A stretch of DNA of 64,000 bases from Sodiomyces alkalinus F11 (taxonomy: Eukaryota > Ascomycota > Sordariomycetes > Glomerellales > Plectosphaerellaceae), in contig NW_021167090.1 in assembly GCF_003711515.1 (NCBI RefSeq), positions 62,001-126,000 of the forward strand, read 5' to 3'. The translations under genes were made by a program, and so were the position numbers. The notes under the pieces were generated by a model, which did not search any database, was not told the origin of the DNA, and saw only the letters and a list, made by a program, of their open reading frames with translations. Positions 1 through 64,000 of this stretch are shown here, piece after piece. How positions within the stretch are numbered: position 1 is the stretch's first letter; the number at the start of each line of letters is the position of its first letter.

Positions 1-547
1 TACCATAATCACGCCTCCGATTGCGTGATCCTCGTCATCTCTCTCGCCGGTTTCCTTCACTACCAACCGCCCTTTCGGTATATATCAATCACCGATCCCG
101 CTCCCACTGCCATGAGACCACACAGCTCGCTCATCATAAGTCTTCTTTCGCTTTTTTTTATCTTTTTTTTTTTTATATTTATTTCCCCCCCCTTCTTCTT
201 CTTTTTACAGAACACAAGTACGCGGAAGAAAGCAAAACATAAGCGTCCCAAGCAATCTGGTATCAAATATTCGTATGGATTCATCTCTCAGTCCGCCCCG
301 CGTCAGGTCATCTGCTCATCGTGATAATCATCCTGGCGAAAAGATGTACGCCACAAGCGCCCGAGTCCCAATCCTGTCGCAAGCCCAATCCATTCCCGTT
401 GCGCGAAGTTCCAGGTCTGTGGCATGCCACTCGCCAGTTCCCCGTCTCTATCCGAATCCGATCATCTTTCCGCCTAGTCCAGCGGATAATTTCCCTCCTG
501 CCCCTTGCGTGAGGCAGCGAAATCGTCAGACAACCACACATGGGTCA
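1..547. other. 3' flank of the tamA gene, no gene seen
   Basis: This stretch lies beyond the tamA stop codon. It contains a pyrimidine-rich tract around 130-205 with long T and C runs. The short open frames here give low-complexity or unfamiliar peptides, and none resembles a protein family. It probably holds the tamA 3' UTR and the start of the next intergenic region. Confidence 0.5.
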
Positions 548-3130
548 TCAGTTACCACTACGAGCCATACCGGCCGTCGGAGCAAACCCGTCATACATAT
601 CCTCATCGCTGCTCTCGTCCACGTCCTCGAGGCTCAGGGGGCTGTGAGCATGGCTGGCATCCGCACTCGGAAACCCGCTAAACGTCCCCACCGAGGGAGC
701 CCCTCCCATGCCGCTCAGCACCGAGAAGCCGCTGGATAACCCGCTAGGCCTACCCCTGCCCCCCAAGCTGCCACTGGCTAGGCTGCTGTGGGCCATGTCC
801 ACGGCACTGCCGCTGCGGCTGATCGACGGCTTCTCCGGCAGCTTCTTCAACAATCCCGTCGAGATGTCGAGCATCATCATGGCGAATTCCGTCAGCCCCT
901 TGCCCTCTCCCGGCTTGGAGCTCACCGAGAGCGTCCACCGGTACTCGCCCAACCGACGCCGGTACCAATCCGCCTCCTCCTGGCCGGGACCGGTAGCCCA
1001 GAGCAAGGAACCGAAGGTGCCGATCAGCGCAAAATTTGTCTTGGACGCGAAATACCAGAAAGACCGCAGGTGCGCCGGCGTGAGCCGGTTGACAAAGTCC
1101 ATGGCCGAAAGGAGCCGGGCTTTGGCGGCGCTACGACATATATGTTCGACGTACGGATCTAGTGTCGACTCGGGTGCCACGATCGACCGGATGATACGGC
1201 GGTGAAGCGTGATCTCGGTCGCGAAATAGCCAAGGTGAAGGTGACCGATGCTGGAGAGGCGGCTGCGGCTGTCCGAGGACACTGAAGAGAGACTGGAAGT
1301 GCTGAAAGAGTTGTCCATGCGTATCGAGCTCGGTAGCCCGGCGTACCATTCCTTCAACTTCAACTGGATGGGTTTGGCGAGAGATAGTATAAGATGGGTC
1401 CCCTGTGCCCCGGCGTCTTTGACATGCTGATTCGCCTGCAGTGTGTAGAAGGTGTCGAGTATCTCCGCGAGAATTTGGGTGAGAACCACCATCTGGTTGA
1501 AGAGCGTTCTTCCCGTTTCGATCTCTCGTTGCCCTTCCACGTCATCCTCGTCCCACTCCACATCCGGAAAGTCGTTGTCCGACAGCGGTTGCACCGCCCA
1601 GTTAGCAGGCATAATGTGAGACGGCCGGCCGTGGACCAGAGCACCCCACTTGTCCTGCATATACAGCGCCCATGCGAGTCGCTTCCGCAGGCCCTTCTCC
1701 CACGGCGGAATCTTCCAGTTCGAGCAATCGAGATGCAGGCCGAGCTCTTGCGATATAGCCACCAGCTGGGCCGTGGGCGCCCACTGATCTCCTTCTGGCC
1801 GTTGTGATAATAGTAGCCCGGCCTGGACGGTTGACAGCTTCGGTCGGTACATGGCGTCGGCAAGTGTGGTGCGGACGAGCCGCTCGAGCTCACGGGCATC
1901 GGGCCGTGGCTGGCCGGCTAGTTCTTCGTCATGATCCCACCAGTTGATCGCCAGAATATAGACGGCAGCCAGAAGAGGCGGAGAAAATTCGCGGTAGCCT
2001 CGCTCATACTTCTCATAGAACACCGTTTTCTGGATGATGGGGAAGGCCGGGTGAACGACGCGGAAGTAAAGGTCCACTAGCTTGCGGCCGTGCGGTCGAA
2101 TAATGGCCTCTACTTCCTCGACGTCTTCTAAGATATGTTCATAACCGAGAGAGTTGTGGTCTGGAAGCATAAGAAAAGTCTCATCGTCGCTGACCTTGCG
2201 CAGGGTCCCTCGAGACAAGAGACTTTCGTCGTGGGGGTCGAACGGAGAGAGGTTGATAAGAGACGGTTCGAAATCAGTCGTCGGCCCGATATATTGGCTG
2301 TAGCGGTCGTTCTGGAGACCGAGAGTCCTTCTAAGTTGTGTTGGTCCTCCAACGTTGGCCATGTCTTCAATGAAGGAGTTTGCCATGCTCGAGAGACTCG
2401 ATTGTTGATGCTGGCCCCTTCGTCGAATCTCAGACTTTCCCGGTGAGCTGTCGGACCAATAACATGTTAGATATTTCAACTATCAAACATGACCGCCATA
2501 CGCCATGCCGAGAGAGCGGATCCAAGGGGGCAGAGGGTGCGATTATGTCTTAGGTGGCATGCCAAGCCAAGGGAACAGAGTGGTAGACGTAGGATCAGCC
2601 GGACGGACATATGCAGACCATCAGGCGAAGAACGACAAAGGTTGCCCACCCTCCCTCCCAACCGCCGGGGCGAAGGGGGGAAGGGGGGGAGGGGGGAACG
2701 GAGGGGGGGTGGTCATAAATAAGGGCGATGGACATCAAGACGGGGAAAAAAGAAACAAGAAGGGCAAGAATTGTATATGGAGACGAGGGACAGACCTTCT
2801 CTTGCCGTCGTCGGCCAGAGCCCCGTTAAGCTTCCGTTTCCGGCCCGGCGGACTTGACACAAAAGAGCACTCGGAACCGCGGTTTTGGCATGGAAGGCAA
2901 CCCTCCTCGTCGTCGTCGCTCAGCGTGCACTTGATCCTGAAGCGTTGGCATATGTCACAGGGATTTGGGGCTTTGCCGGTGTACGAAGCGTCCGCCGATT
3001 CCCGGCCGGGCATGCTGCCGCCGTGACGATAGGAGTCCAAGCTCTCTTGGCGGTACGGGGGTCGGGCAGGTTTGGGGGCAATGGCGATAGGGGCCGTCCT
3101 GGTGACGAGAGGCTGACTTGACTTGGACAT
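548..3130 (-). CDS. tamA: Zn(II)2Cys6 transcription (co-)activator, TamA/Dal81-like
   Basis: Two exons are inferred, 3130-2796 and 2447-548 (744 aa). The join AG|C makes a serine codon, giving a KRSSPGKSE junction. Exon 1 encodes a zinc cluster with cysteines at 58, 61, 68, 78, 81 and 88 (CX2CX6CX9CX2CX6C). Exon 2 carries the fungal transcription factor domain, including the run WKIPPWEKGLRKRLAWALY, followed by a Ser/Gly-rich tail. Length and overall similarity match TamA of Aspergillus and Dal81 of yeast. In those fungi the protein is a nuclear co-activator that works with GATA factor AreA and pathway regulators on nitrogen and amino-acid catabolism genes, and its zinc cluster is reported to be dispensable. 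The 348-nt intron is long for this window and crosses a G-rich block. The start ATG at 3130 is the first in the open frame. Assignment to TamA rather than another zinc-cluster protein is from memory of the family. Confidence 0.85.
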
Positions 3131-6100
3131 GATGGGGAAAAGGCTCGGAGGGGTGGGTAGGTACTTTAGGTTAAGATAGGTAGAGGTCTGTCTGCCTTGG
3201 TAACGCTACCAGCAGAACAACGGGGTCAAAGATAGGTGGCCAACGCGATACTGGCCGGGGCCGACGTCGATGATGCGGTCCGCTCCCGAGCTCCGTGGGG
3301 GGTTAATCCAACGCGCGCCAGATAGATGGTCAAGAAGCTAAAAGCTCCCAAATAGATCAGATCACCTGGAACCAGGGATGGCTCGAAATGAGACCAAAGA
3401 GGCTTCAGCTCGTAGGAGAGAGTATCTAGCAGTGACGATATGATGCAGCGGTCCCCCCCTCTCCGAGAAGATCGTCGAGAGGTCCGAGGGGTATAGAGGA
3501 AGGTAGGTATTGCGTTCCCACTCCCCGCGGGCCCTAACCAGGGTTGGTTTCTGTAACAGGAACTTAGGAACCACCAAACGGGTCTCTCTGATAACGATTG
3601 TGCCTACCTTCGGTAGGTGGGCAAGGCAGAAGAGGGCTCTGTGAGTGGTCGAGAGGCAGCCTGGGGTGGGTCAGCAAATCTGCGAGATCCAATTGCACCT
3701 GCAGAGATGGCTGACCACAGGGCAAGATAAGAGCAATCGAATGAGTAAAGCGGCCAACCACTGGATTTCCGGCCGGTGCCCGGGACCAGATGGGCGATGT
3801 CGTGAAATTATCTCAATCAACGAATAGATAATATAAACGGCGCAAGGCCGGTGCGAGAAATGGACGAAAACGGGTTGACTTGCGGGCGTTCGGCTGGGGT
3901 CTCCGGCACGTGGATTGGATCCTGGGGAGCCCCAGAAATGAAGGTGAAGTAATAATATGGAGTACAGAGCACGAAGCTCGAATGACAAGATGGGGGGCGG
4001 CAAAGCGATAAGCGTTGGGGTCGGAGATCTCTTGGATCCCCTCCTAATCTCAGGTGACGAACGAGGCGAGTATGAGATAAGCCAGGGTTTTGCGCGTCAT
4101 TGGCAGACAGGATCAATGTTCCGGTCCGTTGGTTGGTTTTAAAAATGCCAACCTAGACGAAAGACATGACAGGATGGCAGGGAGGAGAGAGTATGGATGA
4201 GGATGGGATTTTGGGTGGGCGATGAGAATCAGAGTAATAACGGAATAATAGTAGAGGGAGAGGGAAAGAGAGGTAGGTAGGTAGGAGAAAGGCGAAAGGA
4301 GGTTATCAGAGATAAGAAACCAGAGGCGCCGTGCAGCATGTAATAATTTAGCAGCATGCCGTAGGTAAGGTACCTTGGGAGAGGGGAGGGAGATGGACCA
4401 AGAAGACGACAAGCAAGAGGTAATGGAATGTCTACCTTACTCTTACGTACGGAGTAGGGGAAAGTACAATGACACGGACTTGAGGAACAGGAGGGTACAC
4501 CGCTGGTAAAACTCTGAGACCGCCTGGGCAGACGTATGTACCTTAGATAGGTACGGAGCAAAAAACCGCGGTAGCGCGAAGGGTTAATTACCTATCCAAG
4601 ATCCAAGCAGATTGATTCGAGATTCCCCCTTTTTTCGTGTTCCCGTCCGAAATCCCAAGTATCCTTGACTTTACAGAGTACGAATTATAGGAACGCTTGC
4701 ACGCGAGACGACGCCAAAATGGAGTCGTTCATACGGGGAACATCCGGCCGGGACAGCCAAAGAGAAGACTACGAAAAATAAGATGGGGCAGTGAATGCTC
4801 CGCTGCGATGGTCCGATACTACCGGCATGCGTATTATTACATGGGTATATGTATGCGATCATCCTCCCAAATATCTTCATCTTTTTCAGTGACCATAAAG
4901 TTCCGGCAAGTTCACAGAGGACACCCTGTACGACGCTGGTCGCGCTGTACATACGTGTATAGAGCGCGGCTGAACTGGATGGCAGACTAACACCAGCAAC
5001 AAATGGTATGTACCTTAAAAGTACTTCGATATTATGTAGCGCAACCAGTCTTCAGGAAGTGAAATCCAGGCCAGCCCCCCTATAGCCTGGAATATGTAGT
5101 CAGTCTGGTCTTCCCAGCGTCAGAGGAAGGGAAGAGGAGAGGAGGCGGGATATCGTCGGGTCTCTCGCATGACATTTGGGACTTCAGAGCGGGGCCTGAT
5201 TAGGATGAAATCGGGTGGTTCTCAAAGACGGTGGCGTGGCATCTCGAGAAACGAGGGGGAACTGAGGTGGTGGTAAAGAGTATGACGGAGGTGCCAAGAG
5301 ACGAGGCTATGAATAAGAATTGAAGTGTGAGCGAAGCACATGCGAGATTGGCTTCAAGCTGCACTCTTATCTCTGACCAAATGAATTCGTACGAGACACA
5401 AATACATAATGGGAAATGAAAGCTGCAGGGTCGAGGTACAACGTACGTACCGTACCTATGTACCTTATGTTGTACAGTTCTCGTGCTTGAAACGTCTGGC
5501 AGGTAGTGTGTGGGTACTTGAAAGAAACTTGAAGGGACTTGAAGAAATTATATTGAGGGGGACGAAAAGCAAGGGATATGGACATGAGAAGAAGTTCACA
5601 CAAAGTAGAGCGGCCGATGCAGGGCGGATGTCCCGGCAGCACGACACGGCTCTCTTCCATTTGGTAATGAAAAAGCCCTGGATTCCGCTTTCCGTCTCGG
5701 TCGCGAGAAGCTGTAACGTAATGGATGGCGCCAGCCTTGGCCTTATCCGAGTCATGGCCTTGGCAGCAACCTTGGTGCGGTGCTACGACCCAAACGCCCA
5801 GCGCACGACCGACCGCCTTCTCTTTCCGTACCTTGTTCGGAGAACAACAAGAATATGCGGCCGAGTTCACCTTCGAGAAGCGACATCGCCCAATGGTTAG
5901 CGATTCTTCCCGGCCTACCACAGAACAGAGCGGGCAACACGGAATACACCGGAACTAAGAAGACATCGACACGGAATCAAAGCCAATCAGGCGCATACCG
6001 CGTCTTGCCAGACACGTCTCAGAACTCGGAAGACCTTTTTTGCCTTGCAAAGAGTACGGTGTACGAATACTACAGTTTCATGGCATATAATAATGCTAGA

Positions 6101-7548
6101 TAGACACTGCAGGCTTCCTGCGACGTCCACCTTGTTATTGGTATTCTCTTTATTCTCATCCCTTGGCATTAGATTGGAGGGGTTCATCCGGCCCGCGATT
6201 CCTCGGTAGGCTCCCCAAAACGACAACAGTTCCTGAGATTCATTTCATATTGGTACTTTTCAAGATGCGTGATCGGTTTCCGAATCGAGGTCAACAAAAC
6301 CCAACAACTAGAGGTACTTTGTACACATACTGCGGAATGCGGGGGTAATTGTGGGGTATCATCAAACCCGTCAACCCCAAAAATGGACCCAGAATAGGAA
6401 ATGCGTTCCCAATCAAATGGTTCCCATATTATTTTCGACCCAACCTCAAACGGCGTTCTTCGCTTTCCGAGTATTTCGAGTATATGATGAACTGATCTTT
6501 GACTGTCCAATGGATGACATGTTATCAAATTAAAATATTTCAGTCAAGTCAGTAAAATCACGGGATGTTTTCACGTCTATAATTCTCTAATCTTTCCTCT
6601 TGGCTCTTGCTCGGTGAATGAGACTCAAGCCGTGTTGTCAGATTAACATGAGCTATATATATTACACATAGGAGCAGAAGATGACGTCGCAATCAGCCTC
6701 CTGCACAACGGCGAACCCAAAGGACGACATCGTGGTTGCCTCCCAGGGTCCTCAGAAACCAATCCGCCTGCGACGGAATCTCGGCTGCCAACCCCTGACT
6801 TGGTTATCCTTGCTGGCCCCTCAACTTCAGATCCACCTTTTCACGATCTTTCATGTCCGAAGTTCAGAGTCGCACCAACGCTAACGTTAGTGTCTCGCTT
6901 GACAACGAACTACTCTGTAGAGTTACGTACCAATATCTGAAAGTCATGTTCTGCGCTCCGCAATTCACATCACCTTAGGGAATATACCCAGGTGATGTAG
7001 AGAGCGCATGTCCGAGGATTTTTGCATCCTCGTATTTACATCAGGCCATGTATATATCTGCCTTTGAACCATCCTCACCTCCCATTGTCTCCTTCGCAGC
7101 ATTGGACCAGGGCCATGCCGCTGTCAAGATGCTAATCCTTAAGGGCGCTGCTAATGCCATGTGGAATGGTCGGGTCAGGAGACTCAAATGTCCCCAGATG
7201 CGGACCTCCCATTTCTTTTTCTCCCGTCCCGGTCGAGTCTCGGTTTGATGTCTGAAGTGACTCGAAATGATTTTGTGCCATTTGGCCGTCGGAAGATTCG
7301 GAGTCCAATGCTGACCCCATGATCCTCCGCTCCGAGTTTCGGCTCCGTCGGTGCATACCACCTCGGAGCCGGGCAAGTGCGTTTCACGAACGAGTCAAAT
7401 CTGTTCCTCCAATCTACCTAATTATAAAAAGCATAATTTCTGTTCTTTGCTTAGGCGGGGGACAGATACCAATCATAGATATTTGTTTAGATCAACGGCT
7501 TATCCGTACCTCCAGAACTCGAGTTGCGTACGGATACCCACCCATTTT
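3131..7548. other. Long intergenic region upstream of tamA
   Basis: No gene was recognised in this 4.4 kb. The first 0.7 kb is dense in GATA sites and probably belongs to the tamA promoter or leader. Around 4240-4290 there are GGTAG-type microsatellites, and TACGGAGTA lies at 4448-4456. Overlapping open frames of 163 and 184 codons at 5367-5921 lie opposite each other and match nothing familiar. The 3' end approaches the sirtuin stop. Confidence 0.4.
3174..3831. promoter_or_regulatory. Cluster of HGATAR sites upstream of tamA
   Basis: Seven matches to the AreA-type core HGATAR are visible: AGATAG at 3174, 3230 and 3320, TGATAA at 3589, AGATAA at 3725 and 3826, and its complement TTATCT at 3808. 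About two would be expected by chance in this length. TamA proteins act with the GATA factor AreA, so nitrogen control of the gene is plausible, but binding is inferred. Confidence 0.4.
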
Positions 7549-8719
7549 TTACTCAAACGTTCCGTCATCCTTCGTAGACCCAATCACGGGCTCCAGCAAC
7601 CGAGGCAACAACACAGCCGCATCCCCCACGAAGCCAAAGTCCTCCGGCCCCAACGTCTCCTCCGCAACCTCGGTGTTCACGACGCAGACGCGCGCGCCGC
7701 GCGCCGCCGCCTCCTGAACGTACCCGGCCGCGGGCCACACCTGGGCGCCCGTCCCGACCACGAAGATGACGCTGATGGGGCCCTCGTCCAGCCACTCGTA
7801 GATCTCGCCTAGGAGGGCGCCATCAAGCTGCTCGCCGAACCAAACCACGCCAGGTCGGAGGAGAGAGGCGCACTGCGGACAACGGGGGAGTTCTGAGGCG
7901 GGGATATGGACTAAGGGGACGTCCGCGTCAACGAGGGGAAGGGGTCTTGTCGCGTCAGCGGGCGTTGTGACGGAGGCGGGTGCTAGCGACGGGACCAGGG
8001 GATCGGCGGTGTTGTTGTGTTCTACGTGGCTGCACCGGCGGTTGAAGCATTTGAGCGTGAAGAGATTCCCGTGAAGGGTTCGGAGCTGGGAAGGGGGGTG
8101 GCCCGCTCTCTGGGAGAGGTCTGTCGTCCCGTTAGCCAGATGATGCTGATGGCCATGTACTCTTTTCTCATCGTCAATAATTTAATCTCCGTCCTGTGTT
8201 ACCCTTTCAGCCGTACCCGCCCACCCCCCCCATATGGTCATGCAACCTTTATGGCTTGCCGCGCATGAACCTGGGACGTGGAGGGTATCTTTTCGGGCTG
8301 CACAACATGAACGGATGAATATGAATAGCAAGATTGAAAAGAAGGGGGGGGCGGGAAGGTGGGGGAAGAAGGTGGGGGAGGAGAGTAGACGTACTATCGA
8401 CGTTTTGCGTCAAACAGAGAAATTTCCTTCTCTGGCGAGCCAAGGCAGCGAGTGCGTGATGGGCAGGGTTCGGTTTCGCCTCGAGGGCCATATGGCGACG
8501 GTAGGCATAAAAGAGCCATACGAGGCCCGGGTCGGCTCGAAAAGCCTCCGGCGTGGCAAGGCGGGTGGCGTCGTGGTTGCGCCACAGACCGCCGGCGCCG
8601 CGGAACGTTGGCAGGCCCGAGGCGGCCGAGAGTCCCGCGCCGCAGAGGGCGAGGATGCGAGAGTTCGGGTTGGTGGTTAGGAAGGCATGGAAAGCGGGGA
8701 TGTCGTTGATGATGGGCAT
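7549..8719 (-). CDS. SIRT5-type (class III) NAD-dependent protein deacylase
   Basis: Two exons are inferred, 8719-8395 and 8120-7549 (298 aa). The split codon A|AC restores the invariant TQNVDNLSQRAGH motif at residues 104-116. The NAD-binding [15 protein letters not shown] lies at 27-41 and the catalytic histidine is H125 in TLHGN. A zinc site is built from CX4C (KCFNRRC) and CX2C (RCPQC). Residues Y71 and R74 (FYAYRR) correspond to the Tyr102/Arg105 pair that human SIRT5 uses to bind the carboxylate of succinyl- or malonyl-lysine. The expected activity is therefore desuccinylation, demalonylation or deglutarylation rather than plain deacetylation. There is no obvious mitochondrial presequence from the ATG chosen; an upstream in-frame TTG at 8761 was not used. 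Family assignment is firm; location and substrate are inferred. Confidence 0.88.
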
Positions 8720-9445
8720 GGCGGCCCGCGGAAATTCCTGTTGGTGACTTAGGTAGCCCAATTTTCTTTTATATACTCAAAGTACTCAAGAGGTTCACTT
8801 TCGCAGAAGCCGGGTGTTTTACCGGGTATTGCTCAGTAATACTAAGTAGTGATTAGACTGTGACGATGTCACGAGAGGCCGTTGGGGACCGATACGTCGC
8901 GAGAAGCCAAAAGTAAAAGGTAAAGCACCTACTAAGGTACCTTACCTTACCTTACCTTATTCACCTGGGACGCAGACCTGAGTACTTGATCTACTCCGTG
9001 CATTGTTACCTTAGATAAGGTACCGAGCACTATCCAATGAAGAGGGGGAATTCTGATCGATAGTTCTGCTGATGTCAGACAACCCCCCCCCCTTGGTGAA
9101 GTGACACAAAAGAAGCATCCCCCCCCTGAGATCCACGTCGTTACTGTCTTGTAAGTGTGCATCTCTACCTAAGCAGTTGAGATACCTCCCCAGAAAACGA
9201 AGTGATCCGAGGACAAAACACCGTGTACCGTCTAAAGTCAGAAGGAGCGGGCATACGAATTCAGTACGATCTTCCCTTTTTATATCCGTGGTTCTATTTT
9301 GCAGTTCCGTCTTGTCTATATGCATCCATCTATCGATATCTATACCAAGCATTATGCTTCAGTCTTGGTTACTATGAAAACAAGTCGAGACGCTCAAGAT
9401 TTCGTAAGTTCATGTCATCATTCACCCATCGCATGGCCTTGGACT
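8720..9445. other. Intergenic: sirtuin 5' side and ADH 3' side
   Basis: No gene was seen. The segment holds a TAAGGTACCTTA palindrome followed by CCTTA repeats (about 8933-8958), another TAAGGTACC near 9014, and C-runs at 9083-9092 and 9119-9126. Confidence 0.4.
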
Positions 9446-10672
9446 CTAGTTAACCAACACATAGCGGTACCGGGGCTTTCCAGCCTCGACATCAACAATG
9501 GCTTGGTTCGCGTCGCCCATGGGCCTCTCCTGGATCCAAGGCTTGAAGCTTTTGCTAGCGGCCAGCTCGTACATCTCGCGAATCTCATCAGGGGTGCCGA
9601 TGTGCGAGCCGGTGAACTTGATACGCTTGAAGATGAGCTGGCCCGGGTGGAAGGAGTACGGGTCGCTGATATCAGGGCATCCGACCTGGACGAAGGCGCC
9701 GTCCCGCCTGAGCAGGCGGAAATAGCCCTGCAGCGGGACCTTGGAGGACGACACGGTGGAGATGATGATGTCGATCGAGTTGGCGTGCGTCTTCTCCCAG
9801 TCCTTGTCGTCGTCGGTGGCGATGTACTCGTCGGCGCCCATGTCGAGCACCTCTTGTTTCTTTTCGGCCTTGCGCGAGATGCCCACGACCTTGTCGGCGC
9901 CCAGGGCCTTGGCGAAGAGCACGCCGAAGTGGCCCAGGCCGCCGACACCGACGATGCCCACCGTCTTGCCCGGACCGGCGCCGTGGAAGCGCAGGGGCGA
10001 GTAGACCGTCACGCCGCCGTAGAGCATGGGCGCCGCCGCGGCCGAGGACAGGCCGTCAGGGACCTTGACCACGAACTTGGACGGGCAGCGATGGTACGTG
10101 GCGTAGCCGCCCATGCTTTTGGCGCCGTTGAAGTGGGTGGAGGCATACGTGGTGACGATGCGCGGGCAGTACGTCACGCTGCCCTCGCTGCAGGCGTCGC
10201 AGTTGCCATCGGGGGCATTGCGGCCGAAGCAGGCGTCTGACTGGGCGCCCACGCCCACCCTGTCGCCCACTCTGATGTCGCCCGACGCTTCCGAACCCAC
10301 GCGGACGGCCACACCGACGATCTCATGTCCGACGCAGACCGGGTAGGGAGCGGGACCCTGGAAGGAGAAGAGAAGTGAAAGTGTTAGTATTGGTCCTACT
10401 ATCCCCACGGAACGTCGGGCATTATTGTCCACCTGGATTATATCGATCTGCTGCGCCGGGGGGGCGGAAAGTCAAAAGGGAGTCGTGGAACTTACCCAGC
10501 CCGATCTTAGCGTGTGAAGGTCGCTACCACAAATGCCGCTATGCGTGATGCGAATGTCCACGTTCGTCTCCTCCCATGGCTTGGGCTCGAATTCTTCCCA
10601 CACCATCTTTCCGTCGACGCAGGAAAAGTCCTTGCCCAGCCAGCCCTCGAACTTATAGTCTTCAGCGGCCAT
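9446..10672 (-). CDS. Zinc-dependent alcohol dehydrogenase, CAD/Adh6 family (NADP)
   Basis: Two exons are inferred, 10672-10496 and 10357-9446 (362 aa), joined in phase 0 by a 138-nt intron with a GTAAGT donor. This is a medium-chain dehydrogenase of the cinnamyl-alcohol-dehydrogenase type. The catalytic zinc residues are the Cys of GICGSDLHT and the His-Glu of VGHEIVGV. A four-cysteine structural zinc loop follows (DACFGRNAPDGNCDACSEG...YC). The Rossmann motif GIVGVGGLGHFG sits near mid-protein. Yeast Adh6/Adh7 and bacterial YahK are the closest relatives I can name; these reduce broad aldehydes using NADPH. The ATG at 10672 opens MAAEDYKFEGWLG, which is typical; an upstream in-frame TTG was ignored. 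Substrate and physiological role are not visible from the sequence, and no cluster partner lies next to it. Confidence 0.88.
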
Positions 10673-12889
10673 GGCGAGGATGCTGTGGCCCGAAAGGGAT
10701 TGCAACTCTGCGGGGTTTCTAGAGCGGGGGGCGTCTCGAGGTCTTAAAGATCCGTACTGATTATGATGGTCTCGATGTCTCCAGGAGGATTTCGATATTC
10801 GTCGACTGAAGAGTCGTCCGAGACTACACGACTTATATACGTGTCAGTTCAAGCCGACTTCATATGGATCTTCAACGAGAAAAGTTCCACCTCATCACGT
10901 CACGACTTAAACACCGAGCCGCGGTCTCCCTCGCCCCCCGACGTCCTGAATTTGGCTGCGTTAGTAGCCGGATTTATAACAACCAACCCCGAGCCGGTGT
11001 GATTAATAAACAACTAGGACGTCACAGGTTTCGATGCCCCTACACGTGTATAGGTGCTGAACGATATATTGGGATAGTCCACTTTTAGAACGAGGAAAGT
11101 AGCAGGTCTCCAATGATTCGCGCCTAACATCCCCCCACCGCGGTCTGAGAGGCAAGCACAGTGAAAACGTGAATGAAGTTGTCAAGATGCTATGGCGGTC
11201 GAGCTTATTTAGTGCCGGCGACTAGTCTCGATGGAGCCAATGGCAAGGGCCGGCAACGGATTTTAGAGAGTCATAGAAACATCCTATGGCCGATGAGCCA
11301 GGAAAACTCGATATCTTGGGAGACGTTATACCGATGGTCCCGTTGACAGGCTTATTAATCAACGGCTTCTCCGGATTATGAGCTCTTTGGTTCGCCGGGC
11401 GAACGGAGGCAGCTTGTTTTATTACCTTCACACTTGCCAAACGCACGATCACGAGACACATATCTGTCAGTCGTCGGCGGGGTTACATCGTAATCCCCGG
11501 AGCCGCAAAGCAAATATGTTTTACCAACTGAGATGCTGTGACCTGCCGGCGTTAATAACCAGCGTAAATTCTTTTGGTCGATCTCGCTAATGAGAGTATG
11601 TTCGTAATTGCCGTGGAGCAAGGAAAAGTCGTCGGACGTTGATAATTTTTACCTCCTGTTCGGCATTCGGTATTCATCAAGAGGCTCAAGCTCCACCAAC
11701 GGTTGGTGGCTGAAGAGACGCAAGCCACAGTTAAATTCAACTTCTTGTTCGGAAAGGATGCAACCAACGAACGAATACTTCAAATGACCTCTGTCGGGTG
11801 TCCAGGGGTTCAACACGAAGAACACGTGTTGCCCAATTCATACGAAGTACATTTTACCTACTCGTGAATGAAGGACAGCTTGAAGAACATTCTGAGAAGC
11901 AAAAGTCAAAAGTCACAACAGGGATTTGTGAAGCCAAACCCCCTGACTTTGCATATGGATACTTCGTACGAAGTAGCTACTTCTGGATCAGGACACCGAG
12001 ATCTCGAATCGTTGGTGGCTGCATGATGTTTAATTACCTAGGGTTCCCTTCCTTCCAAAGAAGAACCAACGGAACTACCGTAAAAACCAAACCGCTGTCG
12101 TACACAACTAACATTCAAAGAGGCACATCATTTTAAATCCGACCCAATACTTGAGCCACGAACGAACCATGCTTGGCTTTCGATTCGGAACCAGAAGATC
12201 CTTTTTTTCATTTCATGCTCTATTCGCCCACGCCTTTATCCAAAGGGTAGTAGGTAGGTATCATTGCTAAAACCAACACATGCCGACGAACGAAAATCCG
12301 CCTCAAGTCTCTAGATAGTGCACTCATCTTCCTCCTAAGCCTTTCATCAGAAAGAAAAATAAAAGCGACGCCGCTAAATAGTACCGTCGTCCCGTGACCG
12401 TCAAGTCCTTTCCTATCATGCCCCTTGCCATAAAACAACTCTAAAGGCGTTGCCCCATGAGGCCAAAAAAAAGCGTCACTGGTCACTGCAAAATAAGACC
12501 AATCTCGTGCTGTGAGTTGCCGGCGCCGATGAAAGGCCCAGAGAGAAGAGCATGATGCCATTACAAAAAAAAACCTATGTATTGCGCAAAAGGGGTAGAT
12601 TGTCCAAAACTCGCTCGTAAGTTATGTGCCGCCCACAGCAGTTAATCCGAGATATAGCGTGAGATCCGCAAGGATAACTGAGAGATGAGGTGAGAGAGAG
12701 ACAATGAGAAGTAGAGAAAGTATATGATCAAGCTCCCCCGTCTGACCGGCGTGGTTTTATGTTATATGTGAGCCGCGTGTGGTCCCTGCTTTGCCGTGTC
12801 GACGTTCAACGCAGAGCGAAGAGGCGTGATCCGCACTCGGGCGATCGCACGCAAACACCGCAATTGTCTGCCTTGAAGCACCGTTCGAC
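10673..12889. other. Intergenic between ADH and CRH genes
   Basis: No gene was recognised in 2.2 kb. It contains a TACGAAGTA site at 11841-11849 and a 16-bp perfect palindrome at 11960-11975. The last few hundred bases before 12890 are probably the 3' UTR of the CRH gene. Confidence 0.4.
11960..11975. repeat. Perfect 16-bp palindrome made of two TACGAAGTA-type half sites
   Basis: The sequence TACTTCGTACGAAGTA is its own reverse complement. It combines TACTTCGTA and TACGAAGTA sharing a central GTAC. The same 9-mer recurs at other intergenic sites in the window (11841, 17060, 20210). Confidence 0.6.
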
Positions 12890-14196
12890 TTAGAACAGGT
12901 AGGCGAGGACCAGACCGGCAATGCCCAGGGCAAAGTTAGCACGAGTGGTCATGCCGGAAGAAGGCTCATCGCTGGGGGCGGCGCTGGGCTGCTCGACAGC
13001 GGCGTTATCGGGCGAGATTGGAGGCGTCGAGGCGGCGCTGGTCTCCGCAGCAGAGGAAGCGGCAGCAGAGGAAGCGGCAGAAGAGGACGGGACGACGGAG
13101 GTGACCAGCGTAGACTCAGCGGAAGAGCTGGCCGAGCTGGCGGAGCTGGCGTTGGGTGAGCTGGAGGGCTGGGCAGACGACTGGGCCGCGGAGGTGCTGG
13201 CAGGAGAGCTAGTGGATGTGCGGGCGGCAGTGGTGGGGGAGGTAGTCGTGGTCCTGGCGGTGGTGGTCGGGGTGGTGGGAGGGGCCTCGCCATCCTCGGT
13301 GATGACGATGACGGACTCCCAGGTGCCGGAGCGGTCGCCGTACTTGTACTCAATGGCGCCCTCAACGCCACCGGCGTAGTCGACGATGCGGCAGTCGCGG
13401 TAGTAGGCGTCGAAAGGACCATTGGAGAAGTCGGCCATACCACCGGCCCAGTCGATGGTGCCCTCACCGGCGTCGGGGCGGCCGGCGACCCAAGTACCGA
13501 ACTTCAGCTGCATGGGCGACTGAGGGAACTCCTTGCCGCCCTTGGCCTCCTCGTAGGTGAGGGTACGGATGACATTGCCGTCGATGGTCCAGTCGATCTT
13601 CTCCTTCGTCCAGACAATACCGTACGTGTGGAACTGGCCGGTAGGGTTCTCGATGGGGTGGATGCCGCCGCGGTCGTAGGTGGTGGTGTCACCCTTGCTG
13701 AAGTAGTTGGTCTGCACGTTGAAGTTGTCGCCGCCAACCCACTCCCAGTCAATCTCGTCGAGGTCATCGGCTTCGAGGACAATGCTAGTCACGATGCCGG
13801 GACCAGGAGCGGCCTTGACTGTACACTCGACTTCGCCGAAGAAGAGGTACTTGTGCGAAGACTGGGTGGGTGCTTGGCCGAGTCTAGAGATGGAGAAGAC
13901 GGCGCCGTGCTCATCGTCGTATGTAACAGTGGTGCCGTCGAGACTGTAGATATAGTCCTCGCCGTTGTTGACGCAGAAATCAAGGAAGACGTCGTCCCCA
14001 AAAGCAGGGGCGTTGGGGCAGTCTAGAAGAAGGCGTCAGCGTCAGCTCCGGCCGAAAGGGACAGAAATAGAAATAGGCAGTAGCGGATGAAAGCCATACC
14101 TTCCTTGGTGGGGTCGCAGTCAGTGAAGGTCTGCGCGGAGACTAAGGTGGACGCGGCAAGAGCCACGGTGGCCGCGTAGAAGGTCTTGGACAGCAT
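12890..14196 (-). CDS. GPI-anchored GH16 chitin-glucan transglycosylase, CRH family
   Basis: Two exons are inferred, 14196-14100 and 14022-12890 (409 aa); the split codon G|AC gives TKEDCPNAP. A signal peptide spans about residues 1-21 (cleavage near LVSAQ). The catalytic motif DEIDWEW has nucleophile E122 and acid/base E126. A WVAGRPDAGEGTIDWAGG segment is typical of Crh1/Utr2 proteins. A Ser/Thr/Ala-rich stalk follows, ending in a hydrophobic tail (ALGIAGLVLAYLF) that suits a GPI anchor. In yeast and Aspergillus these enzymes transfer chitin chains onto beta-glucan outside the membrane, cross-linking the wall. Which CRH paralogue this is cannot be said. No CBM18 chitin-binding module is seen. 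Confidence 0.92.
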
Positions 14197-16706
14197 CGCG
14201 ATCGTTCTAGGTTGATGAATCCTCGGGTGTAGTTGCTAAGTACGGGTGAGGGATTATTATACGACAGGTGTCGTGAGGTATATATTTAGCGAGTGTGGTG
14301 ATAAAGAAAGAAAAAAAGGGCAATAAAGAAAGGACCGTTGATGAGCGAGTGGCAACGGTTGATGGGAAGAAAGACGCGAACAATAACGAGGAGGAAGTTG
14401 AGATCACGAAGTTCGGCGTGAGAGAAAGGTAGAAGAAGAGAAAGAAGGAAGGAGAGCGTTTAAGACCCTGGGAGACTGGGCCGGCGGTCTTTTCATGATG
14501 CACATAACAGGGGGAGCAGGGGTGGCAGGGGAGATTTGTCCTGGTCTCCGGAGGAGTGCCAAGACTCCACAGCCCTGGGACCATATCCATGGATACGATG
14601 ACAGGGGGTTCCCCTGGGCAGGCATCTGGACTTGAGTTTGAATTTGGCGCATAGAAGAAGGGGAGGGGGTGTTCTACGAAAGCATGTACGTTGCACGCAA
14701 ATCAAATTGTGGAATGGAAAGGAATGCTGTTGGTGATGGAGTGAGTATGTACTCTTGGTGATGGGAAGGAAGGCGCAGCCTGGGGGGTGCCAAGCACTTT
14801 GCAGTTTTTACCCCCTGAGGCTTGAGGTCCAAAAGCACCCCCTCTTTTCCGGATGGGTGACCGCTGTGCCGCTCTCCCGCTAACCGAAATAAATAAAGGC
14901 GGCTAGCTCAACCCGTCCTGGCCTAGTAGCGAATCGTTCCAGGGCTGTTCCTGTACATAACTCGTTGCTGTACGAGACATGGACCCCTTTATTACTCAGC
15001 ACAAGTTGAAAGAAGAGGTTGGGACTGGAGAATAAACCAGCGCAATGAACGTATGTAGATAGACATCACATATGGACCCCAGCACCAACATCTTGCAGTC
15101 GAGAAGTAAGTTGCATTGTTCAATTATCAACAGAAAAAAAGAACCCATTAATTAGCACTCTTACTTGACCTTTCCTACGAGTAAACTGGTAAATCAAGTT
15201 GGTGTAACTTGAATCGCTTAAATACAACCCCTATCTACGAGTTTTCCACATCCCTTACTGGAAAGTGGGTTCATGATTTGAATACCAGAAATAGCACTAA
15301 GCAGGGATGGGTGACGCGTATTCGAGTCGCCAATATTTCCCGGTCGCTGCATGGTACCTAATTATTACTAAGTACGTATTCTAGGTAGTGCTGACGAGGT
15401 ATCGTCTGGACGCCTGACTTTTATGCCCGGCAGTCCCAAGAGAGCGGTAGGTAGGCGACGTCTGAACCCCCTCTCCCAACCTAGATATTCGTACAAGCAA
15501 GCGTCTTAGAGAGACGGGGTGTTGGGATTTTTCTTTCTCAGCGCTTCAATATTTACCTACCAGGTATTCAATTTGGGGTTGGTTGCCTTACAGATTTTCC
15601 GTTTACTGTTCTGTCTGTCTACCCTATTACCTGGAGAACGTAAATAGATCGGGTGTCCACAAAGAACCGAAACCATTCGTCTTCACCATCAAATGTTCTG
15701 GGCGTCAAACCCCTGTCGCTCTCCCCCCGTTTCTCTGATTCAACGAATCCTATTCGTAGATCATGGGCCTTGGTCACCAGGTCCCTGCGTAGACCTTATG
15801 GAGTCTTACCCTTGTTGGTCTGGCCTCGGCCTTTTGGTTGGGCGTAGGCATTTTTAACCAAGGCGGAAACGGTAAGAGGGGGTTCAATTGGTTCACATAC
15901 GGCGTGCGGGTTACGGAGTAAGCGGATACGGAGATACCTATTCTCCCCGGAAGTAATTACGGATTTCGCACATTCTCCGTGCGCGAAAGAAAAAGGCCAG
16001 AAACCATTTTAAGTACCTTACTAAGACAACGTTAGGATCACAGGCTGAAACGGTTGTGAGGCCTACCTACTCCGTAATTCCCTGGGGACTTGTACATATG
16101 TACTTGTAAGGTCACCAAGTACGTCCGAAGCAACCAACCAAACCGTGTCTCGACTCAACCAAGTGAATGAGTTCCGACATCTTGTCACAAAAAGGTCGCT
16201 TTCTTTTGTCAATGATCGACCCTACGCGACACTTCTCATCCCCATGTATCGCAGTCGCTTCTCATAGACGAAACGGCCCCCTTTACAATCTGCCACAAAA
16301 TAAAGTAGTGAAACAAACTCGTCACCCCTTATCCCTTTGCTACCGGCCCTGCGACGTTCGTTCCTATCCGTACACGCGTCCGTCCGGCTCGTCGATCCTC
16401 CCGGGACTCCTTACGTGATCATAGTCCCACCTCTTTACCCCCCTTCGCCGAGGTTTCTTTCTGGTGTCCGAAGTAACGTGACAGACTCAAAGAGGGAGGA
16501 GGCGTTTGCCTCAATTTCTACACCACCTGGAAACGGAGTCGCCGGGACACATTTCTGACACAGTTTTCGAGACAAAATCGCCCAACTCTTTCTGTCATAT
16601 TACGGCGACTGTTATTAAGGCATTTTTGTTCCTCGCCACGAAATTCTCCTGCTCACTTGAGCCACCGAAGGAGTCACCCGGCCCACCGACTGCCATTTCT
16701 TGGTTT

Positions 16707-16723
16707 GGGGGGGGGGGGGGGGG
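16707..16723 (+). repeat. 17-base G homopolymer
   Basis: An uninterrupted run of 17 G on the + strand lies inside the gene-poor region. Such runs are prone to length change and to sequencing error. Confidence 0.8.
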
Positions 16724-18722
16724 TGACTTGTCACGATCTCTTCGTCAGCCCACTTCCCATGACCTATATGTCTCGAATCCAAAATCTCGGACGCCTGTTG
16801 TCCTGTGTTCTTAGTTGGGTGGGGAAGTGCCTTTTAATAACCGTTGCTTGTCGCCTCCAAGCTTTACGTTGTATACGGAGTAATTATGCATTGCATACGG
16901 GGGGTGGATGGATAATATGCTCGTCGTTCTTTTTGCTGGCCACCAGGTTGTGCGTACGTTGTACTCCTACTTGACGGGGGGGTGACCTCTTAAAGGACAG
17001 ACCAGTAGGTAGGGGGTGCTTTTTTGGCCCTGTGAGGCTATGCATGCTTGGCATGAGCATACGAAGTAATCTGGTACTTGGCACTTTCACTTTTGTACTT
17101 CGCCCAGGGGCGACCGACAATCTCTCTTGTATTATATCGACTCGTTGGGCTCTCTCCTTTCATCATGGAAACAACCTGAAAGAGACTTCAGAACGGCTTC
17201 TTGTAGCGCTGGGGACCATCAATCTTATCTTCGTCTATCCTGAATTGAGTCACCGAATCGCCGAGCATGTTCCTCCCATGTACATGCCTGGGATACTGTT
17301 CACGGAAGAGCCCGTAGTTTCGCCCTACCACAAACTAATTTCGAACTTATAATCGCCCCGGTGTCATTTCAACATTTCACTCGTGGGCTGGTAATCCATC
17401 ACCGCCCTTGGGTGCTACTCACGCTGTAATTACACCTAGCCTACCTTAACTATCACGAGCTTCTTTCCCCCCCGAGGAACGGTGCAGTTCGCAGACGGGT
17501 CCGGTCATCCTGTGCTTCTAGCGTAGCCATATTGACTATGTAGGTCCTAAGACTGTGAAGACCACGCCCCGTACTTCATATGGACCCTTTCCCAATGGCT
17601 GACATGCGATGCGATGTATGTCTTGACAATGTACATTGTAATGCAAAATCTTTTGCAGCGAACCCTAGTCCGTACTTTCCCCCCATTTGTTCCAAGACAA
17701 GTCGCTTTTAGGCCTCGTTTTTGCGCAGATGTGGTTCGAAAAGTTATTCTGAATGTCTGGGGGGGAAAGAAATGGTCGTCTTGCACCGCGGTGATTCGGA
17801 CGTCCCTCAAGCTCTAGCGAATCCCCATTATCCGTATATTGTTCCTGTTCCCTGACGTCGACTCTGTCGTCGAATCGGCCCGACGAGCATCTCGCAGCTG
17901 CGACTTGTCCGGAACCACGAAACTCGGCAGCGAGCCGCATAGGTAGCCTGGATTACCGAGTCTGCGCTGCCATTACGTAGCTTAACATGCTGGGAGACGG
18001 TGACTCTCGACTTTTGTCGCTCTAATCTTTGCTCTAATATGAGCATATGAGCCATGGAATCGGTCCCAATCCTTTATTTGTCCAATGGCTGGATCATCTC
18101 AGACAAAACCCTGGTTCATCGGCTCTTCGTCATCGTCAGTCCTTGGCAGAGTCCTGGGCACTGGATCAATTTCTATTGTCGTTGTCCCCTGTTTTCTGAT
18201 AAGTAACGAAGTTGTCACGCAACTCCGAATATCGACGAGTGATGCAGAAATGCGGATTGGTGATTGGTCCAGGACGACTCAGCGCGCAAGTGATCGTTCG
18301 ACGTGTACAGTGCACCGTCGGCTATGTCCGAGTAACTATTTGTAACGGTAGATAATTGTACTTCGAATTATGGACAATTTCCCGACCACCAGATCCAAAA
18401 GAGGTGACCGTCTGTTCGGGTGATGGCCTCAGCGCTGTGGAACGCGCGGGAAGCCAAACCCCCAGACCCTTGGCCTTACGTCACGGGAGTCGTGGATATG
18501 GTGAGCATAGGCCGGTAACTTCGTCTTCAGCCTTGTTGCCGTTGGGTAATCACTTGGCATTTCTGCTCGTGTAACTCAGTAAGATCCTTGTGCGGGATCG
18601 GGGTGGGGCTCGGGGTCGGACGATGTTGTCAGGCTTCCCGGTGTTCCGGGTGCGATCCGGCCCAGCGGGTGTAGCATATCTGAGAGTCCCTGAAAGACCG
18701 GCATTATCCTCCACCGAGTGAT

Positions 18723-18788
18723 GACATACTAAATATATAGTACATGATATACTAAACATATAGTACATGATATACTAAACACATAGTA
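18723..18788. repeat. 23-bp tandem repeat, about 2.9 copies
   Basis: The element ATACTAAA followed by ATATAGTACATG recurs with a 23-bp period at 18726, 18749 and 18772. Copies differ by single changes (T/C after the A run; CACATAG at the end). It is AT-rich compared with its surroundings and no coding role is seen. Confidence 0.8.
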
Positions 18789-18920
18789 GACCTAAACTGC
18801 CATCTTTCCTGTTTTGACCGCCCCAGGTAAAAGTGGAAGTTTGCCAATCGGTAGGGCCATATATAGTCTAGACTAGCCCCTGGCCCACGGAGGCAGACTT
18901 GCAGTCTAAGGAGATTTCCC

Positions 18921-19325
18921 TTGAATAGACCACGTTATGCCGGCTTCCAGCCGCAAAAGACGACCGGCGAGAAGGACATCATTTGGGTCCAGGGGAGTAA
19001 CCCAACACACCGGAAGGACTGGGAGGACGATGAGGAGAATGCATGGGATGACACAGATGGCACAGCTTGGAGAGTGTCCAAATATTGTATATCGGAGGAG
19101 AACCTGTTGTCGCCATCGGCAGGGGTACATGTCTTCATAGTTGCTGGACAAAAGATGAAGGGATCAAATGGCAGCTTCTGGGATGGGACGAACAAGACGT
19201 CGCAATCATCTTGGGGGTTTTGGGATATGCGTAGGCCACTGATGTCCGGTGCCGAGGTCGCCCGGTCGACGATACACCCCGGTTTAACCTCCTCTGTACC
19301 GAGGGCAGAGTCTCTTCTCCTATAG
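18921..19325 (+). other. Open frame of 134 codons, possible gene remnant
   Basis: This frame has a protein-like, Trp- and Asp-rich composition with segments such as WEDDEENAWDDTDGTAW and SFWDGTNKTSQSSWGFW. It has no signal peptide, no convincing flanking exon and no family I recognise. A competing open frame lies on the opposite strand. It may be a decayed exon or chance. Confidence 0.15.
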
Positions 19326-21040
19326 CCTCTCCGCGGATTCCAACGAGACTTGTTCCCCGTTTATTCAGAGGCCATGGCCTGAGACACGTCTGGAACATCC
19401 TTTCCCTCACACTTCCTGAGTGATGGGGATTCTGTTGTTTACCTGTCCAGGGAAACAACGGCTTGAAATGAGCTTGATCCCATGGAACACATAGCCCCTG
19501 TTCATATGATTGGAATGTCCAGTGTAGCTCGTAGTCAAGGCCTATTGAGCTCCAGAAGAAGTCGTCAGATACGTTAATGAATAGACAGGGGATATATCGC
19601 AGAGTAGGGGTCGGTTCCGAACAGTGTCACTGGACCACCCAGCCACGTAATAACTAACAAGAGCGGCCAAGCCAACTAGGCTGACACTTTAATGGCTTCT
19701 CGATGGTCCGTTCTCAATTCTCTTCTTATATACTGCCTGTTTGTCGAGGGAATAGGGGTTGAACCGAGGGTCGTCGGGTATAAACATAATGTTGAAAGTC
19801 GGAGGGGCTGGGGTAGAACCACTGGGCCCAAGAGTCTGTCGCTTTGAATTCGCATTTCGTCGTTGGTACACCGTAACACCACGCTACTATGCGTGTGGAA
19901 ATATCGGCCTCAAGCCGGAAGCGGTCTTGAGCCTTATCGTGGAAGTCACAACATGCGCCGATGCTGCAGTATTGTCACATGAAATTCGACTCAACGAGTA
20001 TGTCAAATTGACCGACGACGAAGTATAACTCAATTGACAGATGCCGGAATCTGCGAGGAGTGTTAGTTCGGCCGAGAGTCGAGCTCCGTTGGAGTTCTTC
20101 TCCCGATCATTTGGAGGTTGATAGACATCCCAGGGCTCGAACTTCTGATCCTACCTATTTATATGCCATACGTCATCACAGGATGAAATCGTGGCACTAG
20201 GACTGTATGTACGAAGTAGTAAACCGAACCTATCCGGCTGTCTCAACTAGAACCAGAAGGGCTGACTTGGTTCTTAGGTGGGGGTTCATCTGTATAATCT
20301 CGAGGCTGGGCTGGAGTTACCCCCTTACAGCAGAGTGACAGCGATCGGCTTGGGGTACGGCGCAACCCGGTAGTAGTCGAGCGAGGCTTGGTTGAACGTC
20401 CTTTCTGGGCCGACGATTATAGTTGCGCTACGGGCTTAGGGTCGTCCAACTCGTATGCTGCTTCGCCATGATACTCCCATGAAATTTCAAGACGGCGATG
20501 ACGACGACGACGACGTCCATGATGATTGAAGAATAAGCCATATGGCCACAAGTTATGTAAGCCACAATGAGGTCTCGGTGCCGGGGGGAAACTCCGACGC
20601 TCAAGGATAGTCGGGATACTCAACCAAGTAATTAAATGATGAACGGTTGACTCAGCTTAGCAACGCGGCGAGAATCTCTCCTGGAGTTAGTCCCTGGTTA
20701 TTGGCAGCCATCAAGACAACGGCATGGAACTTGGTGAGATCCGCACTCTCCTGCCACAATCCACAATCCTGCAACTGGGACCAAGGAGGGGGCTTCAGCT
20801 CGTGGTCGTCCCGATATACGTTGCACTCTCACGTGGGTCCTTCGGCTTTGGGGCGTTGTCCACAGGTCTTCCGAAGCCACAGGATCTCATGCGAGTGACC
20901 TCATAAAGGCAGCGGGATCCGAAGAAAGGTAGTCGGGATCCTCCGACTCGGATCCCGACGAGTGACACGAACAAGGGAACTTACCTCGATCTACTGCCCT
21001 ATGCACGATTCAATCCGGGGATCAATAGTCCGGAGAGACA

Positions 21041-21074
21041 TAGAGGCGATGCACCCGTAGAGGCGATGCACCCG
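21041..21074. repeat. 17-bp direct duplication
   Basis: The unit TAGAGGCGATGCACCCG occurs twice in immediate succession (21041-21057 and 21058-21074) with no mismatch. Confidence 0.85.
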
Positions 21075-23149
21075 AGGGATTGCACATAAATAATACGTAG
21101 TTCCGACGACATGCACCGATCTTCGAGTCTTTGCATTTTTCGCAGGTACTGCAAGGGATACGAAGTGTACCTAGTACGGAGTATTGATTACCTAAGGTAC
21201 GCCCATTTCTTCAGCTATGTGTACACCTCCTCAGGGATTAGAAACGTTAGCTCGTATATAATCTGATAAACTGGCTAGGATAATAGGGGACCCCTACAAC
21301 CTGGCAGGATTATGTAAGGAATCGTGTCAATTGTAGGAATCAGTTATTAGGCTTATCCAAAGTAGGATTTGGGGGCACTCATATGACACATCACGTGGCC
21401 ATAATTTATCTTTCACTCCTCCCCTTGGTTTGTCTTGCATTCTCATCATCACCAGCCATCATCAAATCAGCAATTCTTCCTCCCGCGCAAGATAACTAAA
21501 GAATCGAGTCCTTTTCGGATCCATCTGTGCAACGTTACCCTTTCATAACTTTTTTCTTCTCCCGACTTCGCGTCTTAATCACTTTGCACATTTCCACACA
21601 TCTCTCATGGTGCTCCGATGCCTCTCCACTTTGACTTGGACTTTATAGGAAAGACTGGACTGACAGATAGAAAGCAAACAAGACGCCCCGGATGGCGGTG
21701 ATCCCTGGTTGTCTTATGTCTCAGCCCCCCTCCCCCCCTTTTTTTTTTTTTCTTCTTTTCTTCTTCTTTCGGCCAATCCCTCCTCCTCGTCGTCTGCCTC
21801 GACGCTGACACGACGGGGAATTATTGGTATCTCGTATCGCTTTGACACCGACGATCACTTGCTGGACCAGGCGGTAATACACCTATTTATTCGTACCTAT
21901 CTCATTTCAAAGCCCAGGCCAAATACCTTGCATCTCATTTGCCCTAATAGCTAGGCTGTCTGACATCAACTGTCTAACATCCCTGCGGTACACTAAAAAA
22001 TAACGGATCGTCTATCCACCTGAGCGCAACGACATTGACACAATCTCCACGGCCCAACAAGGCGGGGAGACGAAGTTTTTTGGTACCTTGATATTTTATT
22101 ACTTTATTTTTTTGGGTTCTGGCCCTTTGTTTATGCCGTACCATCTCGAACTCTCGGCCGCCTGCAGTTGAGTCCTCCGCTCCGGAGGCGTCTCTGACGT
22201 GGTATATGGCTTCTGCGCGTCTCATGGTGCGACAGTATGGGGCATTCTCATGGGATAGAGAGAGAAGCCTGCTTTTGATAGTTCGAAAAGGGGGCTTGTC
22301 GAATAAGAAAACCGGACAGTTGGTAATACTGCTCGACCGTTCGTATCGTCCGGCCACACATACTCGTACATCGTACTTCGGACCTGGCGTGACAGCACGG
22401 GCTCCTAGGTGGCCCAGATGCTGTCTGTCGAGGACTTCGTAATAACGTGAGATGAGTTGTCGTTTGTCCTTCGCAGCCCCTGTCAGTCCCTTTCAGGGGC
22501 ACTCGACATTGTGTTCTCTGCTAACAACCCTCGTCGCCGCCGGGTAAGACAAGCAGATCGAAGTGGAGTTTTTACGGACTCGCTCGTCAATTTCGCCTGG
22601 CCTCGACTTCTTTTGCCGGTTTCCAACCGGGGGGGGGGGGTTTCAATCGCGTCCGACGACGCCATACGGGGGGATGTGGATGTGCTCTACTCGTTTATGT
22701 AACTGCTTCGTACGACGCATTATCAGCCAGCCTCTGACCATCGTGTGCTGCCAATGCCGATCCCTGTCCTCACTCGCTTGACTACGTGTTCACCAGAAAG
22801 ATACACGATGCATACATAGCTGGGGTAAGTTGAGAGAACGTCCATTCAGCCTCTTGGTCAGGGCTGGGCGCAGCACAAATCCCGAGATGGATCCCCGCAT
22901 ACTCTTGGTGCTATTACTGCCCTATGACCCGAGGGCAGGGTATGCTTGATGTCCCATACACATATGTATGGAAGGGGGGCGGGGGGGTGACAGAAAGGGG
23001 AGAGGAGAGCGGAGGGGAGGGGCGAACAGAAAATATCTATATTATATCCTCGATCCCCCTTCATCTGTTTAATGCCTGCGGCCATGCAGTTTCCCACCTA
23101 AGTCGCTCGTTTTATTTTTTGTCTCTGTTGCCCAGTTTTGGTCGTTACC

Positions 23150-25447
23150 ATGTTTCTTCCCTTGTTCTGCGTGGGCCTGGCCGCCCTCGCATCCATCCCT
23201 TGGACTGCTGCCCAGTCAACTCACCCTGTGGTGGGAGTCAGCTCCGGGATCAACCCAGGCACGGGAGAGACACCTGCCAGGAGGAATATCAATGACATCT
23301 ATAGGGAAGCTGGTCCAGAATGGTGAGACATGAGACATGGTCTTTGCGAACGTCTTCGACGACCCGCAAGCCGACCAATGCTGATCCAACCAACTTCTCT
23401 AGGGACCTACTCGTAGGAGCTCTCTCCGCCATGCAAGCCGCCAACGAGACCCATCCCCTGTCATATTTCCAGATCATGGGTACGATTTTGAGAGAAGAAA
23501 TCCTCAGTGTATGGGGGAGTAGGGACAGCTTCACCGCTGACTTGTCGCAGGAATCCATGGACAGCCGATTATGGCGTGGCCTGGCGGTGGTCCTCAGCAG
23601 GGAGGTACCCGTGGATATTGCCCGCACAATGTTAGTCCAACGGCTGTGTTTCTGCTGCTCTGCTCCCTTCCACTTCCTGTGATGGGCACTTACAATCCAT
23701 TTCTTAGGAACCTTTGTTTGGCACCTGGCATCGCGGCTACCTCGCACTTTATGAGGTTTGTCTCCCCCCCCCCCCCCTCTCTCTCTTAGCTGATGAATCT
23801 AACGCCCTTGGTAGCAAGTGCTCGTTGCACAGGCGCAAAGAATTGCAGAAGGCTACCCCCCCAACGTGAGAGGAGAATATCGAGAGGCTGCCGACCGCCT
23901 TCGTGTCCCATACTGGGACTGGGCAGCCGATTCCAATGTTCCGCCTGCAACAACTCCGCCAACCGTCACTATCCGCCGACCCGTCAACGGCTCCTTGACG
24001 GCCCTGCCTGTCCGGAATCCCCTGGCCAGCTACACCTATCCACGATCCGCGCAGAACGGAGAGTTTGGTCGGTTTATCGGTGTCGGGAGAACAGAACGAT
24101 GCACACAGGAGGGCAGAAGCTATCCCGAATCGGCCAACGAGGCCATGGCCCAACAGGGGCTTCGAGAACGAGTCGTGAGTCTCTTCCTACTATCAGTTGA
24201 CTCTTCCGAAAGACATGTACCAAGTTGACTCGCCGTAGTATACCTCACTGACCAGGGCCCGAAGCTGGTCAGAGATCAGTTCGACATCAGTCGGACCCAA
24301 CAGCATTGAAGGTCCTCATGGGAACGTCCATCTCCACGCAGCCTGCGGAAACGATTTTCTAGGGGTTGAAACGGCAGGATTTGATCCTCTTTTGTACGTC
24401 TTTTCTTCCTTGGGGGTTCAACACCCGTCGTGCCTTGCATCCTTTCCCCTCTCTGACCAAAGCCTTTGTTCTTCTCCAGTATGCTTCACCACTGCAATGT
24501 TGATAGGCTCCTCGCATACTGGCAAACTCTCAACTATGAAAACGCCAGCGTAGAATTCGAATATCAGACACGCGGGCTTTTCGCCACACCGCGAGGAACG
24601 ACCGTAACGGAAAGGTCCCCCCTAGTGCCATTCGAAGGGCCCGACGGCCCCCTGAACAGCGAGGACTTCGCCAGTGCCCGGGGCTGGGGCTATACGTACG
24701 AGCCCCTGCGCCACTGGGACCAGAGCCCACCCCAGCTCAGGACTGCGGTCACCAGGACAATCAACGAACTCTACGGCCCTGTCCCTTCGAGAAACTCCCC
24801 GAGCGGCGGCATGCTATCGAGGTTCAGGGGCGGAGCGAAACGAGACGTGTTCCGGAGCTGGCAGGAGCGAGAAGAGCCCACGATGGAGACGGAGTACTTC
24901 GCCACGGTCGAGGTCGAGAGGTCCGAACTCGACTTGCCTGCCGTGTTGAACCTGTTCGTTCGCGGACGCCATGCCGGCACGGTCGCCTTGCTCGGCATGC
25001 CGGCCGAGGGCGTCAGTTACGACGAAATCCCACTGCAGCGAGCCATCTCTCTGGCTGGGCTGGCTGATCTCGACCAAGAAGATCTCCTCTACGCCTTGAC
25101 GAAGGACCTACAGATCCAAATCACGAAGGTAAGCTTTTTCAGTGGTTCGTCCCTGCCGTCCTGCAGGAGGTTCTTTGTGGTAGAGGAGAATATTGGGCAA
25201 TTTTTGAAAAGGCGACGAACTACGTATGCGACAAACAAACTAACATCGTGCGAATCTTCTTTAGCCCGATGGAACCATCATCCCTGTAGAGAGCGTCCCG
25301 AGCCTCAAAGTCGACGTCGAAAACGTGGATGTCATGCTTCCCACCAGCATGGACGAGCTTCCCCTCTACGGTGAACCGCACAGTCGACGTGTGAGACTTA
25401 GGGTTCTGGGTCTGGATTTGGGACTTAGTCTCAAACTTCCCTTTTGA
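23150..25447 (+). CDS. Tyrosinase / polyphenol oxidase with signal peptide
   Basis: Eight exons are inferred: 23150-23322, 23403-23479, 23551-23630, 23708-23755, 23815-24174, 24239-24393, 24480-25128 and 25265-25447 (574 aa). All introns are GT-AG and phases agree. A signal peptide covers about residues 1-21. CuA ligands are H86 (GIHG), H109 (CPHN) and H118 (GTWHRGY). C107 in C-x-H fits the Cys-His thioether seen in fungal tyrosinases. CuB ligands are H273, H277 (GPHGNVH) and H301 (DPLFMLHHCNVDR). A long C-terminal domain follows the core, as in latent fungal tyrosinases that are activated by proteolysis. Family members oxidise phenols or diphenols to quinones, for example in melanin formation. 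Many fungal tyrosinases lack a signal peptide; this one is probably secreted or vacuolar. The last exon is the least certain. Monophenolase versus catechol oxidase activity cannot be decided. Confidence 0.9.
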
Positions 25448-25958
25448 GTTGAGAGGAGAGAGGGCATTGCAGGGGGAGAAAGAGGGAGGCGGGGGTGAGG
25501 GCACAGTCAGACCCCTCCCTGCCAGAGGGACTCGTCTCGATCTCCAGGGACAGGGATGCATAGTGCGCATAGTAGTACCCTGTGGTGAGTGGAAGTGAGG
25601 GTTTTCTGATTCTTTCTAGGAGGGCGTGTAAAAGCGTTTTGATATCTCCCGACGAGATGCGGCTATTTAATGTTCTTGGAGCTGCCACGAATGTAATTTG
25701 CAGCAAGGATTTACTTTGACCATGGTCTTTGGTACATTTATACAGACGAGAAATAATATATTGATCTGTTCAACAAAGGTCTCGCTTCATCCAGGAATAT
25801 GTTACAGTCGATGAGTACGGCCGTGAGCCGGATGACGAAAGATTTCACAATTAATTCGCTCTTATGAGCTGCCTCCCTCCGAATTCAAATGTCCCTAAAA
25901 CGCCTGATTCTCCAAATGGTGACCAGTCTATGCCCCTGAAGGGCTTATGCTATAGCGC

Positions 25959-25994
<36 letters not shown>

Positions 25995-26333
25995 TTTTTT
26001 TTTTTTCTTTTTCTTCTTTTTTTCTCTTCTTTTTTCTGTGAATGGGTTTAAACTCAAGGGGTATCGTACATCCATCTAAACTGGGAATGGCAATACATTA
26101 CCGCATTGCGATCGTCTTCCCCATCTACCAACCCGGTAATTGTGCCGAGTCTGGTATTAGTGATCCGTGGGGCGAGGCATGACAGGCGAAAGCACAGGAA
26201 AGCTGTTTGCAGCTCACTCTGGCCCTTTGAAGGGGAGTTGGATAGAGCGAGCAGCAAGACAGGGACGGGCTATCGCAGTGAGAACCTGCGAGGTGGAAAG
26301 GAAAATAAAAGCTCCACGGCGCCAGATCGTTTC
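25448..26333. other. Intergenic between tyrosinase and CorA-like gene
   Basis: The two genes converge here. No gene was seen. A (CT)n tract runs at 25962-25992, followed by T- and CT-rich sequence to about 26040. Confidence 0.45.
25962..25992. repeat. (CT)n microsatellite followed by poly-T
   Basis: About 15 CT units are followed by a T-rich tract. The tract is non-coding and lies between convergent genes. Confidence 0.85.
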
Positions 26334-27886
26334 CTATATGCTCTTTATGTCTTGGAGTTCCGCAACAAGGCTGGGGTTGCTGGTCAACGTGTCCCCCGTG
26401 CAAGCCCGGGTGAGTTCATGTTGTTCATGCTGTTGTTGTCTCTGCTGACGTGAGAAGCCAATTTTACTTTTCGATTTGGCTTCCATCAGTCTGTGGTGAT
26501 ATCTCCACACAACGAAGACTACAAGGGTTGATGCGACGGCGCACACCCAGAATATCCAGAAGTGCTCTTCGGCCTCGCTTGGAAGGGAGGGCATGGAGAA
26601 GACAGCGGCGAAGAAGGTTCCAGGGAGGAAGAACATGGTCATCATGGCGATGGATTTCATGGCCGAGCTGTCCTTCCTCGCTGCGGCGGCGAGCTCCGTG
26701 TTGAGGGTCGCGTCTTCGTGGGTCATCATACTGAATATCTGTTTGTTTATTGCATTGCGGCTGTTAGTGAGTGGACCCCCCCTTTTCTCTCCTGGCGGGG
26801 GAAGTGGGATAGATAGAAACGCACGACGCTGGATTGGCACTCGGCCCGGGTTTGGAGATAGACCAAGGAGGTTTCGAGGTCGCTGGTCAACTTCTTCATG
26901 GCGGGCTTCAGGTGGAAAAGGTAGTCAAAGTCGGCGTCGCAGCTGGCGGCAAGCTCCGGGTGACCTAGTTGGTTGTTCCACTTTGAACGCAGTCCGGGGC
27001 TCTCCAGGTACGCGGCCATAGACTTGAGATAGACGTCGTGACGGAGCAGATTGGCCAGGTGGACCCGGATGGTGGCCACCTCCTGGGCGGCAGCGGACAA
27101 TTCGTGAAGGTCTCGACGATTCATGTTCGATGCGACCGAGAGGTCCGACGCCTGCACGCCGAAACCAGGACCGTGGCCGGTCACGGATTCGATGCGGCGA
27201 AGATGGCGCACCGTCGAAAGGACGACTTCCTGGGACATCCGGCAGAGTTGAATATAAACGATGAAGGCGAGGAAGAAAGGCGTCCGGGCATATGCCTTGT
27301 ATTTGTCGAGGGTGACGCCGAGGCCGTCAAAGGCATACTGACCGTTCTTGAGAACGGGGGAGGTCCGAAGAAGGAGGATGGCGTTCGTCTTCATGGCAAC
27401 TGGGTTGTAGGACCAGGCCAGGGAGTATACGTAGGTGCCGACGTAGAAGCTATAGGCATTGCGGTACGGCTCATCGTAGTGGTGGAAACCGTAGCTGGTC
27501 AGGGCAAGCTGCTGAAGGACGATGGGGTCGATGTCGAAAAGATCGAACAGTTCGAGGAAGCTGGATGCATCCGTCATGTCCATGCTGTCGTCCTCGGCGC
27601 GGTTTACGATGACGAGCCGGAGGGACGTGTCCGGCTCGGCCGAGGTAGATTCCGAGTCCGTATCTGACGGGGATGGCCCTCGTACTTCTTGTGCTTCTTG
27701 TACTTCTTGAAATAACTGAGCTTGGCTCAGATCTCTGGCCGGGTGTAGCTCCACGCAATGAGCTGTGGCAGCTAGTTTGATGAGTCCGAGAGGATGAGGC
27801 TTTGGGGTTCTCCTGAACTCAGACCAGTCTTTGAAAGTGGATTTGGCGAGGGCGCGTAGCTCATCCATTTTGTCCGACCAGAGCAT
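26334..27886 (-). CDS. CorA-like divalent-metal transporter family protein (partial 5' end)
   Basis: The two exons recognised are 27886-26825 and 26738-26334, joined in phase 0 (488 aa from the ATG at 27886). The C-terminus has two membrane spans, the first containing MFFLPGTFFAAVFSM and the second FWIFWVCAVASTLVVFVVW. They are preceded by a helical stretch (DATLNTELAAAARKDSSAMKSIAMM). This layout is typical of the large fungal CorA-like group, whose members often lack the GMN signature; GMN is absent here too. Transport activity is unproven for most of them. The open frame continues 13 codons upstream of the ATG to an AG at 27926-27927 that looks like a splice acceptor, so a further 5' exon is likely and the true start is uncertain. 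It diverges from the Yju2 gene. Confidence 0.75.
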
Positions 27887-28774
27887 CAACGACAAGGCTT
27901 CTTTCTTGTGGTTAGACGTCTCGATCTACAAGGGCCAGGGGGTGAGATGATTGAATATTGCTGTATTGTATTGTATCGTCGTCTATATGACGGAGTCGGC
28001 TCATCTCGTTAAAGAAGCTAGATAAGAGAAGAAGGAACAGGAGGAGGAGAGTAAGAAGAGGAAGAAGAAGAAGATGAAGAGAGAGCGAGGTTACAGAGAG
28101 AACAGATATAATTAGTAGGCATCATAGACACTGGGACCCGGGGATCAGGAACGATGAACGATGGCTGTGAGGCATGGAGGGATGGCCCGTCCCGCTTCCA
28201 TGAAAATGCTGATACTAATCTTTTCGGTATCATTGGCTGCGGTGGGATGTGGGAGGGTAAAGTGTAGCAAGGAGGGACGGTGAGGGATGGTGGTGCGAAC
28301 TGGTTGTAGGACGACAGGACAGGACAGGGGTTGACCCTCGGCGGTAAGGTTGAAGTACTTCGTCGCAGGTACCTTTTTCTTCGTCCCGCCCACCACAGCC
28401 CCCAAGGTGGCTCAGCCGGTGAATGTTTGGAGGCGTTGGGAGGCCGGTGCCAAGATAAGATAACCAAAGTTGGAGGGGCAGATACGGTACCCTACCTACC
28501 TTATGGATTATGACCCGCCGTATCTCAAAGTTTACTGGACGGAGACGCGACCTGTACGTTTTCTTGCAACAGACTGCACCCCTCGACGCAGCATCTCGAC
28601 CTCCTCCGTACAACACTCGAGTCTCCTAACCTCATCCCCCATGTCCCATTCTCATTGTTTAAAACATACAGCTGTCAATACGGTAATCACAACGGAAAAC
28701 AGACAGTCCCGTCCTCCGACACATCTTCTGTTCGGTCCGTTCTTTCGTCGCCTCCTCCCGCCCATCCGCCGACC
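27887..28774. other. Divergent intergenic, CorA-like and Yju2 genes
   Basis: This region probably holds both promoters and a missing first exon of the CorA-like gene. An ATG on the minus strand near 27996 opens a short frame (MSRLRHIDDD) but cannot be joined confidently. Purine-rich GAAGAA repeats lie at 28025-28080 and a CTACCTACCTT-type motif near 28492-28502. Confidence 0.35.
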
Positions 28775-30019
28775 ATGCAGGGCTTCAATATGGGCCGTTA
28801 CGTCCCCCCGGACCTGGAGGGGACGACGACAGGCAACAAACTCCATTCCAAACTACCACCGGGCCGCCGCGCCTCCAAGCCGGGCACGCAAACCGTCCGC
28901 TTCGAGATGCCCTTCGCCGTCTGGTGCGACCACTGCCCGAAACCCACCCTGATCGGCCAAGGCGTGCGCTTCAACGCCGAGAAGCGCCGCGCAGGGAACT
29001 ACTACACCACCCCCATCTGGTCCTTCCGCATCCGACACGCCGACTGCGGCGGCGACCTCGAGCTGCGCACCGATCCGCAGAACACAGCCTACATTGTCGC
29101 CTCGGGCGGTCGGAAACGCGACGACGGGACCTCGCGAGAACAACAGCAACAACAAGAAGGACCTCTCGTCATCCTCACCGATTCTGAGCGCGAGGCTCTA
29201 CGCAAGAGCGCCTTCGCGAGTCTGGAACGCACCATCGAGGACCGCGAGGCCCTGCGCGCCACCTCCGAACGCATAGACCAGCTCGCCGACGTGTCGTACC
29301 GCCAGTGGGATGACCCTTACGAGCGGAACCGTGCCTTGCGAAGGGCCTTTCGTGTCGGTCGCAAGCAGCGCGAGAAGCAAACACTGGCCGACGATGCCCT
29401 TCGCGACCGGATCGGAGCAAGCATAGAACTGCTCCCTGCCACTGAGGAGGACGCGAGGAGGGCTGCGCTGGTCGACTTTGGGGCGGTACCAGAAGACGAA
29501 GAGGAGGAGAAGGAGGATGAGAGGGAGGGGGCGGAGGGGGCGGAGGAGGAGGAAGAAGAGAAGGAACAAGAGAGAGTCGCGAAGAAAGAAGTCACCGTCA
29601 GGAACCGCCGGCCGCACAAGGCCCTGGCGAAACCTCTGTTCGCCACAACCGCCAACGGCTCGTCATCTCGAGGAATCAGCATGACTTCTACAATGCTGCC
29701 GCAAGGGACCCCCAAGGCCGAGGTGCTGGCTGCGCAACGGCGCCGGGGCTTCGTCTCCGAGGTAGTGAACAACACCCGTGCCGCTCACGACCCATTTCTA
29801 CTGGACAATAGACCCCCTGGCTCCGCATCGGGACGAGCCCTTGTTCGGATTCCAGGGGTCAAGCGGAAGCGAGCCATTGACGAGGGAGCCGACAACGAGC
29901 TGGTGATGAGGGCAAACAACAACATATCGAGTGGTGTGCCTGATAAGCCACCTGATCCAGCAACACAGACATCCGCGCCCAAAACTGCTTTGATTAGCTA
30001 TGGGTCCGACTCGGATTGA
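28775..30019 (+). CDS. Splicing factor Yju2/CCDC130 (Cwf16) family
   Basis: This is a single exon of 414 aa. The N-terminus MQGFNMGRYVPPDLEGTTTGN is the hallmark of the CCDC130 (YJU2B) branch. A zinc site is formed by C51, C54 (WCDHC), H88 and C91 (RHADC). The conserved block GQGVRFNAEKRRAGNYYTTPIW follows the first cysteine pair. Downstream the protein is charged, with a Glu-rich stretch encoded near 29490-29580 and a low-complexity C-terminus. Yju2 relatives join the spliceosome around catalytic activation and step one. The frame is open for 40 codons before this ATG, but family members start at MQGFN, so the upstream part is taken as leader. Confidence 0.9.
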   Translation: MQGFNMGRYVPPDLEGTTTGNKLHSKLPPGRRASKPGTQTVRFEMPFAVWCDHCPKPTLIGQGVRFNAEKRRAGNYYTTPIWSFRIRHADCGGDLELRTDPQNTAYIVASGGRKRDDGTSREQQQQQEGPLVILTDSEREALRKSAFASLERTIEDREALRATSERIDQLADVSYRQWDDPYERNRALRRAFRVGRKQREKQTLADDALRDRIGASIELLPATEEDARRAALVDFGAVPEDEEEEKEDEREGAEGAEEEEEEKEQERVAKKEVTVRNRRPHKALAKPLFATTANGSSSRGISMTSTMLPQGTPKAEVLAAQRRRGFVSEVVNNTRAAHDPFLLDNRPPGSASGRALVRIPGVKRKRAIDEGADNELVMRANNNISSGVPDKPPDPATQTSAPKTALISYGSDSD

Positions 30020-30744
30020 CTACCCTTTCTTTTTTCTCTGTTTTGTTTCGGCAGGTGTTAGGCGTTTCGTTGGGAGGCCATCTACTTGGAGCAATCTCTG
30101 GCCACAAGGTAATGGACATACGGATAGAACTAGACGATACCCCGCTGCTTCAGCTGCAGGCGTGTAATACACATGGCATTTCATCCAGCTGATCGCGAGC
30201 CTTCCATTATCCTCCTATAATAAGGTCCATTGCGGGAACCATGTTCATCAAGGCCGTAAGGTCGCTCTAAGCAGTGAAGAAAGACGAAATGATCCTACCT
30301 GTTATGTGCCTATTCGAAAAAAAGAAAGAAAAAAGAAAGAAAAACACACCGAAGGAAAGAAGCAATCCAATGCACCCCAAATCCCCGATGCTCATTCCAC
30401 CTCAGCATACTTCACAGGTGCATTAGTCCCCATGCCTTGAGACAACGGTGCCTCCAGGGTCCTCCGAAGAAATCTGATAACGGCCGTACAAATGCCAACC
30501 GGAAGAGGACAAGAGGACAAGAGGACCAGGCCAAAGAAGGCGGTTGGAAATGCTTGGGTAACAAAACGGGGAAAAGACAAAAAATATGCAAACCAAGTCC
30601 ACCCCACCCGCAAGCTGCCCGTCTGTTCGACGCTATGGCTGCGAATGCCAACTCCGGTGCACCTTCCCATGACGCCATAATCGCCTGCGTAAAAATAAGT
30701 ATTTGCCGACGCCCGTCCTTCGCCGCATTTGCCGGGAGGAGCGC
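30020..30744. other. Convergent intergenic, Yju2 and ubc8
   Basis: No gene was seen. A purine-rich GAAAGAAAAAAG block at 30317-30345 is the only notable feature. Both 3' UTRs must fit here. Confidence 0.45.
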
Positions 30745-31933
30745 TTATACATCATCCAGCCGCCCGGCGGGTTGCTCGTCTTCCTCGTCCCCAAAGCTTC
30801 CCACAGACGACATGTCGTCGTCATCCTCACTTTCCGCGCCAGCCTCGTTCGCTGCATCTTTACTGGCGTATTTTTGGACGTATTCTGGGTCGACAAGTTA
30901 GAGAAGGCCGGGTCACTGATTTCTTTTTTCTTTTTCTTCTTCTTGTGTGTTTGTTTATCTCCCCTTCTCTCAACCCCGGCAGAAACGTACCCTTCACCTT
31001 GATTTCGTAGTTCTTCTTATCCTTCATCATCAAGGCAGCCGCCTCTCCGTTCAGCGGATCTGAGGGGTTCGGGTATCGAAGGAGCTGAGGAAGGAAGACC
31101 TCGAAAATGTTGATCATATCAAACATCGGGGACCAAGTTTGGTTGATCACGTCCAGGCAAACCGAGCCAGACCTGTAATTGCCAACCCGTAGTCAGTCAC
31201 TGCTCGACTCGAAGAAGGAAATTCCAAGCCGGCGACCTGGAGTCTGGAGATGCTTACAATTCGTCAATGTTCGGGTGGAAGATGCGGTTCACAAAACCAA
31301 TGCTAGGGGATTTGTAAGGGTATTGGTCCGGGAGCTCGACATGGACCTTCCAGGTGCCACCTTCGAATGGAGCTATTGGCATGTCAGTGACTGACTGCCT
31401 TTGCACAGCGTTCTTGGCTCAACAGCCTGAAGAGCACTAACTCTCCGCAGGTCCCTTAAACCGGACGAAGAACTCCTGCCTGTATTGGTTTTAGTCAGGT
31501 CGGTCGGTGGTCCATGATGCATCAGAGTGGAACGGTCGGTGGTCTTCGGTAGCTCACACTGTAATTCCATGGTTAGTGAACAGAAGTATCAAGAGTAGGT
31601 GCTGAAGAGACGACTTTGTGGCGGCTACGCCATGGCGTGCACTGGTCTGAGAGGAGGTACTTACTATTATCATTGACAAGTGTGACCTCGTAGTCACTCA
31701 TAAGCCTAGAGCACCGAGGGTGAGTACCTATAGAACAAAGCCTCGAGAAGAGAGCGTTGGAAAAGGAACGTACATCCTGCATCACGTTAGCTAAGTGATC
31801 TCAAGAACAATGACACTGTAAGAAGACCTACTTCATAACCTGTCGACAACATGTCATATTAGCACGTTAGCTGCAAAGAATAAACAGAGAAAGAACCTAC
31901 GTCTGTCTCGATTCTCCGTCGTGGGCTGCTCAT
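30745..31933 (-). CDS. ubc8: Ubiquitin-conjugating enzyme E2, Ubc8/UBE2H type, with micro-exons
   Basis: Nine exons are inferred: 31933-31901, 31839-31832 (8 nt), 31776-31774 (3 nt), 31705-31665, 31558 (1 nt), 31479-31442, 31372-31258, 31172-30991 and 30884-30745 (186 aa). Every intron is GT-AG, and those around the smallest exons have CTAAC- or CTGAC-like branch sites. The product begins [19 protein letters not shown]. The active-site cysteine falls at C85 in [13 protein letters not shown], the same number as in yeast Ubc8. The tail is acidic (ESEDDDD...EDEEQPAG-like). In yeast Ubc8 supports Gid/CTLH-dependent degradation of gluconeogenic enzymes such as FBPase. Dropping the 3-nt or 1-nt exon loses a conserved position or breaks the frame. 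The model is strongly supported by homology but needs cDNA. Confidence 0.88.
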
Positions 31934-33595
31934 GTTGACAGATGTTTGCGTATCGATAGAATACGTGCGCGGGAAGATGATCAGTGCTGGCTGAGGCTTG
32001 GGCCGGAAGGCTGGTGGCGTGTTGGCCTGTTTTAGGGAACTCGTGAGGTAGGTGCTAAGTGGCACTGGCTTACGCAAACGTCACTCCAGCCAGAAGAAGC
32101 TGGGCAATGACGGTAAGGAAGAAAACGGGCTGAGAAGGCAATAAATACGTAGACGAGTTATGGGAGTCAATGATCGCATGTAATATGTGTTATTAGAATG
32201 GGAAAAGAGAGAGGGGTTCGTTCGAACCGGGCTCCCGGGGATGTTCAGCCCAAGTCACGCGCTGGATGATGCTAGAGAGGTATCGATAAGAATTATGGGG
32301 CCTGGCCTGATAAGACCATTAATCCGGACTTGGGTATGATGTACCTTTTTATGCGGATGGAACTGGAAACATCGATGGAGGATGGATGAATGGCCATGTG
32401 ACCACATCATGTGACAAAAAGATGGCAGGAAAAGAAGAAAGTTTAAAGCATAAGGTAGCTTTAGCGAAAGAGTTGGCGAAACCACTGAATTTGAAGAGTA
32501 TCGGGGCCTTGCAGCCTCCCTTCTAAGGTACTCCAGGACAGCTGTGCGTGCTGTAAGGTAGTGTGTGTCTACCTGACCGTACCAGGATCCAATTACTGCC
32601 AAAGAACGCTACCTAGGTAGGTAAGGTAGTGTAGGTAGCTCCTTGCTTATACCTTGGGTATCCGTCCTAGAAAAAGGGTCTCCATACGTCATTAATTACA
32701 GACGAAATAGACTTTTAATACGATTCAAACCCAGCTCGACATCAAAGCCCAATACTGCTGACTAACGTGCCGTATTAAACCAAACTATGCAGCGGTGACT
32801 TACTATTTGGTTGCGCCACCCCATGTGACAAGCTTCCTTCCCTCTTCAGAACTCTCGGACTTTGAACGACAAAGCCTTCCTATCCAGTATAAGGTATCAT
32901 ATTCTGTAGTTGATCTACTGCGTATACTAAGTAGTTCTAAGAAGTATACATCCAAATTCGGCCAGAATTAAGAAACATCTAGCCGCGAGGCATCAATAGG
33001 AATGAGTGTAGACAAAAAGACCCGGAGCTTCGGACGGGGTTTTGCGCTTGCTGTAATACCCGCCACTCCTCCGACACCAGACACCGAAGCCGGAGAGTGC
33101 CTCGGCATGAGCTGATTAGATCAGCAGGTACAGAGTACTTCGTTTCTCATCTACCACATGATTGGACGAAAAGCCAAGTGGTCCCTGTTTTCCTTCTAGA
33201 AGCCTCGCCCCTGAAAGGGATTTTTGGCAAGTAACTTCCCTTTAGGGCGGCAACTCACCCCGCCAGCCCCCCTCAGCCAAAAGGGGGAAAAGAGAACGCC
33301 AGGGGAATTTCTGGAGATACTCATTTCTACGCAGCAAAAACCATCATGACCTTGAGAGAATAAAATAAGATGCTCGGTTCCAAATGGGTTCGCGTCTTCC
33401 TTCGCTCCTACAAATCTTCTTCTTGTTGGTATCCCTATCGCGACTAAAAAGCGTCTAGCATTAGACCAACTCTGATCTAATTATTTTCTCTCCTTTCCCC
33501 CCCTTTCCCCTGCCACACATCAATCACTTATATGCATTTATAAGCTGTTGTACCCTTTTCCCTTTCAAAGTGACAGGTACATCTGTTTTGCACGG
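31934..33595. other. Divergent intergenic, ubc8 and panB
   Basis: No gene was recognised in 1.7 kb. GGTAG and TACC repeats lie near 32610-32640. A CT/C-rich pyrimidine tract at 33485-33512 sits about 85 nt before the panB ATG and resembles the CT-rich stretches common near fungal transcription starts. Confidence 0.4.
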
Positions 33596-34742
33596 ATGTC
33601 TGCCCTAATAAGAAGTACTGTGGCAAGGTCGTGTGCTTCGGCCCTGCGAGGCACGCGACCGTTAGCCAACACCATCAGACCTCTGTACTCCCTTTTGACG
33701 CAACACAACCCCACTCGGTACAACCACCCGCGATGGAGTTCGCATTCCCCCATGGGCACGCCCTCGGCAACGCCCCGTAAGAAGGTGACGTTGGGCACAC
33801 TGCGCAGCCTGTACAAGAAGGGGGAGCCCATCACGGTCATCACGGCGCACGACTTCCCCAGCGCCTACGTCGGGGATACCGCCGGCATGGACATGATCCT
33901 CGTCGGCGACAGTTTGGCGATGGTTGCGCTGGGCATGGAGGACACGAGTGAAGTTGTGCTGGAGGAGATGCTGTTGCATTGTCGGTCCGTCGCTCGAGCC
34001 ACCAAGGCCGCCTTTACGGTGCGTAAAAGACGCCCAGAACCCGCTCTCCCCCCTTCTTTCCTTCTTTTCCTTTTTTTTTTCTGGTTTTTTTTTTGTTTTT
34101 TTTTTGTTTTGCTAACTTGACAAACTCCAGGTCGGTGACTTGCCGATGGGCACATACGAGATTTCGCCTGAGCAAGCATTGGAGACGGCCATTCGGTTCA
34201 TTAAGGAGGGCCGAGTGCAATCTGTCAAGCTTGAGGGAGGCAAGGAGATGGCGCCGACGATCCGCAAGATCACCTCAGCCGGCATTCCGGTCCTCGGCCA
34301 CGTCGGACTCACGCCGCAACGGCAAAATGCTCTAGGAGGGTTCCGAGTGCAGGGTAAGACATCCAAGGGGGCCATGAAGGTCTTGGAGGACGCGCTCGCG
34401 GTACAGGAAGCCGGGGCGTACGCTATGGTGCTGGAGGCGGTGCCAGCCGAGGTAGCCGCGCTGGTAACGGAGAAGCTGTCAATACCCACGATCGGCATCG
34501 GGGCCGGGAATGGGTGCGCGGGCCAGGTGCTCGTGCAAGTGGACATGACGGGTAATTTCCCGCCAGGCAGGTTCCTCCCCAAGTTCGTTAAAAAGTATGG
34601 CGATGTCTGGGGCGAGAGCTTTCGCGCTATCGAAGCGTATCGGGATGAGGTCAAGACCCGGCAGTATCCTGCACCGGAGCACACATATCCAATCTCGAAG
34701 GATGAACTGGAGGCTTTCCAAAGGGCGGTGGAAAAGCTATGA
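33596..34742 (+). CDS. panB: Ketopantoate hydroxymethyltransferase (pantothenate synthesis)
   Basis: Two exons are inferred, 33596-34018 and 34131-34742 (344 aa), joined in phase 0. The intron is very T-rich and ends with a clear GCTAAC branch site. The enzyme adds a hydroxymethyl group from methylene-tetrahydrofolate to 2-oxoisovalerate, giving ketopantoate, the first committed step of pantothenate and CoA synthesis. Hallmarks are ITVITAHDFPSAYVGD, MILVGDSLAMVALGMEDT, VGDLPMGTYE, VKLEGGKE, GHVGLTPQ and IPTIGIGAGNGCAGQVLV. The first 50 residues are Arg/Ser/Ala-rich with few acids, which suits a mitochondrial presequence. The length is close to panB of Aspergillus. The gene converges on atg12 with only about 280 nt between the stop codons. 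Confidence 0.95.
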
Positions 34743-35025
34743 ACTGGGCTGTCAATGAAGGTACTGGGAGGGTTCAAAAGGAGTTGGATGGGGTGGTAAT
34801 GATGGGGCACGAAGGCAGGGAAGATAAGGGTCACTTACAACAAACAGGTGTTCGGACATGATGGGCGGCATCATGGAGCATCAAGCATGAAGCGAAGCAT
34901 CCATGCAGCACATGATTTCTTTTTCAAAGTTTTGTTTTTGGGATACCATTCTGCTTCATATATCTCGGTCTTTTTTGCCGATGGATGGGACAGGATAGAC
35001 TTGTTTTCTCGTCCGCGTTCTATTC

Positions 35026-35531
35026 TCAGCCAAAGGCCGGAGTCATAGAATAGGATACGATAAGTTGATCATTCATATCCTTGAAGCACTTTCGACAGCA
35101 GTCCCTTGTCAGTACTCATTCCAGCTACGCACAAATGACCGTAGTATCACAAGGGGCAGATAAAGACATACGGAGTGCAGGTTCCCAATGACCTCGTCAA
35201 GAGAAGGAGCGAAGGCGCTGTTGATGTAGAGGAACACGCTGTCGGTGTCTTGGACTTTGAGGCGCCTTCTGAGCCAGGAGACGACAGCTTCAAATTTCTG
35301 GGTGGAGCTGATCTTGAAAGTAGCGCGGGCGAGAGCTGGGGCGTTGCCGATGGGTTTAAAGTGAACGATGACCTTTTCTTGGGGGAACCGGACGGCGGAA
35401 GCAAGTGCGGCGGCGACATCTCGGGGCTGGGCGGTCAAGATGGCGGAGGCGGTCATGGTCAAGGGAATACCCGGAGATGATGACCTATCCGTGATTCCGA
35501 AGTCGGGCGGGGATGGAGGATCGGAAGCCAT
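35026..35531 (-). CDS. atg12: Autophagy ubiquitin-like protein Atg12
   Basis: Two exons are inferred, 35531-35172 and 35088-35026 (140 aa), joined in phase 0 by an 83-nt intron. The conserved run KVIVHFKPIGNAP starts the ubiquitin-like fold. It continues with [24 protein letters not shown] and ends QLIVSYSMTPAFG with the C-terminal glycine that is conjugated to Atg5. The Atg12-Atg5 conjugate with Atg16 acts as the E3-like factor for Atg8 lipidation on the phagophore. The N-terminal 45 residues are Pro/Ser-rich and variable, as usual. It is divergent from the PAL gene and convergent with panB. Confidence 0.95.
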
Positions 35532-36633
35532 AGTGTTTATGTGGGTGACTTGATGAACTTGTTGGAAGAGGGATCGCGACGCGTGTTAGGACGTCGTGAG
35601 GGGAGGGCCTGATGCGTGAGAGCTGAATAGCTGGCCTGGGATTGATGGGACTCGAAACACTTGTTGGGCACTAGTATTATATTATGCTATACTCGACAGA
35701 AATCCGGATTTTAATAGAGCATGTGTGCTGAGGAAGATGTAGAACAGAGCAGGTGACGATCTGGGTACGGTAGCAGTCGATGGAGGAAGGGTTGATGGTG
35801 AGAGGGAGGAGAACATGAATGAGGTATGTCAGGTTAGGTACCTTAGGTAGTTCAGCAGGGGGTTGTACAGTGGTTACAACGTATACCTTACGTACCTAAA
35901 GTACATTAACCTGCAGGTACTATCACCTATTCGAGGACCCACTATGACACATGCTACCCGATCACAGCACAGGACACACGGCGGTGAGAGGTCAGAACGT
36001 CGCTCGGACTCGTTTCTTTTCAGCGCGTAGCTGATTTATTATTCAACTTCGAACACGCTTTACTTTTACTCTATCACTACCATCAACTTGTCCACGTCTT
36101 ATAAGCATACATATTAAAACCTCGGATATAATAGAGATTTGTTCCAAGGAGCCTCAGACATTCTCTATTAAAGGGGAGTAGATCATCATACAAATGCGCC
36201 AATCTCCAAGTCGTCGATTTCCTCTTCCACTTACTTCCGCTTCATCCGAGTGGCTACCCCTGGATCTTTCATAGCCATCTCAGACACATCATATCGACGT
36301 GGCTTGTCTTGGTTCACGCCTTAGGCCTCAAGTCAACCAGGGGTCTCAAAAGCAAAAGAGAAACAAGAAGCAGAGGAAAAAAAGAAAAGAAAAAAGATAG
36401 GGGGTTTATTCGCACAATTCTCTGTTCGCTTTCCCACTTCTGTCCGTCCTCACTCTGCCCTTGACTTCTCGACTTCGACCCAGAGGAAGAAGACGTCGTA
36501 AGTAAAGACGCGGCTTAGATGAAGGCGTGATATCCACCGTCGCAATCCTCGGCGTCTAGGCACTCATATGTCCATAGGTACTCATACCGCCTCTACCCTA
36601 CAGCAACACATTCCGTAATAAGCCTGCTCCAGT
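35532..36633. other. Divergent intergenic, atg12 and PAL
   Basis: No gene was seen in 1.1 kb. GTTAGGTACCTTAGGTAG-like sequence is at about 35833-35850. CT-rich stretches at 36415-36480 lie in the presumed PAL leader. Confidence 0.4.
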
Positions 36634-38862
36634 ATGTTACGTGCTACCGATATCCAGTCCAGGACACCTCCTCTAGGTTTCACGTTCACTGTTTATGAGA
36701 CGTGGAAAAAGCTTCAGGGTCTCAAGGTCAGAGGCGCTTCACTCGACATTGACGGTTGCTCTCTCGATATCCCTTCTGTCGTCGCCGCGGCTTGGCATGG
36801 ACTCGCGCCTAACATCAAAGCCGATCCCCTTCTCAGACGCCGTCTCCAGGACAGCATTCGCGTCCTCAACCGTCATCTCGAGAATGGCTGGATCATCTAC
36901 GGCGTCAACACGGGCTTTGGCGGTAGTGCCGACTCCCGCACGGAACAGTTGAACAAGCTCCAAGTCGCCCTCCTCCAACATACCCAGAGTGCCATCATCA
37001 CCTCCGACGACAAGGCCGGTCGTACCGATCGAGATGGCCAGTCTCACGTCATCCCAGTTTCCTGGGTAAAAGCCGCCATCCTGATACGCGCGAACCAGAA
37101 CCTACGAGGTCACAGTGCTGTCCGATTGGAGGTCATCGACAAGCTGCTTCAGCTGTTGTACCACGACATCACGCCTCTGGTCCCCCTCCGCGGCACCATC
37201 TCCGCCTCGGGTGACCTCATGCCCCTTTCCTACATCGCTGGCACCTTGACCGGGAACCCCGACATCTTCGTCCGTCTCGGCAGCGACTCCGACTCCGACT
37301 CCCACGCCACCGGCCACCGCATCGTTTCGTCTCAGGTCGCCCTCGAGACCAAGGGCCTCACTCCCGTCGAGCTGGGCCCCAAGGAAGGCCTCGGTCTCAT
37401 CAACGGCACAGCCCCGTCCGCCGCCCTAGCCGCCCTCGTGCTCCACCAGGCACACCAGCTTGCCCTTCTGGCCCAGTCCCTGACCGCCTTCACCGCAGAG
37501 TGTCTCTCGGGCAACGTCGAGTGGTCTAACGACTTCATTCAAGCCATACGTCCGCACCCGGGCCAGCAAGAGGCCGCTCGGACCATCAGAGCCCTGCTAG
37601 GGGGCTCAACTTTCGTCGTCGGGCTCAACGGCGAGGACAAAAGGCGCACGGGCGACGGCCTCTGGCAAGACCGCTATTCGACCCGTACCGCGCCGCAATG
37701 GATCGGCCCCTACCTGGAAGACCTCCTCCAAGCCCGGCGCCAAGTCGAGCTGGAGCTGAACTCGACGTGCGACAACCCGGTCATCGAAGCGGATAAGAAT
37801 GAAGTCTACTCGGGCGGCAACTTCCAGGCCACCGTCATCACTTCCGCCATGGACAAGACCAAGTCGGCCCTCGTCATGATCGGCCGCATGCTCTTCGCCC
37901 AGTGCACCGAGCTCATCGACCCGGCCCTGAACAACGGCCTCGACGCTAACCTCGTCTTCGGCGACCCCCACGACTCGTACACCATGAAGGGCCTCGACGT
38001 GAACATGGCTGCCTACATGTCCGAGCTCGCCGCCCTCGCCCACCCCGTCTCCGCCCACGTCCTGCCCGCCGAGATGCGTAACCAGTCCATCAACTCGCTC
38101 GCCTTCCTCTCCGCCCGCCGCACTGCCGAGGCCCTCGACCTCCTTGCCCATATATGCGCCGCCCACCTGTACGTCTGCTGCCAGGCCGTCGACCTGCGCC
38201 ACTACCACCGTCGCTTCCTCGCCCACCATGTTCTTCACCTGGCCCTTGAACCCTCTTCCTCCCCCTCGTCGTCATTATCCTCCCTGGGCTTATCGCCAGA
38301 AACACGCGCCAGTCTCTGCCGCGACCTACGGGATCTGCTAGTCCGCAGATGGCACGAGGCGAACAGAATAGGGCACATCGAACGATGCAAGCACGTCGCC
38401 TCGGACCTCGCCTCATTCATTCTCACCACCACCGTCGAACAAAAGGAAGGTATCGACCCCGTCACCGTCGCCCAGGCCGTCATCTCCTTCCAGAAGACGC
38501 TGCATCGGGACATGCAAAGCTGGGTCACTGACCCGGTCAACGATCCTGATCCTCCTCCTCCTTCTTCTTCTTTTGCTACTGCTACTGCTACTGCTACTGC
38601 TACGACGACTCCCGGAATCAAAATACCCGAGGGCTTGGGCCGGGGTGCAAGTGAGTTATATCGTGTCGTTCGCGGCCTTCTCGGTGTTGGGTTCCACCGC
38701 GGTCTCAGGGGCAGCAGCACCATCCAGGACAGCGGCGTAGGAAAGACCATCGGCACCGACGTCAGTACCATCTACGAGGCGATTCGCGACGAGACAGTCA
38801 TGGATACACTGATGCCCCTATTCGCTGACTTTGGGGATGCATATCCAGATGCATGTACCTAA
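36634..38862 (+). CDS. Phenylalanine (possibly tyrosine) ammonia-lyase
   Basis: This is a single exon of 742 aa starting at ATG 36634. It is an aromatic amino-acid lyase. The MIO cofactor triad A191-S192-G193 lies in GTISASGDLMPLSYIAG. The catalytic tyrosine is Y89 in IIYGVNTGFGGSADSR. Conserved EGLGLINGTAPSAALAAL and NEVYSGGNFQA blocks are present. It should convert L-Phe to trans-cinnamate and ammonia, feeding phenylpropanoid-type or catabolic routes. The residue pair that tunes substrate reads His-Thr (H116, LLQHTQ). The His matches yeast-type enzymes that accept Tyr as well, so mixed PAL/TAL activity is possible. Near the C-terminus a Pro/Ser run and an Ala-Thr repeat encoded by (GCTACT)n at 38574-38603 form a low-complexity insert. 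A perfect hairpin follows the stop almost immediately. Confidence 0.92.
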   Translation: MLRATDIQSRTPPLGFTFTVYETWKKLQGLKVRGASLDIDGCSLDIPSVVAAAWHGLAPNIKADPLLRRRLQDSIRVLNRHLENGWIIYGVNTGFGGSADSRTEQLNKLQVALLQHTQSAIITSDDKAGRTDRDGQSHVIPVSWVKAAILIRANQNLRGHSAVRLEVIDKLLQLLYHDITPLVPLRGTISASGDLMPLSYIAGTLTGNPDIFVRLGSDSDSDSHATGHRIVSSQVALETKGLTPVELGPKEGLGLINGTAPSAALAALVLHQAHQLALLAQSLTAFTAECLSGNVEWSNDFIQAIRPHPGQQEAARTIRALLGGSTFVVGLNGEDKRRTGDGLWQDRYSTRTAPQWIGPYLEDLLQARRQVELELNSTCDNPVIEADKNEVYSGGNFQATVITSAMDKTKSALVMIGRMLFAQCTELIDPALNNGLDANLVFGDPHDSYTMKGLDVNMAAYMSELAALAHPVSAHVLPAEMRNQSINSLAFLSARRTAEALDLLAHICAAHLYVCCQAVDLRHYHRRFLAHHVLHLALEPSSSPSSSLSSLGLSPETRASLCRDLRDLLVRRWHEANRIGHIERCKHVASDLASFILTTTVEQKEGIDPVTVAQAVISFQKTLHRDMQSWVTDPVNDPDPPPPSSSFATATATATATTTPGIKIPEGLGRGASELYRVVRGLLGVGFHRGLRGSSTIQDSGVGKTIGTDVSTIYEAIRDETVMDTLMPLFADFGDAYPDACT
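38574..38603 (+). repeat. (GCTACT)5 coding microsatellite in PAL
   Basis: Five hexanucleotide units encode an Ala-Thr repeat within a variable C-terminal insert of the ammonia-lyase. The length probably varies among strains. Confidence 0.8.
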
Positions 38863-38864
38863 AG

Positions 38865-38904
38865 AGGGACAAAGAAAAAAGCAGCAGCTTTTTTCTTTGT
38901 CCCT
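38865..38904 (+). other. Perfect 18-bp inverted repeat with 4-nt loop after the PAL stop
   Basis: The left arm AGGGACAAAGAAAAAAGC (38865-38882) and right arm 38887-38904 are exact reverse complements, separated by AGCA. The hairpin starts two bases past the PAL stop codon and would form in the 3' UTR of the mRNA. A role in 3' end formation or mRNA stability is inferred only. Confidence 0.85.
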
Positions 38905-39010
38905 TTCCTTTGACCATCCTCCTTCTCTTGGTCTCCCCTCCCCATCAGAAGAACCTGTAATATTATTCTATGTATGCGTATGGAATGGGACAGATAGCCG
39001 TAGATGAGAG

Positions 39011-39057
39011 GAGCTTAGATGAGCTTAGATGAGCTTAGATGAGCTTAGATGAGCTTA
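39011..39057. repeat. 10-bp tandem repeat, about 4.7 copies
   Basis: The unit GAGCTTAGAT repeats without error four times, followed by GAGCTTA. It lies about 150 nt downstream of the PAL stop. Confidence 0.9.
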
Positions 39058-40028
39058 AGACATACAACGTAGTCCAAGCGACCGATAGATGCAAATCTGG
39101 CTGTGATCTTCAACTTTCAGCCCTTTCTTTTTTTCTCTTCCTTTTTGGGTATTCGTCTTTCTTTGCTCAGGGACTGAAAGTAGAGGCGCGTGATGATGGA
39201 CAGCCATGAAACCAAGCAACTCAGAAAGATTCAGGTTTACTTCATTCGTGTGTAAGATACAGATCCCGATACTGTTTTGTAAACCAGTCGGTAAATCTAT
39301 ACGAAGCTCCACCGGCCCTCGAGGCGAAACGATCATCATAGATCTCGTTCTCGAACCCCTTCCAACTGGCCCTTGTGCGGCACACCCGATGCCTACACTC
39401 GATGCCGGCGACATCATCCCAGAAACCCTCAATTCTCCCAACCAGCGGGCTGCCATACCCGTTCCCCCACCCCGTTTCCTCATACCAAGTTCGCAACATG
39501 CATACCCGAAAGCCCTGAACAGAGAAAGTCGAGAGAAGTGAAGAAAATAAGAGCCCCCCAAGAAACCCCGGAGAATGAATCGGCCCCGAAAACCTGGGGT
39601 ATAAATGTAAATGCTTCATGCCCTGCGCCTTTATGTCCATGCCATGCGTTCAGTGCCTGTCCGCTTGGGAGAAATCCGGAAAAGAAGCGACCGAAGAAAA
39701 AAATTATAATCCAGAGAAAGAAAGGAAACCTTGAAGAGATTTCGGGCTGAACCCGAGGCGCACCGCTGGCTATGCAGGAAGCAGAAGCAGCTGTGTATGG
39801 CTCGCAAAAGAAGAAAGATCGAAGAGAGGGCAGAAAAGAGGATCGATGGCATTTCGTTGCGTGCTTTCGGTGGATGGCATGAAAAGTAGGTTCGTGGTCG
39901 GGCACGCCCACAAGGGACGGAGTCGAGTGTCAGAAACGTCGGATGTCTTGGTTCGTCGATCATCGATCGCAGTGGCCTGCAAGTTGAAGGCCGGGCATCC
40001 AAGCAGTTGTTAAGAAGAACAGCCCGGC

Positions 40029-42219
40029 CTACCGATGGATATCCTCCATGTCACCGAAATTGAATTTGGGAACCCGCTTTAGCTGTGCCAACAGCTCGTC
40101 CAGCTCGCACCAGTTCTCGTCGTTTTCGGCAAACTTGCGATGCTTGCGAGAGAGGATATGCTGGGGCAAAAAAACCCATGTCAGCATTATGGAGAGAACA
40201 CCCAGCCCCACAAGGGCTGATGGAGTGGCCAAGTCTCTTACCTCGTCAAAGTCCCTGAACTTATCCTGGCAATTCTCACAGTAGCCAGGCTTGAGATCAC
40301 GTTTGCTCTTCTGTGCAGGAGCTGCTGTTTGCATCTTGGTGGTGCGAGCATTTTTCAGTTCGCCGCCGCCCTTCCCGGCGTCCTCCTCGATGAGTTCCAG
40401 CTTACGGCTCGTGGCGCGAGTCGTGCCCGTCGATCTGCTAGATGCGACATCCAGGCTCAACTCAGGCCGACGAGAGCTCATCTCGTGCGAGTTGGAGGCG
40501 CCGCGTTGAAGAACTTGTCGCTGAAGCCCATGTACTTCCTTGCTCGTTCCTGCCTTGGCGGCACCAATGCCGGACGCCGACGAGATCATCTGAGACCGGA
40601 TGGCCGAAGTGATGTTCGACGGCTGAACACCCGACGCGACCGGCTCGCCCGCCAAGAGACGGCCAGCTGGCGCTCGACTCGTGAACCCCGTTTGAGGGGC
40701 GGCGTCGGCCTGTTTGAGATTGAGCGGCTGAAATATCATTTCAGCCGGCTTGACCTCGGTGCGGGCTGCGAGGTTGGGGCCGTCCTGCATCTCGCCCAGG
40801 GTGCGCTTCGCGCCGATGACGGGCTTGGGAGCTGTCGGCTCACGAGACTGCAAGGGTGCGGCGGTCGCACGAGACTCGGCAGCCCGTTTGTTGGCTGCAC
40901 GTTCCTTTTCTTGCGCCCGGGCCATTCGAGACTCCCTATCCTGGGGGCTGACTTCCTCGACAAAGGGACACCGACCTTCGGTGACCGTACGGAACTGGGG
41001 CCATTCGCCTTCGTATTTCTGGTTCACCCTTGGGTATTCTCTCACCATGATGGGCTTCTGCTTCTCATCGATATCGTAGACATAGATGTGAGGGCCCTTG
41101 AAGTGAACCAGCTCCCGGGTGGCAACAGTCGGATCACGGTCTGAGGGACCATTGAGACGTTCGTGCTGTAGAAGCTTGGACAACTTGGGCTCCTCACCCG
41201 GCCTTCTACTGCCTAGGGCGTGACGGGAGGTTGCGTCTCCCCTGACGCCTTGTACAGCAGCGTACGGATCCGGCTGCAGTAGAATATCCAGCATTCTCTG
41301 AAATTTCTCGAGAGGCCAGATCTTCTTTCCCATTTCACGGGCTTTGAAGAGCATGTCATTGTTCCGGACAGTCCTGGGGCGCCGAACGCCGTCGTCTTGA
41401 GGGTGGGGATGAGCACGTCTCGAAGCCGTATCGAACAAACGGCGCCTTGGGTCTGTTGAGCGATCGAGGAGAAGAGATGGGTTGATTGTTTGAGGCTGCT
41501 CTTCCGGGCAGGCCTCTTCGCGAAGGGCTGCCTGAGCAATATCCTGTTCGGTCGGAACCGGCCGGGTCGTGACAACATGCGTGATGTTGTTCGAGAAAAA
41601 TCGTTCCTCACGCTGCATATATAAGAAAAAAAAACCCGTTAGTAACTTGTATTTGACACTAAAAAAAAACGTGTGCCGCCTAGATACAAGATCTGTTTCG
41701 AAGTAGAGGCAGACTACTCACAGCACCCAGACTAGTAGCCTGTTTCGACAACTTGGCCCTAAGATCTTCCGAGATGCTCTCAAAGTAAAAGACCATTTTG
41801 GGGAAACGAGCAAGGTACTCGTTCTGCCATTGGCGGATCCTTTCGATATTCGCATCGTGTTGCAGGGGGGCATGTTGAACGGGTTTTACACTGGTAGTGG
41901 CTGACGTGGTAGTAGTAGATGTAGTCGAGCGAGTAATACGCTGGGGAAGCGTCCTGTTGACACTGAGTTTGGAGGGAGAACGAAGCTGACGTTGGGAACC
42001 ACCATCAAGCATCTGTTTCTTCAATGGGGGAGGTTGGCCGTACAACTCCTCACGTTGGATGGTGGCATGGGAACGCTTTTGCTTGGCCTGGGCCAAAGTC
42101 GAAGCACCTCGCAATGGTGAGTTGGCAACATTGGGATTGTTGGACAAGGGAGTCCGTCTCGTGCTTGTCGACATGGCGGAGAAGGGGTCATGAGAGGACG
42201 ATAGAGATATGGTTGCCAT
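40029..42219 (-). CDS. dbf4: Dbf4/NimO-type regulatory subunit of Cdc7 kinase
   Basis: Three exons are inferred, 42219-41722, 41612-40242 and 40160-40029 (666 aa); all joins are phase 0. Motif N is a BRCT-like stretch (ARFPKMVFYFESISEDLRAKL...FFSNNITHVVTTRPVP). Motif M contains HIYVYDIDEKQKPIMVREYP. Motif C is a CCHH zinc finger (YCENCQDKFRDFDE then HILSRKHRKFAE), and intron 2 splits it. Dbf4 activates the Cdc7 kinase, which phosphorylates MCM helicase to start DNA replication; the Aspergillus homologue is NimO. An alternative in-frame ATG at 42174 opens MSTSTRRTPLSNNPN, which looks more like related proteins, so the first 15 residues are doubtful. The gene is divergent from icp55. Confidence 0.9.
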
Positions 42220-43234
42220 AAAAATGCCCAATCAGAAATACTGTTTGGGTGAGAAGGAAGAAGAGAGAGAGAACGGTGGGATATAAGGGCCGCGTGAAGA
42301 AGGTGAAGACGTCCTTCTATGTATGTATGTAGTGTGTGTGACAGAGGGGATTTTGGGTGGAAGCTCTCTCTCCCTCTCTCTCTCTCCCTGGGTGGGTGGT
42401 GGGTGGGCACGCGTGTGGAGGCCAACACGTCTCGACCGCGTACTCACTCGAACATGCACGAAGGGGGTCAAGAAAGCATTGAGAATAGAGAAAGGACGCC
42501 TGACAGACCAGACAGCCTAAAGGGGAAGAATGGGGGAGCAATTAGGAGGGTATGCAAGTCGAGCTCGGTCTATGGTGGTGGGAGGGAAGGTTGACTGTTG
42601 AAGTGGGAGGAAGAGCTGTAGGAAGTTTGGTCGTCAACGTTTTGGTGTGTTCGGGAAGCGCGTGTATTGGGAGCCCCACTTAATCGGTTGGAGAACAGAA
42701 CAACAGCGCTAATCCCCGTTGGGCAGACCAGACAACATGCACGGGCCACATTCCGCTCCAGCAACCGCCTAAAAGGGAACCAAGCCGGTCCGGGGTTACC
42801 TTAAGCCGCTGTGGGGTTGGCTCCACCACACTGTAATACACTGTAATTCGTGATTATCAGCAAGTCTTCAGGGCGCTTTGCAGCGACCCCCTTCACGTCA
42901 TGTCGCTGTAGCTACAGCGCTTGTCGGGCCAAAAAATCACCGTTGTCAGCGCCGGTCAACGCCCCCCTTGACATCTTCCTTGATCACCATTCTGTGGCAA
43001 CGCTGTATTATACTGTCCCGCCCGAGCGAAAACTTGATATTTCCACCGAGGGATGCAAGACAGCACGACGAGGATCGAGGCCCGACCAACATACTCCTGA
43101 GCCACCAATCTCAGAGGAACAAACAAAGCCGCTGGGGGGAGTCTCCTTCTGGTGGTCCTGGCTCGTTCTGGCATCTCATTATCGTCGTCCTTGCCTTCGG
43201 TCCCTCTACCTTGAGGCTCCCTGCCTTGCTCATC
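42220..43234. other. Divergent intergenic, Dbf4 and Icp55
   Basis: This is about 1 kb of promoter sequence for both genes. CT-rich microsatellite lies at 42363-42388 (Dbf4 leader). No gene was seen. Confidence 0.45.
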
Positions 43235-44817
43235 ATGAGCTTCGCGGGTCCAGCTCGTTGTAGCCGACAAAGCTTGAAGAAGCTTACTCTCGCTGTCTCT
43301 CGCTTTGCCCAACCTCGAAGTCGAGTCGCTCAACGGCATATCAATAACTCTCCATGTCGAAGTTATGCGTCAATATCAGCCGCCGATATGCAGTTCGGCC
43401 AACCGGTCCATGAGACGCACCCTCATATTCTAAAACCCAGTGAAAGTGAGTTGTCGTCACCGCGAGCATGGCCACGAGCGTTCTCTGTGTCCGTATATCT
43501 CAGTTCTTACTGTCGTCCTTTCGCCTAGTCACCCCCGGTATCACCGCCCAGGAATACTGGGACCGTCGAGCGAGCCTTGCCCATCGCCTACCCGAAGGTG
43601 CCGTTGCCGTCCTCACGGCCGCTGACGTCAAGTACCGCTCGGGAGCCGTCTTCCACGCCTTTCGCCAAGAAAGCAACTTCCTGTATCTCACCGGTTGGAA
43701 CGAGCCCGAATCTGTGGCCGTCATCCGCAACACGGGCAAGGAATGGTGTGACTTTGCATTTCATCTTTTCTGTCAGCCGAAGGACCCGGCCGTCGAGCAA
43801 TGGAACGGGCCGCGCAACGGCGTTCAGGCCGCCATTGATATCTTCAACGCCGACCACGCCGCCGATATCAATCGCATCGACATCATTCTACCCGATCTAC
43901 TCAAGGGAGCCTCCCAGGTCTTTGCCGACATGGGTGAGCCGGGCCGTGCTGGTTCGGAAAGCAGCACTTGGTCTCGCCTCCGCCGGTCCGGCACCTCCCC
44001 CGGGTGGCCTTCGGCCATCTCCGCCCTCTACCCGCACATGAACGCCCTGCGGGCCATCAAATCACCCGCCGAGATAGCGAACATGCGAAAAGCGGGCCAG
44101 ATCTCCGGCCGTGTCATTACGGACGCTATGCGCCGCCCCTGGACCAGCGAAAAGGACCTCCACGCCTTCCTGGACTACCGCTTCACCGTCGGCGGCTGCG
44201 ACGGGCCCGCCTACATCCCCGTCGTCGGCGGCGGGCGCAACGGCCTCTGCATCCACTATGTATTGAACAACGCCCCCCTCCACCCCGGCGAAACGGTCCT
44301 CATCGACGCCGGAGGCGAGTACGGTACCTACGTGACTGACATCTCTCGCGCCTGGCCCCTGGACGGTCGTTTCACCCCCGCCCAGCGCGACCTTTACGAA
44401 GCCGTCCTCCGGGTCCAGCGCGACTCGGTCGCCCTCTGCCGCGCCAACGCCAACCTCTCCCTGGATGACATCCACGGACGCACCGCCGCCAGCCTCCTGC
44501 AAGAGCTCCGCGACCTCGGCTTCGACGGCCTGACGCAGCGCGACCTCGACCGCCTCTTCCCCCACCACGTCGGCCACTACATCGGGCTCGACATTCACGA
44601 TGTCCCTGGCTATGGACGCCGAGTCCCGCTCCAGTCGGGCCACTGCGTCACCATCGAGCCGGGCATCTACGTCCCCGACGAGGATAGGTGGCCGAAGCAC
44701 TTCCGCGGCATGGCGGTCCGCATTGAGGACAGCATCTGCGTAGACGAGACGTCGCCTCTCATTTTGACGACCGAGGCGGTCAAGGAGGTGGCCGATATCG
44801 AAGCCTTGCGTGACTAA
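43235..44817 (+). CDS. icp55: Mitochondrial intermediate-cleaving aminopeptidase Icp55 (aminopeptidase P family)
   Basis: Two exons are inferred, 43235-43445 and 43529-44817 (499 aa); the split codon A|TC gives LKPSEITPGITAQEY, the family's entry motif. The metal ligands of the pita-bread fold are visible: LIDAGGEYGTYVTDISRAW (two Asp), HHVGHYIGLDIHD (His), VTIEPGIY (Glu) and VRIEDSI (Glu). The N-terminus is rich in Ser, Arg and Gln and poor in acids, fitting a mitochondrial presequence. In yeast Icp55 removes one residue after the processing peptidase, stabilising imported proteins under the N-end rule. A general Xaa-Pro aminopeptidase is the alternative, but EITPGI and the presequence favour Icp55. 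Confidence 0.9.
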
Positions 44818-45361
44818 AAGAAGAAGGAGCAAAAGGAGACATATCAAAGGAAGCGAAAAAGTGGCCAGTTTATCCCCTTGGCCGTGTAAGATGTATTAGA
44901 GACACTTGTACAATACAATACCTTGTATTCTTTATCGGCAACACTACTTCGCCAGTAGGAGTGAACAGCTGTGATGTAGATGCCACCCGAGGTTTCATGA
45001 CTTCTACGCTAAAACTATGTTAAAAGTGTGGCTGTCTTGGTATCTCCACGATTACCATCATTGCACAGGATTCACTGGCCTGGTAAAAGTATGCTATCCC
45101 GACAAAGTAGGACGGTCGGCATGGTGGTAGGTAGATGCCTCCAGAACGATCGCTGGGTTCAATTCTATTATTCTTCCGCTGATTCAAAGAAACCCACATT
45201 CTCCCATAATTCTGTGATTTTCGCCCAAAATCAAAACTCCGCGGGGCATGACATGTTGTTTTGTATGTGTAGGAGAGTGTGAGAGATGCAAGATATATAT
45301 CTACCTTATGGGGTACAGTCCGAGATATTAGACCTGCCGAATCTCGAGCAACGACGAAGGC
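44818..45361. other. Convergent intergenic, Icp55 and bHLH gene
   Basis: No gene or repeat of note was seen. Both 3' UTRs are expected here. Confidence 0.5.
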
Positions 45362-47009
45362 CTAACAGAAACCACGAGGATCGAACAATGTCCTGCTGTA
45401 GGTCGGCATGGGGAATGATTGCCGGGTCGTTGAGGTCAACAGCTGCTCAAAAGCCTGTAATCGTCGGGAGAGTTCCTGGTGCTCTTTCATGATGGCCTTG
45501 TTGCGCTTCTCGAGTTGCTGGATATATTCCGTCGCTTTGAGCAAAATAGTCCCCTATACAGGCTCCAATTAGTCCCGAGCCCCGAACCCCGAACCCCGAA
45601 CCCCTGATGACTTGGAATAAAAGGTGCTTTGGTATGCCATGGACTGACCTTGCTCACTTTAGATGGTCCCCGTGATTGGTCCTCGCCGTCTCCCTCCTCG
45701 TCGCCTTCTTCCGGCAGCGAACGAAGTGAAGGGATAGCATCGCGCAATTCCGCGATCTTGACCTTCAGATTCGTCCGATATTTCCTTTCGATATCATTAT
45801 GTGCCGTCCGGTCTCCAGCCTTGGCTTTTTCTTTTGAATGTTCTTGGGCGCTGCCAACCGCTTTTTGACCTTTCTGCCCCTTGGTCGATGTTTCTGTCGG
45901 CTCGTCCTTTTCTTTCTCTTTTCCCTTCTCCTTCTCCTTTTCCTTCTCTTTCCCCTTCTCCTTCTCCTTCTCCTTCCCCTTCCCTTTCGTCTTGAACGCT
46001 TCGTCGTCGTGGGCCTTGGATATCTCGCTGGGGTTTGCCGTTGCGGTGGTCGACCCAAGGTGCCCCATACTAGATGGCTCCGATTCAAGGTCGCCGCCTG
46101 TTCCCAGGCCAAACCCTGAGCTTGAAGAGCCACCTGTGTTCAATGCTATGGCAAGTAATCTCCTTTGCTCTGGGTCGAGCATTGGGGTGCCGATGCCAAA
46201 GAACGGCGGATTCATTGGTAGGCCTGGTACGGGTTTTTCCCAGCTAAGCGGAGTAGAATAGAGTCCTTCCCGGGGAGGCACTTCGGATGGTGGCTGGGTA
46301 TCGATGGTGGACAGTTGTTCGCCTAAATTTATCGAATCAAACAGATCCTCGTCATCCGACAGGGCATTATCCAGTGCGCCATCGTCGAATTCGAACACCT
46401 CTTCCTTGAACGTCGGGTTCGCGTAGAGACCCGTGCCCAGGCCGGGAGTTGTGGGCAATGGATTCAGGCGGCTCGTAGGTCTGGAAGAGTCAGCATTTGA
46501 CGAGCGAGGAGATGTTGTGTTGCGTCGTACCTCCCATAGCCACCGAAGCCTGAAGGGTAATTCTGGCGTCTGGAGAAATCAATTTCGAAGCTCCCGCCGA
46601 GACCATTATCCATTTCATCGTCGTCGAACTGTAGCCAAGAGTCTACCGGTTCAAAAGCCCCAGTGCCTCCGTCTGTCCTTGTTCTCTTCCTCTCGTGGCC
46701 TCCCCGCTGCCGCTGACCGGATATTGACGGATCAGGGTCTGCGGGCGCATGGCGCTTGGAAGTGCTCGGAGTGGGTTGCTGAAGATTGGGGTGGCGGTAG
46801 GAGGGGTGCGCGGCTGCGTGCTGCGCAGAGGCGAGGTTTGAGGTTGATGCAGAGGCGGCCAAGTCTTGAGCGGCCAAAGCGTCCCACAGCGCTATATCGT
46901 TCGGATCTCGTGGTACGACAGGCACGGAAGGTGCTCCAGGTTGGGCGACATTGGATGGTAGGTTTTGGCCCGAGAAGTAATTGAGATTTCTCAGGAAGAT
47001 GGGGTCCAT
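45362..47009 (-). CDS. SREBP-type bHLH transcription factor without membrane anchor
   Basis: Three exons are inferred, 47009-46531, 46480-45649 and 45553-45362 (500 aa). The bHLH lies at about 383-460. Its basic part HNDIERKYRTNLKVKI has the tyrosine (RKYR) that marks SREBP-like proteins and lets them bind sterol-type E-boxes. Helix 2 (GTILLKATEYIQQLEKRN) runs into a short leucine-zipper-like coiled coil. No transmembrane helix is seen, so it resembles the soluble SrbB-type regulators of Aspergillus rather than the membrane SREBP SrbA; that parallel is inferred. Before the bHLH there is a Lys/Glu repeat (KGKEKEKEKG pattern, encoded near 45907-45987). Intron 2 carries a 7-bp CCCCGAA minisatellite. 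Confidence 0.85.
45580..45604. repeat. CCCCGAA minisatellite, about 3.5 copies, intronic
   Basis: Three exact CCCCGAA units followed by CCCC lie in the second intron of the bHLH gene, 25 nt from its acceptor. Confidence 0.85.
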
Positions 47010-48938
47010 AATAGCGGCAGCATTCCAGCCCCGAGTCCCTCGGCGGTCGGCTTCTTCGAGATCGGGTAGTCGACTGGATTTCCGACACGTGTTCTAGGCA
47101 ACGATGAATCGGAAGGTTGGAAGGTGCCGTCGATGATGACGGGTGGCGTAGGGCCCGTGTGGCATGAAGAGACGAGAACACCAGGAATGTGATGGAGGAT
47201 GGAACAAGATGTTCAGGCCCGACCGCTGGCGACTTTTCGCAATTCGCATCGACGGAGGCTCCACGGTGTGTGTCACTAGTAAGAGACCGGCGTGCTTTCG
47301 CAAGCGCACTTCGCAACAGTACCGGTAAGCCGTGAACCAGGGAAAGACTAAGCTTTGTAACGAGGGGGGAAGAACAGCGTGCGGTGTGTTCAAATCAGCG
47401 ACTTCGACCGTCAGAGGAGTATGATAGAAGAAGCGAAGAAAAGCGTCAGGAGGTAAGTGAAATGCGAGCGGTCGCCAGAGACTAGAAGAAACCAGTTTGT
47501 CCGCATACCCGTCCGAGCCAAAAAGATCCAATCGGTGCTGGGAGCGCAGTCACACACAGAAGGTAGCCCAACTTGAGGTTAGGGAGTCGGAATCTAGGTC
47601 GGCGGAACTGAGACGGCCCGGTCAATACATTGGGGAAAGCGACATTTGATGGCCGCCAATACGTTTCCTACAAATTTTGAGGACATCAGAGAGGACAAAT
47701 TCAATTCGTTGCTTCGCTACTACGCGGCAGAGAGAGTCTTGGTAGGCGGGTACCGAAATCGACCGTATCGGCTTGTCAATCGTATGATACTCGAGGCTGA
47801 AGAGTAAGAAGTCGTGCGATTTAACGCCAAGACTAAACGAGAACGTTTTCCTATTGGATGATCCCTTGTAAACCTCCACAAACCCCACTTTGTCGAGTTC
47901 AGCCTTGCATGCTGTGGGGACGTATACGTACCGTACAAAGCTCGTGCATGTATCACGACTTCGTATACGTGGATACGTATCAGTCCTAAAGGTATCTATA
48001 CTTCGTTGGTAGCGAGTCAAATCTGTCGAGCAGATCTCACGCTGAATTGCCAAGACAAACAAGGTACGGAAACAAGTGCGGATACCTTACGTAAGTACAC
48101 GCACCAGTCGTGTTCCAAACGACTTGCTTGAGGACTTTGAAATCGACCTCACTCCGCACACGTATATTCATGACTTCGAGGCACACTGGATTTTCCATTT
48201 CCGAACATACTCCGTATAGAGCCTTGCAAGGCGCTATCGGCATCAGATACGGAGGTAATATGCACTTCCGTGACGTATGAGCTTGACCGTGGAAACCCGT
48301 TTGATGTGGCGGATGTGGCTGACAAGGAAGTCGTCACGAGCCTGGTCACGTCCTTTGTTCGATATCGGCCATGTTTGGGGCTCGCTTCACCGAGCCATCG
48401 AAGACCGCACTGCCAAGTCCTAGTCTCTTTAAAGCTCCAGGTCAAGCTGGATCGTGCTCTCAAAGAAGAGATCCTCCCTGCTGCTCCGGTGTTTTGGGTT
48501 CTTGTCCACATTGCTGGCAATTGCTACTATATTTACGTGAGTGCCTTAGCTATGCATCTTTCTAGATATTTTTTTCTCCTGAGGAAACATCCTATAGTGC
48601 CCTGCGTTTCCTCAATAGCGAATATCTTATTGAGGCTCGTTTACATCTAATGGTGTCCTGAGTTTTTATTGTCTTCAGTTCACTTCATGACCGAAGTCGA
48701 CTCAACTGCTTCTAATTTTATCGAGATGGCCTTTCCAAGACATCGGCGTCGTTCGCGGCCGCTTTCTTCGCTTTCTTCTATATTATACTCCCATTAAAGC
48801 TGCTCCAGCCCAGTATCTCCATCTCAGAACAACTCACCCTTACTCTCAACAGCAGCGAACGTTGAGATTCAGGTTCATTTCGCCCAGTCTTGGGGGTCTC
48901 CTGACAAGAGTTTAGAAAGCACCCTAAGCGCACACAAT
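47010..48938. other. Divergent intergenic, bHLH and LysM genes
   Basis: No gene was recognised in 1.9 kb. TACTCCGTA lies at 48208-48216. It probably contains both promoters. Confidence 0.4.
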
Positions 48939-49610
48939 ATGCGGCTGTCCCATATCCTGTCATTCCTCGGCAGCGCGACGCTCGCCCTCTCGGCCGCTGT
49001 TGCCCAGGCCAGACCCCCCATCAACACTCCGGTCCCCATGCAGCCTGGTGCCTATCCCAACTGCGAACAATTTTACAAAGCGTCCCCTGGCGTGACGTGT
49101 CAAGACATCGCAAGCGCCCATCGAATTTCCCTCAGGCTCTTCCTCGCCCTGAATCCACAAGTACTGCTTGGCGGAGGGTGCGAGGGCGGAGCTATCCTCG
49201 CTCATTACTGGTACTGCGTCAACGGCGTCCCGGGGCTCCCCTTTGTCCGCGGAACACCCACCCGTGGAAACGGAAACCCAGCGAACCCCCCGGCGCCGAC
49301 GACGACGACCAAGACGACGACGACGCCCGTGGCTCCGGCGACCACGACTTACCCCACGATCACCTGCAGCGTCGATGACTGCTGGAGGGCCTTCAGGCTA
49401 GCCGTCGGCGGGGCGAGGACGAGCCAGAGCTCGTGGTGCTCGCGGTTCATGACCTCGCAGTGCACCGCCAGCAACATACAGTCCTTGGCTGGCGTTCCCA
49501 ATCTTGTGGCCCTGCAGTGTACGCAAGCCCCGCCCTGCCAGGCTGTCTATTCTGGCTGTGGATGTTACAACGCAGGCTACATGAACTCCCCGCGAACTTG
49601 GGACCGGTAG
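48939..49610 (+). CDS. Secreted LysM-domain protein, Cys-rich
   Basis: This is a single exon of 223 aa. A signal peptide spans about residues 1-24 (MRLSHILSFLGSATLALSAAVAQA). A LysM-like module follows at about 42-95 (NCEQFYKASPGVTCQDIASAHRISLRLFLALNPQV ... YWYCV, quoted in parts), a fold that binds chitin or peptidoglycan. A Thr/Pro-rich linker leads to a cysteine-rich C-terminal part with about ten Cys. Secreted LysM proteins of fungi can mask chitin from host or competitor receptors, or act on their own wall. No catalytic domain is seen. The effector role is inferred from architecture only. The isolated position with large flanking intergenic regions is typical of such genes. Confidence 0.8.
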   Translation: MRLSHILSFLGSATLALSAAVAQARPPINTPVPMQPGAYPNCEQFYKASPGVTCQDIASAHRISLRLFLALNPQVLLGGGCEGGAILAHYWYCVNGVPGLPFVRGTPTRGNGNPANPPAPTTTTKTTTTPVAPATTTYPTITCSVDDCWRAFRLAVGGARTSQSSWCSRFMTSQCTASNIQSLAGVPNLVALQCTQAPPCQAVYSGCGCYNAGYMNSPRTWDR

Positions 49611-52015
49611 TCGAGTTTCCGAATCCTCTCAGCGTGGTTGACACAAAGAAAGGAGCTCGGAGGTGAACCGGTTCAATTGGGGGGACGACAAAATCTTGGC
49701 AGCCTTTTCTCTCTCTGTTTCTCTCGATTCAAACCCTCTTATGAGAACGAAAGGGGACTTTGCTGCGTGAGAAAGACAAAGGGCAAAGGATTCTGGGCAC
49801 GGTTGTTTTCTTGAGAGAGGCCCCCGAAATGGCTCGTAAAAAGAAATTGTAGCCTAGAGCAGAAACCCTGTTACCATGTAACTTGCTCTTTCGCCTGATG
49901 GCACCCTCTCTTCTCAAGTATGTGTGATTCGGAATGCATGTCTGGTGGCTCTGAGTAACGCTCGCTCGAGTCTTGGACGCTTGACCTTGGAAGGGTTTAG
50001 TGAGGTTGAGTTCATGAAAGGCCTGCGCGTTCCCTCGGGTATCTACGATACCAAACGTCATTTTGAAGGCCGCGGGTTAGGGTCTTTGGCTCGGGCATTG
50101 CAGTCCATGCATTTGCCTTGAACATGAAGGATCTCATGTTTTGCGCCTGGACCACGACAGCCCTCCTGATGACACCATTTGATGGTGAAGAAGCCGGTAT
50201 GCCCGCACTCCCACCGTTTATCGATTTGCGTGCACATTGACGTATGGCCGGTTGCATTGAGGTGCTCATGGTTGAAGTTGGATATGTGGCCCTGGGGTTT
50301 GAAGCACTCGACCCATCAAGGCGTCTTCGCGGAAGACTATCCAACCCGGATTTCCACGTGGTGTAGTGTCAAGGTGTGGCGTAATAATCGCCATCAGCAT
50401 ACTGCCAACCAGAGTAATAGAAAAGACGTTCGAGAAAAGAGGGGAGACACTGGTACTAGGTAGGGCATTGAGTTGACGCCTCGCCACTCTGTGGTTTTAT
50501 TTGACGCGAGATTGTGCCTCGTCTAAAGATCATAACCTCACGACTGTTGGCAGTCTGACTGTCACCCCACTTTTCCAGGGTCGTCTCCCTTTCCATATCA
50601 AAATTTCAGAGCTACCTTACCTAGGTACTCCTCGTGTTCAGGTGGAGTCCCTGTACCTTGGGATACTGCGCGTTACAGTTTACACCGTCCAGTCAGAGGG
50701 CCCAGCTACTCCCTCGTTCGTGAGAGGTCCTGGCCGTATATATTTTGGTTAACCCATCAAGCATGCATCTCAATCGTATCCGTAGATCAGTAATTGGACG
50801 ACGGAATGTAAGGAAATTTGGCTTAGCCACAACGACAACTGTTAAGATGTTGACCTGCTCCAATCACTTCGTATCCGTACACATGCCGGTACAGTACGCT
50901 AGGTATTGGTACTTTGTGCCCCACTACCACGTGGCTCAGCCCATGTATTATCTCAGATCACCCAGTACCTTAGTGTAGTGGGCACGTAACAGTACTTAAT
51001 CCTCCGTAATGGAGCGTTCGTGGCTCATATCCGTCTGTGACGACTGACGCTGCGAGTACATGAATATACAACCACGTGTGCTGTGGGATGAGCTCACGGA
51101 CAGCGTCCTCCTAGACTGCCTTGAATCCATAAAATTGGTAGACTCGGGGGTTGTCAGTTCACCAACATCCCGGGGATGGGGATCACCATCCCCAGCACCG
51201 ACTTCTGGACATAAAGGTAAGTCAGGCCGCCTGGGCTGCGCTTCAAGGTGTACGAAAATAACGGCACACTTGATGTGGCCCTGATCAAGCTCTTGAAGCT
51301 AGAGATTGAGGAAAAGTCGGGCAATTCACGATGGGCGAGAGACCCTCTGCGCATTGCACAGCTTGGAGAGTCATAAGGCCATGCAGAATCTCCCCCGTCG
51401 AGATATATGGAGCCCTCGCCTGCTTTCCTCCTTGACGACTCTGCAGGGTAGCTCCTTCTGTTGGAGTTGGGACTGCTTAGAGCAAAATCTTAGTACCTTA
51501 CCTTACCTTACCCGTTGCCTCGGCCAGTGCGGAAGTCGCACCCGCCCCGTACCTGCTCTCGCCAGACCCCAGTTGTCGTTGACAAAATTCGCCGCCCTTC
51601 TACCTGCCCTTCCTGATGGATCTGTCTTTTAGGGTTGTGCAGAACATAGAACGTGTCTCATCCTCCGCCGCTTGGTCGAAAGAGACTCTCGTGCCCTCAT
51701 TCATCGTGTGCCTGTCCTGAAATATAGGACACATCACTGCTGTCTGCTTCTGGTAGGCAGGTTCCTATTTATTCGAAGCGAATACTATATCTCGCCCGCC
51801 TTTAATGTATCCGCGATAGGCGTATGTCTTTGCGGATCTTCCTGTCTGCACCTTCGTCTTCTCTCCCCTCAGTTCCACATTGTTGGTGGTTTGGTCTTCG
51901 CGAAGCTTGAAACTTGCGGGCCGATCCTCCCTCTCTCTCACGACAGCATCCTCAGCTTGAAACCGCCATCTATCACCGGCATAGAATAAATTTGAGAGAG
52001 CGGGCGTTGGAAAGT
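49611..52015. other. Intergenic between LysM and Kar5 genes
   Basis: No gene was recognised in 2.4 kb. TAGTACCTTACCTTACCTTACCC-type repeats lie at 51491-51513, and CACGTG E-box cores near 50927 and 51072. Confidence 0.4.
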
Positions 52016-53854
52016 ATGCTGTGGTTCAAGTTATGGGTCTCCCTAGGGGTCCTGAGGATCGTACTCCGCGATGGCTCTCATGGGATGGCCGAGGCGTTGT
52101 CATGGGGAGGAGGCAGAAGATCCTCAGCAAGCTTGGAGTTCGCCAAGGAAGAGATATTTAATCCTACTCTACCCAGAAAGTCTCGACTGCCCAATATCTA
52201 CGCCGTCGCCATGGGTGAACTTCAGGAGCTTGAGTCTGAGCCGCTCTGCCACAGGATCGCCGCTCGCTTGCTCGTCAACAATTGCCAGCTTCTTGACGGC
52301 AAAGACGACGCTACGGTTCTCACAGACAGTGGACGTCAAGTCAGAGACTTTGTCGACTCGTATGCGGCAAGTTTGGCTATCTGCGATCTGGAGAGGGGCC
52401 GCTTCGTCATCCCCTCTGCCTGTTTCAAGTTCCGTGAAGACGCCTTAGCTCGAGTTCCCGTCCCCGATACTCCTCGTCTCCATGTTTCATCGCAGGAAAT
52501 TGACTCGTGTCTTTCCGGTCTGGCTCAGTCAGATTCCGCCTGGAACACCTGGGTCAGCTATCGTCATAAATCTCTTAGGTTCTGTGAGGCCGCTCGAGCA
52601 GACAATGAAAAAGGTAAGCACACTCCTGGATGTACTCCATATGATAGACCGTCGTGCCCCGGCTGACTATGGGATATACATAGCCCAGAGTCTCTATCTC
52701 TACCAGCGACTCACTCAAGTTCTCGAGAAGCTCACAGAAGGCGTAGAGGCGGAGCTCGAAAAACATTGGCAGCTTCATGATATCAAGGTCAGAGAGGCAT
52801 TGGCACACCTAGATGATCTTACTCCTCGGGTCGATCGTCTTCGAGATAATGTCGACTCTTTGGAGAGAGCATTGAATACCGATTTACTATTTAGCGTCCA
52901 GGTAAGACTCCCACAACCAGTGATTGTACTCGAGTACTAAGAGGAGTAGGGTTCTGCTGATATTGCAAGGGAAAGCGTAGAGAGCGCGAGGTCTCTCCAG
53001 CAGCTCATTACAATTCTCCTTAGAACGGTGCTTGAAAACAGTGGCGCAGTTGCTGCAGCTCATGAGGGGGCTTTACAGGAAGTTTCACAGCGAGCAAATA
53101 CCGAAATATCCGTGGTCATGGCGACCCTTACGGCTGCTGCTGCGACCAGCGCTGCTCTGTATGATCAGCTGGTACGTACAGCACGACGAGTCCAGAATTC
53201 CTTAATCTGACTATTAGTTTACAGGAACTCTCGCGCCTCCGCGCTACGGAACTCGAAGACCGACAGACCCATCTTGAGCAGGTGTGCATCCTGTCTTGGC
53301 TTTCACCTGGAATCAGTGGCTAACTTATCGGTGGTCAGGGGCTAAGCAAACTGCTTACGACTACAGAAAATCTGTCCAGTACTTACCATGATCACAACGA
53401 GCTCCTCGATCAGGCCCAAGAGAAAACGGATGGAATCTTACAGACTTTGAAAGAGGCATCGGAATCTGCGTCAGCTGTTCAGCTCTCTTCGTTGAAGTCG
53501 GGATGGACCGGCTGGTGGCCTTTCTTCGTGTGTCCCGCGATCTCGCTCACAATGGGCTCTTACGGGCTTCCGCCTTCGATATTCCGAAACCTTGGATTAA
53601 TTGCTCTAGGTTTGGCTCCATGTCTCTGTCCTGGGCTTGACAATAAGCTTACAATCTCTCATACAGGTGAATTTGCCGGACTCGCAGTCTCTCACACCGA
53701 GTACTTACCCTGGTTTCTCTGGGGCAGTTCCTCCTCGAGAATGTCACTTACCCCTGAATCTAATCAAACTATTACTCTTGATACCGTTGCAGACGATATT
53801 GCCCCCATGGCTTCGGGGGGTCTACGGCGGCGAAAAGTTCGGCACCTTGCATAA
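52016..53854 (+). CDS. kar5: Nuclear fusion protein Kar5/Tht1
   Basis: Six exons are inferred: 52016-52613, 52684-52901, 52950-53171, 53225-53281, 53339-53609 and 53667-53854 (517 aa). All joins keep phase. The N-terminus is hydrophobic (signal-anchor or signal peptide). The conserved Cys domain contains [21 protein letters not shown] and [20 protein letters not shown] long helical and coiled-coil middle follows ([26 protein letters not shown]). The C-terminal membrane block has [21 protein letters not shown] and [12 protein letters not shown]. Kar5/Tht1 sits in the nuclear envelope near the spindle pole body and is required for fusion of nuclei after mating. The final exon boundary is less certain because the last intron (57 nt) has no in-frame stop; retaining it would also give an open frame. 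Confidence 0.85.
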
Positions 53855-54398
53855 TAATCTGGGTCTTCTACATTCTTTCATTTTTCCTGGCGCACTCATC
53901 CCTCGTTTAGCGTTGGGGGGTTCACATAGCGGTTTGCAGGACGTGTTTCATCATCTTTCTTCGAATGGTTAGTCGGGGGTGCGGGCCATCGTTTATACTG
54001 GGTCGGTCAGGCGGTTCAGGCCAGGTCGGCAATGGGGATCTTCTCGAAACGATGGGTGCTGATGCAATTTGTTCTTCGCGGGCTCCGCTGTAGTGGGAGA
54101 TAGAGGTCGTTTAGGAAGGGTGCACAAGGAGATATGATCTGGCATGGGGCTCTTTTCGCAACACGTTCCGTATTTTGGCCATCGCAGCGGCGCCGAGATC
54201 TATTCACCATGACTACCGTGCGCCAATGTAGAAATAATTATGATTAGTTGCTCCCGTCTAACGGAAGATGGGGTATCATAAATTGCGTAATATGTCGACC
54301 AAAAGAAAGAGCCGCCCCCCTATCTCCAGACGCAAAGGTCAAATGCGTACAGAGAGGCTTCGCGTGTTGAATTACTCACTCAGACATATCGCGCTATT
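53855..54398. other. Convergent intergenic, Kar5 and Rap1
   Basis: No gene was seen. This short stretch must hold both 3' UTRs. Confidence 0.5.
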
Positions 54399-55126
54399 TT
54401 ATCCCGTCAGAATCTGAGTGAGCTCTTCTTGATAAGCCAGAAACTCGCGCCTAGCGTCGATCTCTGCAAGGCCATGCTTCCTCTCCAGCCGTTTCCACTC
54501 CCTGCGGACGTTCTTCCGCTCGAGCGGCGCGGTTCCCTCCTCCCCCGTCCGATGACGCGCGGATCGCAGGGGGCCTCCGGTAGCGTCGTCTACAAGTCTG
54601 AGACCTTGGTCGTCGCGCGGGGTCCATACGCCCTGCATGTTATCCGGGAGCGGGCGCTTGCTCCGGAGCACCTCCATGACCTGACCCGCGAGGCCGGGCT
54701 TGAGGGTCGTGGCAGCGAGGGCGGCGATGACGTCTTTGCGCTCATAGCCGACGGATTCGAAGCGCTCGATGGCGGCTATGAGCTCGGCGCAGTCGTTGGC
54801 TTCCGGGTCGCTTGTTGTGGGGGGACGGTCTTCGTCTTCTTCGCGGTACTGCTGCTGCTGCTGCCGCCGCTGTTTCTGCTGTTGTTGTTCGCGATCCTGC
54901 CCCCGCCCTCGAACCTGCGTTTGCGCCTCGGATACGCTGGCCGACCATTCTAGGATTTCGTGGCTCGAGGGGGTGGTTCTCGACGCGGAGACGCGGCTGG
55001 CATCTTCCCTGGGTTCAGGTAGTCTGGATCGGCTGTTCGTAGGCCTTCTACGCCTGTCACTTCCGCTGTTGTTGTTGCTGTTGTTGTTGCTGTTGTTGTT
55101 GCTGTTGTTGTTGTTGTTGTTGTTGC

Positions 55127-55157
<31 letters not shown>

Positions 55158-56984
55158 GCTGCTGCTATTCTTGTTGCACGACAACCGAAAAGGAACAGGG
55201 GAGGCGGGATTTTCCTCGTAGCGAAGCTGCTGAGACGGGGTGGTATCCCATTGCCCCGTCTCTTCCAACTCGGGGACATCCTCTGTTTGGTCTGTAGCGG
55301 AGACTAGAAACCGGGTCTCCCGTTCGACGTTTGTCTTGCCGGCGGTTTGCGCTTCGAGCTGTCGGGAACTCTCTAGTCGAACTCTTACTGACCGAACGCC
55401 TCGGGAAGGACTGCTGAGATCCTCTCCAAAGGCTGGTGGTCTCCTGATGCGCAACTTCTCATCCGGCGTGGATGGTATCACGTCACCCCGAGGCCGTCTT
55501 TGACGCTTGGGGGAATTACTCCCGGGTCCGTGGACATCATCAGTCCCGATAGCCCTCTTAGACCCGGCGCGCATACCTGATGGCGGCGGGCTACCGGCAT
55601 TCCTCCCTTCGGTGTGAGAAATAACTTCACGTACCCTGCTTTGAGGGGACGCTTGGTTCTCAGGACCCTCCAAGTCGATCTCCTCCCCCGTGGACTCGTC
55701 CCCGTCATCATCGTCTGACTCCTCAAATTCTTCCAAGGCGGCGACGAAATCGCGTAGAGTGATATCGTAGCACTTGCGCAGTTGGTCAGGGGCGTTGGGG
55801 AGCCTTTTCAAATCGAAGCCAAGTCTCTTCGCAACTGCGGACCAATTCACCTCACCGGAGAATTGTTTGACGGCTTGGTGGAGCTGGAACAAGTCCACAG
55901 GCTCACCAAAGATCTTTGGATTCAAGTCCGGTCTGTCGTTTCCTATCGTACTGAAATATTCGGCCAAGTCGTCGAGAAACCGCGTCTGTTCCTCCTCGAC
56001 CGGCCCGTCGTCTCGAGTAACGTGGGCCTCACGAGGGTCATCCGCTATCATTTGCGGCTGATCGCGAGGACGAGTGTAGCCCGTGTCGTTTTCGTTTCTA
56101 TCGTTCGTGTTTTGAGGCGGCGCAGTCCTAATACCACCGGCAGCTTGCGATGTTCCATGTTGAACACTGGAGTGTCGTACCCGCGGGGGCTGTTGTTTCC
56201 TGGGAGCGGGATCAGGGAGCCGATCTAAGCCCGCGAGCTGCAGCAATTGTTCGTCTGGCAGCCCCGAAAATTTCTTGACCCATCTGTTTCTCCACGAGTC
56301 CAAAGTGTGGCGGTCATTCTAGCAAGTGTTAGCCCATAAGAACGACGCAACACCCCCCTTTGTTTTGGCCACATTATATCCATCAACCCCATCAAACTTG
56401 TAAATGCTTACTATATTCTCCAGGGCCTTGTACATAAGATTTCCCGAGGGGGGGAATGTGTCTCTCCGGGCTAGAACCCAACTTATGAGACAAGCGTCGT
56501 CATCGCTTGTAAATTTTGTGCGTGTGGCCCGGTTGGGGGCGGACGATCCCACAGGGCGGGCTTTGCCGACAGGGAGGCCGATGCGATACTTGTCTGGGTC
56601 TTGCGGCGAACCCTTCTTCACCGAATCCTCTATGAACTTCCACGATATGGAACCCTTCGGAACATCGTTTCTGACATGGTCAGCGACGAGGTAGTGTGCA
56701 TCCGCTTCTCTGTTCACCACGCTGCCGCCGTTTTGCTGCATTAGGTTAGCATATCTCATCCTTGATATCACCGTGGTCTGTGCAGAAACCAGTGGCGCAG
56801 GAGACTGATGCCTATTCACCAAAGATCATGGGATAGAGGGCAGGGTACTCACCTGAATATGGGAAAGCAAAGTAGGTCTCATAGGAACGCGGTGGGCAAC
56901 CCAGAACTTGAGGTCTTTAAATAGATGACCGCCTCCACCAGCATCCTGAGATTCAACCCCATCGTACACGATGGGATACGCCAT
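54399..56984 (-). CDS. rap1: Telomere protein Rap1 (BRCT, Myb, ARID-like, C-terminal domain)
   Basis: Three exons are inferred, 56984-56853, 56735-56412 and 56318-54399 (791 aa), all phase 0. A BRCT domain covers about 1-90 (VYDGVESQ ... LLSHIQQNGGSVV ... HYLVADHV ... GSISWKFIEDS). A Myb domain covers about 115-172 (KFTSDDDACLISWVLARR ... NDRHTLDSWRNRWVKKF). An ARID-like segment follows at about 264-352 (IFGEPVDLFQLHQAVKQFSG, then NWSAVAKRLGF). The end matches the Rap1 C-terminal interaction domain. Between them is a Ser/Asn/Gln-rich linker with a long poly-Asn tract (about 536-570). Rap1 caps telomeres and modulates telomere length and silencing, binding DNA directly or through a TRF-type partner. 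Intron 1 offers a second in-frame acceptor that would add 14 residues in the BRCT. Confidence 0.88.
55065..55167. repeat. Trinucleotide repeat (GTT/AAC)n encoding poly-Asn in Rap1
   Basis: About 34 codons, nearly all AAC with scattered AGC on the coding (minus) strand, encode an Asn tract interrupted by Ser. Neighbouring CTG-rich codons (54845-54895) encode a Gln-rich stretch. Length variation among isolates is likely. Confidence 0.9.
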
Positions 56985-58016
56985 CTCGACTTCAACTCTT
57001 GGTTACGACGAGCATAAGAATTCGGCATGAATGCCCGGGGGTGGCGCCGTGCGAGGGAAACAAGAAACAACAAAGCGACGATGCCGATGGGTTGCGTAAT
57101 TTCGTCAGATGGTGATCGATAAGTGAGGGATGAGAGCCTACATATACTGTTCTCGGAATCGTCCGAGGAACAACGTTGCTGAGAGGCGATAGGGACGGAT
57201 GGGCCGAGGGCTGTGATGAAATGGTGAGAGTGGTTGTGGTCTCACATGGGTTTGGGGATAGATAGATACTTAAGGTTAGGACATGAAACACTAACCCTTT
57301 GGGGTGTATGTACGGTTATATAAACAAGCCCGAGGTCAAAGGGACATCGATATCGAGAAAGCAAAGGTAAGGTGGCAAACAGTACAACACGATGAGCCAC
57401 CGAATATGATAAGGTGAGAACAGCCTTTATATCATGAATTATGCTGAGAAAGCCGAAGACAGACATAGATGACCTCCCTTCTTTTGTGATCACGGTGCCC
57501 CAACGCGTGACAGGCATATATCGAAAACATCGCGAAGTCACGTGTCCCGGTGACTTGGTAGATTTATGCGACCCCCGTATAATGCATATCTCTGGCATGA
57601 GGCCCATCTATTGAAGTTTCATCCCTCCGGTATAGCGATGTTAAGAGTCCGTGGGATCTGGGATCACAGCTCATCATGCTGTCGCCGCCAGACAAGATAC
57701 TCTAGACTCTCTGCAGAAAATAAGAAGAAAGAACTCCTTCTTCTTTCTTTCTTTCTTATCTCTTCTCTTTCTTCTTTTTTTTCCTTTTCCTTTTTTTTTG
57801 TTTTGTTTTGTTCATGAGGGTCAAGGAGCACTCACGTGGCAAAGCGTATATAGAGAGGTCTCACCTGTTCATACAGGGGTTCCGGGGCTTCAGCTGACGA
57901 ATCTCATCATTTGATGACGACCCGAACCCTCACCAAGACAAACTGAAGCTGAAGACAACGTCCTGACAAAGACAGGCCGGGTAAAGCATGAGCCGCATGA
58001 CACTTCACTCGAGAAC
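56985..58016. other. Divergent intergenic, Rap1 and Swf1
   Basis: No gene was seen. Pyrimidine-rich TTCTTTC tract at 57738-57810, and CACGTG cores at about 57539 and 57834. Confidence 0.45.
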
Positions 58017-59452
58017 ATGGGAATCGTCCGTACCATAGCACTTATTGTGCTTGGGATTTCCTTCTTTGTTTTTGTTCTTTTTTTCGGAAGACTTCCTGCT
58101 CTGAGGTGAGTGCGTCAAGTGCTCGACCTATTACTTACTCCTGGAATTTTATTATAGCTTCAGGGTTATGCCATTCTCACAGCATCTTGACACTGACATG
58201 GTACAGGCGTACTCCTATAGCGACCCTGCACAAATGGGTTTTTCTACATATCCCTCATGGCCTCGTTGCGTTGGACGAGGTCGTCACCGGCCGTCGCTTG
58301 ACCCGGTCCTTAGCAAGGTTCATTGATTACATGATCCATGATCGCCATCCTACCATCGTGGTAAGTCCGACTTCCAAAGAGGAGGAGAAACTTCTCTTCT
58401 AGCCAGGCGTGCATCAAGAAACATCAGGAAACTTATATTCCCCAACCTAGATATTCTTCCTGAGCCTACTCGTGGGAGGCGAATACCTCTATCTCCCCTC
58501 CGCATGGCCCATGATGTCGACATGGCACCGAGTCGCCGGAGCCATCGTAATCCTCCTCCCGTATGTGTTCCTCTATCTCTCCGTCATGGCCGACCCGGGA
58601 TATATCACGCCGGAGAACCACGCGTACTACATGTCCCTCTACCCGTACGACTACTCCATCTTTCACCCGGGCCAGGAGTGCAGGACCTGCGGCTTCTTGA
58701 AACCTCCGAGGTCCAAGCACTGCAGCATCTGCAAGCGCTGCGTCGCCAGACTCGACCACCACTGCATCTTCATCAACGGCTGCGTCGGCTATGGCAACCA
58801 CCGCTGGTTCGTCCTCCTCCTCCTCTCCACCGCCTTCCTTACCGCCTATGGCGCCCTGCTGGGCTTTTCCCTGCTTTCCAACCTCATCACCTCCCGCTAC
58901 CCGGATTGGTCCCTCTGGCCGCCCCGGAACATGGATATTACGCGCTACCTCCTCATCTGGTCCTGGGGCCTGCAGGACAACGTCAACATGGGCGCCGTCT
59001 CCCTCCTCGCCGCCCTGACGTCCCCGCTCGTCTGGGGCCTCCTCGTCTACACCGTCTGGCTCATCTACTGCGGCACCACCACCAACGAGTCCCTCAAGTG
59101 GTCTGACTTGAGGGACGACATGGACGACGGCCTTGTCTTCAAGCGCCGCATGTCTCCCGACCGGCCCCGCGACACCCGCCTCGAGTCTACCTGGACCCGC
59201 TGGCCCCTCGACGCCCAGCAGGTCCTGGTTCGCACCGACGACGGCATGCCACCTGGCCCCGGTGGGCCCGGCGAGGGCGCGTGGGACCGCGTCTGGAATA
59301 TCAGGGGTGTGGAGAACCTATACGACATGGGGTTTTGGGATAACCTGATGGATGTTTTCGTGCGGGATTACTCCTTTGGTGCGAGCCGCGAGCAACCTGC
59401 CGTCGAGAATGACACGCGGAGAAGAAAGGCGCCCAAGACATCTCGCTTCTGA
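58017..59452 (+). CDS. swf1: DHHC palmitoyltransferase Swf1
   Basis: Three exons are inferred, 58017-58105, 58207-58360 and 58451-59452 (414 aa). The cysteine-rich domain ECRTCGFLKPPRSKHCSIC, followed by KRCVARLDHHCIFINGCVGY, holds the DHHC signature at 183-186 with catalytic C186. Four hydrophobic spans are visible: residues 5-25, about 110-127, after the DHHC (RWFVLLLLSTAFLTAYGALL) and near 260-275 (VSLLAALTSPLVWGLLVYTVW). ADPGYITPENHA is typical of the Swf1 branch. In yeast Swf1 is an ER enzyme that S-palmitoylates cysteines next to transmembrane segments, for example in SNAREs, protecting them from degradation. Exon 1 encodes only the first membrane helix. The gene is divergent from rap1 and convergent with aha1. 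Confidence 0.9.
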
Positions 59453-60014
59453 GGGACGCATGTTAGGGAAATTCCCTCGTGAAGAGACTTACGGGGTCTT
59501 GGTATGAGCTACCATATCAATGTCCGAGGTCTGGCTGGCATGCTTCGGGAGCAATCGATGTTGATTAGTGCATAATATGCCAATGGAGTAGGTTAGCAAC
59601 AATTCGCGTGTCTTTTTATGACGGTGACCTTTGCTAGAAAGAGAAAGAACCGTAGCAGTTTGGCTCCATTAACCTTAGTGCCCTGAGTGAGTGGTAGGTC
59701 CCGACCAAAGACTGACCATGCGGGAGATGTCACATGCGGACGGGGACAGCGAGCACATTTATTATCAAGCGTATTTTTCATTTAACGTTTCTCATGAGCC
59801 TCATTCCCAACCGGGCGCCCTAGACCGAACCGTGGAACCAGTGTTTCTGGTATCCTGGGCAGCCTCAAATGAATCTTCCTCGCACCCACCATAAACATGG
59901 GTGTCCATGTGACGAGACCTCGCGGCCGTGTGTCACCGGTAACCCAATACATATCTACGTATCTTCTACTTGCGTCATATTCGTAACCAATCCAACCCTT
60001 CGAGACAAGGTCAC
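59453..60014. other. Convergent intergenic, Swf1 and Aha1
   Basis: No gene or repeat of note was seen; expected to hold both 3' UTRs. Confidence 0.5.
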
Positions 60015-61216
60015 TTACAGGATGGTCCCGAAACTACATAGTATGGCGAGGTTAGTGAACGACCACGGAAAACGGATTGGGGATGGAGGCGCCAACTTAC
60101 CCGAATGTGCGCTTGATGCTATTGATATAATACTCCTCCCAATTCCGCTTGGTAACGTCCTCCTGGCCGACGGGGACGCCTTCCCAAGACACTCTCATGA
60201 CGGTAACGTGGTCAACATCGTTCTGGTCGAACTCGATGGCCAGCTTGGAGAAGTGACCGGCAGGCCACTGCTTCAACCTCCATCTCTGCACGATCGTCTT
60301 GGGCGGGCTGAGCTCGACGTACTCGCCCTCGACATTTCCATCAAAGAGCTCGAACTTGCCTCCCTGCTTTGCGCCCTCGAAGACCTTCGGGGGTGCCCTG
60401 GTGAAGGCAGCGATGCGTCCCGGGTCGGTAAAAGTCTGGTACAGTTCATCGGCCGAAGTGCGGAATTCGGTCGAGTCGTTCAAAGTGACAGTGTTGACGA
60501 TGCTACCGCTGTTCTTCTGGGTTGTCGAGCCGGAGCTGACACCAGTCGTCTTGGACGGCTGTGGGAGAGTGCGAGGCGTGGAGAATCCACTCGACGGGTT
60601 CGAGCCCGGAGCGTGCTGTATATCCTTGCCGTGCTCTGCAATGAGGGCTCCTGAGAGCTGCTGGAACTCTTTCCTCAGTTGCGGGACGATCTTGGACCGG
60701 ACAAGGTCCTTGACTGGCTGCTTCTCCTTGGACTCGGAGTAGATGTCAATGTCAAACTACGGAGAAAATCATTAGCTATATCATCCTAGTCGCACTTCTG
60801 AGGTCCCAAAGCCTTACTCACCACGTACTCATCCTCCTCGGTGTCGTGGGCGACCTCGGGGACAGTGATGGTTCCCGAGACTTCGGGAGCATCGGGAGCA
60901 CTACCTGGATGAGGCATTAGGGGATTGTCATGACCATTGGGCGGGGAAAAGAGAAAAAGAAATCCCCAAGGCAAAAAAAGACGATATACGTACCAGTATA
61001 CTCCAGGACGATCTTGACGTCGTAGATAGTAATAACTTTACCCTTCCTCTGACTGACATCCACATCGCCGTCCATGCTCACGAGCTTGTTGATCTTCGCC
61101 ATGACGCCGCCATCCTCCGCCTCAAGCTTTTGGACGGCAGCATCAAGGTAGTCCTTGGCCCATGCCGAGGCGTCCTTATTCACCCAGTGCCAGTTATTGG
61201 GGTTGTGAAGAACCAT
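60015..61216 (-). CDS. aha1: Activator of Hsp90 ATPase Aha1
   Basis: Four exons are inferred, 61216-60994, 60904-60822, 60756-60101 and 60033-60015 (326 aa). The last exon encodes only the end of KRTFGFGTIL. The N-terminal domain opens MVLHNPNNWHWVNKDASAWAKDYL, with the conserved NNWHW that stimulates Hsp90, and continues through KVITIYDVKIVLEYTG. A Pro/Ser/Thr linker separates it from the C-terminal AHSA1 domain (LNDSTEFRTSADELYQTFTD ... VEGEYVELSPPKTIVQRWR ... VTKRNWEEYYINSIKR). Aha1 is a cytosolic co-chaperone that binds the Hsp90 middle domain and speeds ATP hydrolysis, helping clients such as kinases mature. A possible heat-shock element lies about 95 nt upstream. Confidence 0.95.
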
Positions 61217-61307
61217 TTTTTTCCCGGGGTGGTTTATGATCGCTAGTCTGACGCGGGAGCTGCGCGAGATGGTTGGCTTCTAACTTGGCTCAATTGAGGT
61301 TAGCGAC

Positions 61308-61325
61308 GAACGTTCCTTTTCGGAA
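61308..61325. promoter_or_regulatory. Candidate heat-shock element upstream of aha1
   Basis: The sequence GAACGTTCCTTTTCGGAA contains an inverted GAAnnTTC pair followed by TTC and GAA in altered spacing. It lies about 92-109 nt upstream of the aha1 ATG, where it may be promoter or leader. Yeast AHA1 is induced by heat, so Hsf1 control is plausible, but the match is imperfect. Confidence 0.3.
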
Positions 61326-61727
61326 AGAGCACGAATTATAGGTCTTTGGGGAAAGAATTGGGTTCTGGATCAGTAGTGGTCGTAGACCGCAGCTTCGTCA
61401 TCAATGAAGGGAGTACAAGTCACTCTATGACTGGTGCCAGCTGATGTATCATCATGTAGAACGTGGGGTGGAGGAGGATCGTGGGGAAATATAAAGAAGC
61501 AGAGAGTGTGCCTACCTGTGGACGAGTGTTGATATTGTTATCTCATTCTCAGGAGAGATTAAAAGGCGGGAGAAGGGGTGGAAATACCCAAGAAAAAAAG
61601 AAGAACGAAGAAAAAAGATGTCGAAGCTGAGATGTGAAAAGAAAGCTCTAGAATCTGATTTTTTGAGGACTGTGGGTACTGAAGTACATGGCTCTCGCTC
61701 GGGGAAAGTTCGGATTATAACGTAAGG

Positions 61728-61749
61728 TAAGGTAAGGTACCTTACCTTA
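61728..61749. repeat. Perfect 22-bp palindrome centred on GGTACC
   Basis: The half TAAGGTAAGGT (61728-61738) is mirrored exactly by its reverse complement. The same TAAGGTA/TACCTTA heptamers recur at other intergenic sites in the window. Confidence 0.8.
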
Positions 61750-63930
61750 GCCTTGCTTGTGCCTTATCGGTCGCCACCCATCACATGCATCCAATGGAAA
61801 CGGACGATTGCGGGGTAAACAACATCCAAGTGTGGAAACGGGCCTAACGCCTTGCACCACCATCCATCTCCTTTTGCTGTTGAAGGCGTCTCCTCACAAT
61901 AATCCGCATTCCACCGTCTCGTCCACGAAGAATTCGAGCTCGTTTTTTTCTTCTTCTTCTTCTTCTTCTTCTCCTTCTGTTTTTTCTGATACATGCGTTA
62001 CTTCCCCTCCCACAGAACATACAACACCATAATGACAGGGACCCCTTTGCACATCTACTCTTGCCCTCTGGCCGCCTGTCTCGGAAATTCTCTGCGGTCC
62101 AGTGGACTTGAAGCCGGTGATCTGATGCAATCTAGGTTTTCTGACATTCTGACATTGGTTCACAGAAAGAGATTTATGTAGCCGTCTCTTGGACGCTTCA
62201 CCTTTCAAATTACGCTGGGCGGCCAAGCAATGAGATGCTCTTTGTCATCAGGAGAAGGCGCTGTTCTAAAAATACCAATCAACGCTCCCTCGAGGTCGAC
62301 ATACATATGTAGGCGGGGTTGGCCGGGACATGCCGACTGGGTGGGCGAGACTTTTCATCTCCAGCCAGATGCAGGGTCGGGTTTCCTGACCATCTATCCA
62401 CTGCCTAACCGACGAAGTTCAGAAATCGTAATGATTCCCTAGGGACAGACCACCCAGAGCCTACAACCGAGGTATTAGGACGAAATGGGTTTCCACATTC
62501 GAAGTCGTGGCGCGGTCGTGACCCTTATAAGCTCGCGCGGAAGAAAGATTTCCCACACAATATCAGGAACGAGATCCGAGATACCGAGAGTTGGGCTTAA
62601 CTGCCGTGGAGACCTGGAGACCCTTATAAAGGTCACTATTAATATCATGCTTCCCGCAACCGCCAGCGGTTGGATGTGCAGATTCATCATCAATGCCGAG
62701 CGGAAGACTGAGGTGCTGGGACTTTAATAACGTGCAGAAAGGGGCGACATGAACCTGTCGGAGGCCCCTGGACTGTGCCTAATAAGCGATCTGGACTGCA
62801 GCTACATACATATCCGTGCTTCGCACGAAACACGTCCTCTTCGGTAGCGGACTGTGAGTTTGCCGGACTTGGTTGCGCCGTATTAATTCCCTTGCATCCC
62901 AGCACAATACCATTGTGACATCCCCGCGTTGGGAGCAGCTCATCGAATCTTAGGTCTGTCGATGCGCTATGGTTTCCACAAAAAGGCCCCACCAGGTCTG
63001 AGAGTCGAACGATTTTGTCCCGAACATGCAGAACTCAGAACTAAGGAACCAAGCGAAAGGGTTCTACGAAGCACGGAGTAATCACATATGTACTGGGTCT
63101 CTCGAGGCTTGTTTGGATCCACGAGAGGGGGGGGGCCCATGAGACAGTTAAGCGCCTACACCGTCAAAGCCCCTCTTGAGGAACCCATCGTCCAATCAAG
63201 ACCCTGATATGCATCGAAGGGTTCCCCAGCATGATCCAAGAATAGAACAGGCCGCATCATCCCCAGCCAATGGACGTCATCCGCGGCCCCGTCGGTCCCC
63301 ATACGGTTTTACCAAGATTGGCTTGGTTCAATCGGGAGACCTTCTTGGCTACAGAGCCGATGCCATGCTGTTCGCTGCAGCTTCTTCTGCCTTGTCATGC
63401 GGTGTCTGAACGGAGCTACGTCGTTATTCGTATGTACGCACGTCGAACCGAAAGGGAGAAGAAGATCGACGAAACGGAGTCGATTCGACGCTTCTTCAAC
63501 GTCTTCGTCCCCAGCGTGCTGCCCAAGGATGTCGATCGAAGGTGCTTGATGGGATCATCGGGAATGGCGAGCCCACGCGGCCTCCATCCATATTCATGCT
63601 CTACACGTACACGTACACAGTACGATATTGCCCTTGGTATCTCTGAAAGTATTGTGTGGTGGTACAGACACGGTCATCATCCAGAAAACAAACAGCAGAT
63701 GGCCTAGACTCGTGTCTGGGACTTCATCCATGATCCGTCGACATCCAAGCGGTCTGCGATCCCCGTTTGTTCTTTTTGCTTTCCGTTACGGGACTTGGTT
63801 CCCCTACAACGCACCAATATTTACCGATCAAGGGCAATCCGCCAAGACGACTTGGTAGAGCGAGAGAAAACGGAACCTCAACGACGAGACCCCAACCACC
63901 GGAACACCCAACGTCCCACCAACCCCTGAC

Positions 63931-63963
63931 CGTCCACCCACACCCACACCCACACCCACACCC
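63931..63963. repeat. (CCCACA)n tract at window end
   Basis: Several CCCACA hexamers run together near the right edge of the window, with surrounding C/A-rich sequence. No telomeric TTAGGG pattern is present. Confidence 0.7.
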
Positions 63964-64000
63964 AACCCACCCATCCATGAAGTCCTGCTTATCCATCATC

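What the first reader, a model, noticed from the sequence alone, without database searches (positions are those of the whole stretch)
31480..31664. Predicted single-nucleotide exon in ubc8
Between exons ending NDN|A and G|CAG GAG TTC, the conserved Ubc8 reading needs one extra base to form the ATG of NDNMQEF. Direct joining to the acceptor at 31481-31480 breaks the frame. A lone T at 31558 is flanked on its 5' side by CTAAC and ACAG, and on its 3' side by a GTGAGC donor. The downstream intron has a CTGAC/CTAAA branch and an ACAG acceptor. Using it gives A|T|G = Met, keeps E2 length, and places the catalytic cysteine at C85 as in yeast Ubc8. A 1-nt exon would be near the limit of the spliceosome.
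Basis: partly seen in the sequence, partly recalled or inferred. Interest (0 to 1): 0.88.

Follow-up and report, generated by a model that had tools for sequence, protein, structure and literature searches.

The report
One-nucleotide exon in fungal ubc8
In a fungus very close to Sodiomyces alkalinus, the gene for a ubiquitin-conjugating enzyme appears to need an exon of a single letter to be read correctly, and traces in predicted proteins of other moulds suggest that this tiny exon is old, widespread and often mis-annotated.

Summary
Observation confirmed; interpretation supported. The minus-strand gene is a Ubc8/UBE2H orthologue: nine exons of 33, 8, 3, 41, 1, 38, 115, 182 and 140 nt, 186 aa, Cys85. 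The T at 31558 lies between a 106-nt intron (GTAAGT, CTAAC, ACAG) and a 78-nt intron (GTGAGC, CTGAC, ACAG). Of 17 in-frame single-intron models none has a GTRNG donor; of 89 two-intron models one has all conventional signals: the 1-nt exon. The protein annotated for S. alkalinus F11 equals the model except at the 3-nt and 1-nt exons, reading SK for M at the latter. NDN-M-QEF is in 52 of 52 transcript-like relatives but 17 of 125 genome-annotated ones; three other junctions are intact in 122 of 125. Two Fusarium read-throughs in different frames force CACCAG|T|GTATGCCC if homologous; others (Aspergillus, Penicillium, Diplocarpon, Coniosporium) are compatible with it. So the exon is probably real and probably conserved in four Pezizomycotina classes. 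No RNA reads were examined. Known nuclear precedents: APC11 and VPS55 in plants, CYP621A in Fusarium.

The parts
31901..31933 (-). ubc8 exon 1 (33 nt, start codon, [11 protein letters not shown])
31832..31839 (-). exon 2 (8 nt)
   Evidence: VMK in relatives
31774..31776 (-). exon 3 (3 nt, GAT); gives VMKMLMSD, skipping it gives in-frame VMKLMSD
   Evidence: relatives
31665..31705 (-). exon 4 (41 nt), ends NDN|A
31559..31664 (-). intron 4 (106 nt; GTAAGT, CTAAC 13 nt before its end, ACAG; phase 1)
31558..31558 (-). exon 5: single nucleotide T, middle base of the ATG codon of M29
31480..31557 (-). intron 5 (78 nt; GTGAGC, CTGAC 14 nt before its end, ACAG; phase 2)
31442..31479 (-). exon 6 (38 nt), begins G|CAG GAG TTC
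31258..31372 (-). exon 7 (115 nt)
30991..31172 (-). exon 8 (182 nt), holds catalytic Cys85
30745..30884 (-). exon 9 (140 nt, stop codon; acidic tail)

Best explanation
The T at 31558 is a constitutive single-nucleotide exon of the fungal ubc8 gene. Two ordinary short introns lie one base apart. Each is recognised across the intron (donor, branch site and acceptor of the same intron), so no exon-spanning contacts are needed. Because the acceptor of intron 4 and the donor of intron 5 lie on both sides of one base, the two introns are probably removed one after the other. Either order leaves a conventional splice site (AATAT|GTGAGC if intron 4 goes first, ACAG|TGCAGG if intron 5 goes first). The product joins A|T|G to the Met of NDNMQEF. 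Shown: the sequence, the frame, the signals, the uniqueness of the model among those enumerated, and the protein-level agreement with relatives. Inferred: that the RNA is spliced so, that removal is sequential, and that the exon is ancestral to much of Pezizomycotina.
For:: 0 of 17 in-frame single-intron models has a GTRNG donor; of 89 in-frame two-intron models exactly 1 has all conventional signals, and it is this one; shuffle frequency 0.00125; the complete model is open, 186 aa, Cys85; all 8 introns are GT-AG with G at +5. NDN-M-QEF in 52 of 52 proteins whose only sources are jgi, lgn, ena or merc (46 of 52 with longest contig under 2 kb; taken as spliced transcripts) against 17 of 125 genome-annotated relatives; junctions 6-7, 7-8 and 8-9 are each intact in 122 of those 125. 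Fusarium flagelliforme HQCMP and F. pseudograminearum TSVCP, read in two frames, are jointly compatible with a single DNA string, CACCAG|T|GTATGCCC; P0043 (Fusarium sp. Ph1, NDN-MYALP) fits its first eight letters from the T; further proteins fit A|T GTAYG or GTTYG (NDN-MY or MF); implied intron 5 lengths are 52-75 nt in 12 proteins; the S. alkalinus F11 annotation avoids the 1-nt exon by another donor, giving SK.
Against: No RNA read or cDNA of this species could be examined. The public S. alkalinus F11 protein (P0002) has NDNSKQEF, which also keeps the frame with one extra residue. Twelve annotated relatives have V-QEF (one of them, P0029, also counts among the NDN-MY proteins), which would also fit a plain A|TG junction, so the exon may be absent in some lineages. 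Seventeen of 125 annotations do reach M; whether by a 1-nt exon or by a simpler gene structure is not known. Three proteins with NDN-M followed by H, S or P (P0032, P0078, P0170) do not fit a GT donor after the T. Evidence from other species is back-translated protein, not DNA; outside the Fusarium pair the back-translations are compatible with AG|T|GT but do not force it. Intron 3 of the same gene lacks a CTRAY site, so that signal is not universal here.
Confidence: 0.94

Rival explanations
1. The annotated model is right: one 181-nt intron from a second donor (GTACCT, 31660) to the acceptor at 31481-31480, giving NDN-SK-QEF, one residue longer.
For: It is the published protein of Sodiomyces alkalinus F11 (P0002) and is in frame. 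Nine of the 125 genome-annotated proteins, P0002 included, show the SK form.
Against: The donor GTACCT has C at +5, whereas all eight introns of the model, the six not under test included, have G there. GTAAGT lies 4 nt upstream. 0 of 52 transcript-like relatives has SK. The SK form looks like one of several workarounds (SK, R, K, MYV..., VQ) that different annotations show at the same spot.
Confidence: 0.03
2. Sequencing or assembly error: one base was lost, and there is really a single intron with the exon edge A|TG.
For: One base short of frame is the classic mark of an error.
Against: Two complete intron signal sets meet at the lone T. The same situation is inferred in Fusarium, Aspergillus, Penicillium and others, and Hyaloscypha finlandica P0119 shows a protein string expected from the frameshifted direct join, NDNSRSST (compare NDNSRSSS).
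Confidence: 0.01
3. The region is a nested twin intron (stwintron) rather than two introns around an exon, for example an acceptor-split form with an internal intron starting GTGTGAGC at 31559.
For: Stwintrons are known in Pezizomycotina (PMC9024468, PMC12403724; starts of abstracts seen in the listing), and this stretch is long for one intron.
Against: Read by eye from the sequence, not by a script: removing such an internal intron and then the external one joins A|CAG GAG and loses the frame. A first-base-split donor would need a G before GTAAGT, and the base there is A.
Confidence: 0.01

Closest known systems
CYP621A single-nucleotide exon of Fusarium (Nelson and Syed 2026, PMC12940212; parts 1 and 2 of 3 of the text read)
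   Same: Fungal nuclear gene, 1-nt exon in a conserved codon between two introns, missed by gene models; there supported by SRA reads.
   Different: Base G in a Gly codon of a P450 subfamily reported from Fusarium; here base T in a Met codon of a conserved E2 enzyme, with footprints in four classes.
APC11 1-nt exon of land plants (Guo and Liu 2015, PMC4674806, abstract and Results read; PMC8831610, passages read)
   Same: Constitutive 1-nt exon (A), needed for frame, mis-annotated, also in a ubiquitin-pathway gene; shown by base substitution in a reporter.
   Different: Plant gene, different protein; no common origin is suggested.
VPS55 1-nt exon of plants (PMC8831610, passages read)
   Same: 1-nt exon conserved over a large clade and missing from annotations.
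   Different: Plant; some lineages make both forms by intron retention.
Mitochondrial single-nucleotide exons: Ophiostoma rnl (PMC12308204, passages read), placozoan cox1 (PMC5436844, passages read)
   Same: One base of exon between two introns; the Ophiostoma case is also fungal.
   Different: Organellar introns: group II in Ophiostoma rnl; placozoan cox1 has trans-spliced group IB introns (the type flanking its 1-nt exon was not checked). Not nuclear spliceosomal introns.
Stwintrons of Hypoxylaceae and Xylariaceae (PMC9024468, PMC12403724; starts of abstracts in the search listing)
   Same: Consecutive removal of two closely coupled introns in Pezizomycotina.
   Different: There one intron splits a splice signal of the other and no exon lies between; here a base of coding sequence remains.

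Membership tests
Single-nucleotide exon | one base bounded by AG and GT, each intron with its own donor, branch-like site and acceptor | tested here: met
Single-nucleotide exon | inclusion needed for frame and for the conserved residue | tested here: met
   other models also keep the frame (17 single-intron ones, the annotated SK form among them), but none with a GTRNG donor
Single-nucleotide exon | conserved in relatives | tested here: met
   on protein footprints only; no relative's DNA was available, and 12 V-QEF proteins are ambiguous
Single-nucleotide exon | RNA reads or cDNA spanning both junctions | not testable with these tools
   no RNA data held; transcript-like proteins of relatives are indirect
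Single-nucleotide exon | a substituted base appears in the cDNA of a minigene | not testable with these tools
   bench test proposed
Ubc8 / UBE2H ubiquitin-conjugating enzyme | UBC domain, catalytic Cys, closest to Ubc8 and UBE2H among solved structures | tested here: met
   PF00179; 8pmq_E and 8pjn_2 best; C85; activity not tested
Stwintron | an internal intron interrupts a splice signal of an external intron | tested here: not met
   two forms checked by eye on the sequence: the acceptor-split reading breaks the frame, and a first-base donor split lacks the G

The most novel reading that the evidence does not exclude
The 1-nt exon of ubc8 goes back to the common ancestor of Sordariomycetes, Leotiomycetes, Dothideomycetes and Eurotiomycetes. 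It would be the oldest and most widespread single-nucleotide exon known in fungal nuclear genes, kept because losing or sliding either intron alone is hard inside a conserved codon, and it is wrongly annotated in most genomes of the group looked at here.
Probability: 0.65. Interest if true: 0.75.

Novelty: new member of a known kind. Interest (0 to 1): 0.62.

Why it matters
It adds a housekeeping gene to the short list of nuclear 1-nt exons that I found in print (APC11, VPS55, CYP621A) and, if the footprints hold, one spread over several fungal classes. That would give a natural, genetically tractable series for asking how the spliceosome handles an acceptor and a donor one base apart. It also points to a systematic error: 108 of the 125 genome-annotated ubc8 proteins examined do not read plain M at this residue.

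Tried and rejected
A genome-based splice-site weight matrix was tried three times on 264 kb of the own genome. The first run learned noise (188 'introns', 15% with a branch-like site), the second kept 13 introns, the third found 15 acceptors, 9 of them with a single possible donor, of which 6 have G at +5 (one of the 6 is ubc8's own intron 7). No matrix was used, and the percentiles printed (where the ubc8 introns score low) are not used because that matrix is noise.

A search for proteins that retain the introns gave only 5 hits, 2 of them new (P0121, P0122).

Considered and rejected: the annotated SK donor, sequencing error, and stwintron readings (see rivals). The DNA search found one copy of the stretch in the own genome, and the protein search, which scores only the best candidates, showed no intronless retrocopy of ubc8, so no spliced copy could be read from DNA.

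Unexplained in detail: 17 annotated proteins read NDN-KF. My reading, not tested on DNA, is that gene callers used an AAG acceptor where the Gln codon is CAA. P0032 (NDNMH), P0078 (NDNMS) and P0170 (NDNMP) do not fit a GT donor after the T.

Recount: the pattern gave 16 of 125; one search showed that it missed P0169 (DDNMQEF), hence 17. P0056 and P0093 (NDNSMQEF, one residue inserted) are counted as deviant.

Full report
What is there. The gene lies on the minus strand, 31933 to 30745. Its nine exons are 33, 8, 3, 41, 1, 38, 115, 182 and 140 nt; the joined frame is 561 nt, 186 aa plus stop, with the CLDV cysteine at position 85. It is a UBC-domain protein (PF00179), closest among solved structures to 8pmq chain E (Ubc8) and 8pjn (UBE2H). 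The own genome (43.4 Mb, 22 contigs) gave one match to the stretch. The protein search of the own genome showed other matches at 29-48% identity but no second ubc8 among the candidates scored.

Which organism. The annotated protein of Sodiomyces alkalinus F11 (P0002) is identical to the conceptual protein except at two places: GTHPRCSR instead of MKM, and SK instead of M (checked letter for letter). These are the two ultra-short exons. The window is therefore S. alkalinus or a very near relative (inferred; Plectosphaerellaceae, Glomerellales). The contig lengths differ slightly (1,205,156 listed for P0002; 1,199,605 for C12), so I do not claim the same assembly.

The 1-nt exon against its alternatives. 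Between exon 4 and exon 6, with exons 1-3 and 7 as modelled and the acceptor at most 8 nt into exon 6, I enumerated the GT/GC-AG single-intron models of 40 nt or more that keep the frame and have no stop: 17, none with a GTRNG donor. Of 89 two-intron GT-AG models on the same terms, one has GTRNG donors, YAG acceptors and CTRAY sites in both introns: 31664-31559, T at 31558, 31557-31480. AG-N-GT occurs once in the 185 nt. Shuffles give a comparable T exon in 0.125% of 20,000, and bare AG-T-GT in 9.1%.

Relatives at protein level. I took the 181 proteins listed by three searches (the lists show the best 120 of 5589 hits, 5 of 5, and the best 120 of 6047). Two plant-labelled records (P0001, P0038) and two found by the targeted search (P0121, P0122) were set aside. 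Of the rest, 52 come only from jgi, lgn, ena or merc sources; the longest contig listed is under 2 kb for 46 of them, 2.5-7.3 kb for five, and not given for one. I take them as largely spliced transcripts, which is an inference; the labels were copied by hand. The other 125 carry an annotated-genome source. The M of NDN-M-QEF (variants D/N, N/S/D and Q/S allowed) is present in 52 of 52 and in 17 of 125 (16 by the pattern, plus P0169). For comparison, in the 125 the junctions of exons 6-7, 7-8 and 8-9 are intact in 122, 122 and 122. The same patterns match 51, 44 and 51 of the 52, so the 7-8 pattern in particular is strict and misses some real variants. The N-terminal junctions with the 8- and 3-nt exons are intact in 42 of 125 and 46 of 52; the six misses among the 52 are truncated or variant starts that still read MKMLMSD. 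So the genome-annotated set departs mainly where the ultra-short exons are.

Footprints of the same architecture. Some annotations translate straight through the region. In Fusarium coffeatum the read-through contains HQCMS and in F. flagelliforme HQCMP; in F. pseudograminearum and a metagenomic contig (P0122) it contains TSVCP in another frame. Of 32 DNA strings for HQCMP exactly one, CACCAGTGTATGCCC, also reads T-S-V-C-P one base later, so the DNA is CACCAG|T|GTATGCCC if the two stretches are homologous. P0043 (Fusarium sp. Ph1, NDN-MYALP) fits its first eight letters from the T. The implied introns are 47-49 and 52-56 nt in these Fusarium-type records and 56 and 67 nt in Aspergillus niger. 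Eleven proteins by the pattern, plus P0118 Diplocarpon and P0129 Paecilomyces (strings checked), fit a join of NDN-A to T GTAYG or GTTYG and read on (NDN-MY or MF). In all 13 the third residue (V, A, G or D) has a codon beginning with G, that is G at donor position +5 (strings). Three other proteins with NDN-M do not fit (P0032, P0078, P0170). Three more proteins join an upstream exon to Cys-Met or Cys-Thr, which fits |TGT AYG (P0084, P0149, P0154). Where intron 5 is retained whole, its length is 52-75 nt in the 12 proteins, and 9 of 12 carry an in-frame Leu-Thr near the end, compatible with CTNAC. Forty proteins (39 of the 125 plus P0122) have R-QEF, expected if exon 6 begins AG|G CAG. Hyaloscypha finlandica P0119 shows a string expected from the frameshifted direct join (NDNSRSST). 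These records are related to each other and some belong to one species, so the counts are not independent. Twelve proteins have V-QEF (P0029 among them is also an NDN-MY protein); this fits either intron 4 retained with intron 5 spliced or a plain A|TG edge, so absence in some lineages is possible. The 17 NDN-KF proteins are not explained for certain.

Classes covered by footprints: Leotiomycetes (Diplocarpon), Dothideomycetes (Coniosporium, one protein), and, with class membership recalled, Sordariomycetes (Fusarium, Beauveria) and Eurotiomycetes (Aspergillus, Penicillium, Paecilomyces).

How it most likely works. Fungal introns are short and are generally held to be recognised across the intron (general knowledge, recalled), so exon length matters less than in animals. 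With one base between the two sites, both cannot easily be occupied at once, so removal is probably sequential; either order leaves conventional sites. This is inferred.

Print. Nuclear 1-nt exons are reported for Arabidopsis APC11 (PMC4674806, abstract and Results read), for APC11 and VPS55 across plants (PMC8831610, passages read) and for Fusarium CYP621A (PMC12940212, parts 1 and 2 of 3 read), which calls itself the first for a fungal gene. Single-nucleotide exons between organellar introns are reported in Ophiostoma mitochondria (PMC12308204, passages) and placozoan mitochondria (PMC5436844, passages). PMC11121469 (passages, including the abstract's opening) says functional microexons had not been described before in filamentous fungi. 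I found no report of a 1-nt exon in ubc8 in the listings; the library holds open-licence PMC papers only, and I did not open most of the papers listed.

Noticed in passing
31776-31774 (-): A 3-nt exon (GAT) in the same gene; skipping it keeps the frame (VMKLMSD for VMKMLMSD). Many annotated relatives have the skipped form, so both forms could exist.
   Followed up: partly
28655-30019 (+): The convergent neighbour ORF has a Saf4/Yju2 domain (PF04502), a family of splicing factors (recalled); a coincidence as far as I can tell.
   Followed up: no
31544-31501 (-): Intron 5 contains two copies of GACCACCGACCG (31544-31533 and 31512-31501), hinting at a small internal duplication.
   Followed up: no
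36634-38862 (+): ORF with an aromatic amino acid lyase domain (PF00221).
   Followed up: no
54399-56303 (-): ORF with ARID and Rap1_C domains, Rap1-like.
   Followed up: no
P0001 and P0038: Two records labelled Quercus suber and Pyrus communis score high (302 and 262 aa, P0001 with a repeated E2 stretch); they were left out of the counts.
   Followed up: no
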